DNA from: Aliarcobacter trophiarum LMG 25534
GTDB taxonomy: Bacteria > Campylobacterota > Campylobacteria > Campylobacterales > Arcobacteraceae
DNA: 64,000 bases
NCBI RefSeq assembly: GCF_003355515.1
Contig: NZ_CP031367.1
Location: forward strand, 620,001 to 684,000
Direction: 5' to 3'
This document shows, in pieces, positions 1 to 64,000 of this stretch. A program made the position numbers and the translations under genes. The notes beneath the pieces were generated by a model that worked only from the letters and a program-made list of their open reading frames with translations, did not search any database and had not been told where the DNA came from. The number at the start of each line of letters is the position of its first letter. Within the stretch, counting starts at the first letter, position 1.

Positions 1-39
1 ACTAACTTGGGGTCATTCCAAGATGAGATTTAGATATAT

Positions 40-1332
40 TTATTTTATTTGACTATAAATATTTATTTTATAGCTTCCTAGTTCTCTTTTTATAGTATCA
101 TTTAAAGAGTTGCTAAAGATAGCTGGGAGATTTTCACTTAAAATAACTCCACTTAAAAGCTCTTTTTTTAGAAGGGAATAAAATATTAAGATACCAGCTC
201 CAATTCCTGTTGGATAAGATACATAAGTGCTTCCACTATATGGTGTTTTTATAAGGTCTGTATATTTACTAAATGATAAACCAATAGACTCAATACTTTT
301 TATCTTTTTTTTGTTTTTTGGATAAGAAATCTCTATATAAATATCTGCAATGGCACTAAATTCTGCATATTTTATAGTCTTCTTTTTTATATAATCCTCT
401 ATTATTTCTGGGCTTTTCATTTTTGGAATTATATTTTTTATAATACTATTTATAGATATTTTTTCACTCTCATTTTCTATGCAATATCTATTTGAGAAAA
501 GATTTAACTGATATAGGTTTTTCATAAGTTCAAGCTCATTTCCTCCAATATTTAGTCTAATGTTTTCAACATTTGGAAAGCTCTGTTTTAGTGAGATTAG
601 CTCCTCTTGAAAAACTGGATAAACATCTATAATGTTTCTAAAATATGGAAATTTATATAGCTTTGATTTTGAAAAAGGTTCTATAGTCTTTAGTTGATTG
701 TTTTTGAAAAATATTGGAGAAAATGCTAGTTCATCAATAGCTACTTTTGGGGACCAAGAGAATATTAATTTTTTTGATTGTATCTCTTCTAATAAATTTA
801 ACTCAATCTTTGTAATTTTAACTTCATATGGAAGGTTTTTTAAAGAGTTTATTCTTTCACCTATTAAAAAATTTGTAATTCCAGGTGAGACTCCTAGATT
901 TATCAAAGCAAAAAGGTCTCTTTTTTTGAACTCATTTTCTAAGCTTTGTTGTTCAAATTTTAAACTAGTTAGAATATCATTTTTATAGATATCACTTGCC
1001 AAATCAGCATAGTTTGAATTAAACTCTAAAGCTAATTTCATAATATCTAAGTTATAACTAGGAGTTGAAGAGTTTATAAAAATATCAAAATCTTGTAGCT
1101 CTTTTGTATATTTTTTTGGGTTTTTAAAAATATTCTCAAAATTATCTACTTCCAAGAAGTTTGAAGATTCAAGAAGTTCGCTATTTTTATAAAAATGCAT
1201 TTTAGCCTTTTTTATATCTCTAACTACAAATAAAAATTCAATACAATCTTTTAAATTCTTATTAGATTGTTCACATAAAAGTGTGGAAATAACGCTACAA
1301 ACTGCACCAACACCAAAAAATACTACTCTCAT
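40..1332 (-). CDS. Saccharopine dehydrogenase-like NAD(P)-binding protein
   Basis: A 430-residue protein opens with a Rossmann nucleotide-binding motif (G7-V-G-A-V11 after a hydrophobic beta strand), as in saccharopine dehydrogenase / homospermidine synthase-like oxidoreductases. These enzymes make or cleave secondary amines with NAD(P)H; the substrate here cannot be read from the sequence. The Gly-rich stretch near the C-terminus (about residues 375-390, SGSTYVSYPTGIGAGILI) is typical of the catalytic half of the family. The ATG at 1332 has an AGGG ribosome-binding site. It is transcribed away from the metal ABC transporter, and the 149-bp gap between them holds a palindrome close to the transporter start. 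The family is likely, the exact reaction unknown. Confidence 0.7.
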   Translation of the reverse strand: MRVVFFGVGAVCSVISTLLCEQSNKNLKDCIEFLFVVRDIKKAKMHFYKNSELLESSNFLEVDNFENIFKNPKKYTKELQDFDIFINSSTPSYNLDIMKLALEFNSNYADLASDIYKNDILTSLKFEQQSLENEFKKRDLFALINLGVSPGITNFLIGERINSLKNLPYEVKITKIELNLLEEIQSKKLIFSWSPKVAIDELAFSPIFFKNNQLKTIEPFSKSKLYKFPYFRNIIDVYPVFQEELISLKQSFPNVENIRLNIGGNELELMKNLYQLNLFSNRYCIENESEKISINSIIKNIIPKMKSPEIIEDYIKKKTIKYAEFSAIADIYIEISYPKNKKKIKSIESIGLSFSKYTDLIKTPYSGSTYVSYPTGIGAGILIFYSLLKKELLSGVILSENLPAIFSNSLNDTIKRELGSYKINIYSQIK

Positions 1333-1451
1333 AAAAATCCCTAATTTTTTATTTTTACAATAATGATATCTTAATATTTTAGTCTATTGAGACTTGAACT
1401 ATTATTTAAATAGATATAAATAAATAAAAATTAATATTTATTTAGCTATTA

Positions 1452-1468
1452 TTGCAACCTAGTTGCAA
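1452..1468. promoter_or_regulatory. 17-bp perfect palindrome upstream of the metal ABC transporter
   Basis: TTGCAAC-CTA-GTTGCAA is a perfect 7-3-7 inverted repeat ending 13 bp before the ATG of the ATP-binding subunit. Its position suits a repressor acting on transcription start. Zinc and manganese importers of this family are commonly controlled by Fur-family regulators such as Zur, so a Zur-like operator is the simplest reading. No regulator gene lies nearby, so the assignment is inference. Confidence 0.5.
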
Positions 1469-1481
1469 ATAAAAGGGTAGT

Positions 1482-2222
1482 ATGAATTTAATACAAATAG
1501 AGAACCTATCACACTCTTATTCAAATACAAAAGCTTTGGAAGAGGTAAGTATAAATATAAAGGAAGATGATTTTTTAGCAATCATTGGTCCAAATGGTGG
1601 TGGAAAATCTACACTTCTAAAACTGATTTTAGGTTTACTTCCTATTCAAAATGGGAAAATATTAAAAAATATCAAAAATAGTGAAGTTGGTTATGTTCCA
1701 CAAAATACAAATTTAAATATTGATTTCCCAATTACTGCTTTGGAAGTTGTTTTAATGGGACATATAAAAAGGAAAAGAAAAATTTTTGGATATGCAAAAG
1801 AGGATATTTTTTGTGCAATGAACTCTTTAAAACAAGTTGGTATGGAAAAATTTGCAGATAAAAAAATAGGTGATTTAAGTGGTGGACAAAGACAAAGAGT
1901 CTTTATCGCTCGTGCTTTATGCTCAAACCCAAAAATTTTAATGTTAGATGAACCAACTGCTAGTATTGATGTAAAAGGGCAACAAGAGATTTATGAGCTA
2001 TTAAAAGAGCTTAATAAATCTATTGCAATAGTAGTTGTAAGCCACGATTTAACAATACTTTTAAACTATGCAAAAGATGTAGCTCATGTAAATAGAACTT
2101 TAGTTTATCATAGTTTAAAAGAGGTTCAAAGAAGTGTAACTTTAAGTGATGACCATTTGTGTGAAGTAGAGCTTTTAACTGCTCTTGGAAAGACACAAAT
2201 TTGTTGTAATCATGAGCATTAA
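1482..2222 (+). CDS. znuC: Metal ABC transporter ATP-binding protein (ZnuC-like)
   Basis: The 246-residue ATPase carries Walker A GPNGGGKST (36-44), signature LSGGQ (132-136) and Walker B ILMLDEP (152-158), and matches the zinc/manganese importer ATPases in length and order. The tail ends in a Cys-Cys-x-His-x-His cluster (242-246), which may bind metal. An AAGGG ribosome-binding site precedes the ATG. The permease follows after 17 bp. No periplasmic binding protein is encoded in the window, so this must be supplied elsewhere. Zinc is favoured over manganese or iron by the palindrome upstream and the Cys/His tail, but the substrate is not proven. Confidence 0.8.
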   Translation: MNLIQIENLSHSYSNTKALEEVSINIKEDDFLAIIGPNGGGKSTLLKLILGLLPIQNGKILKNIKNSEVGYVPQNTNLNIDFPITALEVVLMGHIKRKRKIFGYAKEDIFCAMNSLKQVGMEKFADKKIGDLSGGQRQRVFIARALCSNPKILMLDEPTASIDVKGQQEIYELLKELNKSIAIVVVSHDLTILLNYAKDVAHVNRTLVYHSLKEVQRSVTLSDDHLCEVELLTALGKTQICCNHEH

Positions 2223-2239
2223 GAAAAGAGGGATAAAAA

Positions 2240-3028
2240 ATGGAAATTTTACAATATGATTTCATACAAAATGCCCTAATAGCTGGAGTATTAATCTCTA
2301 TAGCATCTGGAATTATAGGAACTTTAGTTGTAGTAAATAAAGTTACTTTTCTTACAGGTGGAATAGCTCATAGTGCTTATGGAGGGATTGGAATAGCAAT
2401 ATTCTTAGGAATTCCAGTTCTATTTGGTGCAACTGTTTTTGCTTGTATTACTGCAATTATAATAGCAATTATAACTTTGAAAAATAGAAGCAGAATAGAT
2501 GCAATAATAGGTATGATGTGGGCTAGTGGAATGGCTATTGGAATTATTTTTGTAGATTTAACTCCTGGTTATAATGTAGATTTAATGAGCTACTTATTTG
2601 GGAGTATTATTGCTATTTCAAGTGAAGATTTATTCTATATGGTACTTTTAGATATTTTTATTATAGGAGTTGTAATCTTTTTTTATAAAGAGATTCTGGC
2701 AGTTTCATATGATAGTGAATTTGCAGGTCTTAGAGGAATAAATGTTAAGTTCTTTTATACCTTAATTTTAGTTTTATCAGCTTTGTGTGTGGTCGCTGCT
2801 ATAAAAGCCGTTGGGCTTATTTTAGTGATTGCACTTCTTACAATTCCTACATATATAGCTGAAACCTTTGCAACAAAACTATCTAGTATGATGATAATTA
2901 GCTCAATTTTAGCTACAATATTCACAATATCAGGTCTTGTAGTTTCATATTTATATGATATAAGCTCAGGAGCTAGTATAATAATAGTCGCAGTTGTTGC
3001 TTTGGGAGTTGTAAAGCTAATAAAATAA
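2240..3028 (+). CDS. znuB: Metal ABC transporter permease (ZnuB-like, ABC-3 family)
   Basis: The 262-residue protein is almost entirely hydrophobic, with about eight predicted membrane helices, and has the conserved family stretch FLTGGIAHSAYGGIG (residues 37-51) and the GLILVIALLTIPT segment near residue 195. This is the channel-forming subunit of the zinc/manganese importer family. It is translated 17 bp downstream of the ATPase, with a GAGGGA ribosome-binding site, and the S1-domain gene follows after 27 bp, so all three may share one transcript. Substrate as for the ATPase. Confidence 0.8.
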   Translation: MEILQYDFIQNALIAGVLISIASGIIGTLVVVNKVTFLTGGIAHSAYGGIGIAIFLGIPVLFGATVFACITAIIIAIITLKNRSRIDAIIGMMWASGMAIGIIFVDLTPGYNVDLMSYLFGSIIAISSEDLFYMVLLDIFIIGVVIFFYKEILAVSYDSEFAGLRGINVKFFYTLILVLSALCVVAAIKAVGLILVIALLTIPTYIAETFATKLSSMMIISSILATIFTISGLVVSYLYDISSGASIIIVAVVALGVVKLIK

Positions 3029-3055
3029 AAAATAGAAAATGAAACGGAAAGACCA

Positions 3056-3889
3056 ATGAAAAAAATAGATGTAAAAATAAAACAAGGGCTTGTAAATACT
3101 CTTAGAATAAATAGAGTTAGTGAGCCAGGAATTTACTTAATAAGTGGAGATGAAACAGAAGTTTTACTTCCAAATGCTTATGTAAAAAAAGAGATGGCAA
3201 TAGATAGTTTACTTGATGTTTTTATCTATACTGATAGTGAAGATAGACTTGTAGCAACAACTTTAAAACCATATTTATACCTAAATGAGTTTGCAAATTT
3301 AAAGATAGTTGATAGTGCAAAGTTTGGATATTTTGTAGATATTGGTTTGCCAAAAGATTTGTTAGTTCCAAAAAATAGGCAAAAAGGAAGCTTTATAGTT
3401 GGTTCATATAAAGTTTTACAAATGCAGTTTGATGAAAGAACAAGTAGATTAATTGCAAGTGAAAAATATATTTTAGAAAACGAGCCAAATGGTTTAAAGC
3501 AAGGAGATGAGGTTGAAATAATTTTATACTCAAAAACTCCACTTGGATTTAAAGTTATTGTAAACAACTCTTTTGAAGGGATGATTTTTCACTCTGAAAT
3601 TTTTGAAAATTTAAGAATAGGGGACAAAAAAAGAGCCTATATAAAAAATTTAAGAGAAGATAAAAAGCTAGATATTAGTTTGCAGAGAATTGGACAAAAA
3701 GTAGACGATAATAAGGTTTTAGAGATATTAAAAGCAAATGGTGGAGTTATAAATTTTACATATAAAAGCGATGCAAATGATATAAAAGATGTTTTTGCTA
3801 TGAGTAAAAAAGCTTTTAAAGCAACTTTGACAAAACTAATAGAAGAAAAAAAGATAAGATTGGAGAATGATAAAATTTGCTTAATTTAA
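3056..3889 (+). CDS. CvfB/YitL-like S1 RNA-binding protein
   Basis: The 277-residue protein has consecutive S1-like beta-barrel regions (roughly 1-60, 65-130 and 145-210) and ends with a winged-helix-like segment (about 215-277, with SKKAFKATLTKLIEEKKI). This is the layout of the CvfB/YitL family, which binds RNA and affects virulence and translation-linked traits in other bacteria. Its role in Campylobacterota is not established. It lies 27 bp after the metal permease with a CGGAAAG-type ribosome-binding site and ends just before the operator of tpx. Confidence 0.7.
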   Translation: MKKIDVKIKQGLVNTLRINRVSEPGIYLISGDETEVLLPNAYVKKEMAIDSLLDVFIYTDSEDRLVATTLKPYLYLNEFANLKIVDSAKFGYFVDIGLPKDLLVPKNRQKGSFIVGSYKVLQMQFDERTSRLIASEKYILENEPNGLKQGDEVEIILYSKTPLGFKVIVNNSFEGMIFHSEIFENLRIGDKKRAYIKNLREDKKLDISLQRIGQKVDDNKVLEILKANGGVINFTYKSDANDIKDVFAMSKKAFKATLTKLIEEKKIRLENDKICLI

Positions 3890-3891
3890 AT

Positions 3892-3910
3892 TAAGACAAA
3901 TTTTATCCTA
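3892..3910 (+). promoter_or_regulatory. Putative operator of tpx (shared 19-bp inverted repeat)
   Basis: TAAGACAAA-T-TTTATCCTA is a 9-1-9 imperfect inverted repeat (7 of 9 positions pair with the ideal TAGGATAAA half). It is followed, after 6 bp, by an ideal -10 hexamer TATAAT (3917-3922), so the element covers the -35 region. The same element with the identical right half stands before sufB and before the NifU-like gene. A regulator sensing oxidants or Fe-S status (for example Rrf2/IscR-like or a Fur-family protein) is inferred, not seen. Confidence 0.6.
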
Positions 3911-3954
3911 ATTGAATATAATTTCAGATATTTATTTTAAATAAAGGATATAAA

Positions 3955-4494
3955 ATGGCAACAGTAAAATTTCATGGAAATATAGATGTAAATTTAAGTG
4001 GAGCAGAGGTTAATGTTGGTGATTTAGCGCCAGTTGTAACAGGTGTAGCACAAGATTTAAGTGATATCCAAATTGGTGGACAAAAAGGAAAAGCTCAAAT
4101 TATTTTAGCAGTTCCATCGCTTGATACTGGTGTTTGTGCAAAAGAGGCAAAAAGATTTAATGATGAGGCAAGTAAGTTAGAACATGTTGAAGTAATTGTG
4201 GTATCTATGGATTTACCATTTGCAATGAAAAGATTTTGTACAACAGAAGGTGCAGATAATATCTTAGTAGCTTCAGATTTTAGAGCAAAAGCTTTTGCAA
4301 AATCTTATGGTGTATTACAAGCAAATGGACCATTAGCAGGGTTATCAGCAAGAGCTGTATTTATAGTAAATCCTTCTGGAAAAATTACTTATAAAGAGAT
4401 TGTTCCTGAAATTACAGATGAACCAAACTATGATGCAGTTTTAGCAGCAGTTGCAGAAGCATCATCAACTGCTTGTTGTGGAAGTTGTCACTAG
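3955..4494 (+). CDS. tpx: Thiol peroxidase Tpx
   Basis: The 179-residue protein is an atypical 2-Cys peroxiredoxin that reduces peroxides using thioredoxin electrons. The peroxidatic cysteine is C61 in PSLDTGVC and the resolving cysteine is C95 in KRFCTTEGAD, the diagnostic Tpx pairing. The C-terminus adds an unusual cysteine-rich tail (C174, C175, C178, H179) beyond the normal Tpx end. An AAAGGA ribosome-binding site precedes the ATG. It has its own promoter with the 19-bp operator shared with the suf and nifU genes, which fits an oxidative-stress role. Confidence 0.93.
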   Translation: MATVKFHGNIDVNLSGAEVNVGDLAPVVTGVAQDLSDIQIGGQKGKAQIILAVPSLDTGVCAKEAKRFNDEASKLEHVEVIVVSMDLPFAMKRFCTTEGADNILVASDFRAKAFAKSYGVLQANGPLAGLSARAVFIVNPSGKITYKEIVPEITDEPNYDAVLAAVAEASSTACCGSCH

Positions 4495-4517
4495 GGTCTA
4501 GGTTAGACCAATATTAT

Positions 4518-4543
4518 TTTGAGCAAGATACCTCTTGCTCAAA
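4518..4543 (+). terminator. Hairpin downstream of tpx
   Basis: TTTGAGCAAGA and TCTTGCTCAAA form a perfect 11-bp stem with a 4-nt loop (TACC) 24 bp after the tpx stop. No T-run follows it, so it may be a weak terminator or an mRNA 3' end stabiliser. Confidence 0.5.
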
Positions 4544-4602
4544 TCTAACTACTATTAATCAAATTATTGTAAAATCTTTTAAATAAACAGAAAGGATTAA
4601 AT

Positions 4603-5220
4603 TTGAAAACTACAATCAAAAGTGTTATTTTTTTCTTCTTATTGACTATATCATTGTTTGCTAATAATATTGTAAATCAAGGGTATGAAGAGCTTAAAAA
4701 AGGAAATGTTTTAGAGGCTTTGACCTTATTTAAAAATGCTTGTGAAGCTGGTGGATACTCTGGTTGTTATAATTTAGGATTAATCTATTTTGATGGAAAA
4801 TATATAGAAAAGAGCTATGAAAAGGCATTTGAAAACTTTGAAAAAGCTTGTACAGAAGGACATCAAAACTCTTGTTATAATCTTGCATTTATGTATGAAA
4901 AAGGTTTAGGAGTTCAAAAAGATAACTTTAAAGCTGTTGATTTATATATAAAAACTTGTAAAAATGGATTGAGCTCTTCTTGTTATAATTTAGGAATTAT
5001 GTATAAAAAAGGTGAAGCAGTTGAAAAAGATGGGTTTAGAGCTATTGATTTTTATACAAAAGCCTGTGATATGAATCATCAGAAAGCCTGTTATAATTTG
5101 GGAGTTATCTATCTTGATGGAGAATTTTTAGCTATAAATAAGATAAAAGCAAAAGAGTATTTTGAAAAATCTTGTGAGTTAGGATATAACATAGCTTGTG
5201 AAGAGTTGGGAAAACTTTAA
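4603..5220 (+). CDS. Secreted Sel1-repeat cysteine-rich protein (Hcp-like)
   Basis: The 205-residue protein begins with a signal peptide (hydrophobic residues 6-20) and is then made of about five tandem Sel1/TPR-like helical repeats of 36 residues, each with the pattern SCYNLG.MY and a second cysteine 8 residues earlier. Paired cysteines at this spacing are typical of the Helicobacter cysteine-rich proteins, which form one disulfide per repeat in the periplasm. The start is TTG at 4603, set by AAAGGA 6-7 bp upstream. The function is not known; such proteins usually act in protein-protein contacts. It ends 72 bp before nnrS. Confidence 0.8.
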   Translation: MKTTIKSVIFFFLLTISLFANNIVNQGYEELKKGNVLEALTLFKNACEAGGYSGCYNLGLIYFDGKYIEKSYEKAFENFEKACTEGHQNSCYNLAFMYEKGLGVQKDNFKAVDLYIKTCKNGLSSSCYNLGIMYKKGEAVEKDGFRAIDFYTKACDMNHQKACYNLGVIYLDGEFLAINKIKAKEYFEKSCELGYNIACEELGKL

Positions 5221-5224
5221 AATA

Positions 5225-5238
5225 TTGTTTAAAATCAA
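5225..5238 (+). promoter_or_regulatory. FNR/CRP-like box upstream of nnrS
   Basis: TTGTT-TAAA-ATCAA differs from the FNR consensus TTGAT-N4-ATCAA at one position. Its centre (5231.5) lies 41.5 bp before a start site at 5273 that would be set by the hexamer TAGAAT at 5261-5266, the spacing of a class II activator site. NnrS genes are often controlled by FNR/NNR-type regulators. The reading is inference from spacing and consensus. Confidence 0.45.
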
Positions 5239-5261
5239 GCCATGTTATAGAATAAATTGAT

Positions 5262-5291
5262 AGAATCTCCTAAAATGATTTAGGAGATTCT
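5262..5291 (+). promoter_or_regulatory. 13-bp perfect hairpin covering the nnrS ribosome-binding site
   Basis: AGAATCTCCTAAA (5262-5274), loop ATGA, and TTTAGGAGATTCT (5279-5291) form a perfect stem ending 1 bp before the nnrS ATG. The nnrS Shine-Dalgarno AGGAG (5282-5286) is fully inside the right arm. Read-through transcripts from the Sel1 gene would carry the closed hairpin; a start near 5273 would remove the left arm. It may also act as the Sel1 gene terminator. Confidence 0.6.
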
Positions 5292-5292
5292 T

Positions 5293-6555
5293 ATGACTTC
5301 GTGGTACAAAAAGTTTGCCTCACAACCACATCAACCATTTTTCACAAATGGAATATTGTTTTTTATACTTTTTATAACTCTATTTGCTTTTGCTTATTCA
5401 AATAGTATAAAATTAGATACTGCACTTCTAACATATCATGCTTATGCTCTTGTTTTTGTGGTATTTATTCAATTCTTTTTAGGTTTTTTATTTGTTGTTT
5501 TCCCAAAATTTTTAATGCAGAGTGAAGTTGAACCAAAAGATTATATGAATCAATTCTTTCTCTATTTTATATCTAGCTTAGGTATATTCTTATCTCTTAT
5601 TTTCTATTCAAAGATTACTATTTTATTTCAGATTATGATGCTTTTTGCACAAATTTTGAGTTTTAGATTACTTTATACTATACATAGAAAAAGTATAATG
5701 AAAGATAAAAATGATACAAAATGGATTTTAATGGCATTTAGTACAGGAATTGTCTCTCATCTTATCTATATAGTTTCAGAATTTAATTTTAGTTATTCAT
5801 ATTTAGTCTCTAAAATTGCTATAAATAGTGGATTTTATCTATTCTTATTTATGATTATATTTGTTATTTCTCAAAGAATGATACCTTTCTTTACAAGAGT
5901 TATGGTTCCTGAATATATTATAAATAAAAGTCCAAAACTATTGGATACTATTTTTGTACTTTTACTTCTAAAAGTTATTTTATTTAGTTTTGAAAATAGT
6001 AAGTTAAACTTATTAGCAGATATTCCACTTTTTATATTTATTACAAAAGAGTTGTTTCGTTGGAAAATGCCTACACTTTCTACTCCACCTATAGTTTGGA
6101 TACTTCATTTGGCTCTTTATTGGATTGTTGTTGCATTTTTTATCTCTATTGTTGAGGGAGTTTTTGCCTTTATAAATCCAAATTTTTATTTTGAAAAGAT
6201 TGTAGTTCATACTTTAGCTATTGGATATTTTGTTACAGTTTTGATTGGATTTGGTACAAGAGTTGTGTTAGGACACTCTGGAAGAAAAATAACAACAGGG
6301 GTATTTGCTATTTCAATATTTATAGCTGTTCAGATTTTAGTTTTTGTTAGAATCTTTGCATCAATTAGTGTAAATTTTGGTTTAAGTTATATCTTTTTTA
6401 TAGAGTTGAGTGCTATTTTATTGATAGTAGCTTTGATTATTTGGTCTTGTAAATATGTTGCTATTTTATTGGAAAATGATAAAAAACCAGAAGTAGTGTC
6501 TTCAAATACAGATACAAATAAAAAACAAGAGATTCAATCAAAATGGAAGGCTTAA
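5293..6555 (+). CDS. nnrS: NnrS family membrane protein
   Basis: The 420-residue protein has about twelve membrane helices and the histidine-bearing segments typical of NnrS, such as TALLTYHAYALVF (near residues 41-53) and VVHTLAIGYFVTVLIGFGTRVVLGH (near 298-322, quoted in part: HTLAIGYFVT). NnrS proteins are haem- and copper-containing membrane proteins linked to nitric-oxide tolerance and denitrification. The ATG at 5293 is chosen because AGGAG lies 6 bp upstream. The gene stands alone, with an FNR-like box and a bidirectional terminator after it. A C-terminal cytosolic tail of about 25 residues is charged. Confidence 0.85.
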   Translation: MTSWYKKFASQPHQPFFTNGILFFILFITLFAFAYSNSIKLDTALLTYHAYALVFVVFIQFFLGFLFVVFPKFLMQSEVEPKDYMNQFFLYFISSLGIFLSLIFYSKITILFQIMMLFAQILSFRLLYTIHRKSIMKDKNDTKWILMAFSTGIVSHLIYIVSEFNFSYSYLVSKIAINSGFYLFLFMIIFVISQRMIPFFTRVMVPEYIINKSPKLLDTIFVLLLLKVILFSFENSKLNLLADIPLFIFITKELFRWKMPTLSTPPIVWILHLALYWIVVAFFISIVEGVFAFINPNFYFEKIVVHTLAIGYFVTVLIGFGTRVVLGHSGRKITTGVFAISIFIAVQILVFVRIFASISVNFGLSYIFFIELSAILLIVALIIWSCKYVAILLENDKKPEVVSSNTDTNKKQEIQSKWKA

Positions 6556-6567
6556 TTTAGAAAAATT

Positions 6568-6602
6568 AAAGACCTAGTAATAAAATTTACTAGGTCTTTT
6601 TA
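6568..6602. terminator. Bidirectional terminator between nnrS and the rhodanese gene
   Basis: AAAGACCTAGTAA and TTACTAGGTCTTT form a perfect 13-bp stem with a 6-nt loop. A T-run follows on the plus strand and an A-run precedes it, so it can end both convergent genes. Confidence 0.85.
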
Positions 6603-6613
6603 GAGTTTATAAT

Positions 6614-7279
6614 CTAAGGTTTAATTGTTGATAATCCAACACTAAGCCAAGACTGCATTCCACCTCTATACCACTTCATTTTCTCTTGAGGATAACCAAT
6701 AGCCATAAGCTCCCTCATAGCTTCAGGAGATTGTCCACACCAAATGGCATTACAAAACATCAAAAGTGTTTTTGCATTTGTAAAGTCATATTTTCCATCT
6801 TTTTCAACTACCCCAAAAGTTTCTAAAGCCTCTTGAAACTCATCTGGATATTGAGATTTCTTTGTATATACATAAGGCACATTAATAGCACCTGCAATAG
6901 TTTCATGGTTATACCAGTTTTCAGTTCTACTATCAATTAAAAGTAGGTTTTTGTCTGTTTTTGATTTTTCAATAAACTCCAAAACCTCTACCTCTCCATA
7001 AGTTTCTATTTTGTCACTAGCTTTTATTGGTGCAATTTTTCCAAAATATGTTACAAAGTTTCTTTTACAATTCTCATTTACACTAGGAGCTGCTTCGTGA
7101 ACTCCACCAAAAACATCTTTTGGATCAAATGCAACAGTTTCACACTCTTTTGGTTTAGGCACTCTTTTTATAGTAGCTTTTTTACCATTTTCTAAAGTAA
7201 CTTCAACCCCAGTTGTTTGTAAATCTGCTGCAAATATACTACTTGCAACAATAACACTTCCTAAAAATAATTTAAACAT
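6614..7279 (-). CDS. Periplasmic rhodanese-domain protein
   Basis: The 221-residue protein has a signal peptide (1-18, cleaved after SIFA) and a rhodanese domain at about 95-215 with the DSR motif (116-118), the CH2A-like histidine-containing WYNHETIAGAINVPY segment and an active-site loop containing C176. Rhodaneses move sulfane sulfur or act as sulfur carriers. The loop is unusual: CNAIWCGQS has a second cysteine, C181, five residues on, so a disulfide or thiol-exchange role is possible. The residues before the domain (20-90) include two further cysteines (C46, C71). A GGAGAG ribosome-binding site precedes the ATG. It is convergent with nnrS. Confidence 0.75.
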   Translation of the reverse strand: MFKLFLGSVIVASSIFAADLQTTGVEVTLENGKKATIKRVPKPKECETVAFDPKDVFGGVHEAAPSVNENCKRNFVTYFGKIAPIKASDKIETYGEVEVLEFIEKSKTDKNLLLIDSRTENWYNHETIAGAINVPYVYTKKSQYPDEFQEALETFGVVEKDGKYDFTNAKTLLMFCNAIWCGQSPEAMRELMAIGYPQEKMKWYRGGMQSWLSVGLSTIKP

Positions 7280-7412
7280 TTAACTCTCCTTAATTTAAAA
7301 TTATATAGATTTGGATTCTATCACAAACTTTTATAAATGGCAAAAATATCGGGGACTTAAGTGAAATTTAGATAAAATCTAAGCTATTTTAGTAACACAA
7401 TTAGGATTTTTA

Positions 7413-10028
7413 ATGAGCGATAAATATGAACCATCAAAGGTGGAAGATAGTTTTTATAAGATTTGGGAAAATAGAGGATATTTTGAAATTGATGGAAACA
7501 AATCAATTCAAGAGCCAAACAAAAATTTTGCAATTATGATGCCACCTCCAAATGTAACAGGGAGTTTACATATTGGTCATGCACTTACATTTACTTTGCA
7601 AGATATTATTACAAGATATAAAAGAATGGATGGTTTTAAAACTCTTTGGCAACCAGGTACCGATCATGCTGGAATAGCAACTCAAAATGTTGTAGAAAAA
7701 CAACTAATCGCAGAAGGTACTACAAAAGAGAAACTAGGAAGAGAAGCTTTTTTAGAGCGAGTTTGGAAGTGGAAAGAGTTTAGTGGTGGAACAATAGTTC
7801 ATCAAATGAGAAAATTAGGAGTAAGTCCAGCTTGGAGTAGAGAGCGATTTACTATGGATGAGGGTTTAAAAGAGGCTGTAAAAGAGGCATTTATAAAACT
7901 TTATGATGAGGGAATGATTACTCAAAATAACTATATGGTAAATTGGTGTACACATGATGGAGCTTTGAGTGATATTGAAGTTGAACATGAAGAGGTAAAT
8001 GGAAAGTTTTATCATATGAACTATTACTTTGCAGATGATAGTGGATTTGTAACAGTTGCAACAACAAGACCTGAAACATATTTTGGAGATAGTGCTATTA
8101 TGGTACATCCAGATGACGAGAGATACAAAAATTTAATTGGAAAAGAAGTTCTTTTACCACTAATAGAGAGAAAAATAAAAATTATTGCAGATTCTCATGT
8201 AGATATGGAGTTCGGAACGGGAGTTGTAAAAGTGACTCCAGCTCATGATACAAATGACTATGAAGTAGGGCTTAGACACAATTTAGAGTTTATAAAATGT
8301 TTTGATGAAAAAGGGATTTTAAACCAAGAGTGTGGAGAGTTTGAAGGAATTGAGAGATTAAAAGCAAGAGATTTAATAGTAAAAAAACTTCAAGAAACTG
8401 GGCATTTAATTAAAATAGAAGAGCATATTCATCAAGTAGGGCACTGTTATAGATGTAAAAATATAGTTGAACCATATATCTCAAAACAGTGGTTTGTAAG
8501 TAAAGAAGTTGCAAAAAAATCTATAGAAAAAACTTATGCAGGTGAAGCTAAATTTCATCCACCACACTGGTTAAACTCATATAGAGCTTGGATGGATGAG
8601 TTAAGAGATTGGTGCATCTCAAGACAACTTTGGTGGGGACATAGAATTCCAGTGTTTTATTGTGATGAGTGTAATCACCAATGGGCAGATAAAAATGACA
8701 ATCCAAAAGAGTGTCCAAAATGTAAAAGTGAAAAACTTCATCAAGATCCAGATGTTTTAGATACTTGGTTTAGTAGTGCTTTATGGGCATTTTCACCACT
8801 TGGTTGGGGAAATGATGGACAAATGAAAGATACTTTTACAAAGAGTGATTTAAAAGATTTTTATCCAAACTCTTTACTAATAACTGGGTTTGATATTATG
8901 TTTTTCTGGGTTGCTAGAATGATGATGATGGGTGAGCATTTTATGGGGCAACTTCCATTTAAAGATATTTATATGCATGCTCTTGTAAGAGATGAACATG
9001 GTGCAAAGATGTCAAAAAGTAAAGGAAATGTAATAGACCCATTAGATATGGTTGAGACTCATAGTGCTGATATTATTAGATTTACTTTAGCTTATTTAGC
9101 AGTTCAAGGAAGAGATATAAAACTTGGAGAGAAAAACTTAGAGCAGTTTAGAAACTTTACAAATAAACTTTATAATGCTTCAAACTTTTTAACACTAAAT
9201 GTAGATACATTTCCTGATTTAAAAGATATAACTATAAAGACACCACTAGGACTTTATATGCAAAGTCGTCTTTCTAGTGCAGTTGATGAAGTAAGAGATA
9301 GTTTGGAAAGTTATAAATTCAATGAAGCTGCTAGCACTTTATATAGATTTGTTTGGATGGAGTTTTGTGACTGGGGAATTGAGTATAGTAAAGCATCTAA
9401 AGATAGTATTTTAGAACTAGGTAGCTTATTTAAAGAGACATTAAAAATGGTAAGTCCTTTTATGCCATTTATTAGTGATTATTTATATCATAAATTAAGT
9501 GGAACTACACTTGAAAATAGTGACTCTTTAATGATAATGAACTTTCCAAAAAATATTAAAAAAGATGAAAACATAGAAAATATGTTTGCAATTATTGAAG
9601 AGGCAATAGTATCTATAAGAAGAGCAAAAGTTGTTATTGATATGGGTAACTCAAAAATTTCAAAAGCATATATTAAACTTGATAAATTAATAGATACAGC
9701 TGTTGCTAAACCATTTATTGAGAAATTAGCAAAGGTTGATGAGATAGAGTTTGTATCTTCTAAAGTTGAGAACTCTATTACAGATGTTTCAAACAGTCTT
9801 GAAGTATATCTTCCAACACAAGAGATTGATATGAAACCAATTATTGATAAGTTAGAGAAACAAAAAGAGAAAGCACAAAAAGAGTTTGATAAATTAAATG
9901 GAATGCTTTCAAATGAAAGATTTGTTGCAAATGCACCTGCAAATGTAATTGAAGAGAATAAAAAGTCTTTAGAAGAAGTAAAAACAAGGTTAGAAAAGAT
10001 AGAGGCTGAACTTAAAAGTTTGAGTTAA
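7413..10028 (+). CDS. valS: Valyl-tRNA synthetase
   Basis: The 871-residue class I synthetase has the HIGH signature (53-56, in PPPNVTGSLHIGHAL) and KMSKS (532-536), a large editing insertion between them, two CxxC zinc-type knuckles near residues 414-436, and the C-terminal coiled coil typical of ValRS (about 805-870). It charges tRNA-Val with valine. Length and order are normal for bacterial ValRS. The ATG follows an AGGAT ribosome-binding site. It is transcribed divergently from the rhodanese gene. Confidence 0.97.
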   Translation: MSDKYEPSKVEDSFYKIWENRGYFEIDGNKSIQEPNKNFAIMMPPPNVTGSLHIGHALTFTLQDIITRYKRMDGFKTLWQPGTDHAGIATQNVVEKQLIAEGTTKEKLGREAFLERVWKWKEFSGGTIVHQMRKLGVSPAWSRERFTMDEGLKEAVKEAFIKLYDEGMITQNNYMVNWCTHDGALSDIEVEHEEVNGKFYHMNYYFADDSGFVTVATTRPETYFGDSAIMVHPDDERYKNLIGKEVLLPLIERKIKIIADSHVDMEFGTGVVKVTPAHDTNDYEVGLRHNLEFIKCFDEKGILNQECGEFEGIERLKARDLIVKKLQETGHLIKIEEHIHQVGHCYRCKNIVEPYISKQWFVSKEVAKKSIEKTYAGEAKFHPPHWLNSYRAWMDELRDWCISRQLWWGHRIPVFYCDECNHQWADKNDNPKECPKCKSEKLHQDPDVLDTWFSSALWAFSPLGWGNDGQMKDTFTKSDLKDFYPNSLLITGFDIMFFWVARMMMMGEHFMGQLPFKDIYMHALVRDEHGAKMSKSKGNVIDPLDMVETHSADIIRFTLAYLAVQGRDIKLGEKNLEQFRNFTNKLYNASNFLTLNVDTFPDLKDITIKTPLGLYMQSRLSSAVDEVRDSLESYKFNEAASTLYRFVWMEFCDWGIEYSKASKDSILELGSLFKETLKMVSPFMPFISDYLYHKLSGTTLENSDSLMIMNFPKNIKKDENIENMFAIIEEAIVSIRRAKVVIDMGNSKISKAYIKLDKLIDTAVAKPFIEKLAKVDEIEFVSSKVENSITDVSNSLEVYLPTQEIDMKPIIDKLEKQKEKAQKEFDKLNGMLSNERFVANAPANVIEENKKSLEEVKTRLEKIEAELKSLS

Positions 10029-10139
10029 AATTTATAAGTAAAAAAAGCAAAAAAGTATTTGGAAAATCTTTCAGTGTAGATATTAAGATGATTTTAAAAT
10101 CTTAAATAATGATTATTAGAAAAAATCACTACTTTTAAT

Positions 10140-10159
10140 ACTTAGGCTTTAGCCTAAGT
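10140..10159 (+). terminator. Hairpin between valS and the EF-hand protein gene
   Basis: ACTTAGGCT-TT-AGCCTAAGT is a perfect 9-bp inverted repeat about 110 bp after valS. A weaker A+T-rich inverted repeat (TTAAGAT...ATCTTAA, 10083-10105) precedes it. No strong T-run follows, so termination is probable rather than certain. The rest of the 10029-10296 gap shows no gene. Confidence 0.5.
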
Positions 10160-10296
10160 TCCAAACTAAAAACTTTCTTTGACTATTTAAATAGATATAA
10201 AATTGTTTTCATTATCTCCATTTTTAGTTAGAAAAATAATCTTGACAATTAGATACTAATATTATACAATTCTTAAAATTAGTTAAAGGATTGAAT

Positions 10297-11382
10297 ATGA
10301 TTATAAAAGATTCTAAAATTGAGCTATATTCAAGTTCACAAAGTATAAACAAACACTCATCATATACTAGTTTACAGCTACATTATGGAGCGAAAGATGA
10401 AAATAATCAAAATGAAGATCAAGCTTTTAAGTTAGATATTAGTCATCAGTTTAGAAATATTACAAGTTCAAGTAAGCTAGCATTTAGTAGTGAAGATATG
10501 CTAAGCCCTGAAGATAGGATAAAAAAGTTAATTATTGAAAGGCTTTTAGAAAGATTTTCAAAAAAAGATAATCTCTATTTATATCCACAACAAAAAAGTT
10601 TAAATATGGAATTTTCTCAAAATAAAACTCAAAGTTCAACATCTTCATTTTTAAGTGCAATTTTTAAAAATCCATATCAAAATGAGGAAAACCAAAATCA
10701 AGAGTTAAAGGCTATGGTTTTTACAAATACACAAGAGTATTATCAAAAAGAGAGTATTGAATTTGCTGCAAAAGTTAAATTTAATACTCCGAATAAAAGT
10801 TATGAGATGAGTTTAGATTTGTCGTTTTCAAAAGAGTTTTATGAGAAAACATCAACTAGATTTGTTATTGGTGATCAGAGTTTTATTGATCCATTAGTTA
10901 TAAACTTTAGTGAAGATATAAATCCATTTGAAAATATTAGTAGTCTAAAATTTGCATTTGATTTGGATAGTGATGGAAAAGAGGAGCTAATACCATATCT
11001 AAAAGCAGGTGCTGGATACTTAGCTCTTGATAAAAACCAAAATGGAAAGATAGATAGTGGAAAAGAACTTTTTGGACCGCAAACTGGAGATGGTTTCAAA
11101 GAGTTGGCAAAATATGATAGTGATAAAAATGGTTTTATAGATGAAGCAGATGAGATTTTTAGTAAACTTAAAATTTGGAGTTTTGATGAAGCTGGAAATA
11201 GTTCTTTAATCTCACTTCTTGATGCAAATGTGGGAGCAATATATCTAAGTGATGTACAAAGTGGGTTTAATTACAAAGATGGAATTAATAGCACTCTAGC
11301 TCAACAACAAGGTAACGGAGTATTTATAAAAGAGGATGGAAGCGGTTTAGGAGTTGTAAACTCTATAAATATAGTAGTATAA
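10297..11382 (+). CDS. EF-hand calcium-binding domain protein
   Basis: The 361-residue protein has no signal peptide or membrane helix. The first 210 residues are polar and of unknown fold. The C-terminal half has three calcium-loop-like segments: DLDSDGKEEL (from 222), DKNQNGKIDSGKELFG (from 245) and DSDKNGFIDEAD (from 274), separated by the stretch ending in TGDGFKELAKY. This arrangement is a recurrent domain of bacterial surface and RTX-associated proteins. The ATG at 10297 is preferred to the in-frame TTG at 10291 because AAAGGA ends at 10290, 6 bp before it. The role is unknown; calcium binding is inferred from the loops. Confidence 0.65.
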   Translation: MIIKDSKIELYSSSQSINKHSSYTSLQLHYGAKDENNQNEDQAFKLDISHQFRNITSSSKLAFSSEDMLSPEDRIKKLIIERLLERFSKKDNLYLYPQQKSLNMEFSQNKTQSSTSSFLSAIFKNPYQNEENQNQELKAMVFTNTQEYYQKESIEFAAKVKFNTPNKSYEMSLDLSFSKEFYEKTSTRFVIGDQSFIDPLVINFSEDINPFENISSLKFAFDLDSDGKEELIPYLKAGAGYLALDKNQNGKIDSGKELFGPQTGDGFKELAKYDSDKNGFIDEADEIFSKLKIWSFDEAGNSSLISLLDANVGAIYLSDVQSGFNYKDGINSTLAQQQGNGVFIKEDGSGLGVVNSINIVV

Positions 11383-11403
11383 TCTTTTGAAGATTATACT
11401 ACT
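11373..11403. terminator. Bidirectional terminator between EF-hand gene and chemoreceptor
   Basis: AGTAGTATAATCTT and AAGATTATACTACT form a perfect 14-bp stem with a 3-nt loop. It overlaps the last codons of both convergent genes and is followed by TTTAG. Confidence 0.75.
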
Positions 11404-12934
11404 TTAGCTCTTGCAGAGTTTTTATAAGTTTATTTGAAATCTCAACTAAAGAGTTTGAGCTATCTTGTGTTTTTTGTGCTTCAATTAGAGTATTTTGTGT
11501 ACTTAAAACAACATCTCTCATATTTTTTGTAACTTCATTTAAACTTTCTGAGCCATCTTTTGCACTTTGTGAAATTATAGAAGAGTTCTGTTTTTGATCA
11601 CTCATAGAGAGTGAAATCTCTTTTGAAATAGAGCTAATATTTGAGATAGTATCATCAATTTCATGAATAGAATCAAGAGAATTCTTAACTAAATTTTGAA
11701 TAAGTGCAATTCTTTCTGTTATGTTTTTTGCTGCATCGTTTGACCTAGTTGCCAAATTCCGTACCTCTTGTGCAACAACTGCAAAACCTTTTCCTGCTTC
11801 TCCTGCTGTTGCTGCTTCAACTGCTGCATTTAAGCTTAAAATATTTGTTTGAAAAGCTATTTGAGAGATTATATTTACAGTATCACCTATTTTTTGACTC
11901 TCTTCATTTAATTTTATCATTGCAGCTGCTGTTTTTCTTGATTGCTCATTTGCATCTTCTGCTATTTTCTCATTTGTTGAAGTTTTTGATGCTATATTTA
12001 TAGTTGCATGTTGCATTTCATCTATTTTTTTTGATAAATCTTCTATTAAAGAGTTTATATTTTGTGAAGCATTTGTTGCATTCTGAGAGTTTTCATTTGA
12101 AAACTTTGCATCTTTTAACATATTATTTGATGTAGATAAAAGTGTATTTAAAGAGTTAGAAAACTCTTTTATCTCTTTTTCTATATCCATCATAGTATTT
12201 GTTTTAGTTGTAATATCTGTAGCATATTTTACAACTTTAAATGCTTTACCATTCATATCAAGTATTGGATTATATGTGGCTTGAATCCAAACCTTCTTAC
12301 CATTTTTACCCAATCTTAAATATACACCACTATCGAACTCACCATGATTTAGTTTTTTCCAAAACTCTTTATATTCATTTGAGTTTTTATAGTTATCTTC
12401 ACAAAAAATGGAGTGATGTTTTCCTAAAATCTCATCTTTTGTATAACCTAATGTATTTAGAAAATTATCATTTGCATTTAAAATATTTCCATTCATATCA
12501 AATTCAATAACTGCATTTGATTTATTAATAGCCTTTACTTGACCTATATAAAATAGATTTCTTAATCTATTTTTTGTAATATCTTGTGCTAGTTTTACAA
12601 CTTCTACAACTTTACCATTTTCAATAACTGGCATATAAGAGGCTCTTAAAAATATTAGATTTCCATCTTTTTTTACTCTTTTAAATTCTGCTGTTACAGT
12701 TTCTCCAGCTCTTAAGTTATCCCAACTATCTTTATACTCTTGTGTTATAACAAATTCTGTTTCACAAAATATTGAGTGATGTTTTCCAATTACCTCTTCC
12801 AAAGTATAACCCATAACATTTAGGAAATTTTGGTTTGCCTTAATTATTGTACCATCTGGCTTGAAGTAGATAACTGCATAGTTTCTATCTATTGCTTCTT
12901 GTAAAAGCTTATCATTTTTGTTGCTAAAAAACAT
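11399..12934 (-). CDS. Soluble methyl-accepting chemotaxis protein with two PAS domains
   Basis: The 511-residue protein has two PAS domains in tandem (about 15-120 and 137-242), each with the near-identical stretch [17 protein letters not shown] or [17 protein letters not shown], and then a chemoreceptor signalling domain (about 270-500) with the highly conserved hairpin tip around residue 361 ([20 protein letters not shown]). No membrane helix is visible, so it is cytosolic. PAS chemoreceptors of this kind sense redox, flavin or haem status and drive energy taxis through CheA/CheW. It lies 41 bp downstream of a membrane sensor gene in the same direction, which may be its partner. Confidence 0.9.
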
Positions 12935-12975
12935 TTGATATCCCCCTTAAAATAAGATTACCTATAATTTAAACC

Positions 12976-13836
12976 TTAGAGTCTATATTTTGATTTTATA
13001 CCTCTATATAAAACATCAATAAATATGATAGCAATAAAAGTTATAAAAAACCAAAAAAGGTGGTTGAAAAACTCACTTTTTATCTCTTTATATAGTTCAA
13101 AATAGATTTTTTCTATATTTATATTTATATAATATATTGCATCATTTTGTAAACTATTGTTTACTTTATTTACCTCTTCACTAAAAGAGATAGGAACTAA
13201 CTCTTTAAACCATTTTGGAGCAAAATCTTCATTTTTATTATTTGTAAATGAGCTAATATCTTTTTCAAAATTTACAATTGCAGTTGAATTTTTTGTCTCA
13301 TCAAATTGGTTTGTTGCATCGAAATTTATTACTAAAGAAGATAAGTTTTTAAAGTTCTTGCTAGGAATAAATGTATAAATATCAATGCTAGGAGTAATGT
13401 TTTTATTTATCTCATTTGGAATAGAGCCTTCAATAGTTAAAAGCTCTTTTTGCAAATCATCACTTTGAGTAGATAGGATAATCTCTCCTAAAGTATCATC
13501 AATTTTTAAGTTTGATAGCTCCCATGATAGTTTTTTATCAAGGTTATTTGTGAGCTCTATTAACTCTTTTTCTTTTATAGTAAAAAGAGCTTCTTGAATA
13601 AATATTGAGGAGAAGTTGTTATTAAAAATAGAGTTTATTCTTTTTAATAGTTCAATATCTCCATTTTGTAAATATTTTCTTAAATTCTCTTGTATAAAAA
13701 GAGATGTGCTCTTTGTCTCTAGTTGATATTTTGTTAGAATTTGCTCTTTTTGTTCTTCAAATTTTATTAGATATGAAAATCCAAATCCAACAGATAGAAT
13801 AACTATTAAAAAAATATAAACTACAACTCTTAGCAC
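12976..13836 (-). CDS. Membrane-anchored periplasmic sensor resembling LapD/MoxY N-domain
   Basis: The 286-residue protein has a membrane helix at 4-24, a periplasmic region at 25-255 and a second helix at 259-276, then only ten residues. The end of the periplasmic part (APKWFKELVPISF at 206-218, then a polar turn, YYININ and YFELY before the helix) resembles the LapD_MoxY_N input domain, but the usual cytosolic HAMP, GGDEF or EAL output is missing. It starts with GTG at 13836, 7 bp after the stop of the MFS gene, and precedes the PAS chemoreceptor. A two-part sensor with that receptor is conceivable. The family call is by eye. Confidence 0.5.
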   Translation of the reverse strand: MLRVVVYIFLIVILSVGFGFSYLIKFEEQKEQILTKYQLETKSTSLFIQENLRKYLQNGDIELLKRINSIFNNNFSSIFIQEALFTIKEKELIELTNNLDKKLSWELSNLKIDDTLGEIILSTQSDDLQKELLTIEGSIPNEINKNITPSIDIYTFIPSKNFKNLSSLVINFDATNQFDETKNSTAIVNFEKDISSFTNNKNEDFAPKWFKELVPISFSEEVNKVNNSLQNDAIYYININIEKIYFELYKEIKSEFFNHLFWFFITFIAIIFIDVLYRGIKSKYRL

Positions 13837-13843
13837 TTTAAAG

Positions 13844-15166
13844 TCACTTTAAAATAGATTTAATATCATCTTCATTTATCTTATCTTGGCTATATTTTAC
13901 TACCAAAATATTTTCTGTATTATTTATATACCACTCATCAATATTTGAGTTATCATTTAACTTTCCACTATTTTCAAGTTTATACTCATCTAAGCTTAGA
14001 TATAAATTTTTTGTTTTTGCAGGATTTTTCATTAAAATTATTAAAATTGCCCATAATATACAAATAATAGCAACTACCATTGTAAAGCTCTCTAGCTCAT
14101 ATGAGTTTAGCTTATCCAATAAAATTCCACCAAAAACTCCACCTACAAATGTTCCTAAATATCCAAAAGAGTTAAATACTCCTAAAACACTCCCTCTTTG
14201 GTGAACTTTTGCAAACTTAGATGTAAGAGATTGCATAATTGGTTCGTGCATATTGAAACCTACAAAAAATACTACAACACCAACACAAAACAAAGTAGAG
14301 CTACTGCTAAATCCCATAAGTAAATATGAGATTATAAAGAATAAAATACCTATAACTAAAACCTCTCTATATTTACCTTTTTTTTCAGCAAAAATTGAAG
14401 CAGGTCCCATGGCAAGAAGCCCTAAAATCATAGATGGAATATATACTTGCCATAAATCTTTTATGTCCCAATTATATGTTTTTGTAAGAATTATTGGAAT
14501 AACTAAAAAGGCAAAAGTCATTAAAGCTTTTTGTAGAAAGTTTGTAATATGCATTTTGTTTATATTTACATTTCCTAAAACATCGCTTAGATTTAATTTT
14601 TCATTATAAGTGTGAGTTATTTTTGGTGGGTTTGGTACTTTTTTAATTAATACAAAAATAGCCACTAAAGATAAAACCATAGTTATATAAAAAAGAGTTG
14701 GAACTCCAGAATATCCACCAATTATTGGTCCTAATCCCATAGCAAGAGCAAATGATAGACCAATAAATCCACCCATAATAGCCATAGCTTTTCCTCTTTG
14801 TTCCTCTTTTACAACATCACTAATCATAGCAGTTACAACTGCTCCAATAGCTCCAGCTCCTTGTAAAAGTCTTCCTAAAAGAAGAGCAAAAATATCTGTT
14901 GCCAAAGCACAAATAAGTGAACCAATAGCAAAGAGTAGAAGTCCTGTGATAATTGTGCCTTTTCTTCCCAATTTGTCACTCATAATTCCAAAAGGAGTTT
15001 GAAATATTACTTGCGTTAGAGCATAGCCACCAACAACAACTCCAACAAGTGTAGCATTTGCACCATCAAGGCTAAAGGCATAAACTGAGATAACAGGAAG
15101 AACTATAAAAAGTCCAAAGAATCGTAAAGATATAATAAAACTCAAAGGTAAAACTGATTTAATCAT
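13844..15166 (-). CDS. MFS transporter with C-terminal domain (YajR-like)
   Basis: The 440-residue protein has twelve membrane helices and the MFS loop 2-3 motif GIMSDKLGRKGTI, characteristic of drug/proton antiporters. After helix 12 a soluble tail of about 70 residues ends in a short alpha/beta stretch (ENILVVKYSQDKINEDD), as in YajR, whose tail folds like a ferredoxin-type domain. The ATG at 15166 is chosen over the upstream ATG at 15211 because AGGA lies 6 bp before it and the protein then begins at the first membrane helix. Substrate unknown. It is divergent from rdgB and heads a run with the next two genes. Confidence 0.8.
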   Translation of the reverse strand: MIKSVLPLSFIISLRFFGLFIVLPVISVYAFSLDGANATLVGVVVGGYALTQVIFQTPFGIMSDKLGRKGTIITGLLLFAIGSLICALATDIFALLLGRLLQGAGAIGAVVTAMISDVVKEEQRGKAMAIMGGFIGLSFALAMGLGPIIGGYSGVPTLFYITMVLSLVAIFVLIKKVPNPPKITHTYNEKLNLSDVLGNVNINKMHITNFLQKALMTFAFLVIPIILTKTYNWDIKDLWQVYIPSMILGLLAMGPASIFAEKKGKYREVLVIGILFFIISYLLMGFSSSSTLFCVGVVVFFVGFNMHEPIMQSLTSKFAKVHQRGSVLGVFNSFGYLGTFVGGVFGGILLDKLNSYELESFTMVVAIICILWAILIILMKNPAKTKNLYLSLDEYKLENSGKLNDNSNIDEWYINNTENILVVKYSQDKINEDDIKSILK

Positions 15167-15235
15167 ACATAATCCTAAATATATTATAATTTGAGCTTTG
15201 ATTATATACAAAAAACTATAATATAAAGGTAAATT

Positions 15236-15835
15236 ATGAAAATAGTATTAGCTAGTGCAAACAAAGGGAAAATAGAGGAGTTCAAAAAACTTCTTCCAAA
15301 TATAGAAGTAGTTGCATATAGTGATATTTTAGGAAAATTTGATATAGATGAAACAGGTTTTACTTTCAAAGAGAATGCAATAATAAAAGCAAGTGTTGTA
15401 AATGAAAAATTAAAACAATTAGGAGTTAAAGATTTTATAGTAATCTCTGATGATAGTGGAATTTCTCTTCCTATCTTACAAAATGAACCAGGGGTTTTTA
15501 GTGCAAGATATGCAGGAGTTAATGCAAGTGACAAAGATAATAATAAAAAATTAATATCAAAACTAGATGAGTTAAATTTAGAAAATACTCCAGCATTTTA
15601 TACAGCTTGCATAACGATAATTTATAATGATTTGATTTACACAGTTCATGGTTTTATGTATGGAGTCGCTATAAATAAGGAGTTAGGAGAAAATGGTTTT
15701 GGTTATGACCCTCTTTTTATTCCAAATGGATTTACAAAAACTTTGGGAGAGCTTGATTTTGAAGTAAAGCAGGAGTTTTCACATAGAAGTAGAGCATTAA
15801 ATTTGGCAAAAAAAGTTTTGGATGTTATTCTATAA
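15236..15835 (+). CDS. rdgB: RdgB/HAM1 non-canonical purine NTP pyrophosphatase
   Basis: The 199-residue protein begins with the family signature LASANKGKIEEFK and contains SDDSGISLPILQNEPGVFSARYAG (in part SDDSGISLP) and the C-terminal FSHRSRAL motif. It hydrolyses ITP, dITP and XTP to monophosphates and so keeps deaminated purines out of nucleic acids. Length and motifs are standard. Its stop overlaps by 11 bp the 3' end of the convergent pseudopilin gene. Confidence 0.93.
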   Translation: MKIVLASANKGKIEEFKKLLPNIEVVAYSDILGKFDIDETGFTFKENAIIKASVVNEKLKQLGVKDFIVISDDSGISLPILQNEPGVFSARYAGVNASDKDNNKKLISKLDELNLENTPAFYTACITIIYNDLIYTVHGFMYGVAINKELGENGFGYDPLFIPNGFTKTLGELDFEVKQEFSHRSRALNLAKKVLDVIL

Positions 15836-16148
15836 CAATTTGTTTAGTTAATCTTATAGCAAACTCTCTATTTTTTACACTCAAAAAAAATAGTTTGCTA
15901 TCTTCTTTATCTCTTTTTGCAATAATTTCAAATATCTCATCATCTATTTTTATCTCTTTTGTATCATTTAAATCACTATTTAAAATATAATCTTCCAAAA
16001 ACAATATATGATTCTTAGCTTGTAAATATAGGGTTTTTTGTACAAAATTCTCATTTTTTATAGAGATTATCTCCAAAATAGAGTTTGCTAAAATAGAAAA
16101 AACAACTATCAAAACTAAAGTCATAAAGAGTACATAAGATTTTTTCAT
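15825..16148 (-). CDS. Small membrane-anchored pilin-like protein
   Basis: The 107-residue protein has one N-terminal membrane helix (about 4-24) and a small polar remainder. It lacks the Glu5 of a classical prepilin, as do some minor pilins of the PilX/PulK type. The ATG at 16148 overlaps the stop of the preceding gene as ATGA, which indicates translational coupling and is preferred to TTG at 16163. It is the third gene of a proC-linked pseudopilin set and runs into the 3' end of rdgB. Confidence 0.55.
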   Translation of the reverse strand: MKKSYVLFMTLVLIVVFSILANSILEIISIKNENFVQKTLYLQAKNHILFLEDYILNSDLNDTKEIKIDDEIFEIIAKRDKEDSKLFFLSVKNREFAIRLTKQIVIE

Positions 16149-16486
16149 AGTGCAATTTTCCAAATCTGTTTAAAACTATTTTCTAAAGATATATTAACTG
16201 TTGCTACTTCGCCACTTATATTTATATTAAAAGTAGTTACATTTTTTAGTAAAATAGTGTTATCAAAATAGAGAGTTTTATTACTTAAAGAGAGTTTATT
16301 TAACTCTTTTTTGTTAAGTTCTAAAAATATTTTTGTAGAGTTTAATTCAACCCTTGCTATCTCTTTATAGAGGGAGTTTTTATTTAGAATCATTAAATCT
16401 TTTACAAATAAAGTGGTGTATATTATTATAGTTACTGAGATTACTACTGTTAGAATTAGTTCAAATAGAGTAAAGCTATTTTTCAT
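16145..16486 (-). CDS. Prepilin-type N-methylation domain protein
   Basis: The 113-residue protein starts MKNSFTLFELILTVVISV, which fits a type IV prepilin/pseudopilin leader with the processing site just before Phe and Glu at +5. The rest is a small soluble domain of unknown fold. Such proteins are minor subunits of type IV pili, type II secretion or DNA-uptake pseudopili. It overlaps the previous gene by 11 bp and the next by 4 bp. Which system it serves cannot be told from the window. Confidence 0.7.
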   Translation of the reverse strand: MKNSFTLFELILTVVISVTIIIYTTLFVKDLMILNKNSLYKEIARVELNSTKIFLELNKKELNKLSLSNKTLYFDNTILLKNVTTFNINISGEVATVNISLENSFKQIWKIAL

Positions 16487-16769
16487 ATTTAAAAACAGTT
16501 ATTTTGTCATTTTTGAAGATATATTTATCTACACTAATAATCTCTTTTTGTTTATCATCACTATCTTTTATGATAGTTAAAAACCCTTTTTGTTTTAAAA
16601 AATATCTATAATCTTTTGTAGCAAAATTATTTTCAAGTTCATTTATAAGATTAAAAAGCTCTTCATCTTCATAGCTATCATAGGGAATTTTTAAAAAACC
16701 ACCTACAACTACCATGAGAATTAAGAGACTAATCATTGTCTCAAAAAGAGTTATACTACTTTTCAGCAA
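16476..16769 (-). CDS. Prepilin-like protein overlapping proC
   Basis: The 97-residue protein, read from TTG at 16769, starts MLKSSITLFETMISLLILMV: a short basic leader, SITLFE with Glu at +5 after a cleavage before Ser, and one membrane helix. It overlaps the last 14 bp of proC in another frame, so its start is set by coupling to proC and not by a clear ribosome-binding site. A longer frame to 16817 lies wholly within proC and has no supported start. Probably the first subunit of the three-gene pseudopilin set. Confidence 0.6.
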   Translation of the reverse strand: MLKSSITLFETMISLLILMVVVGGFLKIPYDSYEDEELFNLINELENNFATKDYRYFLKQKGFLTIIKDSDDKQKEIISVDKYIFKNDKITVFKYEK

Positions 16770-17520
16770 TATTCTTTGATTTATTAAATGAGCCTTCAAT
16801 AGCTTTGATAAAAGCATCTCTTACTCTTCCCTCTTCAAGTTTTGCATATCCAGCAGCTGTTGTTCCTCCAGGACTCATTACACTATCTTTTATAATAGCT
16901 GAGTGAGAGTGTCTTAGTAAAGAAGCAGTTCCACTAAAAAGACCTTGAACTAAATGTTGAGCTAAATGTCTTTCAAGTCCAACTTTAACAGCACCATCAG
17001 CAATTGATTCGGCAACTAAAGCCAAAAATGCAGGTCCTGAACCTGTTATTGCACTTGCAATATCTAGTTGATTTTCATTATTTACCCAAATAGCTTCACC
17101 AATAGCACCAAAAGCTTCAAGTGTTAAATCTTTTGCTTCAATATCTCCTGTTGCAGTTGTCATTGAATTTTGAACACTTGCAGCAATATTTGGCATAGTT
17201 CTTGTATAGTGTTTTGCACTAATTTGTTTTTTTAAATAGTCAAGTTTAGTACCTGCTAAGATAGATATTAAAACATTTGCAGTTCCTGTTAATCTTATAG
17301 AGACACTTTCTAGTGCATAGGGCTTTACACAAAAAATTATATTTTTCCCATTAATATCCTCTTTATCGCTTAACTCTTTTATTTGTAGTTCAGGAATCTT
17401 CTCTTGAATTAATTTTAATTTATTTAATTCTCTTCCTATCATCTCAACTTCATGCTCTTTTACTAAACCAATAGCTAAAGATTGAGCCATAATACCATTT
17501 CCAATAAGTGTTAGTTTCAT
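16756..17520 (-). CDS. proC: Pyrroline-5-carboxylate reductase
   Basis: The 254-residue protein has the N-terminal NAD(P)-binding motif GNGIMAQSLA (7-16), the conserved RTMPNIAASV segment and the C-terminal signature VMSPGGTTAAGYAKLEEG. It reduces pyrroline-5-carboxylate to proline. Length is slightly short for the family (usually about 265-275) but all signatures are intact. It leads the pseudopilin genes with overlapping ends. Confidence 0.95.
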   Translation of the reverse strand: MKLTLIGNGIMAQSLAIGLVKEHEVEMIGRELNKLKLIQEKIPELQIKELSDKEDINGKNIIFCVKPYALESVSIRLTGTANVLISILAGTKLDYLKKQISAKHYTRTMPNIAASVQNSMTTATGDIEAKDLTLEAFGAIGEAIWVNNENQLDIASAITGSGPAFLALVAESIADGAVKVGLERHLAQHLVQGLFSGTASLLRHSHSAIIKDSVMSPGGTTAAGYAKLEEGRVRDAFIKAIEGSFNKSKNIAEK

Positions 17521-17664
17521 ATTTTGCCTTAACTGTTTTTTTTTAAGATTATAACAAATTTAAGTTATAAGTATAGAGTTAAAATATAAAACAAAATGTA
17601 AACTCTTTTTTTAAAGTATCTTTTAGATAATATATTGCTTTTATGCTAGATAACGGAGACAAAA

Positions 17665-18318
17665 ATGTTAAAAAACCTAAAAATCAAAAACCTTTTACTG
17701 ATTTTTACAGCAGCTATTGTATTTACTGCTTGTGCATCTAAAGGTGAGCAAGAGTATAACAAACCAGCACTTTATTGGTACAATAAGATGATGACACAAA
17801 TAGGAATGAATGATTTAGATGAAGCGGATGATACTTTTACATCGCTTGAAAGTGAGCATAGAAACTCACCATATATTCCAACAGCTATGCTTATACTTGT
17901 AAATGCACATATGGCGGATGAACAGTACACTTTAGCAAATTTTTATTTAGATGAATATATAAAAAGATTTAGTTTGAGTAAAGATATTGATTATGCAAGA
18001 TATATGAAAATTAAAGCAAATTTTATGGGGTTTAAACAACAATTTAGAGATCAACAACTAATAGATGATACACTATCACATATTATAGATTTTAAATATA
18101 AATATCCAAACTCACCATATATGCCACTTGTTGATACTATGAATGCAAGATTGTTTATGGCAAAAGCATCTATGGATAAAGAGATAGCATCTTTATATGA
18201 GAGAAAAGATAAACCAAAAGCAGCAGAGTTTTATATGGATAAAGCAAAAAATTCTTGGGTAGATCCAAATGAGATAAAGCCTGTAGAAGTACCATTTTAT
18301 AGGTCAATTTTTGAATAA
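17665..18318 (+). CDS. bamD: Outer-membrane assembly lipoprotein BamD
   Basis: The 217-residue protein has a lipoprotein signal peptide with lipobox ending at C23 (VFTAC) and TPR-like helices after it, including the YWYNKMMTQIGMNDLDEAD and YTLANFYLDEYIKRF stretches typical of BamD/ComL. BamD is the essential lipoprotein of the beta-barrel assembly complex at the outer membrane. It lies 43 bp upstream of lon, as often seen in Campylobacterota. A GGAG ribosome-binding site precedes the ATG. Confidence 0.9.
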   Translation: MLKNLKIKNLLLIFTAAIVFTACASKGEQEYNKPALYWYNKMMTQIGMNDLDEADDTFTSLESEHRNSPYIPTAMLILVNAHMADEQYTLANFYLDEYIKRFSLSKDIDYARYMKIKANFMGFKQQFRDQQLIDDTLSHIIDFKYKYPNSPYMPLVDTMNARLFMAKASMDKEIASLYERKDKPKAAEFYMDKAKNSWVDPNEIKPVEVPFYRSIFE

Positions 18319-18361
18319 AATTATAGTAAAAATGTATAAAATAAGGGAGTTTTAGTAAGAT

Positions 18362-20779
18362 ATGCAATTAGAAAATTATGGTAATTTTCCACAAACAATA
18401 CCATTAGTTATAGAAGATGAGATTTTTTTATATCCATTTATGATTACACCTTTGTTTTTAGAAAATAAAGAGAATATTGAGGCAGTTGAAAATGCAATAG
18501 AGTTTAATAGGCTTGTAATGATAGCAGTTTCAAAATCAGGAAAAGAGGGCAGTCGAGATAAAGATAGTTTCTATGATGTTGGAGTTGTTGGAAATGTTAT
18601 GCGAAAAATTACTCTACCAGATGGTAAAGTAAAAGTTCTTTTTCAAGGTGTTTCAAAAGCAAAAATTATAGATTTTGTTCCTAGTTCTAATATATTTGCT
18701 ACAGTTGATATTCTTGCTGAAGAGACAAAAAATGATATTGAACTGAAATCATTAATAAATATTTTGATTGATAATATTAAAAAATTATCAAGACTAAATA
18801 ATAAATTTCCAGCTGATTTAATAAAAGCAATTGAAGAGAATGATATGCCAAGTAGAGTTGCTGATTTGGTATCTTCTGTTTTAAAAATCAAAAAAGATGA
18901 AGCCTACAAGATTTTTTCAAATACAAATTTGGAACAAAGAGTTATAGGAATTATTGAAATTGTAAAAAATGAGATAGAGTCATATAAAATACAAAAAGAG
19001 ATAACTCAAAAAGTAAATTCAAAAATAGAAAAAAGCCATAAGGATTACTTTTTAAAAGAACAAATAAAAGCTATTCAAAAAGAGTTAGGAGCGGATAATC
19101 AAAAAGAAGAAGAGATAAAACTTTTTAAAAAGAGATTAAAAGCTAAAAAATGCTTTATGGGTCAAGAGGCATATAAAGAGACTAAAAGGCAAGTTGAAAA
19201 ATTAAGTAGAATGAATCCAGATTCGCCAGATGCTTCACTTCTTCAAACTTATGTGGAGATGGTTTTAGATATTCCTTTTGGAGAGTTTGCAAATGTTAAA
19301 TTTTCAGTTTCTAGTGTTGAAAAACAGTTAAATAAAGATCATTACTCTTTAGAAAAAGCAAAAGAGAGAATAGCAGAGTATTTTGCAGTAAAACAGTTGT
19401 TAGAACAAAGAAATATTGAAGATTTAAAATCAAAAGGTACCGTTCTTTGTTTTGTAGGACCTCCTGGTGTTGGTAAAACTTCACTAGCAAACTCTATAGC
19501 AAAAGCTCTTGCTAGACCACTAGTAAGAGTTGCTTTGGGTGGAATGGAAGATGTAAATGAATTAAGAGGGCATAGAAGAACTTATGTTGGTGCAATGCCT
19601 GGAAGATTAATTAAAGGTTTGATTGATGCAAAAAAAATGAACCCAGTTATTGTTCTTGATGAGATTGATAAGCTAGGAAGTAATCACAGAGGTGATCCAT
19701 CTGCTGTAATGTTAGAAATCTTAGATCCTGAGCAAAATCATGAGTTTAGAGATTTATATCTTAATTTTCCAGTTGATTTATCACAAGTTATTTTTGTATC
19801 AACTGCAAATGATATTAGAAAAATTCCAGCTCCACTTAAAGATAGAATGGAGTTTATAGAGTTGAACTCTTATACTCCAAATGAAAAATATCATATTGCA
19901 AAAGATTATTTAATCCCTCAAGAGCTAGAAAAACATGGACTTAAAAAAGATGAGGTGAGTATAAGTAAAGCAACTATTGAGCTAATAATTTCAAAATATA
20001 CAAGAGAAGCAGGGGTTAGAAACTTAAGAAGAGTATTTTCAAAACTATTTAGAAAAGTTGTAAAAAAGATACTAGAAAATGAGACTATAACAAAAGTAAC
20101 AATAGGAATAAAAGATTTAAAAGAGTATTTAGATAATCCAATTTTTGAGATAGAACCAGCTGATAAAATAGATGTTGTAGGTGTTTCAAATGGACTGGCT
20201 TGGACAGCAGTTGGTGGAGATATTTTAAAGATTGAAGCTATTAAACTAAAAGGAAAAGGTGACTTAAAAGTAACTGGAAATTTAGGTGATGTAATGAAAG
20301 AGAGTTCAACTATCTCTTATTCAGTTGTAAAATACCTAATAGATAACAAAATTCTAAAAATAGATGAAAAAGATATACCAAAAACTTTTAAAGAGAAAGA
20401 TGAAAAAGAGTTAGTAGATTGTAGTGAGATTTATAAAAGATATGATATTCACTTACATATTCCAGAAGGTGCAACTCCAAAAGATGGACCTAGTGCTGGA
20501 ATAACTATGGCTTTAGCTTTAGCTTCAGTTTTAAGTAATAGAAAAATAAAATCTGATATTGCAATGACTGGTGAGCTTACTTTAAGTGGAAAAGTTCTTC
20601 CAATTGGTGGTTTAAAAGAGAAATTAATTGCTGCATATAAAGCAAAAATTAAAAAAGTTTTAATCCCTAAAAAGAATTATGAGAGAGATTTAGAAGAGAT
20701 TCCTCAAGAGGTAAAAAACTCTTTAGAGATTAAATTTGTAGAAAAAATTGAAGATGTACTAAAAGAGGCTTTAATCTAA
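18362..20779 (+). CDS. lon: ATP-dependent protease Lon
   Basis: The 805-residue protein has the LAN substrate-binding domain (about 8-205), coiled-coil, AAA+ module with Walker A GPPGVGKTS (from 366) and Walker B VIVLDEIDK, and the protease domain with catalytic serine S711 in DGPSAG and the lysine region LPIGGLKEKL near residue 750. It degrades misfolded and regulatory proteins in the cytosol. Normal length and motif order. It is probably co-transcribed with bamD and the rhomboid gene. Confidence 0.97.
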   Translation: MQLENYGNFPQTIPLVIEDEIFLYPFMITPLFLENKENIEAVENAIEFNRLVMIAVSKSGKEGSRDKDSFYDVGVVGNVMRKITLPDGKVKVLFQGVSKAKIIDFVPSSNIFATVDILAEETKNDIELKSLINILIDNIKKLSRLNNKFPADLIKAIEENDMPSRVADLVSSVLKIKKDEAYKIFSNTNLEQRVIGIIEIVKNEIESYKIQKEITQKVNSKIEKSHKDYFLKEQIKAIQKELGADNQKEEEIKLFKKRLKAKKCFMGQEAYKETKRQVEKLSRMNPDSPDASLLQTYVEMVLDIPFGEFANVKFSVSSVEKQLNKDHYSLEKAKERIAEYFAVKQLLEQRNIEDLKSKGTVLCFVGPPGVGKTSLANSIAKALARPLVRVALGGMEDVNELRGHRRTYVGAMPGRLIKGLIDAKKMNPVIVLDEIDKLGSNHRGDPSAVMLEILDPEQNHEFRDLYLNFPVDLSQVIFVSTANDIRKIPAPLKDRMEFIELNSYTPNEKYHIAKDYLIPQELEKHGLKKDEVSISKATIELIISKYTREAGVRNLRRVFSKLFRKVVKKILENETITKVTIGIKDLKEYLDNPIFEIEPADKIDVVGVSNGLAWTAVGGDILKIEAIKLKGKGDLKVTGNLGDVMKESSTISYSVVKYLIDNKILKIDEKDIPKTFKEKDEKELVDCSEIYKRYDIHLHIPEGATPKDGPSAGITMALALASVLSNRKIKSDIAMTGELTLSGKVLPIGGLKEKLIAAYKAKIKKVLIPKKNYERDLEEIPQEVKNSLEIKFVEKIEDVLKEALI

Positions 20780-20780
20780 G

Positions 20781-21332
20781 ATGTTAAAGTTCTCTAAAAA
20801 GGATTTTACAGCTACAAATATTTTAATATTTGTAACTGTTTTAGCCTATATTTTTCAGATAAATATCAAAAGTGGCTCTATTTTTATGGGCTTAAATCTT
20901 TATTTCTTAATTGGTGGGTTTTATTGGCAACCACTTAGTTCTATGTTTTCACATGGTGGAATAGCTCATCTTGGGATGAATATGTTTGTTTTATGGCAAT
21001 TTGGAAATATGCTAGAGAGATTTATAGGTTCTAAAAGATTTGTTGCTTTATATCTTATTACTGGAATTTTAACCTCTTTATTGTCCTTTTTATATATATT
21101 TTATGTTGATATTCAAGTAAATTTAGTTGGTGCTAGTGGAGCTATTTGTGCAATTTTAGGATTTTATGCTTATTTTGTAAAAGAAGAGAGAAAAGCAATT
21201 ATTACTTGGATTTTATTAATCTCTGTAGCACCTCTTTTAATAGGTCTTCCAATTGCTTGGTATGCTCATTTTATAGGATTAATTGTAGGATTTATATATG
21301 CTATCATATTTAAGGCACTTAAAATAAGATAA
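20781..21332 (+). CDS. Rhomboid family intramembrane serine protease
   Basis: The 183-residue protein has six membrane helices, the catalytic serine motif GASGA (S119) and the paired histidine H163 in WYAHFIGLIVGF, with HGGIAHLGMNMFVLWQFG earlier (in part HLGMNMFVLWQFG). Rhomboids cleave single-pass membrane proteins within the membrane. The ATG lies 1 bp after the lon stop, so it is translationally coupled. Substrate unknown. The gene ends in a hairpin shared with the convergent YceI gene. Confidence 0.9.
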   Translation: MLKFSKKDFTATNILIFVTVLAYIFQINIKSGSIFMGLNLYFLIGGFYWQPLSSMFSHGGIAHLGMNMFVLWQFGNMLERFIGSKRFVALYLITGILTSLLSFLYIFYVDIQVNLVGASGAICAILGFYAYFVKEERKAIITWILLISVAPLLIGLPIAWYAHFIGLIVGFIYAIIFKALKIR

Positions 21333-21360
21333 AATATAGCCTATTTAAAGGCTATATTTT
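21331..21360. terminator. Bidirectional terminator between rhomboid and YceI genes
   Basis: AAAATATAGCC and GGCTATATTTT form a perfect 11-bp stem with an 8-nt loop, followed by TTTATTT, and it lies exactly between the two convergent stop codons. Confidence 0.8.
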
Positions 21361-21909
21361 TTATTTAAAAGGTAGTGTAAACTCAATATTTACATCTGAA
21401 TAAGATACATTTTCGTGTAATGCAGAACATACTTTTGAAAATGCTTCATATGAGCTTTTCATATTGAAATCTAAGATATCAATTACACCTTTTGCTACAA
21501 CTTTACCATCATTTATCTCATAACTCATTGTGATAGGTTTTGTAGTTTCATTCATAACTAAATTTAAAACTAAACTCTTTTTTGTTTCATCTACACTTAA
21601 GATTGTCCCCTCTATAGTTTTTGAACTTGCTAGAGAGAATAGTGTTGAGACAATGCTATTATTTCTTCCAGCATCATTTGATTCAAAAGATTTTGTATCA
21701 ATTTTTACTTTAGCACTCTTTAAAAACTCTGTTAAGCTTTCTGATTTTTTAATATCTAAATTTATAGTATTAAATGTTCCAGAAACACCAACTTTTGAAG
21801 CAAGTTTAAACCCAGTCCACTTTACACCTAAATCTCCATTTAACTCATAAGCATTTAAGCTCGAAGCTAAACCAAAAGCTAGGACTGACAACAAAATTTT
21901 CTTTTTCAT
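21361..21909 (-). CDS. YceI family periplasmic protein
   Basis: The 182-residue protein has a signal peptide (MKKKILLSVLAFGLASSLNA) and a YceI-type lipocalin-like domain, which binds isoprenoid chains in known members. The ATG at 21909 is preferred to the ATG at 21927 because AAAGGAGAG lies just upstream and the protein then starts with a canonical signal peptide. Function in this organism is not known; members are often linked to polyisoprenoid quinone or acid stress. The 272-bp gap upstream shows no gene, only an A+T-rich leader with an imperfect inverted repeat near 22081-22131. Confidence 0.8.
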   Translation of the reverse strand: MKKKILLSVLAFGLASSLNAYELNGDLGVKWTGFKLASKVGVSGTFNTINLDIKKSESLTEFLKSAKVKIDTKSFESNDAGRNNSIVSTLFSLASSKTIEGTILSVDETKKSLVLNLVMNETTKPITMSYEINDGKVVAKGVIDILDFNMKSSYEAFSKVCSALHENVSYSDVNIEFTLPFK

Positions 21910-22181
21910 AAACTCTCCTTTATTCATAAATATAATAATCTTTATAAGATTAAATTAATTTTATCGAATGATTATTAAAATAAGATAATTTTAATCTTTA
22001 TAATAAAGCTCTTTTTATCTAATTTATATTGTATAAAAAACTAAAAATTTAGTATATAAATAAAAAGGAGTGAAATAAACTTAGTGCTATTTTTAGTGTT
22101 GATAGTATTTTATTGATATCTAAAAGCACTTCTTGTATTAGAATATATTAGCTACAATTAGAGTTTTAACAAAGGTAATTT

Positions 22182-23057
22182 ATGAAATTTATCCATTCTA
22201 ATTTAAAGCTTTTTTCTTTGATTTTTATTGTTTTAGTTTTCTTTGCTTTAAACTCTGTTTTGACAAGAATGGCTATAGCTACAGAAAACATAGATGCTTT
22301 TTCATTTACTTTTTTACGAATTTTGGCTGCTATGCTTATGCTTTTTATTATATTCTTTTATAAAAATAAAAATCTAAAAATAGGTCTAAGAACAAACTAT
22401 TTAGGTGGTTTAATGTTCTTCTCTTATGCAATATTTTTTACATATTCATATTTAAATATGGCTGCTGGAATTGGAACTTTAATTTTATTTGCAGTTGTTC
22501 AGCTAAGTATGATAATTTTTGCACTATTTTTAGGTGAAAAATTAAATTTTAGTAAAATTGTGGGAATTTTTATAGCTTTTTCTGGTTTATTCTATCTTCT
22601 ATATCCAAAAGATGATTTTACTATCTCATATTTTCATACTTTTTTGATGATTCTATCTGGTATTTCGTGGGCTATATATAGTTTTCTTGGTAAAAAATCA
22701 AAGAATGCTCTTTTAAACTCAACAGATAGTTTTTTTAAAGCCTTTATTATCACTTTTATTTGTGCTATTTTTTATCTAATATTTTTCCCAAATAGCTTTA
22801 AAATAGATTTATATACTACAACTTTGGCTATTATTTCAGGAGCTATTACAACTGCATTTGGAGCTAGTTTATGGTATTTTATTATGGGTAAAATTGAGCT
22901 AATAACTGCAAGTATCGTACAGCTTTTGGTTCCTGTTATTGCTATTTTTTTAAGTGTTATATTTTTAAATGAAGCTCTTACTTTTGAACTTATTTCTTCT
23001 ACTTTTATAATCTTATTTGGAATTTTTATAGCTTTATATAAAAAGAGAAAAAATTAA
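22182..23057 (+). CDS. EamA/DMT family transporter
   Basis: The 291-residue protein has ten membrane helices in two EamA repeats (about 10-140 and 150-288), with the typical GEKLNFSKIVGIFIAFSG and LLVPVIAIFLSVIFLNE ends of the repeats. The family exports or imports small metabolites such as amino acids; the substrate is not predictable. An AAGGTAA ribosome-binding site precedes the ATG. It ends 4 bp into the convergent AEC transporter gene. Confidence 0.85.
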   Translation: MKFIHSNLKLFSLIFIVLVFFALNSVLTRMAIATENIDAFSFTFLRILAAMLMLFIIFFYKNKNLKIGLRTNYLGGLMFFSYAIFFTYSYLNMAAGIGTLILFAVVQLSMIIFALFLGEKLNFSKIVGIFIAFSGLFYLLYPKDDFTISYFHTFLMILSGISWAIYSFLGKKSKNALLNSTDSFFKAFIITFICAIFYLIFFPNSFKIDLYTTTLAIISGAITTAFGASLWYFIMGKIELITASIVQLLVPVIAIFLSVIFLNEALTFELISSTFIILFGIFIALYKKRKN

Positions 23058-23977
23058 TTCATATAAAGATATAAAACTAGAGGGATATAAAATAGAGAAA
23101 CTATAGTAGAAACAAAAACTGCCATAGACATTTTTTCAGGTTTTACATTTAAAATAGTTGCAACTGTTACAGTGTTTCCAGCAAGTGGAACAATACTAAA
23201 TAAAAACATAATCATATAAAAATCATTATTTAAAAAATGAATAAAATTTTTGTCAAAATAGATAAAAATAAGTGTAGCAAGAGGCCAAAGGATGAATTTT
23301 ATAATTAAAGTAAAAGAGATAAACTTTATATCAAAAGAGTTTGAACTACGAAACTTTTCCATTCCCATTCCAATTAACATCATCCCTAAAATTGCATAAG
23401 CTCCTTTTAGAAACTCACTATATGAAAATAGCATATCAGGGATTTTTATACCATTTAAGTTTAAAATAATTCCTAAAATAAAAGCATAAATAACAGGGAG
23501 TTTCAAAACCTTTTTTATACTCTCTTTTGCACTGAAATTTCCTTTTGCAGTTATATAGTAACCAATAGAGTTTTGATATAAAATAGAAGCTAAAATTGAA
23601 AAAATAAAGATATCTACAAGTTTTGGTTCTAAAAACAAAATAGCTAAAGGAATTCCAATATTCCCAGTATTTCCAGTAGATGTACTAAAAGCTAGTAAAT
23701 TTGCAGTGTTATCACTATATATCTTTTTAAATAAGAAAAGAAGAACAAAGGCTAAGATTGTACTAAAAATAAAAAATGATATAGGCAAAAACAGTACTTG
23801 TAAGTCAAGTTTTACGCTAATTGTTGCATTGAAAACAATTAAAGGGGCTAAAATATATAATAAAATCTTTGCAATCGTCTCTTTATCACATTTAAGTAAA
23901 TAAGTACTTATAAAACCTAAAAAAACACTAAAATAAAGAGGTATGATTTTTGCTAAAAGAGTAAAAAATATTGACAC
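23054..23977 (-). CDS. AEC family transporter
   Basis: The 307-residue protein has ten membrane helices and the auxin efflux carrier family pattern, including STSTGNTGNIGIPLAILF near residue 95 and the C-terminal VPLAGNTVTVATIL. These are secondary carriers, often for organic acids such as malate. The start is GTG at 23977 with AAGG upstream. Substrate unknown. Confidence 0.85.
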   Translation of the reverse strand: MSIFFTLLAKIIPLYFSVFLGFISTYLLKCDKETIAKILLYILAPLIVFNATISVKLDLQVLFLPISFFIFSTILAFVLLFLFKKIYSDNTANLLAFSTSTGNTGNIGIPLAILFLEPKLVDIFIFSILASILYQNSIGYYITAKGNFSAKESIKKVLKLPVIYAFILGIILNLNGIKIPDMLFSYSEFLKGAYAILGMMLIGMGMEKFRSSNSFDIKFISFTLIIKFILWPLATLIFIYFDKNFIHFLNNDFYMIMFLFSIVPLAGNTVTVATILNVKPEKMSMAVFVSTIVSLFYIPLVLYLYMN

Positions 23978-24046
23978 AAAAAGCCTTTTAAATATTAAAA
24001 TAAAAGGGAAAGTATAGCTATTTTAAGAGCAAAAAGCTCTTAAAAT

Positions 24047-25498
24047 TTAGTGTCTTGTTGAGATATTTTTTGAATTAATTGTAGATATTAATTTTTTAAG
24101 GTTTTCAATTTTTACTTCTTCTTCTTCAATATTATCTTTTGATTGTAGAGTAAAAATATCCATTTTTTTGTCAAGATAGTTTGTTGTAAAGTTTCCATCT
24201 TTAAAATCTTGGTCTCTTACAATTTCTCTATGAAGAGGGATGTTTGTAGGGAAACCTTCAATATAAAACTCATCTAAAGCTCTCTTCGCTTTTTTTACAC
24301 AACCTTCCCAATCTATTGCCCAAACAATTAGTTTTCCAACCATTGAATCATAGTTTGGTGGAACTTTATATCCTGTATAAAGAGCAGTATCAAGTCTTAC
24401 TCCAGGACCTCCTGGTGTAAGGTATTTATCAACAGTTCCAACAGACGGCATAAATCCTTTTAGTGGGTTTTCTGCATTTATTCTAAACTCTATTGAGTAA
24501 CCTCTAAAGTTAATCTCTTCTTGTAAGAAGATCATTCTACTTCCCTCAGCAATTTGAATCATTCTTTGAATAATATCAATTCCTGTAATAGTCTCAGTTA
24601 CAGGATGCTCAACTTGAACTCTTGTATTCATCTCTATAAAATAGATATTGTCATCTGGATCTAGTAAAAACTCAACTGTTCCAACACTTTCATATCCTAA
24701 TTTGAACATAGCTTTTGTTGCAATTCTATATAGCTCTTTTCTTGCTTCATTGTTTAGTAGTGGAGATGGAGCAATTTCAATAACTTTTTGGTGTCTTCTT
24801 TGAATAGAACAATCTCTTTCACCTAAATGTAAAACATTTCCATATTTATCTGCGATAATTTGAATTTCAATATGTCTTGGATTTTCAACATATTTTTCAA
24901 TAAATGCTTCACCTCTTCCAAAATATTTTTTTGCTTCATTTGAGGCACTTTCAAATAGTTCTTTGAAGTCTTTCTCTTCTCTTACTATTCTCATTCCTCT
25001 TCCTCCACCACCAAATGCAGCTTTGATGATTACAGGGAAACCTATCTCTTTTGCAATTCTTGCACCTTCTTCAATATCAGTAATTGGTTCATCAGTACCT
25101 TCTAAAACTGGAACTCCAACTTTTTTCATAGCAACTTTACTTGCCATTTTATCACCAAAAAGTTCTATATGTTCTGGTTTTGGACCAATAAATATAATTC
25201 CATTCTCTTCACATGCTCTTGCAAAATCAGCATTTTCACTTAAAAATCCATAACCAGGATGAATTGCATCACAATCAGATTTTTTTGCAATAGAGATGAT
25301 TTTTTCATAGTCCAAATATGCTTGAACAACATCTCCCATAATTGGGTAGCACTCATCCGCTTTTCGTACCCATAATCCCTCAATATCAACTTCTGAAAAT
25401 ACAGCAACACTTTTAATCTCAAGCTCTTTACAAGCTCTTATAATTCGTAGCGCTATCTCTCCTCTGTTTGCAATAAGTACTTTATTAATCTTTTTCAT
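24047..25498 (-). CDS. accC: Acetyl-CoA carboxylase biotin carboxylase subunit
   Basis: The 483-residue protein starts at ATG 25498 (KKINKVLIANRGEIALR), with AAAGGTGAG just upstream; the upstream in-frame ATG at 25528 has no such site. The ATP-grasp glycine loop (KAAFGGGGRGMRIV), the biotin carboxylase signature (FIEMNTRVQVEHPVTE) and the C-terminal GLPT-like segment are intact. It carboxylates biotin on AccB in the first step of fatty acid synthesis. The C-terminus is about 30 residues longer than the usual AccC. accB is not adjacent. Confidence 0.96.
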   Translation of the reverse strand: MKKINKVLIANRGEIALRIIRACKELEIKSVAVFSEVDIEGLWVRKADECYPIMGDVVQAYLDYEKIISIAKKSDCDAIHPGYGFLSENADFARACEENGIIFIGPKPEHIELFGDKMASKVAMKKVGVPVLEGTDEPITDIEEGARIAKEIGFPVIIKAAFGGGGRGMRIVREEKDFKELFESASNEAKKYFGRGEAFIEKYVENPRHIEIQIIADKYGNVLHLGERDCSIQRRHQKVIEIAPSPLLNNEARKELYRIATKAMFKLGYESVGTVEFLLDPDDNIYFIEMNTRVQVEHPVTETITGIDIIQRMIQIAEGSRMIFLQEEINFRGYSIEFRINAENPLKGFMPSVGTVDKYLTPGGPGVRLDTALYTGYKVPPNYDSMVGKLIVWAIDWEGCVKKAKRALDEFYIEGFPTNIPLHREIVRDQDFKDGNFTTNYLDKKMDIFTLQSKDNIEEEEVKIENLKKLISTINSKNISTRH

Positions 25499-25789
25499 AT
25501 ACTCACCTTTTAAAAAATAATTACTCAAATTTTAGGATATTTTTCTCTTTTATTCTTCTTAATTATTGTTAAATAAATTGTTGTATATTGCTAATTTATA
25601 GTTTTGATTAGAAGCTATATTTTTAATAAATATCAAATTTCTTATCTCTTTAGAATTGCTATGATTACACTATTTATAAGAGTTAGATTTATTTAAATAT
25701 TATCTTTTTAAGGTATTTTAAGAGTAATTAATTATTTTGATTTATTTATATTCCCAAACTTATAGCTTGGGAATATATTTTTTTAGTTT
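25499..25789. other. Intergenic stretch between accC and the suf operon end
   Basis: This 291-bp A+T-rich stretch contains the accC leader and, at its far end, the hairpin at 25747-25777. No gene, tRNA or clear further repeat was seen in it. Confidence 0.6.
25747..25777. terminator. Hairpin downstream of the suf operon
   Basis: TATATTCCCAA and TTGGGAATATA form a perfect 11-bp stem with a 9-nt loop, 13 bp after the sufT-like stop. The T-run is on the plus-strand side; on the minus strand it is a stem without a T-tract, so it may end suf transcripts weakly or protect the 3' end. Confidence 0.55.
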
Positions 25790-26140
25790 TTACCAAGAAA
25801 TAGCAGCTCCACTAGCTCCCATAATCTCTTTTGCATCTTCACTCATCATATATGGTTCCCATACAGGTTCAAATACTAAATTAACTTTTGCCTCATCTAC
25901 TTCATCAACTGCCATAGCTACATATCTTACTTGTTCAAGCAAGCTATCAGCAACTGGACAAGCTGGGCTTGTAAGTGTCATATCTATTTCACAAAAGAGA
26001 TAATTTTCTCTCTCTTCAAGTTCAATACTATATATAAGTCCTAAATTATAAATATCTACAGGTATTTCAGGGTCATAAACCTTTTTTAAATTCTCTATAA
26101 TTTTCTCTTTTATTTCATCTTTATTAAAAATACTACTCAT
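25790..26140 (-). CDS. SufT-like MIP18 (DUF59) Fe-S assembly factor
   Basis: The 116-residue protein is a MIP18/DUF59 domain: KVYDPEIPVDIYNLGLIY near the start and the TSPACPVADSL motif with the conserved cysteine. SufT-type proteins help load Fe-S clusters onto client proteins. It is the last gene of a six-gene suf operon on the minus strand, 9 bp after sufE. The symbol sufT is likely but the paralogue PaaD-like group looks similar. Confidence 0.85.
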   Translation of the reverse strand: MSSIFNKDEIKEKIIENLKKVYDPEIPVDIYNLGLIYSIELEERENYLFCEIDMTLTSPACPVADSLLEQVRYVAMAVDEVDEAKVNLVFEPVWEPYMMSEDAKEIMGASGAAISW

Positions 26141-26149
26141 TTTATTTCC

Positions 26150-26557
26150 TTAGCTTTTTAGGGCATACTCTTTTATTTTTTTAATCATTCCAATAACTCC
26201 ACTTTGTCTATTTGGAGTAATAACCTCGCTTAAATTAAGCTCTTTTATAATATCCATATCAATCTCTTTTAACTCATCTATAGTTGAATCTGAGAAAATA
26301 TCTAAAATAATATAAACCAAACCTTTTACAATAATAGCATCACTTGTTCCATAGAAAAATAGTTTATCACCTTTTTTTTCATGTATTAGCCAAACTTGAG
26401 AAGTACAGCCATGCACTAGGTTTTCTGGGATTTGATTTGCTTCATCAAAAGGAGGAAGCTTTTTTCCTAAATCAATAATATATTCATATTTTGCAAGTTC
26501 TTCATCAAAAAATTCTAAATCTTCTTTTATATTTTCAACTCTTTTTTTAATACTCAT
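26150..26557 (-). CDS. sufE: SufE sulfur-acceptor protein
   Basis: The 135-residue protein has the SufE signature with the acceptor cysteine in VHGCTSQVWL. SufE takes persulfide sulfur from SufS and passes it to the SufBCD scaffold. It starts 1 bp after the sufS stop, which shows close translational linkage in the operon. Length is normal. Confidence 0.93.
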   Translation of the reverse strand: MSIKKRVENIKEDLEFFDEELAKYEYIIDLGKKLPPFDEANQIPENLVHGCTSQVWLIHEKKGDKLFFYGTSDAIIVKGLVYIILDIFSDSTIDELKEIDMDIIKELNLSEVITPNRQSGVIGMIKKIKEYALKS

Positions 26558-26558
26558 T

Positions 26559-27746
26559 TTAATCCTTTAGCATACTTATTGCTCTTTTTAAACTAGAAAT
26601 TAGCTTATCTATATCACTAAAATCATTATAAAAAGCAAGACTTACTCTAATAGTTCCTTTAATTTTAAGTTTATTCATAATTGGTTGTGCACAATGGTGA
26701 CCAACTCTTATAGCAATTCCCATTTTATCAAGTAAAATAGAGATATCATCATGCATAATATCTTTGAAATTAAAGCTTCTAGTCCCACTACAATCTTTTA
26801 AGTCGTTATAAAAAATTATATCTGGTAGTTTTTTTAACTCACTATCAAGATATTGCATTAATTCATCTTTTCTTTTTTGTATTGTTTTATAGCCAATATT
26901 TTCAATATATTTTAAAGACTCTTTAAAAGCAATAACTCCTGCTATATTTTGAGTTCCTGCTTCAAATTTATAAGGGCTATTTAAAAAAGTTGTTCCTTGT
27001 TCTAAATCAACTAAATTTATAGCTGCACCACCAGTTATATATGGGTCAACCATATCGTGAAACTTCTCTTTTATATAGATTGCTCCAACTCCTGTTGGTC
27101 CAAAGGTTTTATGTCCTGAAATAGCAAAAAAATCACAATCAATATCTTGTACATCTATTTTAAAACCACTTAAGCTTTGTGCACCATCAATCATTATTGG
27201 GCATGAATAAGAGTGTGCTAAAGAGACTATTCTTTTAATATCATGAATTTTCCCAAAAGCATTAGTAACATGTGCAATACTTACAAAAGAGTTAGGATTT
27301 TCTTTTAAAAGCTTTTCGAAGTGAGTAAAATCAAAATCTAAATTATCACTACAATTCACAACTAAAAGACCATTTCCTAAAGTTCTATTTTGCATCTGCC
27401 AAGGTACGATATTTGCATGATGTTCAAGGCTAGAGATGATTATATTTTTAAATCTTTTCCCAAAAGAAGAGGCTATAAAATTGATACTTTGTGTAACTCC
27501 ACTTGTAAAAACTATCTCCTCTTTTTTATTTGCATTTATAAATTTTTGTAAAACTTCTCTACTTTTTTCAAACTCTGTTGTTGCAATTGCAGCATCTCCA
27601 AAACCACTTCTATGAGTATTTGAGCAATATTTTGTATAATAATCAATTGTAGCATTAATTACACTTTGTGGTTTTTGAGTCGTTGCTCCATTGTCAAGAT
27701 ATACTGTTTTTGAGTTTGCAAAAAATGGAAAATCTTTTTTATACAT
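26559..27746 (-). CDS. sufS: Cysteine desulfurase SufS
   Basis: The 395-residue PLP enzyme has the lysine-containing motif SGHKTFGPTGVGAIY, the TGGAAINLVD loop and the catalytic cysteine in RVGHHCAQP. It removes sulfur from cysteine to feed SufE. Group II (SufS) rather than IscS by the C-terminal loop form. It sits between sufD and sufE with 1-bp gaps. Confidence 0.95.
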   Translation of the reverse strand: MYKKDFPFFANSKTVYLDNGATTQKPQSVINATIDYYTKYCSNTHRSGFGDAAIATTEFEKSREVLQKFINANKKEEIVFTSGVTQSINFIASSFGKRFKNIIISSLEHHANIVPWQMQNRTLGNGLLVVNCSDNLDFDFTHFEKLLKENPNSFVSIAHVTNAFGKIHDIKRIVSLAHSYSCPIMIDGAQSLSGFKIDVQDIDCDFFAISGHKTFGPTGVGAIYIKEKFHDMVDPYITGGAAINLVDLEQGTTFLNSPYKFEAGTQNIAGVIAFKESLKYIENIGYKTIQKRKDELMQYLDSELKKLPDIIFYNDLKDCSGTRSFNFKDIMHDDISILLDKMGIAIRVGHHCAQPIMNKLKIKGTIRVSLAFYNDFSDIDKLISSLKRAISMLKD

Positions 27747-27747
27747 C

Positions 27748-28776
27748 TTAAAAAAAGCTCTCTTTTTTATAGTTTTCTATAAACTCTTTTAGTTTTTCAT
27801 CTTTTAGATTATCTTTTATAGAGTTTTCAAAAGCCTCAAGAAGTATTAAATAGGCACTCTCTTCACTAATTCCTCTTGTTTGTAAATAGTACAACTCATC
27901 TTTATTTAAAGTTCCAGTTGTTGCTCCATGACTAGCTTCAAGCTCATCTATGAAAATTTCTAAAAATGGTTGAGCAAAAATAACTGCATCATCACTTAAA
28001 AGAATTGTATTACAGTTTTGAAATGCTTTTGAATAAAGTCCTTTTTCAGTAACAATAGAGTTTATTTTTACAACTGCTCTTGAAGATCCAAGAAGTGAAT
28101 TTTTATAGTTTATATTACTTTTTGAACTTTCGTTGTTGTGAATAGTTTTAATCAAAGTTGAGCAATTTGCTTTTTCTCTTAGTTTATTTAATCCATTTAA
28201 TTCATAGTTTATATTTTTATTATTTATCTCATTTTCAAAACTATTTACAATAAATCCATCTCCAAACTCAAAGTTTGAGATTTCTAAATTTGAGTTATCT
28301 TTTTGTTCTACATTTAGAGAAAAGATTAAAGAGTTCTCAAAGCTAATATCTTGAATTTTCACATACTCTAAAGAGCTATTTTCACCTAAAATTACTGTTC
28401 TATTTGCTAAAAAACAAGAGTTTTTTGAAGAGTTTGCAAAAACTTCAACAACAGTTGCCTTTACTCCATCTTTTACTTTTATTAAAAGATTATTTGAAAA
28501 TAGCGTCTCATCTTCAATTAAAAGATTTTTTAAAACTAATACTTCATTAGTGTTCTCTTCTATTTCCAACACTTTTTGTTTTTTACTAATGTTATTTCTT
28601 ATAGAAAAAAGTTTTGATTTATAGTTTTTTGTGTCATCTTGTTCTTTTAAATTTAGTGCTAAATCAAACTCTTTTTGTTCTTTAAACTCATAATTAAAAA
28701 GTGGAGCAAAATCTATTTTTAAAAACTCTTCTTCCTTCTTTTGTGGAAGATTTATATTTAAATTAGCTATTTGCAT
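27748..28776 (-). CDS. sufD: Fe-S assembly scaffold protein SufD
   Basis: The 342-residue protein has the SufBD beta-helix core with FLEIFIDELEASHGATTGTL (in part ELEASHGATTG) and YYLQTRGISEESAYLILLEAF at the end (in part RGISEESAY). It forms the SufBC2D scaffold. It is divergent in the N-terminal half, as SufD proteins usually are. Its start overlaps the end of sufC by 14 bp. Confidence 0.92.
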   Translation of the reverse strand: MQIANLNINLPQKKEEEFLKIDFAPLFNYEFKEQKEFDLALNLKEQDDTKNYKSKLFSIRNNISKKQKVLEIEENTNEVLVLKNLLIEDETLFSNNLLIKVKDGVKATVVEVFANSSKNSCFLANRTVILGENSSLEYVKIQDISFENSLIFSLNVEQKDNSNLEISNFEFGDGFIVNSFENEINNKNINYELNGLNKLREKANCSTLIKTIHNNESSKSNINYKNSLLGSSRAVVKINSIVTEKGLYSKAFQNCNTILLSDDAVIFAQPFLEIFIDELEASHGATTGTLNKDELYYLQTRGISEESAYLILLEAFENSIKDNLKDEKLKEFIENYKKESFF

Positions 28777-29533
28777 TGTTTATTCCTAAAGCTTCAAAAC
28801 CTTTCTCATCTAGCTCTAAAGCAAGACTATAATCTCCAGTTTTAGCTATTTTTCCATCACTTAAAATATGCACAAAATCAGGCTTTATTAACTCTAAAAG
28901 TCTATCATAGTGAGTAATCATAAGAAGTGATTTTTTACCATCAAGCATAGAGTTTATTACATTTGCAACTGTTTTTATAGCATCAACATCAAGTCCACTA
29001 TCAATCTCATCTAGCATTATTAAATCTGGATTTAGCATTAAAAGTTGAATAAGCTCATTTCTTTTTTTCTCTCCACCACTAAATCCATCATTTAAATCTC
29101 TTTGAAGTAGTTTTCTATCTATCTCAAATCTGTTTGTTTCCTCTTTTACTAGTTTTAGAAACTGCATAGCATCTAGCTCTTCTTTTCCTTCGTAAGCTCT
29201 TTTTGCGTTCATAGCAGTTCTTAGAAAATAGCTATTATTTACTCCAGCAACTTCAACAGGGCTTTGGAAACTCATAAAAATTCCCTCATTTGCTCTAGTT
29301 GCTACATCCATTTCTAGTAAATCTTTTTTCTTAAAAGTTACTCTTCCACCATTTACAGTGCAATCATAGTGAGCAGCTAGGGTTTTTACTAAAGTTGATT
29401 TTCCAGCACCATTTACACCCATTAAAGCATGAATTTCACCCTCTTTAATCTCTAAATTTAATCCTTTTAAAATCTGATTATTATTTATACTTACTTTTAA
29501 ATCTTCAATTTTTAATAAAACTTCTTTACTCAT
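28763..29533 (-). CDS. sufC: Fe-S assembly ATPase SufC
   Basis: The 256-residue ABC-type ATPase has Walker A GVNGAGKST, the SufC-type signature FSGGEKKR and Walker B LIMLDEIDSGLDVDA. It powers cluster assembly in the SufBC2D complex. It lies 2 bp after sufB and overlaps sufD. Length and motifs are normal. Confidence 0.96.
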   Translation of the reverse strand: MSKEVLLKIEDLKVSINNNQILKGLNLEIKEGEIHALMGVNGAGKSTLVKTLAAHYDCTVNGGRVTFKKKDLLEMDVATRANEGIFMSFQSPVEVAGVNNSYFLRTAMNAKRAYEGKEELDAMQFLKLVKEETNRFEIDRKLLQRDLNDGFSGGEKKRNELIQLLMLNPDLIMLDEIDSGLDVDAIKTVANVINSMLDGKKSLLMITHYDRLLELIKPDFVHILSDGKIAKTGDYSLALELDEKGFEALGINNANS

Positions 29534-29535
29534 AA

Positions 29536-30972
29536 TTAACCCACACTTCCTTCTAATGAAATATTTAATAACTCTTTTGCTTCAGCAGCAAACTCCATTG
29601 GTAACTCTTTTAAAACCTCTTTACAAAAACCATTTACAATCATAGCAATTGCATCTTCTTCATCTATTCCTCTTTGATTTAAATAAAATAGTTGTTCATC
29701 TGATATTTTAGATGTTGTTGCTTCATGTTCTATATTTGCACTACTATTTCTAATCTCATGATATGGATAAGTGTGAGCTTGACACTTATGACCTATTAGA
29801 AGTGAATCACATTCTGAAATATTTCTTGCATTTGATGCATTCTTTCCAACTCTTACAAGTCCTCTATAGGCATTTATACCTTTCATAGCTGAAATACCTT
29901 TAGAGATAATTGTTGATTTTGTATTTTTTCCAAGATGTACCATTTTTGTTCCAGTATCAGCTTGTTGAGCTCTACTTGTAACTGCAACAGAGTAAAACTC
30001 TCCTACACTATTATCTCCTTGAAGAATACATGAAGGATATTTCCATGTGATACTTGAACCAGTTTCAACTTGTGTCCAAGATACTTTTGAATTATCTCCT
30101 TTACATAAAGCTCTTTTTGTAACAAAGTTTAAGATTCCACCTTTTCCAGTATCATCTCCTGGGTACCAGTTTTGAATAGTTGAATATTTTATATGACCAT
30201 TTTCAAGTGCAACTAATTCAACAACTGCTGCGTGAAGTTGTCTATCATCACGACTAGGAGCTGAACAACCTTCGTTATAAGATACATAAGAACCTTCATC
30301 ACAGATAATTAATGTTCTTTCAAATTGACCAGTGTTTAAAGCATTTATTCTAAAATAAGTAGAAAGTTCCATTGGACATCTTGTATTTTTTGGAATATAT
30401 ACAAAACTTCCATCTGTAAATACAGCACTATTTAATGCAGCAAAGTAGTTATCAGTTACAGGAACAACACTTGCTAAATATGTTTTTACAAGATCAGGGA
30501 ATCTATGAGCAGCTTCACTAATAGAGCAAAATATAATTCCTAATTTTTCAAGCTCTTCTTGATATGTTGTTTTAATAGAAACTGAGTCGAATACAGCATC
30601 AACTGCAACACCTGCAAGCATTTTTTGCTCTTCAAGTGGAATTCCTAGCTTCTCATAAGTTTTTAAAATTTCAGGATCAACTTCATCTAAAGACCCTAAA
30701 GGTTTTTTTGGAGCTGAATAGTATGCATAATCTTGATAGTCAATTTTTGGATATTTAAGATTTGTCCAAGTTGGCTCTTCCATTTTTAGCCACTTTTCAT
30801 AAGCTTTTAGCCTAAAATCTAGTAAAAACTCGGGCTCTTCTTTTTTTGCACTAATAGCTCTTATAACATCTTCATTTAAACCTTTTGCAAAGGTTTCGCT
30901 TTGAACTAAAGTTTCAAAACCTAGTTTGTAATCACTATTAATAATGTCATGTAATTCTTGATTGTCACTCAT
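29536..30972 (-). CDS. sufB: Fe-S assembly scaffold protein SufB
   Basis: The 478-residue protein has the SufB core with [15 protein letters not shown], the [13 protein letters not shown] segment and the C-terminal [19 protein letters not shown] stretch with a conserved glutamate and histidine. It is the platform on which clusters are built. It is the first gene of the suf operon and is preceded by the shared 19-bp operator at 31004-31022. A GGAGAAG ribosome-binding site precedes the ATG. Confidence 0.96.
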
Positions 30973-31003
30973 GACTTCTCCATAAAATTTATTTGATTTT
31001 AAA

Positions 31004-31022
31004 TAGGACAGTTTTTATCCTA
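31004..31022 (-). promoter_or_regulatory. Putative operator of the suf operon (shared 19-bp inverted repeat)
   Basis: TAGGACAGT-T-TTTATCCTA has the same 9-1-9 geometry as the tpx and nifU elements, 32 bp upstream of the sufB ATG. Its TTTATCCTA half is identical in all three. A TAAAAT hexamer at 31001-30996 on the minus strand could be the -10, so binding would overlap the promoter. Regulator unknown. Confidence 0.6.
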
Positions 31023-31131
31023 ATTGGAATAATATCAAAATAAGTATATAATGTAAAGGCATAAATCCAAATAAAGTAAAAGATTTTTAACAAATATTCT
31101 TTGAAATGCCAATAATATAGTACTTAGAAAT

Positions 31132-31150
31132 TAAGATAAATTTTATCCTA
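31132..31150 (+). promoter_or_regulatory. Putative operator of the NifU-like gene (shared 19-bp inverted repeat)
   Basis: TAAGATAAA-T-TTTATCCTA is the best copy of the shared element (8 of 9 positions pair). A TAAAAT hexamer follows at 31158-31163, so the element covers the -35 region, as at tpx. It lies 62 bp before the start codon. Confidence 0.62.
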
Positions 31151-31211
31151 TTTCTAATAAAATACAGATTTAATAAATAATTTATAAAAAAATGGAAAAA
31201 AATGGAAAAAA

Positions 31212-32141
31212 ATGAAACACTACTCTAAAAAAATAGAAGAAAGAATAGATAATCCAAAACATTTTGGTGAGATTACAAAAGAAGAGGCAAAACAACTTGG
31301 TTGTAGGCTTATTGTTGCTGACTTTGAGTCAAATGGAAGTGATGCCTTAAGAGTTTATTTTGCAATTACAAAAGATAAAACAGTTTTTAGTGCAAAGTTT
31401 AAATCTTTTGCAACAGGATTGATAGTTGCTTTAGATGATATGATGATTGAGTTATGTATTGGAAAAAGTATTGAAAAAGTGGCAAATTTGTTTAAAACAG
31501 ATGTTGAGTTTGCTCTAAGAGATGAACCACAAACTCCTGCTTTAGGTATTGAAGAGTTACATAATGGCTTTTTGAATTTTGTTATTTTAAAAAAGGTAGC
31601 TTTGAAACTTGAAACTAGAGATATGAAAGACTTTAATGATGATTACGTAGTTTGTGAATGTGCTAGAGTTAGTTTAGGAACTATAAAAGATGCTATAAAA
31701 AACTTTGATTTAGCAACTATAGAAGATATAGGAAATATCACAAAAGCTGGAATTTTTTGTAAATCTTGTCAAAAAGAGGGTGGTTTAGAAGAGAAAGAGC
31801 TATATTTGAGTGATATTTTAGAACAGACTAGAAAAGAGATAGATGAACAAAGACAACAAGAACCTAGCTATTTAAATAGTAGCTTTGAAGATATGACAAA
31901 ATCACAAAAAATTGAGTTAATTGAAGATGTTTTAGATGATGATGTAAGACCTATGCTTATTATGGATGGTGGTAATATGGAGATACTTGATATTGTAGAA
32001 TCACCTCCACACCACGATTTGTATATAAGATATTTAGGTGCTTGTAGCGGTTGTAGTGCAGGAAGCATGGGAACTTTGTATGCGATTGAGTCGATTTTAC
32101 AAAGTAAGGTAAATGAAAATATAAGAGTTCTTCCTATTTAA
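31212..32141 (+). CDS. NifU-like protein with a degenerate scaffold domain
   Basis: The 309-residue protein has the epsilon-type NifU order: IscU-like domain (1-135), BFD-like [2Fe-2S] domain (CECARVSLG then KAGIFCKSC, about 147-188) and Nfu domain with CSGC (in GACSGCSAGSMGT, about 273-285). The permanent-cluster and Nfu cysteines are intact. In the scaffold domain the three cluster-ligand cysteines seem lost: the CGD site reads NGSD (41-44), the GCG site reads ATG (67-69, FKSFATG), and the His-Cys pair reads His-Asn. It cannot build clusters in the usual way and may act as a carrier for the divergent Suf machinery. A weak start follows a tandem A-rich repeat. Confidence 0.85.
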   Translation: MKHYSKKIEERIDNPKHFGEITKEEAKQLGCRLIVADFESNGSDALRVYFAITKDKTVFSAKFKSFATGLIVALDDMMIELCIGKSIEKVANLFKTDVEFALRDEPQTPALGIEELHNGFLNFVILKKVALKLETRDMKDFNDDYVVCECARVSLGTIKDAIKNFDLATIEDIGNITKAGIFCKSCQKEGGLEEKELYLSDILEQTRKEIDEQRQQEPSYLNSSFEDMTKSQKIELIEDVLDDDVRPMLIMDGGNMEILDIVESPPHHDLYIRYLGACSGCSAGSMGTLYAIESILQSKVNENIRVLPI

Positions 32142-32196
32142 GATTAAAAATCTTTAAATTTGCTACAATAAATAAAATAGTTTTTAAGAGGCTTTT

Positions 32197-32823
32197 ATGT
32201 TTGCAATTTATAATAATGGAACGATTGATTTTAAAAGTAGAAGCGAAAATAATCACGAATTAAAAAGTATATTGCCATCATCTGCTACAAAATTAGATGT
32301 TACTGATGAAGAGATAAAAGATTTTTCACAAGAGTTAAAAGGCAATAGTGAAACGGTAAAACATATAAATTCATATAAAAAAGTTGCAAATCTTGATAAC
32401 CTTGAGCCTGTTTATAAAGTAAAAGATATTATGACAAAAGAGGTTTTTCATGCGACTACTAGTGCTACTTTAGAGGATTTGTATTACTTTATAATTGAAA
32501 AGAAAGTTTCACAAATTCCAATAACTATTTTTGGTAAAAAAATAGTTGGAATTGTAAATAAAAAACTTATTTTATCTCTTATTATGAATCATAAAGATGA
32601 TGTTACTGATATATTAAAAAGAAAAATAGATGATATCTATCTTCCTGAGGTTTTAACAGCAGACCCTGAAGCTGATGTAAGACAAGTAGTAAAAGTAATG
32701 TTAGATTTAAGACTAGATGCAATTCCTATAGTTGATGAGCATGATACTTTACTAGGAATAGTTTCAAAAACCGATATATTAAAGGCAGTTGCAAATTTTC
32801 CTAAGCTTCAGCTTTGGTCGTAA
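32197..32823 (+). CDS. CBS-domain protein
   Basis: The 208-residue protein has two CBS domains (about 80-140 and 148-205; VKDIMTKEVFHATTSAT and VLTADPEADVRQVVKVM) and an N-terminal part of about 75 residues with no recognisable fold. CBS pairs bind adenine nucleotides and regulate attached or partner proteins. No catalytic domain is attached. It lies 55 bp after the NifU-like gene and may share its transcript. An AAGAGG ribosome-binding site precedes the ATG. Confidence 0.8.
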   Translation: MFAIYNNGTIDFKSRSENNHELKSILPSSATKLDVTDEEIKDFSQELKGNSETVKHINSYKKVANLDNLEPVYKVKDIMTKEVFHATTSATLEDLYYFIIEKKVSQIPITIFGKKIVGIVNKKLILSLIMNHKDDVTDILKRKIDDIYLPEVLTADPEADVRQVVKVMLDLRLDAIPIVDEHDTLLGIVSKTDILKAVANFPKLQLWS

Positions 32824-32851
32824 ATTTAGATTATTGATTTATAAAGTTTAT

Positions 32852-34102
32852 TTATAAAACTGTTCCATCATCAAAAATAACCTTGTCTCTACCCTTTGCC
32901 TTTGCTTCATAAAGTAACTCATCAGCTTTTGCTTGGGCATCTATTATGGAGTTATAATTATTTCTAAAAGTAACACCAGCAGAGAAAGTTATATTTATTT
33001 TATGCTCTTTATATATAAAAGTACTATTTAAAAAGGCATTTTTCACTCTTTTTATATATCTATTTACCTCTATTTTATCTCTAAAATTTATTAATGCAAC
33101 AAACTCTTCTCCACCATAACGTGCTACAACATCCTCTTTTCTAGTTAAATCTTTTAATATCTTTGCAAAAGATTTTAAAATTTCATCACCACAAGCATGA
33201 CCATAATTATCATTTATCTTTTTAAAGTGGTCAATATCAAAAAATACAATAGCAAAATTTGTTTCAAATATAAAAAACTGTTTTTCAGTCTTTTTTGCTT
33301 CAACTTCATATGCTCTTCTATTTAAAACAGAAGTTAAAAAGTCATATAAATACTCCTCTTTTGTAACTTGTAACTCTCTTTCAAGCTCTTCTATTTGTCT
33401 ATTTAGTTGTTTAAACCTATCAATATTTGAAGCTAAAATTCTATTATTCTCAAGTAAAGAGTCCTCAAGTTTATAAATAGTATCTATTAATTTTTTTTGA
33501 ACAGCAGTTAGCTCTCTTTTAGAAAAATCAGAGATTTCTAAAGACTCTAAATCCTTTTTGATTTTTTTAATATCTTCATTTGAGTTATTACTATCATTTA
33601 GTGTTTTATCATAGTATCTACTCATCAAAGAGGTAAGTTTTATAATATCATTTGTTTTCTCTTTTAAAACTCTTCTATCTGCTTCTATTCTATTTTTTGC
33701 AAAGTTTTTTATTTTTGAGATAGATTCTTTAGAAGTTATTTTTATTGGATTTTGAAGGCATCCAATAATAAAATCTTCAATTTCTTCTTTCAACTCAAAG
33801 TTTACTGAAGGAGTTAAAAGTTCACTAAATGTACCAATTAAACTTCTTAGTTGGTCATTATTTGCTCTTTTTGTTAAGATAGATATTATCCTAAAAATTG
33901 ATTCATTACTTAGAACTTTTTTTTCATCATTTGTAAGGTTTATTAAAGCATCATTTAATATTTTTATATCACTATACTCTTTATTATAAATCTTTGCTTG
34001 CTCTTTAAATTCTAAAAAGTAGTTCTCAGGAGTTGTTGGAAGTTTCTTTTCTCTTAATTTTTCTAAAGTATTTTTGGTGATCTCTTTTAGATTTTCATTC
34101 AT
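32852..34102 (-). CDS. Diguanylate cyclase (GGDEF domain)
   Basis: The 416-residue protein has a long N-terminal helical region (1-245), probably coiled coil, and a GGDEF domain (about 248-410) with the active site RYGGEEF and an RxxD inhibitory site (RKED) five residues before it. It makes cyclic di-GMP and should be feedback inhibited. No membrane helix is seen, so it is cytosolic. The input signal is unknown. It is convergent with the CBS gene and divergent from argH. Confidence 0.88.
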   Translation of the reverse strand: MNENLKEITKNTLEKLREKKLPTTPENYFLEFKEQAKIYNKEYSDIKILNDALINLTNDEKKVLSNESIFRIISILTKRANNDQLRSLIGTFSELLTPSVNFELKEEIEDFIIGCLQNPIKITSKESISKIKNFAKNRIEADRRVLKEKTNDIIKLTSLMSRYYDKTLNDSNNSNEDIKKIKKDLESLEISDFSKRELTAVQKKLIDTIYKLEDSLLENNRILASNIDRFKQLNRQIEELERELQVTKEEYLYDFLTSVLNRRAYEVEAKKTEKQFFIFETNFAIVFFDIDHFKKINDNYGHACGDEILKSFAKILKDLTRKEDVVARYGGEEFVALINFRDKIEVNRYIKRVKNAFLNSTFIYKEHKINITFSAGVTFRNNYNSIIDAQAKADELLYEAKAKGRDKVIFDDGTVL

Positions 34103-34177
34103 AAAAGTGCCTTAAATTTTTTAAAGTATTATATCACTTATGGTATAATAAGAACTTAATATATAAAGGATTAATTT

Positions 34178-35566
34178 ATGCCAAATAGAAACAATCAGAT
34201 TTTAAAAAATACAAATGCAAAGTTATTAGATGAGTTTAATGCCTCAATTATGTTTGATAAAGAGCTATATTCTCAAGATATAAAAGGTTCAATAGCACAC
34301 TCTAAAATGTTGGCATTACAAAATATTATTTCAAATGATGAACAAAAAAGTATAGAAAATGGACTTCTACAAGTTTTAAAAGAGATTGAAAGTGGAGAGT
34401 TTAAATTCTCTTTAGAGTATGAAGATATTCATATGGCAGTTGAAAATAGACTCACTCAAATTATTGGAGAAGCTGGTAAAAGAGTTCACACTGCAAGAAG
34501 TAGAAATGATCAAGTTTGTACAGATTTTACACTTTATGTACAAGAAAAAACAAAATCTATTCAAGAGCAAATTAAAGAGCTAATCTCTACATTTGTAGAA
34601 CTTGCTTCAAAACATACAACAACTATAATGCCAGGAATGACACATCTTCAACATGCACAACCAATTAACTTTGGGTTTCATATGATGGCATATGCAAATA
34701 TGTTTAAAAGAGATTTTGAAAGATTTTGCTCTTCTTTTGAAAGAAATAACTACTCTCCTTTAGGAAGTGCTGCAATGGCAGGAACTCCACACAATATTGA
34801 TAGATTTAAAACAGCAGAACTTTTAGGATTTTATGCCCCAACACAAAATGCTATGGATAGTGTTTCAAATAGAGATTTTGCTTTAGAGTTACTTTTTAAT
34901 ATCTCTACAACAATGATGCATATTAGTCGTATTTCAGAGGAGCTTATTTTATGGTGCTCTTATGAATTTAGATTTATACAAATGAGTGATGAATATGCGA
35001 CAACAAGCTCTATTATGCCACAAAAGAAAAATCCAGATGTTCCTGAATTATTACGTGGGAAAACAGGTCGTGTCTATGGAAATTTAATCTCACTTTTAAC
35101 TATTATGAAATCACTTCCTCTAGCTTATAATAAAGATACTCAAGAAGATAAAGATGGAGTTTTTGATTCAGTTTCTACTATTGAGATTTCATTAAATATT
35201 TTAAATGAAGTTATAAAAACTATGGTTGTAAATAAGGATAATATGGCAAATGCTTGTAAAATAGGGCATTTAACTGCAACAGATTTAGCTGATTATTTAG
35301 TTGCAAAACAAAATATGCCTTTTCGTACTGCTTACTATATTACAAAAGAGCTTGTACAAAAAGCAAATAGTCTAAACAAAGATATTAGTGAATTAAATAT
35401 TGCTGAGATTAGAAGTGGTGCAAAAGAGCTTGAAAATATAGATGAAGAGATAGTTTCTTATTTAAATCTTGAAAACTCTATGAATAGTAGAGACTCATTT
35501 GGTGGAACATCTACAAAACAGACTTTAGCTCAAATAGAGTATTTTAAAGAGTGGTTAAAAGCTTAA
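34178..35566 (+). CDS. argH: Argininosuccinate lyase
   Basis: The 462-residue protein has the fumarase/ASL signature [19 protein letters not shown] (in part [11 protein letters not shown]), the catalytic-His segment [14 protein letters not shown] and [10 protein letters not shown]. It splits argininosuccinate to arginine and fumarate. Length is standard. An AAGGAT ribosome-binding site precedes the ATG. Confidence 0.96.
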
Positions 35567-35577
35567 GTGAAATCTTT

Positions 35578-35605
35578 AAAGAGTGTAGTTATATCTACAC
35601 TTTTT
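35578..35605. terminator. Terminator between argH and uvrB
   Basis: A stem of 11 bp (AAAGAGTGTAG with CTACACTTTTT, one G-U pair) and a 6-nt loop ends in a T-run. It lies between the convergent argH and uvrB stops. Confidence 0.8.
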
Positions 35606-35611
35606 GTATAT

Positions 35612-37585
35612 TTATATCTCTTTAATCTTTGCTATCTCATCTCTTAGTCTTATAGCTTCTTCAAAGTTCAAATCACTTGCAGCTTTTTTCATCTGTTTAT
35701 TTAGTTCAATTAAGATTTTTTTTCGCTCAGATGCTGGCATTTTTTCAAGTCGCTGTTTTTTTAGAGCAACTGTGTCATACTCTTCAAGTTTTAGGCTATC
35801 TTCTAGTTTTCTTGTTGTTGATTTTGGAGTTATATTAAACTCTTTATTATGTGCTTCTTGAAGCTCTCTTCTTCTATTTGTCTCATCTATTGCAAATTGC
35901 ATAGAGGCTGTTATCTTTTTTGCAAATAAGATAACTCTTCCTTCTTCATTTCTAGCAGCTCTTCCAATAGTTTGAATAAGTGAAGTACGACTTCTTAAAA
36001 ATCCCTCTTTATCTGCATCTAAAATTGCAACAAGTGAAGTTTCTGGAATATCTAAACCTTCTCTTAGTAAATTTATTCCAATTAAGACATCAAAAGTTCC
36101 TAGTCTTAGCTCTCTTATTATTTGATTTCTCTCTATAGCATCTATTTCGCTATGCATATATTTTACTTTTATTCCTAAATCAGCATAATAACTAGCTAAC
36201 TCTTCTGCCATTTTTTTTGTTAAAACAGTAACTAGTACCCTTTGGTTTTTTGTAACTACTTTTTTTATCTCATCATGTAGTTTTTCTACTTGAAATTCAC
36301 TATCCATTATTTCAATAATTGGGTCTAAAAGACCAGTTGGTCGTATTATTTGCTCTGCTACAACTGGACTCAATTCTAATTCTAGCTCATTTGGAGTTGC
36401 ACTTACAAATATATAGTTTGGGGCTTTTTTTATAAACTCATCAAATTTTAAAGGTCTATTATCTAATGCACTTGGAAGTCTAAACCCATACTCAACTAAA
36501 ACCTCTTTTCTACTTCTATCAGCTACATGCATTCCTCTAAATTGGCTTAGAGATACATGTGATTCATCAACAACTAGTAAAAAATCTTTGTCCATTTGAG
36601 CAAAATAATCCAAAAGAGAATAAGGTGTTTCCCCAGGTTTTAAACCTGTTAAATGTCTTGCATAATTCTCAATTCCTTTGCACATTCCAGTTGCTTCAAT
36701 CATCTCTAAATCAAACTCTACTCTTTGTTTAAGTCTTTGATACTCTACTAGCTTTTGCTCTTTTTGATAGTAATTTAATCTATTTTCGAGCTCTTCTTCT
36801 ATCTCTTTAACTGCTCGTGCTAGATTATCTTGTGTTACAACAAAAGGATTAACTGAATAGATAATTATCTCTTTTAAGTCTTTTACTCTCTCATTTGTTA
36901 AATACTCGTGTTTTGATATAGTTTCAACTTCATCTCCAAAAAACTCAACTCTAATAAACTCATCTTCATAATATGCTGGAAATATATCAATTACATCGCC
37001 ATTTACTCTAAAATCAGCTCTATCAAAGAATTTATCATTTCTTTTATAACCCATCTCTATTAGTTTTAATAAGAACTCTCTTTGAGAGTATGAAAAACCT
37101 ACTTCTACTCTTTGTACCATCGCTTTATACTCACTAGGATTTCCCAAACCATAGTTTGCAGATACAGATGCAATAACTATTACATCATCAAAAGACAAAA
37201 GAGAGGCTGTTGTACTTAGTCTTAGTCTTTCCAGTTCTTCATTTATAGAGCTATCTTTTTCAATAAATAGATCACTTCTTGGAATATAAGCTTCAGGTTG
37301 ATAATAGTCATAGTATGAGATAAAATACTCCACATGATTATTTGGAAAAAATTGCTTAAATTCGCTATATAGTTGAGCTGCTAAAGTTTTATTATGAGTC
37401 ATTATTAAAGTTGGTTTTTGCACTTTCTCTATTACTTTTGCAATAGTATAAGTTTTTCCACTTCCAGTAACTCCTAAAAGTGTGCTATATTGATTTTTTG
37501 CTTCAATACTTTCTACTAGAGCTTTTATAGCTTTTGGCTGATCTCCACTTGGACTATAATCGCTTACTACTTCAAATTTTGCCAA
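35612..37585 (-). CDS. uvrB: Excinuclease ABC subunit B
   Basis: The 657-residue helicase-like protein has Walker [11 protein letters not shown], the beta-hairpin region [14 protein letters not shown], the C-terminal helicase motifs QTIGRAARN and a UVR domain (about 620-655, [13 protein letters not shown]). It verifies DNA damage in nucleotide excision repair. It starts with TTG at 37585, with AAAGGATT upstream. The metallophosphoesterase ends 13 bp before it. Confidence 0.96.
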
Positions 37586-37597
37586 TTTTTTAATCCT

Positions 37598-38296
37598 TTA
37601 TAAAAAAATATTTGTAAATTTTTCATCTTTAAAAATTGTATAACTTTTTTGACAACATAAAGATGGAATATTTATATACTCTTTTTCTCCTATTTTATAA
37701 GATTTTGCTTGATGATAATGCCCCTCTATGATAATATCTTCACTATAGTTTTTAACTCTTTTATTCACAAGCTCTTCAAAATAGGTTAAATTATGACAAA
37801 TATTTTTATTTTCTAAAGCTTTTTCTATTTTTTTACTTATAAAAAAATTTATATCCAAAAGATTTAGAAAATAAAGAAAATAACTATTTCGTATAATTTT
37901 ACAATATAAATTATAGTGCCAATTTATGAAATTGTCACCATGTGATAGAGCTAATTTTTTACCACTATATTCTAATAGCAAAGGTTGATTTTCTCTTTTT
38001 ATAACTTTTATATTTGGAAAGATTTTAGAAAGATTATAGTCGTGGTTTCCTTCTAAATAAAAAATCTCAAAACTATTTGAAAGAGTATTTAAAAGTTCTA
38101 TACTTTCACTATTCATTTTTTTAAAATAATTTATTTCATAGGCTAAAAAATCAAAGTTATCACCCATTAAAAAAATTTGTTTACAAAAGATTTCACCATT
38201 TTTGATTTTTTCTAAGATAATTTTAAACTCTTGATTTTTCTTGTTGTAGTGAGAATCAGCTATAAAAATAGCCTCATCTTTTAAAATAATACTCAA
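37598..38296 (-). CDS. LpxH-like metallophosphoesterase (UDP-2,3-diacylglucosamine hydrolase type)
   Basis: The 232-residue protein has all calcineurin-like metallophosphoesterase motifs: ADSHYN (D-x-H), MGDNFDF (GD), EGNHDYN (GNHD), LSHGDNF (GDxx) and EGHYHQA (GHxH). The size and the intervening helices fit LpxH-type UDP-2,3-diacylglucosamine pyrophosphatases of lipid A synthesis. It starts with TTG at 38296, 2 bp after greA. Other phosphodiesterase roles cannot be excluded. Confidence 0.75.
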   Translation of the reverse strand: MSIILKDEAIFIADSHYNKKNQEFKIILEKIKNGEIFCKQIFLMGDNFDFLAYEINYFKKMNSESIELLNTLSNSFEIFYLEGNHDYNLSKIFPNIKVIKRENQPLLLEYSGKKLALSHGDNFINWHYNLYCKIIRNSYFLYFLNLLDINFFISKKIEKALENKNICHNLTYFEELVNKRVKNYSEDIIIEGHYHQAKSYKIGEKEYINIPSLCCQKSYTIFKDEKFTNIFL

Positions 38297-38298
38297 AC

Positions 38299-38784
38299 TT
38301 ATAACTCTAACTCTTTGTAATATATTTTTAAAACTTCAAAAGTTTTAGTTCCACCTGGAAGATTTGCAACAAACTCATCTCCTTCAACTTTTCCCATAAG
38401 TTGTTTTGCTAAAGGAGAGTTAAAAGAGATTAGCCCTTTTTCTACATTTGATTCAACTCCACCTACAATTGTGTATGTAAACTCATCATCACTATCAACA
38501 TCTACTAAATTTATAGTTGAGCCAAAACTCACACGGTCATGTGGTAAAATAGAAGGATCAACAATCACCGCTTTTGAAATAGTATTGCTTAATTCAGCTA
38601 TTTGTACATCAATTAATTTTAGTTTCTCTTTTGCACTATGATACTCAGCATTCTCTTTTAAATCTCCTAATTGTCTTGCTTCATCAAGAGCAACTACTGT
38701 TTCAGGTCTCTCTGTACTTTTTAAAAATTCTAAATTATTTGTTACTTTGTTGTATCCAGCAAGTGTCATTGGTTCTTTGTCCAT
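38299..38784 (-). CDS. greA: Transcription elongation factor GreA
   Basis: The 161-residue protein has the coiled-coil N-terminus (with DLKENAEYHSAKEK) and the FKBP-like C-terminal domain (SFNSPLAKQLMGKVEGDEF). It rescues backtracked RNA polymerase. The start at 38784 (MDKEPMTLAG) is chosen because GGGAG lies 5 bp upstream; ATGs at 38796 and 38787 are in frame but too close to or before that site. It leads uvrB in a minus-strand run greA-lpxH-like-uvrB and is divergent from tcdA. Confidence 0.95.
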   Translation of the reverse strand: MDKEPMTLAGYNKVTNNLEFLKSTERPETVVALDEARQLGDLKENAEYHSAKEKLKLIDVQIAELSNTISKAVIVDPSILPHDRVSFGSTINLVDVDSDDEFTYTIVGGVESNVEKGLISFNSPLAKQLMGKVEGDEFVANLPGGTKTFEVLKIYYKELEL

Positions 38785-38845
38785 CATAACTCCCATAAAT
38801 ATTTTTGTGTTATAATAGCCAAAAATTTGTAAAGAAGATGTAAAA

Positions 38846-39514
38846 ATGCAATATAGTAGAACTAAGATACTTTTTGGTGAAGAGGCTTTTTCAAAGTTTC
38901 AAGATACAAAAATAATACTTTTTGGAGTAGGTGGTGTGGGAAGTTTCGCACTAGATGCTCTTTATAATACAGGAATAACAGATATAACAGTAGTTGATTT
39001 TGATAGATATGATGTATCAAATCAAAATAGACAGCTACATAGCCACAATAATATAGGAAGATATAAAGTAGAAGTTATGAAAGAAAAATATCCAAAAGTG
39101 ACAGCTATTTGTGAAAAAATAACTCCAGAGTGGATAGATAGTTTTGATTTCTCAAAATATGATTATATTTTAGATGCAATAGACGATGTGACACCAAAAG
39201 TTCATCTAATAAAAAAACATTTTACAAAAGTAATTAGCTCTGGTGGAGGAGCAAAAAAGATAGACCCATGCCAAATAAAATATGCTTCTATTTGGGATGC
39301 TTACAATGATAAGTTTGTAAAAAAAGTAAGAGATGAGTTAAAAAAACAAGGTTTTAAAAAGAAATTTAAAATCATTTTTTCTACTGAAGTTCCACTTTGT
39401 ATAGATAAAGGTAGTTTTGAAGGAGTAACTGCAAGTTTTGGTTTAACTATGGCTTCAATTGTTGCCCAAAAAATAGTAAAGAAATTAAATTTAGTTAAAG
39501 ATAGTCAAAGTTAA
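38846..39514 (+). CDS. tcdA: TcdA-like tRNA threonylcarbamoyladenosine dehydratase
   Basis: The 222-residue E1-like enzyme has the nucleotide-binding GVGGVGSFALDAL motif near residue 27, the DFDRYDVSNQNRQLH stretch, DAIDDVTPKVHLI and the late segment with SSGGGAKKIDP. TcdA converts t6A to its cyclic form at tRNA position 37. It is shorter than the E. coli protein (268) and ends soon after the core. No zinc CxxC pairs are seen. The ATG is preceded by an AAGAAG ribosome-binding site. Confidence 0.85.
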   Translation: MQYSRTKILFGEEAFSKFQDTKIILFGVGGVGSFALDALYNTGITDITVVDFDRYDVSNQNRQLHSHNNIGRYKVEVMKEKYPKVTAICEKITPEWIDSFDFSKYDYILDAIDDVTPKVHLIKKHFTKVISSGGGAKKIDPCQIKYASIWDAYNDKFVKKVRDELKKQGFKKKFKIIFSTEVPLCIDKGSFEGVTASFGLTMASIVAQKIVKKLNLVKDSQS

Positions 39515-39558
39515 AAAGATATATAATAATTAACTTTACACTTAAAAAAAGGATTTTC

Positions 39559-40467
39559 ATGAGCGGTATTGGTGGTAGTGTTGAACAAATGACACAAGGA
39601 CATTTACGGAATGTTCAGCAGTTAGCAGTATTTTACACTGGTCATAATAATATTTATGCAATAAACATAGCAAAAGTTAAGGCTTTTATAATAACAGAAG
39701 AAGTTGCTATCAATGATACTCCAAAGGATACAAACATTATTGCAGGGATTGCTACAATAAGAGGTGAGCCAGTTACTTTAATAAATCTTGATGCATGGTT
39801 GGGATTAAAACCACTTGAGGTAAAAGAGTATAAGCTTATTATATTTTGTGAGTTTAATCACAAAAAAATTGGATTTTTAGTAAAAGATATGCTTGATATT
39901 GTGGAAAAAACAACTCAAGAATTAAGACATACAGAAGAGACAAATAGTAAGATTACATATACAACTTATGTAAAAGTAAACAATAAAGATGAGCTTTGTA
40001 CTGTATTTAATGCAGAACAACTTTTAAGAGATATTAAGTGGACAGATGATGGGGGAAGAGATATTAAAAAGTATGTAGAAGGGAAAATCCACTCTTCTAA
40101 AAAAATCTTAGCAGCGGAAGATTCAGCAGTTGCTAGAGAGGTATTACATAAATTTTTTACTCAAATAGATGTTGAATATGAAATTTATCCAAACGGTGGA
40201 GAATTACTTGATAGAATTGAAGAGCTTGACCCTTCAAAAATTGGTTTAGTTATAACAGATATTGAGATGCCAGGAACAGATGGTTATCAGGTTGCATCTT
40301 TTATAAAAAGCAATAATAAATATGAGCATATCCCAGTTGTTGTAAACTCTTCAATGACAACTGATGCAGTAAGAGGAAAGATGACTCAAATAGGAATAGA
40401 TGGTTTTGTAGGGAAAACAGATATTAATGCTCTATTCCAAATTACAAATCAACTTCTTATTAGATAA
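39559..40467 (+). CDS. cheV: CheV-type chemotaxis adaptor (CheW-REC)
   Basis: The 302-residue protein has a CheW-like domain (about 18-165, with IAGIATIRGEPVTLINLDAWLG) and a receiver domain (about 178-300) with the phosphoacceptor aspartate in VITDIEMPGTDGY. It links chemoreceptors to CheA. Campylobacterota carry CheV in place of several adaptors. It stands alone between tcdA and a terminator, with an AAAGGA ribosome-binding site. Confidence 0.93.
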   Translation: MSGIGGSVEQMTQGHLRNVQQLAVFYTGHNNIYAINIAKVKAFIITEEVAINDTPKDTNIIAGIATIRGEPVTLINLDAWLGLKPLEVKEYKLIIFCEFNHKKIGFLVKDMLDIVEKTTQELRHTEETNSKITYTTYVKVNNKDELCTVFNAEQLLRDIKWTDDGGRDIKKYVEGKIHSSKKILAAEDSAVAREVLHKFFTQIDVEYEIYPNGGELLDRIEELDPSKIGLVITDIEMPGTDGYQVASFIKSNNKYEHIPVVVNSSMTTDAVRGKMTQIGIDGFVGKTDINALFQITNQLLIR

Positions 40468-40472
40468 CTTTT

Positions 40473-40497
40473 AAAAGCTAGAAAAACTCTAGCTTTT
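40473..40497. terminator. Bidirectional terminator between cheV and the copper receptor
   Basis: AAAAGCTAGA and TCTAGCTTTT form a perfect 10-bp stem with a 5-nt loop, followed by ACTTTTTTT. It separates two convergent genes. Confidence 0.85.
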
Positions 40498-40504
40498 ACT
40501 TTTT

Positions 40505-42508
40505 TTAGAAACTATATCTTAAGTTTACATATCCATATCTTCCTGGATCATTAAATAAAATTTGTTCACCACCAACTTCAACATATCTAACATCTTGGTA
40601 AGTATTTGCAGAGTTATAAACTTTATCAAATAGATTATCAACACCTAAAGTTAGTTCAAAATTTTTAAATAACTCTTGAGTATATTTTAAATTTGTAACA
40701 GCATATCCAGCAATCTCTTGCTCTTTTGCACTATCATCGAATTTGCTCCATCTATCAACAGCTACAACTTCTGCTTTAAATTTAGATTTTTCATATTCAT
40801 AACTTAAACCTAGATTTGCTTTTAAAGGAGGAATTTCAGCTAAATCTTTATCAGCAAAACTTCCATCTTTTTTACCTCTTTGATAAGCTATTCCATAGTC
40901 AAATGCGAAATTATCTGTGAAATAGTAGTGACCACTTATATCAAATCCATAAATTTTTGCATCTATATTTTGGAATTGTGTTTGATTAGTTCCAATAACT
41001 CTACTATTATAGATATAATCTTTTAAAACTGAGTAGAAAATTTTTGGTTTTATATAAAAATTTCCAATAGTTTTTTCAAATCCTAAATCTACTTCATAGT
41101 TTTTTGTTTGGTCTAAATTTGGGTTTGAAGTGGCATTTACTACACCATTTGAACCTAGTTGATATAATTCTCTCGCATCTGGAACTCTTGAAGATTTACC
41201 AAATCCTAAAAAGATTTTACTTTGTTCATCAAAATTATAAGCGCCAAACATATATCCACTAAATGCTACATATTTTTTATCATCTACATTTGGTCTTTGA
41301 GTCTCTATATCTGTGTAGTCATATCTAACACCTGTTTCTAAATCTAAGTTTCCAATAGATTTTTCAACTTTTGCAAATAGTGCTTTATTTTTTGTATCAG
41401 TATCATACATTCTATTCATAGTCTGATTTGGTTTAACTACTCCTGTATTTATATTTGTAGAGTGCATTTTACCATTCCAATTTCTTACACTTGTATCAAT
41501 ACCTAAAGTAAGTAGGCTATCTTCTATTTCTAAAGAGTTTTTAACTGTTGCCCCCCAAATTGAACTTTTCATATGATTTGTCATATATGATGTTCCATTA
41601 CCATTTCTTAGTTTTCCACTCATAGGATGATCTACTTTTGAGTAGTAGTAATCAAGGTTTAACTCTTTTGAAAAACTCCCTAACTCTCTAATTGTATATC
41701 CAATTGTATAAATATCACTATCATCATAATCAGCATCCATAGGACCAGCTGGATATAAAATGCTATCACTTCTATTTGCAGTATAAGAAAGTTTTAAATC
41801 TTGATTATCTGTAATATTAAATTGAAGTTTTGACATAACACTCTTTTTCTCAAAAGCATCGCCACTTCCACTTTTAAGTTGTTGGGCATGTGGAACTCCT
41901 CTTTTTTTCTGTTGTTCTAAGAAGTTATTACCATTTCCATCTTTATATTGGTCTCCTTTTTCAACTGAAGCGGAGATTAGAGCTTTTACAAACTTGTTTC
42001 CACCCTCTATTGTGGCACTACCTTTTTTATAATCAAAACTACCTGCATTTAGATTTAATTCTCCATGAAAACCATCTTGAGGCTCTTTTGTTTCAACTTT
42101 TACAAGTCCACTTAGAGTTCCAAAGTTCTCTACATCATATGGACCTTCAATTATTTTTACACTTTTAATATTGTTAGTAAGAATATGTGAAGTAGGTGGG
42201 TCCATTCTATTTGGACAAGCTCCATAAATTTTTGAGTTATCAATTAAGATATTGATATTGTCTTTTTTTTGCCCTCTTAAAATAATATCATTTGCAATTC
42301 CATTTCGTCTTACAATAGAGATACTAGGAGAGTTTTTCATTAAAGCTTCTGCTAAATCTGCACTTTTTAGTTCATCTTTTGAAATATCCTTTACTAATGT
42401 TGAATTTGCTCTTTCAACAATACTTATCTCTTGTAAAGTTGTTGATTCATTTGCACTTAAAAGTGTAGAAACAACAAAAGATAATATTGTAATATTTTTT
42501 ACTTTCAT
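40505..42508 (-). CDS. TonB-dependent copper receptor (OprC/NosA-like)
   Basis: The 667-residue outer-membrane receptor has a signal peptide (1-19), a plug domain (about 25-150) and a 22-strand barrel ending in LRYSF with the terminal phenylalanine. The plug holds GACPNRMDPPTSH, with C98 and M102 spaced CxxxM, and the barrel holds DHPMSG with H294-x-M296. Those are the two halves of the copper site described for OprC. It therefore probably imports copper, perhaps for copper enzymes such as nitrous-oxide reductase. It is the last core gene before the island and has no visible Fur box. Confidence 0.82.
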   Translation of the reverse strand: MKVKNITILSFVVSTLLSANESTTLQEISIVERANSTLVKDISKDELKSADLAEALMKNSPSISIVRRNGIANDIILRGQKKDNINILIDNSKIYGACPNRMDPPTSHILTNNIKSVKIIEGPYDVENFGTLSGLVKVETKEPQDGFHGELNLNAGSFDYKKGSATIEGGNKFVKALISASVEKGDQYKDGNGNNFLEQQKKRGVPHAQQLKSGSGDAFEKKSVMSKLQFNITDNQDLKLSYTANRSDSILYPAGPMDADYDDSDIYTIGYTIRELGSFSKELNLDYYYSKVDHPMSGKLRNGNGTSYMTNHMKSSIWGATVKNSLEIEDSLLTLGIDTSVRNWNGKMHSTNINTGVVKPNQTMNRMYDTDTKNKALFAKVEKSIGNLDLETGVRYDYTDIETQRPNVDDKKYVAFSGYMFGAYNFDEQSKIFLGFGKSSRVPDARELYQLGSNGVVNATSNPNLDQTKNYEVDLGFEKTIGNFYIKPKIFYSVLKDYIYNSRVIGTNQTQFQNIDAKIYGFDISGHYYFTDNFAFDYGIAYQRGKKDGSFADKDLAEIPPLKANLGLSYEYEKSKFKAEVVAVDRWSKFDDSAKEQEIAGYAVTNLKYTQELFKNFELTLGVDNLFDKVYNSANTYQDVRYVEVGGEQILFNDPGRYGYVNLRYSF

Positions 42509-42611
42509 AATTTACTTTCCCTTTTTTTGAATTTCAAAAGTATTACAAGGATGTGTTAATTTTTTATTAATTTTAGTTCTCTATATATCAATTACTCTTG
42601 TAAAAAATGTG

Positions 42612-43658
42612 CTAATTTTGTGCGAAGCTAAAATATTCATCATCTAAAAAAGTAGTTTTTCTTCCTTTTTTTTCTACTTTTAAATATTTTGTATATTTTT
42701 CTAGTGTAATATTTAGATTTTTATGTCCTAACATTTGAGAAACCCAAAGAGGATCTTCTTTATTGCTTAGCATATTACTAGCAAAAGTATGTCTAGTTTG
42801 ATATATGCTTCTTTTTTCTAAGTTTAGACTTTTTAAAAGTTTATGCCACCCTTTTGCCAAATCTCCTGAATGAGAAAAGATTTTTCCACTAGCTCTTAAA
42901 AAAACATTTTGGCTAAGACCAGTAATTTTTCTTTGTTCTCTTAAAAAAAATTCACATTGTGGAAGCATATCTATTACACGGAAAGAACTCTTCGTTTTTG
43001 GGTTTTTTGTGATACCTAAAGTTCTAGTTTTATTTATAGTTATAGTTTTATTTTCAAAGTCTATATCTTTCCATTCTAAAGCTAATATTTCACCAGTTCT
43101 TGCACCTGTAAAAAATGCAACTCCTAAGAAGTGTTTATAAGGATTTTCTTTATAAGTTAAGATTAAATCTATCTCTTGCAAAGTAAAGGGTTTCATTTCA
43201 TAATCACTTTTTAAAGTTGGAAATTTAACTATAAAAGGAGTTGCTTGTATATATCCATCTATAATTGCATTTTCAAAAGCTGGTATTAATATCCCAGTTA
43301 CACAAGTGTTTAAAGTTGTTCTATCTTTAAAAGTAGAGTACCAATCTTTTATTTTTGCTGGAGTAATTTCATGTGGATATTTTTTATCAAAAAAAGGTAC
43401 AATTCTACTTTGAAATAAGCTGTAATAACTTCTTATAGTTGTAGGTTGAAGTTTTTTCTCTTTCTCTTCTAAAACTTCCCTACAAAATTCTAAAACTGTT
43501 TTTCCTTTTGTTTTAACATTAAATTTTTTATAGAACTCTGTATTTTTATATTGATTTTCTAGTAGTTTCCTATTAGTTGGAGTATCTTGTAATTTACTAG
43601 ATGTTCTCTTTCCATTTATATCAATATATAAAATACCATTTCTATTGTAAAGTCTCAT
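42612..43658 (-). CDS. Tyrosine recombinase / integrase
   Basis: The 348-residue protein has an SAM-like N-terminal core-binding region (about 55-150) and a catalytic domain with TGARTGEILALEWKD (catalytic Arg), a lysine beta-hairpin region (KTKSSFRV), TRHTFAS, MLGHKNLNITLEKY and the nucleophile tyrosine in the YTKY end. The first histidine of the HxxR box is Tyr here (YQTR), a variant seen in some active integrases. It marks one end of a genomic island and is transcribed toward the copper receptor. It ends 104 bp from that gene. Confidence 0.92.
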   Translation of the reverse strand: MRLYNRNGILYIDINGKRTSSKLQDTPTNRKLLENQYKNTEFYKKFNVKTKGKTVLEFCREVLEEKEKKLQPTTIRSYYSLFQSRIVPFFDKKYPHEITPAKIKDWYSTFKDRTTLNTCVTGILIPAFENAIIDGYIQATPFIVKFPTLKSDYEMKPFTLQEIDLILTYKENPYKHFLGVAFFTGARTGEILALEWKDIDFENKTITINKTRTLGITKNPKTKSSFRVIDMLPQCEFFLREQRKITGLSQNVFLRASGKIFSHSGDLAKGWHKLLKSLNLEKRSIYQTRHTFASNMLSNKEDPLWVSQMLGHKNLNITLEKYTKYLKVEKKGRKTTFLDDEYFSFAQN

Positions 43659-43661
43659 AAA

Positions 43662-43961
43662 TCACCTCTCTTTTGATTTTTTGAACTCTTCAATAGCACC
43701 ACTTACAAATGTGATTTTACTTTGACTTCCCTTTAGTTCCTTGAAAAAATGATAACCCTCTCTAAATGTTCCATTTTTAAGATATAAAGAAATTGTGCTA
43801 TCTGTTATCTCAAGGTAATTTCTTATTCCAGCTCTTGTAGTCAAATCATATTTTGGATTAAAATGCTTTTTTAACTCTTCATTCTCTTTTTTTAATTGTT
43901 CTAAACTTTCTGCTATTTGTGGTAGTAGTGATAAAACACTAAAATCAACTGTATTATTCAT
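43662..43961 (-). CDS. Small DNA-binding-like island protein
   Basis: The 99-residue protein has a coiled-coil stretch (about 17-32) followed by a region with helix-turn-helix character (RNYLEITDSTISLYLKNG at about 50-67). It ends 3 bp before the integrase start and shares its transcript. A directionality factor or regulator is possible. GAGGAGATAA precedes the ATG. No family assigned. Confidence 0.55.
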   Translation of the reverse strand: MNNTVDFSVLSLLPQIAESLEQLKKENEELKKHFNPKYDLTTRAGIRNYLEITDSTISLYLKNGTFREGYHFFKELKGSQSKITFVSGAIEEFKKSKER

Positions 43962-44034
43962 TTTTATCTCCTCTTCAAATTCTTTTATTAATTCCTTTAT
44001 CTCTAAAAACCCACAATATATGAGCTTTATAGAA

Positions 44035-44060
44035 ATAAATACAATATAAACTGTATTTAT
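44035..44060. promoter_or_regulatory. Inverted repeat in the integrase-side intergenic gap
   Basis: ATAAATACA-8 bp-TGTATTTAT is a perfect 9-bp inverted repeat upstream of the small integrase-linked gene. It may be an operator; near 44182-44219 there are further short GGAGTT/AACTCC pairs. No gene is seen in this 247-bp gap (43962-44208). Confidence 0.4.
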
Positions 44061-44208
44061 TTTGGTTTAAGTGCAACTCCTACACCAAATCTAAGATTTT
44101 TGCCTTAATTTTAGTTCTTTCAAGTTACTGTTTATGCTTAAATGGTGAATCTTGTTTTATACTCCTATCACTTCCACATAGTCGGAGTTTTAAAATTAGA
44201 ATTAACTC

Positions 44209-44610
44209 CTAATTGGAGGAGGGTATTTCTATGTTTTTTTTATTTCTATTCAAATATTGCATAACTTCAAAAGGGTCAAAAACTATAGATTTTCTTCCAC
44301 CTTTTTCATCATTAGTTCCACTTAATTGTATATATGGAATATTTCCAGCTCTTCTTTTTTCATCAATCATTCTTTCACTAAGACCTGTAAGTTTTGATAA
44401 TGTTTTTTTATCGCAAGATATTGGTTTCATTTTGTCAGCTAAAATGAAAAAGTGTAGTGTTAGATTCATTGGATTATCATTTTCTTTTAGTCTTTTTAGC
44501 TCTTCAATAAATGCTTTAATAAGATTGCTTGTTGAATATCTGATAATTATTTGATTTATAAGACTTTGTTCAATATTCAAATCTTGAAGCATTTTCTCTA
44601 AAAGTTTCAT
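44209..44610 (-). CDS. Helix-turn-helix island protein
   Basis: The 133-residue protein has a helical N-terminal half and a winged-helix/MerR-like DNA-binding half (KTLSKLTGLSERMIDEKRRAG near 79-100, then YIQLSGTN and GRKSIVFDPFEV), similar to excisionases. It lies 2 bp after the excisionase-like gene in the same direction. Probably a regulator or accessory recombination factor of the island. Family not assigned. Confidence 0.6.
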   Translation of the reverse strand: MKLLEKMLQDLNIEQSLINQIIIRYSTSNLIKAFIEELKRLKENDNPMNLTLHFFILADKMKPISCDKKTLSKLTGLSERMIDEKRRAGNIPYIQLSGTNDEKGGRKSIVFDPFEVMQYLNRNKKNIEIPSSN

Positions 44611-44612
44611 TT

Positions 44613-44801
44613 TTACTCACTCTTTGAAGATGTAGAAGATAGTGTTTTTAGAAAAGTTTTTACTTTTTCTAATTCATATCTATATGTTCGCCCAATTTTT
44701 ATAAAAGGCATATTTTTAGTTTTTCTTAATTTATCGACATCATAAGCTGAGATATTAAGTCTTACAGCTAATTCTTCTTTTGTTAATAGGTCTTCATACA
44801 T
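44613..44801 (-). CDS. Excisionase-family DNA-binding protein
   Basis: The 62-residue protein is a single helix-turn-helix/winged-helix domain of the excisionase type: LTKEELAVRLNISAYDVDKL followed by KNMPFIKIGRTYRY. Such proteins direct integrase toward excision or act as small regulators. It is divergent from the repressor-like gene at 45036, the standard layout of an integrated element switch region. AAAAAGGAAAAAAAC precedes the ATG. Confidence 0.75.
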   Translation of the reverse strand: MYEDLLTKEELAVRLNISAYDVDKLRKTKNMPFIKIGRTYRYELEKVKTFLKTLSSTSSKSE

Positions 44802-44902
44802 AAGTTTTTTTCCTTTTTAATTCACATTTTTTGAATAAACTTACAAATTATTTAAGAAACTAAAAATATGATTATTAATCCTTATTTTGGTATTCTTTAA
44901 TT

Positions 44903-44974
44903 TAAAATGTAAATAAATGTAAGTTTATATATTTTACATACATTTTGTAGTGACATTATACATACTAAATGTAA
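44903..44974. promoter_or_regulatory. ATGTAA half-site cluster between excisionase and repressor genes
   Basis: ATGTAA occurs at 44907-44912, 44917-44922 (10 bp apart, one helical turn) and 44969-44974, with the reverse TTACAT at 44934-44939. This is the divergent control region of the island. A cooperative repressor, most simply the 45036 protein, could bind here. The first two half-sites are copied at 52465-52480. Function inferred. Confidence 0.5.
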
Positions 44975-45035
44975 GTAAGTCAATATAAAAGTATGCAATT
45001 TTATAAATTTATCAAAATATATGTAAGGATTAAGG

Positions 45036-45398
45036 TTGGACATAAAAAATGCAATAGAAGAATTAAAGAATTTTTTTAATGTAAAAACACATAAAGAATT
45101 AGCAGATGCTTTGGGTGTTACGCAATCTGCAATAGATGCTTGGAAAAATAGGGGAAATTTACCAGCAAAATATGAGAAATATCTTCATGATATAAACATT
45201 CAAAAAACAGGGCATAAGGTTATAGGAAATGGTAATTATGTTGGAGTTAAAAATTTTATAATTAATGAAAAATTATCTACTTTAAATGAAGATGATATTC
45301 AATTAATTGAAAATTTTAAAAAGCTATCTCCTAAAAAACAAGAATATTATTATCATAGAATCAAAGCTGATTTGATAGAGGAAGAATTAGATAAATAA
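45036..45398 (+). CDS. Phage CI-like repressor of the island
   Basis: The 120-residue protein has an N-terminal helix-turn-helix (HKELADALGVTQSAIDAWKNRG, about 19-40) of the phage CI-repressor group and a C-terminal half with no peptidase motif. It starts with TTG at 45036, with GGATTAAGG just upstream. It is divergent from the excisionase-like gene and leads the defence operon, the STAND gene following after 29 bp. It likely represses both directions. Its last codons recur at 52512-52560. Confidence 0.75.
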   Translation: MDIKNAIEELKNFFNVKTHKELADALGVTQSAIDAWKNRGNLPAKYEKYLHDINIQKTGHKVIGNGNYVGVKNFIINEKLSTLNEDDIQLIENFKKLSPKKQEYYYHRIKADLIEEELDK

Positions 45399-45427
45399 AA
45401 ATTAATTTAATAGGGGAAAATTAAAGA

Positions 45428-48400
45428 ATGAGAATATTTATAGCATCAAGTAGTGAATTAAATCAAGAGAGAAAAGATTTACAATTATTACTTTATAAAA
45501 ACAACATTAAACCTGTTGTATGGGAGGATATTGACCACTCAATAGGAATAGATAGATTTCAAACTAGAATAAATGAAGAACATCTTTTAACAAGTGATTT
45601 TGTAATATTTATGATTAAATCAAAATTAGGACAATTTACATTAGAAGAATTTGAAGAGGCATATAAAAGTTTAGGTTCAAGAATAGGAGGAATGCTTATT
45701 TACTTTTTTGAATTTGATAGAAATAATGTACACGTTGATGACTTATTTAAAATACTTAGCTTAGAGAATTTTTTAAAAAAAGAAGGTAAATATCCACAGA
45801 AGGTAAAAGATTTTAGAGATTTAGAAAACCATTTTTTAGAACAAATGATTAATCATTTAAACCCATCTACAAAAAATGAATTAACAAAAACTTTAGAAAC
45901 AGAAGTATTAGAACAACAAACACCAATTAATCAAATTAAAAAAATCTGTATTTATACTGTAAAACCATTAAATACTTCAATAAAATTTAATTTAGGAATT
46001 ATAAAAAATCAATTTAATAAGTTTGATATTGAATTACATCACAAGATTTTAAATGAAGATTTCTTATTAGAGCATTATGAGTTTGATTTATGTTTTATTT
46101 TTACAAAAACAAATAGTGATAAGATAATTATAGAAGATGAATATTTTATACAAAAATCTATTACATTGTCTGAGTTATCTGGATTTATTGAAAGTGATAA
46201 AGTAATTTTAGTTTTAGATAAAAATATAGAAGATAGCTCATTTGAAATACAAATTGCCGACAACGATTCACAAATAAAAAAAATTATATCAAGTAAAATT
46301 TATAAAGAGTTAAAACTAGTAAAAGGTAATTATAAATTTTATAAGTTATCTACAGAATTACCAGATTTGATTGATACAAAAAATTTTAATCAATTTATAG
46401 GTAGAACTACTGATATAGAAAATTTAGTAAAAAAAATATCAAATTTAAAAAATGAAAATAAGATATTAACTATAAAAGGTTCAGGTGGTATAGGGAAAAC
46501 AACATTAATTTCAAAAGTAGTAACTGAATTTTCTGATAGAGGTAAATTTAAAGATGGAATAAAGTTTGTTCAATGTGAATTTATAAAAGATTATGAAGAT
46601 TTTGAATATAAGATATCTATGTCATTTGATATGACAAATGCTCTTAATTTTGGAACTCAATTAAAAGAACAGATTAATCAAATAGATTCAGATAGATTAA
46701 TTATTCTTGATAATGTAGAAACTATCTTACATTTAGAAAATACAGATAAAATAAAAGAATTTATAAAATACATAAGTAATTTTTCAACTATTGTGATTAC
46801 TTCAAGAGAAAAATTAAATGAAGATTTTGAATTTGTTTATGAATTAAGAGAGTTGACAACGGATGAAGCAGAGGAATTGTTTTTAAAGTGCTATGAAATA
46901 AAAAATTGTGATAATAAATTTTTAAGAACGGAAATTCTAGAAAATATTTTAAATAATAATCCTTTGGCTATAAAACTAGTTACTTCAAATCTACCTAAAA
47001 ATAAAAATCTTCAAACTTTAAAAAATGAACTTGAGAAAAATTTTTTTGATTTAACTTCAAAAGATTTAGAAAATATTTTTGACAAAGAATCTGATTTAAA
47101 TATACAAAGAACAAAATCACTTTTCAACTCAATAAACTACTCATATTTAAGATTGAGTGAAAAAGAAAAATTGGCATTAGAATTACTATCTTTATTTCCT
47201 GATGGTATATATATAGAACATTTTAAAGCATTTTATAATAAAAAAGAAAATAAAAATAAAAACAGTATAAAGAAAAAGATAGAAAACTTTAGTGATAGAG
47301 ATTTAAAATCTTTGGAGGATAAATCACTTATAATAAATGCAAATGAAAGAATAAATTTACAATCAATAATTGGAAGATTTGCAGATTATAAATTTCAAAA
47401 TAAAGATAATGAAGAAAAACTTGAATATTATAAAAAAGCTTATGGATATAATGCTTTTTTATTAAGTATAATAGAAAATCCAAAAATAAAACATTCAATT
47501 TCATCATATATTTTTGATGAAAATAAAAATAATTTTTTAAAATGTTTAGATTATATTAGATATTTAGAAATAAATGAAAATACAATATCTTTTATAGATG
47601 ATTTATCTGCATATTTTGGTATGTCAAGTTCCCCTAATGAAAAGATATTTCAAAAATTAAAAACTTTAAGAAATTCTATTGATGATAAAGTAAAAAAAGA
47701 TTTTTTAAATTGTGTAATGCTTTCTATAGATTATTTTTATGGTAATTTTTCTACAGTCTATATTAAAATGCAAAAACAATATCCTTTGGAACAAATTATT
47801 AATAAAAAAATAATGAATAATATTGAGAAATGGGGTATTTTTAATTTATTATCAATATATGGAATGGAAGGACATCAGTACTATGAAGTTAAATTTGCAT
47901 TGAATAATAATATTTTGTCTCCTTCAACATTTGAAATAGGAGAATATGAAATAACTAAAAAATACTTTGATAATTATTTGAATGCTAAAAATTCAACTTT
48001 TACAAAGTACGAATTGATGTTAAATACTAATAATTTGGATACTGAAGTATTAAAAAAATACATACAATCTCTTTACACGACACAATTTATTGATAAAATA
48101 CAAATGACCTATACTTTATTGAAAGCTCAAAAAACAGAAGTTACATTAAAAGATATAAAGAAATTAATTATTACAAATCCTTTTACAGATGGCTTGAAAA
48201 CTTTAATGTTAGCTATAAAAGACGAGAAAGAAACTTCAAAAGAAATGTATGAAAAAGCTATAGAAAAGCTTTATCATATAAAGTATTATTATGTAGAAGC
48301 TATACTTTTATATAGTGAGTATTTAAAAAATATAAAAGATGATGACTTTGAAATATGGTTAAAAAAAGGTCAAGAATTATCTTTTAATCACTATTATAGA

Positions 48401-48520
48401 TATTTATTTCATAGATTTAATTGTTTAGAAAAAAATATAAGAATTCAATATAATGAAGATGACTATCCTTTGCCTGAAAAATTTGATTATACAGAAATAA
48501 TAAAAAAGTATGAATTGTAA
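45428..48520 (+). CDS. DUF4062-STAND NTPase, candidate anti-phage protein
   Basis: The 1030-residue protein begins with a DUF4062-type domain (FIASSSELNQERKDL at 3-17, DFVIFMIKSKLG near 58-69), then a second unassigned domain (about 170-310), then a STAND-type NTPase: Walker A GSGGIGKTT (351-359), Walker B RLIILDNVE (about 421-430), a TSREKL sensor segment and NPLAIKLV in place of the usual GLPLA. The C-terminal ~500 residues are helical, possibly repeats that sense a phage product. STAND NTPases with N-terminal effectors are a recognised anti-phage design. It is followed by a nuclease gene after 62 bp. Confidence 0.75.
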   Translation: MRIFIASSSELNQERKDLQLLLYKNNIKPVVWEDIDHSIGIDRFQTRINEEHLLTSDFVIFMIKSKLGQFTLEEFEEAYKSLGSRIGGMLIYFFEFDRNNVHVDDLFKILSLENFLKKEGKYPQKVKDFRDLENHFLEQMINHLNPSTKNELTKTLETEVLEQQTPINQIKKICIYTVKPLNTSIKFNLGIIKNQFNKFDIELHHKILNEDFLLEHYEFDLCFIFTKTNSDKIIIEDEYFIQKSITLSELSGFIESDKVILVLDKNIEDSSFEIQIADNDSQIKKIISSKIYKELKLVKGNYKFYKLSTELPDLIDTKNFNQFIGRTTDIENLVKKISNLKNENKILTIKGSGGIGKTTLISKVVTEFSDRGKFKDGIKFVQCEFIKDYEDFEYKISMSFDMTNALNFGTQLKEQINQIDSDRLIILDNVETILHLENTDKIKEFIKYISNFSTIVITSREKLNEDFEFVYELRELTTDEAEELFLKCYEIKNCDNKFLRTEILENILNNNPLAIKLVTSNLPKNKNLQTLKNELEKNFFDLTSKDLENIFDKESDLNIQRTKSLFNSINYSYLRLSEKEKLALELLSLFPDGIYIEHFKAFYNKKENKNKNSIKKKIENFSDRDLKSLEDKSLIINANERINLQSIIGRFADYKFQNKDNEEKLEYYKKAYGYNAFLLSIIENPKIKHSISSYIFDENKNNFLKCLDYIRYLEINENTISFIDDLSAYFGMSSSPNEKIFQKLKTLRNSIDDKVKKDFLNCVMLSIDYFYGNFSTVYIKMQKQYPLEQIINKKIMNNIEKWGIFNLLSIYGMEGHQYYEVKFALNNNILSPSTFEIGEYEITKKYFDNYLNAKNSTFTKYELMLNTNNLDTEVLKKYIQSLYTTQFIDKIQMTYTLLKAQKTEVTLKDIKKLIITNPFTDGLKTLMLAIKDEKETSKEMYEKAIEKLYHIKYYYVEAILLYSEYLKNIKDDDFEIWLKKGQELSFNHYYRYLFHRFNCLEKNIRIQYNEDDYPLPEKFDYTEIIKKYEL

Positions 48521-48582
48521 TATTAATAAATTTATATATAAGAAGAAAAAATTTAAATTATTTAATTAGGTGTATTTAAAAA

Positions 48583-49089
48583 ATGTATGAAATTTTAATT
48601 TTAGGTGGAATAGGTTGTTTGATTTTTATATTTGTTAAAAATAAATTTACAAAATATGAAAATGAAATAAATGGATTAAAAAAGAAGCTACCTCAAGAGT
48701 TTACAGCTGAACAAAAATCAAATATTAAAAAGTTTGGTGATGATTTTGAAAAATATGTTGGTAAAAAATACGAAGATAATGGATATGAAGTTGAATATAG
48801 GGGTTTAAATCTAGGATTTCTTGATGGAGGGATAGATTTAATTGCTAAAAAGAATGATAAGGTTTTTCTTATCCAATGTAAATATTGGAAAAAGAAAGAT
48901 TCTATCACTCATAATATGGTAAAAGAGTTTTATGGTAATTGTAATTTTTATATAGATAATAATAAGTTAGATAGAAATAATGTAACTTGTATATATGCAG
49001 TTGCAAAACAAGAAGCAATATCTTTTCAAGCTTATGAACTTTTTAAAATTAACTACAATAATTGTAGATATAAATTATATGAATGTTAA
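48583..49089 (+). CDS. Membrane-anchored Mrr-like restriction endonuclease
   Basis: The 168-residue protein has one N-terminal membrane helix (4-18) and an Mrr/REase fold: FGDDFEKYVGKKYEDNGYEVEYRG, then the catalytic pattern DGGIDLIAKKNDKVFLIQCKYW (in part GGIDLIA and LIQCKYW), giving D-(x)n-Q-x-K. Mrr-type enzymes cut modified or foreign DNA. The lone N-terminal helix would place it at the inner membrane, where incoming DNA enters. It sits between the STAND and AvcD genes and overlaps the possible upstream start of the latter. Confidence 0.72.
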   Translation: MYEILILGGIGCLIFIFVKNKFTKYENEINGLKKKLPQEFTAEQKSNIKKFGDDFEKYVGKKYEDNGYEVEYRGLNLGFLDGGIDLIAKKNDKVFLIQCKYWKKKDSITHNMVKEFYGNCNFYIDNNKLDRNNVTCIYAVAKQEAISFQAYELFKINYNNCRYKLYEC

Positions 49090-49112
49090 ATAAAATACAT
49101 AGAGGGGAGAAT

Positions 49113-51134
49113 ATGAAAAATAAGATAGAAAAAATTTATGAAAATAGGCAAAATTTTGTAGTAATAGGTTTAACTGGTAAAACAGGTAGTGGTTGTTCAA
49201 CAGTTGCACAAATATTAAAACAAGGTTATACCGATTATGATAGTCCAGATTGCAAACTTACTAATATTCAAAATAGAAAAGCAAGTATAATAAAAAAATT
49301 TGCAAGTATAAATTTTAAAGAGAATCATAAAAAATTTAAAATTATAAAGCCATCTACGATATTAATGATGCTATTTTTATTTGATAATAAAATTATTATT
49401 GAAAAAATTAGAGCTTTTTATAAACTTCTAGATATAAAAGATGATGAAATAGATATTTACAAAAAGGAACAAGAATATAAAAAAGAGTTAGAAAAAGAAT
49501 TCATTGAATTAAAAGAAATTATTAAGATTTTGGATTTATTAAATAAAAAAAATGAAATATTTAAAGATTTTTTTAATTTCATAAAGAATGTAAAACTAGA
49601 AAATAAAGATGAAATTAAAAAGAATATAAAAAATATTAAAAAAAAATATAAAGAGAAATTAGCAAATGAGACAGAAGAAGAGTTAAAAAATGAAATTATC
49701 TCTATATTAGGAATTAAAAAAGAAATAAAATTTATTAATTATAAATTAGAGTTTTCTAAGTTTAAAGAATTAAAAAAAGAAAGTTTAACACAAGAAAATA
49801 TAGAATTTAAAATTAATTTAAAAAGAGAAATTTTTCATGATTTTTTAGATAAATACTCTAAAAAACATAGTGGAAAGTTTATTGAATTATATGAAAAATA
49901 TGATAAATTGATAAAGGAAAAGAGAGGTTCAAAAGAACTTACTATAAAAAATTTACAGTTAATTGGGGATTTAGTTAGAGAACATATTGATATATACCAA
50001 TTACCAACTTATTGTAATTATTTGATAAAAGCTTATCGGCAAGAAACAAAAAAAAATAAATCAAGTTGTTATATTGTGATAGATTCTTTAAAGAATCCAT
50101 TTGAAATAGTGTTTTTTAAGGAAAGATATTCGGCTTATTATACTTTTTCTATACACTCAAAAGATGAAATTATGAAACAAAGGTTAAAAGATTTAGGATA
50201 TAACGATAAAGAAATAGAAAATATTCATAATAGAGAAGAGAATAAAGATGAAAATGACAAACAAAAAGGTTCTTTAGATTCAGTTAAAGATTTTAAATCA
50301 CTTAATGTTACGGAATGTGTACAAAGAAGTGATATTTATATAGATAATAACAATGATAAAAAAGACACTCTATATAGACAGATATTTAAATATTTGAGTT
50401 TAATAGTACATCCTGGATTAGTAACTCCAAGTAATGATGAAATTATAATGCAATTGGCATTAACCGCAAAATTAAACTCAGGATGTATTTCAAGGCAAGT
50501 TGGGGCGGTAATTTTAAATAAACATGGTTCAGTTAAATCAATAGGTTGGAATGATGTACCTGAAGGACAAACACCTTGCTTATTAAGAAGCCATAGTGAA
50601 CTATTAGATAATTCTATTTCAAATATTTATAGTAAATATGAAAAAACAAAATTTAGAGAACATAATAAATTTAAATATATATTTTCTATAGAGAAACCAA
50701 AAGAACAAAAATATAATCAATATAAATCATCAAATGAGAAAGGATTAAATGATTCTTTTTGTTTTAAAACAATTCAAAATAAAATTGATGGTGATAAAAA
50801 TCAAGTTTACACAAGGTCATTACATGCTGAAGAAAATGCCTTTTTACAAGCTTCTAAGTTTGGAAATTCTGAAATCTTAGGAGGACAACTTTTTACCACT
50901 GCTTCACCTTGTTTTCTTTGTGCAAAAAAAGCATATCAGCTAGGTATAAAAAGAATAGTATACATCGAAGCATATCCAGATATATCAAATGAACAAGTAT
51001 TTGATATTGGTACACATGAAATTGAAATTATACATTTTAGAGGAGCTATTGGACTTGCTTATCAAAAATTATATGAACCATTATTTCCATATAAAGATGA
51101 ATTAAAAGCATTAAATGAAGTAAAAAATAAATAA
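49113..51134 (+). CDS. avcD: AvcD-type anti-phage dCTP/dCMP deaminase
   Basis: The 673-residue protein starts at ATG 49113 because GAGGGGAG lies 6 bp before it. It has an N-terminal P-loop kinase-like domain (GLTGKTGSGCST, 19-30) with a long Lys/Glu-rich coiled-coil insertion (about 90-250), and a C-terminal deoxycytidylate-deaminase domain with the zinc motif HAEENAF (H571, E573) and PCFLC (C600, C603). This is the AvcD/anti-phage dCTP deaminase layout, which drains dC nucleotides during infection. The usual avcI antitoxin RNA has no room directly upstream, as the nuclease gene ends 23 bp before. The insertion makes it longer than typical. Confidence 0.88.
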   Translation: MKNKIEKIYENRQNFVVIGLTGKTGSGCSTVAQILKQGYTDYDSPDCKLTNIQNRKASIIKKFASINFKENHKKFKIIKPSTILMMLFLFDNKIIIEKIRAFYKLLDIKDDEIDIYKKEQEYKKELEKEFIELKEIIKILDLLNKKNEIFKDFFNFIKNVKLENKDEIKKNIKNIKKKYKEKLANETEEELKNEIISILGIKKEIKFINYKLEFSKFKELKKESLTQENIEFKINLKREIFHDFLDKYSKKHSGKFIELYEKYDKLIKEKRGSKELTIKNLQLIGDLVREHIDIYQLPTYCNYLIKAYRQETKKNKSSCYIVIDSLKNPFEIVFFKERYSAYYTFSIHSKDEIMKQRLKDLGYNDKEIENIHNREENKDENDKQKGSLDSVKDFKSLNVTECVQRSDIYIDNNNDKKDTLYRQIFKYLSLIVHPGLVTPSNDEIIMQLALTAKLNSGCISRQVGAVILNKHGSVKSIGWNDVPEGQTPCLLRSHSELLDNSISNIYSKYEKTKFREHNKFKYIFSIEKPKEQKYNQYKSSNEKGLNDSFCFKTIQNKIDGDKNQVYTRSLHAEENAFLQASKFGNSEILGGQLFTTASPCFLCAKKAYQLGIKRIVYIEAYPDISNEQVFDIGTHEIEIIHFRGAIGLAYQKLYEPLFPYKDELKALNEVKNK

Positions 51135-51162
51135 AGTTTATTAAAAAACACAAAGGAAAAAA

Positions 51163-51819
51163 ATGAATAATCTTGAAAATACGAATTTAAATGAAACTGT
51201 TGCAACAACAAATGTGGCAAATAAATATAACTTAAAAAAGATAGACACTGAATCTATTAAAAATAATGTTTTAATGAATAATACATTTTATGCTTTTAAA
51301 AAAGCTGGGAATTGTAGAATTTGTTTATCGTTACCAGAGTTTGGAGCTATTTTTATTGGAAGTATAATTGTAGGAGCAATTTTTTCTATTGTTCTACCAA
51401 GCATTATCTCAATCATAATATTTATAGTATTATTTGTATATGGTGTAATTTTTCTAAGAAATAAGAATAGTAGAGCAGCTTATGATAATTATTTAGAAAA
51501 CCAAATGATAGGAATATATACTAAAGATTTGGCTGTATTAAATTTTGTACCTGAAAATATAGATTATCAAACTATTAAAATGATTGAAGTATCTGGAGAG
51601 AATTATGATATTGCAAAATATAATTTAATCAAATCTGCTTTTTATTTGGGAGCTGATGGAGTAATAAATATAACTCATAGTTCAACAGCCTATGCAACTT
51701 CAACTGTTACTGGAAGTATTAGTACTAACTCATCATCAAGAGTTACTGGAAATATTAATACTGATACAAAAATAACAACTAATGTATATATGCAAGGTAT
51801 GGCTATAAAATTGGTTTAA
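51163..51819 (+). CDS. Membrane protein with YbjQ-like C-terminal domain
   Basis: The 218-residue protein has a polar N-terminus, two membrane helices (about 68-88 and 90-105) and a soluble C-terminal domain with YDIAKYNLIKSAFYLGADGVINI, which resembles the YbjQ/heavy-metal-binding pentamer family, followed by a Ser/Thr-rich segment. Its role is unknown. It lies 28 bp after avcD in the defence operon with an AAAGGA ribosome-binding site, so a role with the defence genes, perhaps a membrane effector, is inference only. Confidence 0.5.
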   Translation: MNNLENTNLNETVATTNVANKYNLKKIDTESIKNNVLMNNTFYAFKKAGNCRICLSLPEFGAIFIGSIIVGAIFSIVLPSIISIIIFIVLFVYGVIFLRNKNSRAAYDNYLENQMIGIYTKDLAVLNFVPENIDYQTIKMIEVSGENYDIAKYNLIKSAFYLGADGVINITHSSTAYATSTVTGSISTNSSSRVTGNINTDTKITTNVYMQGMAIKLV

Positions 51820-51860
51820 AATTAATTGAAATTTAATATATAAAATAAGAAGGTAGAGAT

Positions 51861-52358
51861 ATGCCAATAATAATTAGAATACTTCCTATGGATAAAATAA
51901 ATGAATTTAAAGGAAAAAAATCAGAGTTAGTACAATCAGATTTCTTTTTAAATGAAGTTCCTTCACGAGTTGTAGATGGTTTTCAAGGAATTTATTGCTT
52001 TAAATCAAATAAAATTAAAATAGATGATCAAGAAACTTATATCTTATTTCAGTATGATAATTATATTATTGCTTGTGCTAAATTGGATAATACAATACTT
52101 ATTAATTCACATAAAAATTATAAAGGATATTATATTTTACCACCTCAAACAATATATACATTTGATAAGATTAGTCTTAATGATCTAAATAAAAATATTT
52201 TTTATAATGACCCAATAAAAAGATTTAGTCAAGTTTGTCATAAAAGAGAATTAAAAAATATAAATGATTTTATAAAAAATGAAATTGTAAAGAATTTACA
52301 AAGAGTAATTCAAGAAAATTTAACTATTAAACATAATTTTCAATGTGAGCCTATATAG
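51861..52358 (+). CDS. Unknown island protein
   Basis: The 165-residue protein has no recognised domain, signal peptide or membrane helix. It begins with a strand-like PIIIRILPMDKI and is moderately basic. It is the last gene of the first defence operon, 41 bp after the YbjQ-like protein with an AGAAGGTAGAG ribosome-binding site. No function can be proposed. Confidence 0.6.
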   Translation: MPIIIRILPMDKINEFKGKKSELVQSDFFLNEVPSRVVDGFQGIYCFKSNKIKIDDQETYILFQYDNYIIACAKLDNTILINSHKNYKGYYILPPQTIYTFDKISLNDLNKNIFYNDPIKRFSQVCHKRELKNINDFIKNEIVKNLQRVIQENLTIKHNFQCEPI

Positions 52359-52460
52359 ATTTATTATATATCAAAATTGATAATAAGTTCTATTTTGTTA
52401 CAAATTAAAAATTTAAGAATAAAAAATAATCTAAAAATTATATTCTAGTAATTTATATTG

Positions 52461-52487
52461 TAAAATGTAAATAAATGTAAGTTTATA
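52461..52487. repeat. Copy of the island repressor control region (27 bp)
   Basis: These 27 bp are identical to 44903-44929, the part of the divergent control region that holds two ATGTAA half-sites 10 bp apart. Here they stand upstream of the second module. They would let the island repressor bind before DUF4917 and KAP genes. Confidence 0.85.
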
Positions 52488-52511
52488 AATATTTTAGAAT
52501 GATAATTATGT

Positions 52512-52560
52512 AAGAATATTATTATCATAGGATAAAAGCAGATTTGATAGAGGAAGAATT
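52512..52560 (+). pseudogene. Remnant of the island repressor 3' end
   Basis: These 49 bp match 45340-45388, the last codons of the repressor, at 46 of 49 positions and keep its reading frame (EYYYHRIKADLIEEEL), but a TAA stop precedes them at 52511 and the frame continues into the DUF4917 gene. About 410 bp of promoter-proximal and coding sequence is missing compared with the intact copy. It is a deletion scar of a second repressor copy. Confidence 0.85.
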
Positions 52561-52573
52561 GAGTTCATTAAGA

Positions 52574-53662
52574 ATGGAATCGAATAAAAATTATGAATTT
52601 ATTGGTACTTATGATGAAGTTCTTAAAAGAACTGAAAATAGTTTAAGATATTTACTATTAGGAAATGGATTTAGTGTAGCATACGATAAAAATAAATTTT
52701 CATTTAAAAATTTATTCGATTATGCTAAGAAAAATGTAATAAGTCATAATTCTCCTATAATGAAACACTTTGAAGAATTACAAAGTTATGATTTTGAAAT
52801 CATAATTAAATATTTAGAAAATGCATTATTAGTTTTAAAAAATTATCCAAAAGAAAATCAAAGTAATGAAATTTTAAATAATATAAAACAAGATATTAAT
52901 TCTTTAAAAGAATATTTAGTAATGGCTATAACTAAATTACACCCAGAATTTTTTTATGATATAAAAAAAGCTGAATATATAAAATGTATAGATTTTATAA
53001 AAGAATTTAATGGAATATTTACATTGAATTATGATTTATTGTTGAATTGGGTTATTTTAGAATATTTGGATAATAATAAATTACAAAATAATAGATTAAT
53101 TGTAGATGATGGTTTTAGAGGAAGAAATAAATTGATTTATAACCATATTAATAGATTTATTTATTTTAGACAAACTATTTTTTATTTACATGGAGCATTA
53201 CATTTGTTTTTTGATGGAATAGATGTTATTAAAAATTATTACGATGAAAACCAAAAAGCTACATTACTTGAACAAACTAAATTTAATATACAGATAGATA
53301 ATTATCCAATTTTTGTATCTGAAGGAGATGCTAAAAAAAAGTTAATGAAAATTAAAAATAATTTATATTTAAATTTAGGATTACAAAAGTTTAAATGTCC
53401 TAATTTTTCAGATGGTAGAAATTTGAGATATATACTGAATCAAGAATATTTTAAAAACAGAAGTTTAGTTATATTTGGAACAATTCTTGATAAAGATGAA
53501 CATATAGTAGATGCTATTGTCAAAGGTAGATATAAAAATATTTATATTGGAATACGTAATAAGAATAAAATATATAGTTGTAATCATATTATTTCAAAGT
53601 TAAAAGATACTGATAAAAATTTATTTTTTTACGATTTTACAACTGTAAATGTTTGGAGATAA
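52574..53662 (+). CDS. DUF4917 SIR2-like protein
   Basis: The 362-residue protein has the DUF4917/SIR2-like motifs LLGNGFSVAY near the N-terminus, FTLNYDLLLNW in the middle and FYLHGALHLF after it; these form a nucleotide-binding Rossmann site in SIR2-like families, many of which deplete NAD in phage defence. The ATG at 52574 is chosen because the frame before it is the repressor remnant; TTG at 52544 with GAGGAAGAA nearby is an alternative. Its stop overlaps the possible start region of the KAP gene. The nuclease or NADase activity is not shown. Confidence 0.7.
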   Translation: MESNKNYEFIGTYDEVLKRTENSLRYLLLGNGFSVAYDKNKFSFKNLFDYAKKNVISHNSPIMKHFEELQSYDFEIIIKYLENALLVLKNYPKENQSNEILNNIKQDINSLKEYLVMAITKLHPEFFYDIKKAEYIKCIDFIKEFNGIFTLNYDLLLNWVILEYLDNNKLQNNRLIVDDGFRGRNKLIYNHINRFIYFRQTIFYLHGALHLFFDGIDVIKNYYDENQKATLLEQTKFNIQIDNYPIFVSEGDAKKKLMKIKNNLYLNLGLQKFKCPNFSDGRNLRYILNQEYFKNRSLVIFGTILDKDEHIVDAIVKGRYKNIYIGIRNKNKIYSCNHIISKLKDTDKNLFFYDFTTVNVWR

Positions 53663-53666
53663 AATC

Positions 53667-56087
53667 GTGAGAACTATGATGAAAGAAGGAAACTTTGGAA
53701 CAGTTGCTATTGATGGTGGATATTTAGAAATTTTATATAATAAAAAAATAATAAAAAAGGTAAAAGTTCCTGTTCCAAATTATCAAGCTGAAAAAAATAG
53801 AGATAGTGTAGTTGAAAATGATGATGGTTTCAGTGATAAATATGGAAATGAATATTCAGTTTATGTATATTCTAGTATGTATGGTATAGATTATACAATT
53901 GAATTAATTCATTCAAAGGATGAATTAAAAGCAGAAGAATTTATTGATAGTATAATTGTTAAATTTAATGATGGTGAAGAATATTTAAATAATAAAAGAA
54001 ATCCAAATTGGAATATATTTGAACTTATTTTAGTATTAGATTTTTATCATAATAATTATCCAAATATTCCATCTAAAAATAGTTATGAAATAAAAGAACT
54101 TAGTTCTAAATTGAGAAAGTATAATGAGTTAATTGGAATAAAAATAACTACCTCTCTTCGTAATGAAAATAGTGTAATTATGAAATTAGAAAATTTTAGA
54201 GCTTTAGATTCTAGAGAAGAAGGGGAAGGTTTAAGAAATATTTCAAATCTTGATAAAAAAGTTTGGAATGAGTTTTTTGGAAATATTGATAAATTAAAGA
54301 TTATGGCAGAATTTATTAGTAAAGCAATTGAAAGAAAAGATATTGAAATATTAAAAAATACTAATATAGATAATGTTGCTTTTCTTGAAGAATCTAATAT
54401 TCATAAAATGGAAAATCTTTTTGGGGTAAGCTCTAAACACACAATAAATTATAATAACATTGGTATAAATAACTATAATAATATATTTGATAATCATAAA
54501 CCTAAATTAAATATTGAAAGTATTACAAGAATATTTGCAAATTATGTTTTAAATTATAAAGCAAGCCATACTAGTACAATAATTGGAATATTTGGTAAAT
54601 GGGGTAGAGGTAAAACTTTTTTTTACAATTATTTAAAATACAATATTAGACAACAAAAAGAAGATAATAAACAAATCTATTTCTGTAAATTTCAACCATG
54701 GAAATATCAGGAACAGAATAGTGCATGGGCTTTTTTATATAAAAATATATTAGATAATTTTCTTAAGCATAAAAAAACAGAAACTTCGAAAAAAATATTA
54801 GCATGGGAATTAAAATTAAAAAAAATATTTAATAGAAAATGTTGGATAGATAAATTTATACATTCAATAATTAATTCTATAAGTTTATCTAAACTATGGA
54901 AAATATTTTTATTAAATAGTAAAAGAATAGGTGTTAATAACTTATATTTTGGTTTAATTAGTATAGTTTTTATTGGATTAGCTGTATATTCAAGTTTAGT
55001 TTTTAAAATTGATTTTTTAGTTTGGGTATTTGGAATATTGAGTGTTCCGGGGTTAATATTCTTGCTTAAATCATATACTTTTTTTATGAAAAGTAAAAAT
55101 ACTGTAAGGATATTAATAAATAATTATTTTAAAACAAAAGATTATTCAGATTATTTAGGCTTTCAAAATGAAATAGAAAGAGAATTAAAATTTCTTATTA
55201 ATACATATATTGAAAAAGATGAAAAATTAATACTATTTATAGATGATTTAGATAGATGTAATGAAGAGATGATAATTGATATTATGGATAGTTTAAGATT
55301 AGTTTTAGAAGATTATGAAATAAATTCAAAGATAACAATTATTGTTGCAATAGATGAAAGAATCTTATTAAAATCTATCAAATATAAATATTTCAAAGAA
55401 AATAATGAAATATGTTCAAAAGAATATATAGAAAAATTTTTCTTAGTAGGTGTTAAATTAAATCAATTATTAGATGATGATATTGAAGAGTTAGTTAAAT
55501 CATATTCAGAAAGTCTTAATATTATAAGTAATTTAAATACAGAAGAAGAAAATACAGACAATGGAAATACAGAGAATGGAAATACAGAGAATGGAAATAC
55601 AGACAATGGAAATGCAGACAATGGAAATGCAGACAATGGAAATACAGACAATGGAAATACAGACAATGGAAATACAGACAATGGAAATACAGACAATGGA
55701 AATACAGACAATGGAAATACAGACAATGGAAATACAGACAATGGAAATATTGAAATCCTTAGTAAAGATGAAATAGTATATATAAATAAATTATTAATAA
55801 AAGAGAATATAGACACTCCTAGAAAGATAAATATGATGATACATAGATATTTATTGTTTAAGTCATTCATTTTTAGTCATACTAAATTAAAAAACTATAA
55901 TTATAAAATATTAATTGAATTAGTTATATATATAAGAAAAGAAGAAGTATTGAATCATTTAATACAACTTTGTTCTGTAGATAAAGAAAAAATCATTATA
56001 AAAGATTTAGAAGATAATGAACAAGAGATAGAAAAAGATGATTTAAAAAAATTAATAAATTATGCAGAAATGGTATCTCCATTTTAA
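53667..56087 (+). CDS. KAP-family P-loop NTPase with restriction-type N-terminal domain
   Basis: The 806-residue protein starts at GTG 53667, with GGAG 8 bp upstream. Residues 112-200 (NPNWNIFELILVLDFYHNN, SVIMKLENFRALDS, LDKKVWNEF) resemble a domain found N-terminally in HNH and other restriction enzymes. A KAP NTPase follows with Walker A GKWGRGKT (310-317), two membrane helices between the motifs (about 430-475) and Walker B LILFIDDLDRC (521-531). A 65-residue Asn/Asp/Gly repeat array lies after Walker B. KAP NTPases are membrane-tethered defence or partition ATPases. It overlaps nothing and is coupled to the DUF4917 gene. Confidence 0.75.
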   Translation: MRTMMKEGNFGTVAIDGGYLEILYNKKIIKKVKVPVPNYQAEKNRDSVVENDDGFSDKYGNEYSVYVYSSMYGIDYTIELIHSKDELKAEEFIDSIIVKFNDGEEYLNNKRNPNWNIFELILVLDFYHNNYPNIPSKNSYEIKELSSKLRKYNELIGIKITTSLRNENSVIMKLENFRALDSREEGEGLRNISNLDKKVWNEFFGNIDKLKIMAEFISKAIERKDIEILKNTNIDNVAFLEESNIHKMENLFGVSSKHTINYNNIGINNYNNIFDNHKPKLNIESITRIFANYVLNYKASHTSTIIGIFGKWGRGKTFFYNYLKYNIRQQKEDNKQIYFCKFQPWKYQEQNSAWAFLYKNILDNFLKHKKTETSKKILAWELKLKKIFNRKCWIDKFIHSIINSISLSKLWKIFLLNSKRIGVNNLYFGLISIVFIGLAVYSSLVFKIDFLVWVFGILSVPGLIFLLKSYTFFMKSKNTVRILINNYFKTKDYSDYLGFQNEIERELKFLINTYIEKDEKLILFIDDLDRCNEEMIIDIMDSLRLVLEDYEINSKITIIVAIDERILLKSIKYKYFKENNEICSKEYIEKFFLVGVKLNQLLDDDIEELVKSYSESLNIISNLNTEEENTDNGNTENGNTENGNTDNGNADNGNADNGNTDNGNTDNGNTDNGNTDNGNTDNGNTDNGNTDNGNIEILSKDEIVYINKLLIKENIDTPRKINMMIHRYLLFKSFIFSHTKLKNYNYKILIELVIYIRKEEVLNHLIQLCSVDKEKIIIKDLEDNEQEIEKDDLKKLINYAEMVSPF
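55551..55745 (+). repeat. Tandem array of 13 units of 15 bp within the KAP gene
   Basis: Thirteen in-frame 15-bp units encode NTDNG-type repeats: one NTDNG, two NTENG, one NTDNG, two NADNG and seven identical NTDNG. The last seven are identical at DNA level, which marks recent expansion. Each gain or loss changes the protein by five residues and never the frame. Confidence 0.97.
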
Positions 56088-56097
56088 AAGGATAATT

Positions 56098-57225
56098 TTG
56101 TTTTATAATATTGAAAATAATAAATTACAAACTAAATATATAGAATATTTAAAACTAACAGGCTCTTTATCAAGACTATTTTCAGATAGTTTAGCACCTT
56201 ATTTATACTATCGTGCTGCTGAAAATATATTTTGCTTAGGATTTGAAGCAGAAAATTTATCTAGATCTGATATTTCTATTGATGCAAAAAAAGAAAATAT
56301 TGGCTTTGGATTAAAAACTTTTCTTCATGGCAATGGAAAAACATTTCAAAAAGTTGCTGAGTTTAATGCAATTAGAGATGAATATACAAGTAAATCAGAT
56401 AAGGAAATTATAGATTTTATTTCTCAAGCTAGAAATAAAAGATTAGATATCTGTTTAGAAGGATATGGAGTTGATAGTTTAATATACCATTGTCTAACTA
56501 GAAGTGATAATCTAATATCTATATATGAATTTCCTATGGATAAAGTTCAAATTGATAGTATTAAAAAGATTGTTAGAAGTAAAAATACTATTCAATTTGA
56601 AGATGGGATGAATGAGTATTCTTTTAATCTATCAAAAAGTACTTTATATAAAAGATTTATTTGTAAAGATAGCTTAGAAGATATAAAAGTAGATATTTTA
56701 GAAAATCCATTTGAATTATTAGCAAATTTAAATAAATCTGAAACATCTATATTAAAAGAAGTTAGTACGTATCCTTTTATATATTTGCCTTTATATGCTC
56801 CAAGTTCACAAGATTTAGAACCAGCAATTGCAAGTGGTATAAATCAATGGAATGCAGGTGGACGAGATAGAAATCAAGATGAACTATATATTCCTGTTCC
56901 TGCTTGGATACATAAAAAGTTTGAAGGATTTTTTCCTAATAACAATGATGATAAATTTGAATTAGAATTACCAAATGGTAATGTATTAAATGCAAAAATG
57001 TGTCAAGCTGGACAAAAAGGACTTATGTCAAATCCTAATAAAGCTTTAGGTAAATGGGTTTTAAGAGATGTATTAAAAGTACCAGTTGGAACTTTAGTTG
57101 ATAGAAAATACCTTGATATGATAGGTATTGATTCCGCCATTGTGTTCAAATTGAATGATACAAAATATAAAATTGATTTTGCATCTAGTGGAAAATTTGA
57201 AGAATTTAAAGAACAATTTATATAA
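56098..57225 (+). CDS. Type II restriction endonuclease with C-terminal B3-like domain
   Basis: The 375-residue protein is started at TTG 56098 with AAAAGGA 5-6 bp upstream; the longer frame from 56062 lies inside the KAP gene. The N-terminal half has DAKKENIGFGLKTF (62-75), a PD-(D/E)xK-like D...GxGxKTF pattern with K73, as in several B3-linked restriction enzymes (NgoFVII-type group). Residues 260-375 (ELYIPVPAWIHKKF, LSMSNPNK-like and VGTLVDRKYLDMIG) look like the B3/EcoRII-N DNA-binding fold. It sits beside a cytosine methyltransferase, which supports a restriction-modification pair. Recognition site unknown. Confidence 0.7.
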   Translation: MFYNIENNKLQTKYIEYLKLTGSLSRLFSDSLAPYLYYRAAENIFCLGFEAENLSRSDISIDAKKENIGFGLKTFLHGNGKTFQKVAEFNAIRDEYTSKSDKEIIDFISQARNKRLDICLEGYGVDSLIYHCLTRSDNLISIYEFPMDKVQIDSIKKIVRSKNTIQFEDGMNEYSFNLSKSTLYKRFICKDSLEDIKVDILENPFELLANLNKSETSILKEVSTYPFIYLPLYAPSSQDLEPAIASGINQWNAGGRDRNQDELYIPVPAWIHKKFEGFFPNNNDDKFELELPNGNVLNAKMCQAGQKGLMSNPNKALGKWVLRDVLKVPVGTLVDRKYLDMIGIDSAIVFKLNDTKYKIDFASSGKFEEFKEQFI

Positions 57226-57235
57226 AGGATAAAAT

Positions 57236-57628
57236 ATGCCTGAAATAGGTAATAGTTACATAGTTACATTAAAAGAAACTTATATTATGTGGGGTGAATA
57301 TAGACATACCGATTCTAGAGAAAGAATTATAAATGAAGTGTATTTACCTATTCCTGCTGATAAAGCCAGAGAATTTAATATTTATAATAGCAATAGAACA
57401 GGAGCTAATACAGAATATGATGTTATTACTTCTGATAATTTTTTAATTAATGGAAAATTAAAAGCTCAAGGTTCTTCTACAGCAGGATCTGAATATGCAA
57501 AAAATTTGTCTGGTTCAGGAAATTTAAGACTTTTAGCTCCTTGGATGAATCATATAGAGGCTAAAGTTGGTGATAAAATTAAAATTGAATGGATAAGTTC
57601 TACAAAAATAAAACTTACTAAATTATAG
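57236..57628 (+). CDS. Small B3-like DNA-binding protein of the restriction system
   Basis: The 130-residue protein has a segment (NEVYLPIPADKAREF, about 33-47, then NTEYDVITSDNFLINGKLKAQG) parallel to the C-terminal domain of the upstream endonuclease (ELYIPVPAWIHKKF). No catalytic motif is visible. It begins 10 bp after the endonuclease with a good AAAGGATAA site, so it is probably a second specificity or accessory subunit. The convergent methyltransferase ends 5 bp after it. Confidence 0.6.
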   Translation: MPEIGNSYIVTLKETYIMWGEYRHTDSRERIINEVYLPIPADKAREFNIYNSNRTGANTEYDVITSDNFLINGKLKAQGSSTAGSEYAKNLSGSGNLRLLAPWMNHIEAKVGDKIKIEWISSTKIKLTKL

Positions 57629-57633
57629 AAGAG

Positions 57634-58725
57634 TTAAATAAACTTTCTTAACTCTACATCATACTCTTTAATGCAATTATTTGGATTGTATTGAGGAGTT
57701 TCGCCTTTTAATAAAAATGCAATTCTCTCTGCAAAATGATAAATTCCAACAGGAGGAACTGCATTTCCTATTTGTCTTCTTACTTCCGTTGTACTTCCTT
57801 GAAAATTATAATCATCTGGAAAACTTTGTAATCTAGCTCTTTCTCTATTTGTTAATGGTCTATGTTCTTTGAAGTGATATCCCCAAGTTCCACCACCACC
57901 TGATGCAATAACAGTATATGCAGGTTCATCTTCATGTAATCTTCTATAAATATTTGACATTAGACCTTTTATTGCATAAGGAGTATTTTCTACAGCTTTA
58001 AAGTTTTTTCCTTGAGGAATATGTTTTAATCTTTCTACTACTTTATCACTTACTTTTAAGTGTTGAGTATGAATACAATTTTTAGGTAAATTTTTAAAAG
58101 CTTCTTTTGAAGTAATATGATTATTTTTATGTGTAAATTCTGGAGGAATAAATTCTGTTTTTATATCATTTCTAATACCAATAAAAAGTACTCTTTCTCT
58201 TAATTGTGGAACACCAAAATCTGCAAAGTTTACTAAGAAAATTTTTAACTTATAACCATCTAATTCAAATCTTTTTTTAATTATTTTTACTGCTTCACCT
58301 TTATTTGCTGATAATATTCCTTTTACATTTTCAGCAATAAAAACTTTTGGTTGAAGTCGTTCTACATACTTTGCAAAACTTTCATAAAGTTGTCCATCTT
58401 TATCATTTTTTAATCCTTCTTGCTTTCCCACAACAGAGAATGTAACACAAGGAAAACCACCTAAAAAAACATCATATATTTTAGGTTTATATTTTAAAAC
58501 TTCTTTTTCTATATTTTCAGTAATATCTTTATGCAGTAATTTTGTATTTTTAAAATATTTTTTATTTTTATCTAATGAATTAATTGCATCTTTATTGTAT
58601 TCTAAAGCATATTCTGTAGTAAATGGTAATTTAGTAAAATATTTTCCTAGAAAATCAAAATCTCCGTGAAATCCTATGTCTAAACCACCAGCACCTGTAA
58701 ATGTAGAAAATATTTTAAAATCCAA
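57634..58725 (-). CDS. DNA cytosine-5 methyltransferase
   Basis: The 363-residue protein has the m5C methyltransferase motifs: I (FTGAGGLDIGF), IV (GGFPCVTFS, catalytic C93), VI (ENVKG near 129), VIII (QLRERVLF) and X (GNAVPPVG). It protects the host DNA against the adjacent endonuclease. It starts with TTG at 58725, with AAGGT 7 bp upstream, and is convergent with the B3 genes. Target-recognition domain is at about 190-300. Specificity is unknown. Confidence 0.93.
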   Translation of the reverse strand: MDFKIFSTFTGAGGLDIGFHGDFDFLGKYFTKLPFTTEYALEYNKDAINSLDKNKKYFKNTKLLHKDITENIEKEVLKYKPKIYDVFLGGFPCVTFSVVGKQEGLKNDKDGQLYESFAKYVERLQPKVFIAENVKGILSANKGEAVKIIKKRFELDGYKLKIFLVNFADFGVPQLRERVLFIGIRNDIKTEFIPPEFTHKNNHITSKEAFKNLPKNCIHTQHLKVSDKVVERLKHIPQGKNFKAVENTPYAIKGLMSNIYRRLHEDEPAYTVIASGGGGTWGYHFKEHRPLTNRERARLQSFPDDYNFQGSTTEVRRQIGNAVPPVGIYHFAERIAFLLKGETPQYNPNNCIKEYDVELRKFI

Positions 58726-58856
58726 TTATGATACCTTTTTATATTTTTTGTGAATTTTACTATTCCCAAGCTGCGATTTTGCTGAATTAAAATAGTTTAT
58801 ATGTTTTTATTTATAGGAGTTGACAGATCAAATAGATATTTAATTATTAAAATATT

Positions 58857-58870
58857 TTGATTGCAATCAA
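58857..58870 (+). promoter_or_regulatory. Perfect FNR/CRP-type box upstream of the chemoreceptor
   Basis: TTGAT-TGCA-ATCAA is a perfect FNR consensus palindrome. Its centre at 58863.5 lies 41.5 bp before the start site (58905) set by the -10 hexamer TATACT at 58893-58898, the class II activator position. The chemoreceptor ATG follows at 58926. Confidence 0.65.
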
Positions 58871-58925
58871 GATAAAAATTGTCCTATTTTAGTATACTCC
58901 AAGTTTAAAATTATTAAGGAAAACA

Positions 58926-60317
58926 ATGTTTAATTTAAAATCATTATATTTTAGGATGACCATAGTACATTATTTGGGAATAATATTACTTCCATTAAAT
59001 GCTATTTTATTTACAACTTCAACTATTTCACAAATAGTTCAAATTACAATTACTTTAGCTTTAATTGTGCATGAATTAGATGAGAGAAAAAATGGAAAAC
59101 TATTATCAAAAGAGTTAGTTAATTTTTTAAAAAATATGGATAATAAAAATGTTAGTTTTAATATAAATACTTCAATGGCAAGTGAATATTCTGAAATAAA
59201 AGATGTTATTGATAAAAGAGAAAAAGAGCTTTTACAAAAAGAGAAAGAAGAATCAATTTTAATTGAAGAAGCTAAAATAGTGATGAATCAGCTAAAAAAT
59301 GGAATTTATTCTCAAACAATCACTTCTATTAGCTCAAATAATTCTCTAGAAGAGTTTAAAAAAAGTGTGAATGAAATGATAGTTGAAACAAGAGAACATT
59401 TTTTAAATATCAATTTTATTTTAGAACAATATACAAATTATGATTATAGAGAAAAATTAGAATTAAAAAGAATTTCAAATAGTGGAGAATTTCAACATTT
59501 AGTTGAAGCTATTAATAAATTAAAAGATGCTATTACTCAAATGTTAGTTGAAAATAAAATAAATGGTATTGCTCTTCAAAATTCATCTCAAAATTTATTA
59601 ATAAATGTTGATAAATTAAATTTATCATCAAATGAAGCAGCAAATAGTTTGAAAAATACATCAATAGTATTAAGTGATATAACTCAAAATGTTGATAAAA
59701 CTTCAACTCAAACTATTCAAATGTCTAACTTATCAAATGTAATTATTGGATATTCAAAAGATGGATTAAATCTTGCAGAGAAAACAACAACTGCAATGGA
59801 TGAAATAAATGAGAAAGTAAGTGCAATTAATGAATCAATAACTCTTATTGATCAAATAGCTTTTCAAACAAATATTTTGAGTTTAAATGCAGCAGTTGAA
59901 GCTGCAACAGCTGGAGAAGCTGGGCGTGGTTTTGCTGTTGTTGCACAAGAAGTGCGAAATCTTGCAAATAGAAGTACTCAAGCTGCTTATGAGATAAAAA
60001 AACTTGTTGAATCAGCAAATATAAAAGCAAATGATGGAAAAACTATTGCAAATGAAATGATAGAAGGTTATACAGTTTTAAATACAAATATTGATAAAAC
60101 AATTAAATTAATAAGTAGTGTAGCAAATATCTCAAAAGAGCAACAAGTTGGAATTGTTCAAATAAATAGTGCAATAAATATTTTAGAACAACAAGTAAGA
60201 TTAAACGCTGAAGTTTCATCTCAAGCAAATAATATAGCAATAAAAACTTCGAATATTGCAAATACAATAGTAAATACAGCAAATCAAAAAGAGTTTGAAG
60301 GTAAAGAAAATATTTAA
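58926..60317 (+). CDS. Membrane-anchored methyl-accepting chemotaxis protein without periplasmic domain
   Basis: The 463-residue protein has one or two hydrophobic segments near the N-terminus (about 10-45), two HAMP-like stretches (about 60-105 and 120-200) and the chemoreceptor signalling hairpin at about 300-340 ([20 protein letters not shown]). It lacks any large periplasmic sensor, so the signal is cytosolic or from the membrane. AAGGAAAAC lies before the ATG. Its promoter carries an FNR-type box, which suggests expression under low oxygen. It ends near an imperfect inverted repeat (60341-60364). Confidence 0.85.
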
Positions 60318-60611
60318 AGTACATTTTAGCCGTAGTATTTTATCATCAAATTCTATTGGTGATATAAATACATAATGATAAAATAAGTTTCTATTTGATT
60401 AGAATAACCTTATTTTTAATAAACATTTATTTTTGAGATAATATATTCAGGTGCTTTATTAGAAATATCAATATATTTTTCAAAAGGTTTTACTATTTTT
60501 AGTTGAGAGATATATCGTTCTTTGTTTAAGTCTAATAAAGCTTCCTTTAATATTTTTAAGTCATCTTTAGTTACTTTTTCTAAAGATATTAATTCATTAA
60601 ATAAATTTTTA
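60318..60611. other. Intergenic stretch with a stop-started coding remnant
   Basis: Nearly 300 bp separate the chemoreceptor from the next gene. The first 97 bp have only a weak hairpin-like repeat (TATCA..TGATA, 60341-60364). The remaining part is open on the minus strand and is listed separately. Confidence 0.5.
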
Positions 60612-60620
60612 TTATTCTTT
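60416..60620 (-). pseudogene. Start-less open frame, likely a frameshifted 3' end of the upstream membrane protein gene
   Basis: About 60 codons are open on the minus strand (ending NELISLEKVTKDDLKILKEA ... YIDISNKAPEYIISKINVY, stop at 60416) with a lysine/leucine-rich, protein-like composition but no ATG, GTG or TTG start. It lies directly after the stop of the 60612-61835 gene in another frame. Removing one T from GAATAAT at that stop would join the two as one protein. Confidence 0.55.
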
Positions 60621-61835
60621 ACATAATGCGTTTATATCATCTAGTTTAATTAGCAAATTTTTTTGTAAAGGCTTAAGTATAACATCATTATCATTTATAC
60701 TCATTTTTTCAGTAAGAAATTGAGGTTTAATGTAGTGATTGTTAAGTATGTAATTTTTTTGAAAATCTTTTTTTGTAGAATCATTTTTACAAATTGAATC
60801 TAATTTAGATTTCATTTCTTGCTTTTTTAAATCAGATAGATATTTATTTTTTGATTCTTCTATATCATATAAGTAATAATAACTTGAATCTACTACTGGT
60901 ACGTAGTATTCTTTCTGATTTTTAATAAGTATTTTAGGGTAACCTGAAAATCTAGTTATATACTCACTTATTACTAGTTCATATCCAGATTTATTATAAA
61001 ATATAGCATATGGGAAAAAACTAGAAAGAATACTTTGTGCCATAATTATTAAAAATATTGTAGAAAGAAATAAACTAATAAAAGCTGTTATTAATAGAGT
61101 AGGTTTAATTATAAATGTAGGTATTTTACTTAATAAATTAGGATGTTTCTTTTTCAAATACCAATTAATTATATAAAATGTTATTAGTTGAAGTGCTGCT
61201 AAAATAAATAAATTATTAATTCCTACACCAAAATATAGTAAAAGAGGAACTAATAAAAAAAACATTAATATACTAAAGAATGAAAAAATCATAGATAAGA
61301 ATAAAATTGAGAATATTTGTAATATTACTAGTATATGAAAATCTGTTACTTTATTAATAGGTATTCCGTATTCTGATAGGGCAAATATAGTGAAAAAAGT
61401 AAAACAAATACTAAGAAATCCACTTAAAGGTAAGTTTGTTTTTGAGAAAATAGAAATATATTGTTTTAAACTTATTTTTAGTTTAATATTTTCACATATA
61501 TTTAAAAAACTTGTATATTCATTATTTTCAATTGTTGTATCAAATAAATAAATAATTATTTTTATATTGTCTTTTTTATTTATGTATTGGTCAAAATTTT
61601 TTAAATTGAATCTATCTATTCTTTCATCGCATTGCATTATAACCTTGTTATCAGATATTATAAATGCTGTTATGAATTTTTTATCTTGATTGGGCTCTTT
61701 TTTGTAATTTTCAATTTTTTTCTTAATATTTAGAAATTTAATATTATTAGCTTCTTCATAAATAATTTTGTATTTTGAATACTTTAATAATTTAAACTTT
61801 AATTTATCATAATTATATATTGTATCTGTATTCAT
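60612..61835 (-). CDS. Multi-pass membrane protein of unknown function
   Basis: The 407-residue protein has a polar N-terminal domain (1-130), five or six membrane helices between about 145 and 290 and a soluble C-terminal part. No family is recognised. It probably lost its last ~60 residues by a frameshift at 60612, because an open, coding-like frame follows. The ATG has a weak A+G-rich site. Context (an accessory end of the window) gives no function. Confidence 0.6.
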   Translation of the reverse strand: MNTDTIYNYDKLKFKLLKYSKYKIIYEEANNIKFLNIKKKIENYKKEPNQDKKFITAFIISDNKVIMQCDERIDRFNLKNFDQYINKKDNIKIIIYLFDTTIENNEYTSFLNICENIKLKISLKQYISIFSKTNLPLSGFLSICFTFFTIFALSEYGIPINKVTDFHILVILQIFSILFLSMIFSFFSILMFFLLVPLLLYFGVGINNLFILAALQLITFYIINWYLKKKHPNLLSKIPTFIIKPTLLITAFISLFLSTIFLIIMAQSILSSFFPYAIFYNKSGYELVISEYITRFSGYPKILIKNQKEYYVPVVDSSYYYLYDIEESKNKYLSDLKKQEMKSKLDSICKNDSTKKDFQKNYILNNHYIKPQFLTEKMSINDNDVILKPLQKNLLIKLDDINALCKE

Positions 61836-62432
61836 TTTTTCTCTTTTTGTTAAATTTAATTATAAGTCTATCATAAAGAATTAAATTAGTTAAAAAATAT
61901 AACAAAATGTAATGAAAAATGGTTTTTATTAAATAATCTTTCTATACTTGCATAATAAGATTAAAAATGTATTTATTTATCAATAGTTTTTATATGTCAT
62001 AAAAATATTTAAATATTAAAACTTAGTATTTTTGATTTTTTGCTTCGCAACAGAAGAAAAACTTAATTATTCTCTTTTCTTTAAATTTTTTCAAACTACT
62101 ACTTTATTAGTTCTCTAGCTTTTTCTAAGTTTAAGTGTGATTTATTATTTTCTTACTTTACACTGAAAAAATCAAAGTGAGCATATACTCATTCGCTGCA
62201 CTTATTCCGTTATCCCTCCCTTTTTTTAATTTTTTAAGTTTCAACCAAGAAAAAATAAATTTTTCACACTTAAGAAAAAGCCCGATGAACTAACGAAAGT
62301 GAAAAAACATTTTTAAAGAAAAAGAGCTTGAGTTTTTTAATCTTCTTAAAAATCAAAAAAAAGAAGAAAGAAAATCCCTCAAAATCTTCAAAAATGAAAG
62401 GCTTTTTAAAATTAAAACCAAAGGATTTACAA
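61836..62432. other. Long gene-free stretch with an imperfect inverted repeat
   Basis: About 600 bp have no supported gene. Around 62119-62146 and 62254-62280 there is an imperfect long inverted repeat (CTTTTTCT..TTAAGTGTGA..TTTATT against AATAAA..TCACACTTAA..AGAAAAAG). Between the arms the sequence is locally richer in G+C (GCTGCACTTATTCCGTTATC). A small RNA, a replication or transfer origin or an element end is possible. It introduces a new set of accessory genes. Confidence 0.5.
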
Positions 62433-63050
62433 ATGAATGCACAAATGGAAAAAATGACAATAGAGTTTAATCTTAATCAATTAGTAGAGCTATATAAAAG
62501 CAATTTTAATCTAAGACTAGAATTAACTACTAATATTGATAATAAACCTGTTGCAAGACTATATAAAGCTACTCCTAAAGCTAAATATTCACAAGAGAAA
62601 CAAATATTTGGATTTTACTTTCAGAGTGAAGATAGAAGAGTTGAATTTTTAAGTGATGATTATGGAAAAAGATTTGCAAATAAACAAGCTGATGAGAATT
62701 ATAAAAAAGATAAAAAAGCAAAAAATGAAAAAGAAGCTTTAGAAGTAAAAGTTGGAGATATTTTTAAAGACTCTTGGGGATATGAACAAACAAATGTAGA
62801 TTATTATCAAGTTGTAGCAAAGCCATCAAATTGTTTTATTGTTGTTAAAAAAATATCTTCTAAAATAATTAATGAAAGTACTGGTTGCAATATGTCAGCT
62901 TATATAAAACCTTTACCAAATGAATTTATAAATGATAAAGAAACAAAATATAAATTAAATGGAAAATCAATAAAAACATCTTCTTTTTCTTGGGCTTATA
63001 AAGTTGAAAATATTGAAACTGAAAAAGCTTATTGTAGTTGGTATTACTAA
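62433..63050 (+). CDS. Accessory-element protein of unknown function
   Basis: The 205-residue protein is taken from ATG 62433 because AAGGA lies 8 bp before it; a longer frame from 62328 begins in an A-rich Lys repeat without a site. The first 60 residues are strand-rich; residues 112-135 (KVGDIFKDSWGYEQTNVDYY) match a motif often seen in small proteins of plasmids and phages. It is lysine-rich and shows no catalytic motif. It leads the four small genes at the window end. Confidence 0.65.
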   Translation: MNAQMEKMTIEFNLNQLVELYKSNFNLRLELTTNIDNKPVARLYKATPKAKYSQEKQIFGFYFQSEDRRVEFLSDDYGKRFANKQADENYKKDKKAKNEKEALEVKVGDIFKDSWGYEQTNVDYYQVVAKPSNCFIVVKKISSKIINESTGCNMSAYIKPLPNEFINDKETKYKLNGKSIKTSSFSWAYKVENIETEKAYCSWYY

Positions 63051-63171
63051 TACTAACTACAAACTATTTAGGAGGTGATGAAGTGTAAAAATAAATTTAA
63101 AAAAATAGTTATTTAGGTTTTTGTTTTGCCTTTTTGGCATTAACTTTTTTATTTTATGTAAAGGATATAAA

Positions 63172-63315
63172 ATGAAGTTTGGAAAATATTTATTTGAAAG
63201 CTTTAAAGAGTTTCAAGAAATTAAAAACGAAGCAATTAAAGTAGGGGCAATAACAGCTGAACAATTTTTTAATTTCTTAGGGTCAAATTATAGTCATAAA
63301 TTGATTAAAAACTAA
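63172..63315 (+). CDS. Small hypothetical protein
   Basis: A 47-residue protein is taken from ATG 63172, 7 bp after AAAGGA; the longer frame from 63121 has no site. It reads as two short helices (YLFESFKEFQEIKNEAIK, ITAEQFFNFLG). No function. It is co-directional with its neighbours in an accessory region. Confidence 0.5.
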   Translation: MKFGKYLFESFKEFQEIKNEAIKVGAITAEQFFNFLGSNYSHKLIKN

Positions 63316-63376
63316 TTATAAAAAGAGTAGGTAAGATTTTATCTACTCTTAAAAATAATAATATGTAGAGGTAAAA

Positions 63377-63562
63377 ATGCAAAAAGTTTTTCAAGTTAAA
63401 AATATTTGTCCGTTCTTTTTATTGAAATTATCTAAAGATGAATTTTATAATTTTTTAGATGAAGAGTATAAAAGAATTTTTGGAATAGAAATAAATATTA
63501 TTGATATAAAATTAGATTTTATAAAAGACGGTCTAAAAATTAAAATATATAAGTATAGTTAG
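63377..63562 (+). CDS. Small hypothetical protein
   Basis: A 61-residue protein with an AGAGG ribosome-binding site 6 bp before the ATG. It has an N-terminal hydrophobic patch (PFFLLKL) and a beta-like C-terminus. No family recognised. It is convergent with the next gene. Confidence 0.5.
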   Translation: MQKVFQVKNICPFFLLKLSKDEFYNFLDEEYKRIFGIEINIIDIKLDFIKDGLKIKIYKYS

Positions 63563-63577
63563 AAGAAAATTAAATTA

Positions 63578-63847
63578 TTAATTCTCTTCTTTTTTTGGCT
63601 CTTCTTCTTTTTGTTTAATCTCAAAAGCTCCATAGTTTTTATTTAATAAATCAATAGAATTATTTAAACTATATTTACTTAATAAATTTTTTAAATCATT
63701 TTTGAAATTGTCATCTTCTTTTAATTTATTTAAAATTGTTTCTGTAAATTCCAAATTTATTTTTTTTATATTCTCTTTTTGTTTTAGTTTTGCTTTCTTT
63801 AAAGCTTCCTCTATTTTGATTATTTCATCACTTTTTTTAAGTTTCAT
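63578..63847 (-). CDS. Small Lys/Glu-rich coiled-coil protein
   Basis: An 89-residue, highly charged protein (IEEALKKAKLKQKENIKKI, ending EEEPKKEEN) likely forms a helical or coiled-coil structure. An AAAAAAGGAAAC site precedes the ATG. Small proteins of this type occur beside plasmid partition or replication genes; no function is assigned. Downstream of its start the last 150 bp of the window hold no complete gene. Confidence 0.5.
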   Translation of the reverse strand: MKLKKSDEIIKIEEALKKAKLKQKENIKKINLEFTETILNKLKEDDNFKNDLKNLLSKYSLNNSIDLLNKNYGAFEIKQKEEEPKKEEN

Positions 63848-64000
63848 AAGTTTCCTTTTTTTATTGTTAAAAAATATATAAATGAATTATAAAATATATT
63901 ATCTTAAAGCAAATTTATCTTTTTAATTATTCTAAAGTTTGTAAATTGTATTATTACTTAATTATATGAATTACAGGAAAGGAAACTATAACACAAAAAG

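Follow-up and report, generated by a model that had tools for sequence, protein, structure and literature searches.

A short segment between the two defence-gene blocks of a genomic island in Aliarcobacter trophiarum LMG 25534 is, with a probability of roughly 0.78, the remnant of a second repressor control region, which derived from the same mobile-element family as the intact, resident repressor of the island and lost the body of its repressor gene by deletion. Hereafter we refer to this segment as the relic, and to the whole 64-kb stretch of DNA analysed (620001-684000 of the 1.92-Mb genome contig) as the window; the coordinates of the features are collected in Table 1.

The island extends from an integrase gene (42612-43658, minus strand) to about 58850. 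Its right border is sharp, as the homology of relatives to the chemoreceptor gene region begins at 58843-58865 in 8/8 loci, and no obvious direct repeat flanking the island as attachment sites was detected in a search with a 13-bp seed. From the left end, the minus strand carries in order the integrase (Phage_integrase, 72.8 bits; PHROG match, integrase), a 99-aa ORF, a 133-aa ORF, and an excisionase-like protein (HTH_17, 28.1 bits; PHROG match, excisionase). Then follow a conserved box, the CI-type repressor, a STAND NTPase (DUF4062-like start, NB-ARC), an Mrr-type nuclease, a dCTP-deaminase defence protein, two small ORFs, and the relic. Behind the relic lie DUF4917, a KAP NTPase, a type II restriction gene, a small NgoFVII-C-like gene and a cytosine methylase (minus strand), which we call module 2. 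The presence of both a tyrosine integrase and an excisionase-like gene identifies the island as an integrated mobile element. No type IV secretion or relaxase genes were found among the window ORFs at 42-59 kb, and hence it does not qualify as a complete integrative conjugative element.

Table 1. Features of the relic, the resident repressor region and module 2, in window coordinates.
Feature	Position	Strand	Remarks
Box upstream of resident repressor (reference copy)	44903..44929	+	Same 27-mer as 52461-52487; 5 more exact copies of the 22-bp core, in 4 related genomes
Resident repressor, intact, 120 aa, TTG start, phage CI-type HTH	45036..45398	+	Pfam Phage_CI_repr 26.8 bits (cutoff 22)
Conserved 3' block (repressor tail, stop, leader of next gene)	45301..45421	+	84% DNA identity to G016 over 121 bp; repressor body without DNA similarity
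Degenerate left flank of relic	52398..52460	+	Within a 103-bp, 77.7% match to 44841-44936; gapped p 0.007
Relic box	52461..52487	+	Exact repeat of 44903-44929
Spacer, 24 bp, containing the deletion junction	52488..52511	+	
Relic of repressor 3' end, codons for EYYYHRIKADLIEEEL	52512..52560	+	46/49 identical to resident (45340-45388)
DUF4917 gene (PADLOC candidate PDC-S21)	52574..53662	+	Pfam DUF4917 147 bits; PDC-S21 E 1e-85; alternative starts TTG 52559, 52544
Rest of module 2: KAP NTPase, type II restriction gene, NgoFVII-C-like gene, cytosine methylase (minus)	53649..58725		

The relic consists of two arms, which keep the order and orientation of the resident repressor region and between which the middle is absent. 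The 27-mer TAAAATGTAAATAAATGTAAGTTTATA is present exactly (27/27) in both regions, and the repressor 3' end recurs behind it, at a distance of 24 bp in the relic versus 410 bp in the resident (44930-45339). The earlier note had given the same repeat, the same 46 of 49 matches and the same two distances, and its figures proved exact. It had taken the segment for what a deletion left of a second repressor copy; our comparisons supported this as well, with about 350-400 bp lost, and the reading as a deletion scar appears well supported. When the relic stretch was searched against the 64-kb window by BLASTN, the tail arm matched at 87.5% over 64 bp (E 1e-16) and the box arm, 52398-52496 versus 44841-44936, at 77.7% over 103 bp (E 2e-13), followed by a third-ranking match with an E value of 0.001. 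With up to 3 mismatches allowed, the 22-bp core of the box was found in the whole 1.92-Mb genome as two exact copies and one 3-mismatch site. Outside the box, the left flank is weakly similar to the resident in ungapped comparison (15/26 and 30/60, p about 0.03; gapped value in Table 1). In shuffle tests the spacer showed borderline similarity to the resident DNA (p 0.047), and its matches to the equivalent DNA of G016, G010, G082, G007 and G027 were not significant (p 0.38-0.72). By eye and in BLAST extensions the spacer had resembled the promoter core of an allele of the G016/G010 type, an origin that failed in this latter test. A reading of the spacer as the beginning of another repressor ORF (ATGATAATTATGTAA), with a frame of just 4 codons, was likewise set aside.

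Related elements show the same division into conserved ends and a variable middle. In addition to both copies here, the 22-bp core ATGTAAATAAATGTAAGTTTAT recurs without mismatch in G007, in G010 (two copies), and in G016 and G027, where the repressors that follow it differ. In the relatives (L041, L042, L043, L045, L047, L048, L049, L068 and L069) it is located between the excisionase-like gene and the repressor, and variants of it adjoin the integrase start in six genomes (G010, G007, G082, G079, G032 and G023). Over 11 loci, the commonest companion of the box was a repressor (10/11), followed by an integrase (8) and an excisionase-like protein (6). The box-sharing repressors differ in their DNA-binding domain, which is CI-type in the window and G016, HTH_19/HTH_3 in G010 and G082, and of no recognised kind in G032. 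A light literature search found no published description of the 22-bp box. At the DNA level, the window and G016 are alike only in two blocks, one of 30 bp at the box (97%) and one of 121 bp at the tail (84%); the latter spans the stop codon into the leader of the next gene, downstream of which the cargo differs. The repressor proteins of the two share 20/26 amino acids in the tail and 21/89 in the body. Comparison of the window with G010 and G032 gave the same picture, with box and tail alike and the body not. As box and tail are conserved in the relatives and the body is variable, the relic thus represents the two fixed ends of such a locus with its variable middle gone. No related island was seen that carried the short segment without repressor homology, the finding by which the earlier note would have been refuted. 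As a separate observation, one element is present twice in the G010 genome (G010:C1, at about 1.27 Mb and 1.83 Mb; L042 and L043), the copies being oriented oppositely and having an identical set of matches to box, repressor, excisionase and integrase.

The differences between relic and resident point to the parent of the relic. Within the 16 shared codons, 4/4 base differences are silent (AGA>AGG, ATC>ATA, GCT>GCA, and a junctional TTA>TTG). Such a result arose in 0.16% of random draws in a simulation (P about 0.0016), a soft figure given the small sample and the position of one of the four changes at the junction. Since all differences are silent, the parent therefore seems to have diverged while it still encoded a working repressor, and the relic probably descends from a diverged functional allele and not from a recent or decaying copy of the resident. 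The genome contains the codon pattern of the tail at two sites, namely the repressor gene and the relic. Searches of 104 family genomes, of 399 order genomes (tail codon pattern) and of viral contigs, with each species represented by one genome, yielded no intact copy of the parent allele. Relatives of the repressor or the box were found neither in plasmids, phages and viral contigs nor in a first pattern scan of genome contigs.

The statement of the earlier note that the relic frame runs into the DUF4917 gene was correct. After a TAA at 52511-52513 the frame is open to the DUF4917 stop at 53662 (382-codon open frame), the stop codon of the tail itself having been lost; but with a stop at the first codon of the frame, little of the relic is translatable. 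Start candidates within the open frame are TTG 52544, TTG 52559 and ATG 52574. A translated truncated repressor is disfavoured by the stop and by the absence of a start before TTG 52544. Matches of DUF4917 homologues begin at about residue 10-13, counted from ATG 52574, and TTG 52559 is preceded by GAGGA 4 bp upstream; ATG 52574 is therefore the likely start of DUF4917, with TTG 52559 as the alternative. The protein keeps LLLGNGFS, NYD and HGAL motifs that are reminiscent of SIR2-like proteins. Among the publications searched, one mentions DUF4917, in annotating a plasmid of Arcobacter cryaerophilus (PMC6690266). The family is widespread (356 loci). Among the best 80 of these 356 loci, no box, tail, repressor or KAP was present within about 6 kb, and DUF4917-KAP was discarded as a widespread pair.

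The closest counterpart of module 2 lies in a conjugative element of G016, a different species (loci L041 and L071), which has the same gene order, with KAP 33%, the restriction gene 91% and the methylase 96% identical. KAP relatives were found in none of the other genomes of the family besides G016 (104 searched). This element resembles the island in a related excisionase-like protein and its neighbouring gene, the box, the repressor tail, and the restriction-methylase end. It differs in the repressor body and the cargo, lacks DUF4917 and the relic, and contains VirB4 and a relaxase, which are absent from the window island. In front of its KAP gene are a 171-aa ORF and a relative of the window ORF at 51163, and no DUF4917, repressor or relic precedes its KAP-restriction-methylase end. 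Among the genomes compared, neither DUF4917 nor the relic junction was found behind an intact repressor. The joining of a whole second element of the same family, which the earlier note had proposed, is plausible and fits the silent differences and the mosaic relatives; against it stand the absence of DUF4917 behind any intact repressor found and the G016 end without a repressor. Given that end, acquisition of a smaller piece comprising repressor and DUF4917 by an existing row of cargo would explain the data as well as the joining of a complete repressor-DUF4917-KAP-restriction-methylase element. Two further features of this comparison were noted. The ORF at 51163-51819 encodes a membrane protein with a 47% relative in the G016 element cargo, upstream of the KAP gene in both; and between 56062-58725 and L071 10377-13368, the step from the restriction gene (91%) and methylase (96%) to the neighbouring KAP (33%) forms a sharp mosaic border.

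From these comparisons we propose the following origin. Elements of the family carry a conserved box that separates a small CI/HTH-type repressor from a divergent excisionase-like gene, and variable cargo follows immediately on the last 20-odd codons of the repressor; its body and the cargo are swapped between elements, while box and tail persist. A piece of DNA with a box, a second repressor allele and DUF4917 may then have arrived downstream of the first defence module. In the order of events that we infer, the body of the second repressor would have been deleted afterwards, over a stretch (about 350-400 bp) that began directly behind the box and stopped 17-18 codons short of the end, leaving the box next to DUF4917. 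Since one repressor suffices for an element, the loss of the body may be neutral; alternatively, it may have brought module 2 under the direct influence of the former start region of the repressor. In the latter case, the remaining box could act as a start signal, possibly repressor-controlled, for DUF4917-KAP-restriction gene, and the scar could drive module 2, with the resident repressor perhaps acting on it in trans.

Three other explanations were weighed. Chance similarity in AT-rich DNA draws on the low-level AT-rich matches to the relic stretch in every genome searched and on the weak significance of the left flank outside the box; the E values of the two arms compared with that of the next window match, and the shared order and orientation of the arms, led us to reject it for box and tail, and its probability is negligible. 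A tandem duplication of the resident repressor region inside the island, followed by deletion, would require no second element. The box is identical in both regions, the spacer is borderline similar to the resident DNA, and the relic tail matches that of the resident better than those of G016 (64 bp at 78%) and G010 (51 bp at 86%). However, the tail differences are all silent while the noncoding flank is 22-50% diverged, a pattern of two selected alleles and not of a decaying recent copy, and we consider such a duplication rather unlikely.

The third explanation is compatible with the deletion reading and adds a present function to it: the box would have been retained as an operator through which the resident repressor controls module 2 in trans, selection having removed the redundant repressor only. 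That the box is the best conserved part of the relic, that it occurs with repressors, and that a similar box adjoins the integrase start in relatives, so that more than one box per element is normal, would all be expected from it. In contrast, repressors sharing the box carry different DNA-binding domains, the conservation of a box that several genomes share exactly would be expected in a recent relic even without selection, and promoter-like matches at the relic were not above chance (5 found, 4.8 expected). We therefore hold this function to be a tentative possibility. A wider version, in which the 22-bp box is a family-wide control site serving repressors of different DNA-binding classes and the integrase start, and the scar a repressor-less start controlled in trans that places two stacked defence modules under one repressor, is doubtful.

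Temperate phages and conjugative elements have mosaic immunity or control regions, in which repressor genes are exchanged between conserved flanks. The family of the relic resembles these in its short conserved blocks around a variable repressor, its divergent excisionase-like gene, and its CI-type HTH repressor; in the present case, by contrast, the second copy survives as a relic without a body, embedded in the cargo of a chromosomal island. The finding is thus a mosaic mobile element with a gene remnant, which is of a known kind, and the relic shows that such islands are patchworks, the product of real but fairly ordinary mobile-element evolution. Beyond this, the scar provides direct sequence evidence of defence cargo accumulating behind a mobile-element repressor, with box and tail blocks as fixed ends and body and cargo changing, and it points to a putative conserved control site in Arcobacteraceae conjugative elements. 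RptR, a repressor of a defence island that has conserved promoter sites and heads exchangeable defence cargo (PMC12255303), is likewise a small repressor whose gene immediately precedes varied defence operons and has a conserved site in its promoter; it differs in its fold and in its 6-bp palindromic site tested by binding assays, whereas the window repressor is CI-like, with a putative site. WYL-domain/BrxR regulators are also reported to head exchangeable defence cargo (PMC9122601, PMC9122589), and the window repressor differs from them in having no WYL domain by Pfam.

Two minor observations concern other parts of these elements. Other repressor relatives contain an internal stop codon (G022:C13:3757-4074, G102:C1:2029106-2029357 and G082:C7:60728-61036), which suggests that repressor decay may be recurrent in these elements. 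Finally, the KAP NTPase gene contains at 55545-55755 more than 10 copies of a 15-bp unit (NTDNG repeats), arranged in tandem and in frame; this array, absent from the G016 homologue, is possibly a length-variable site.
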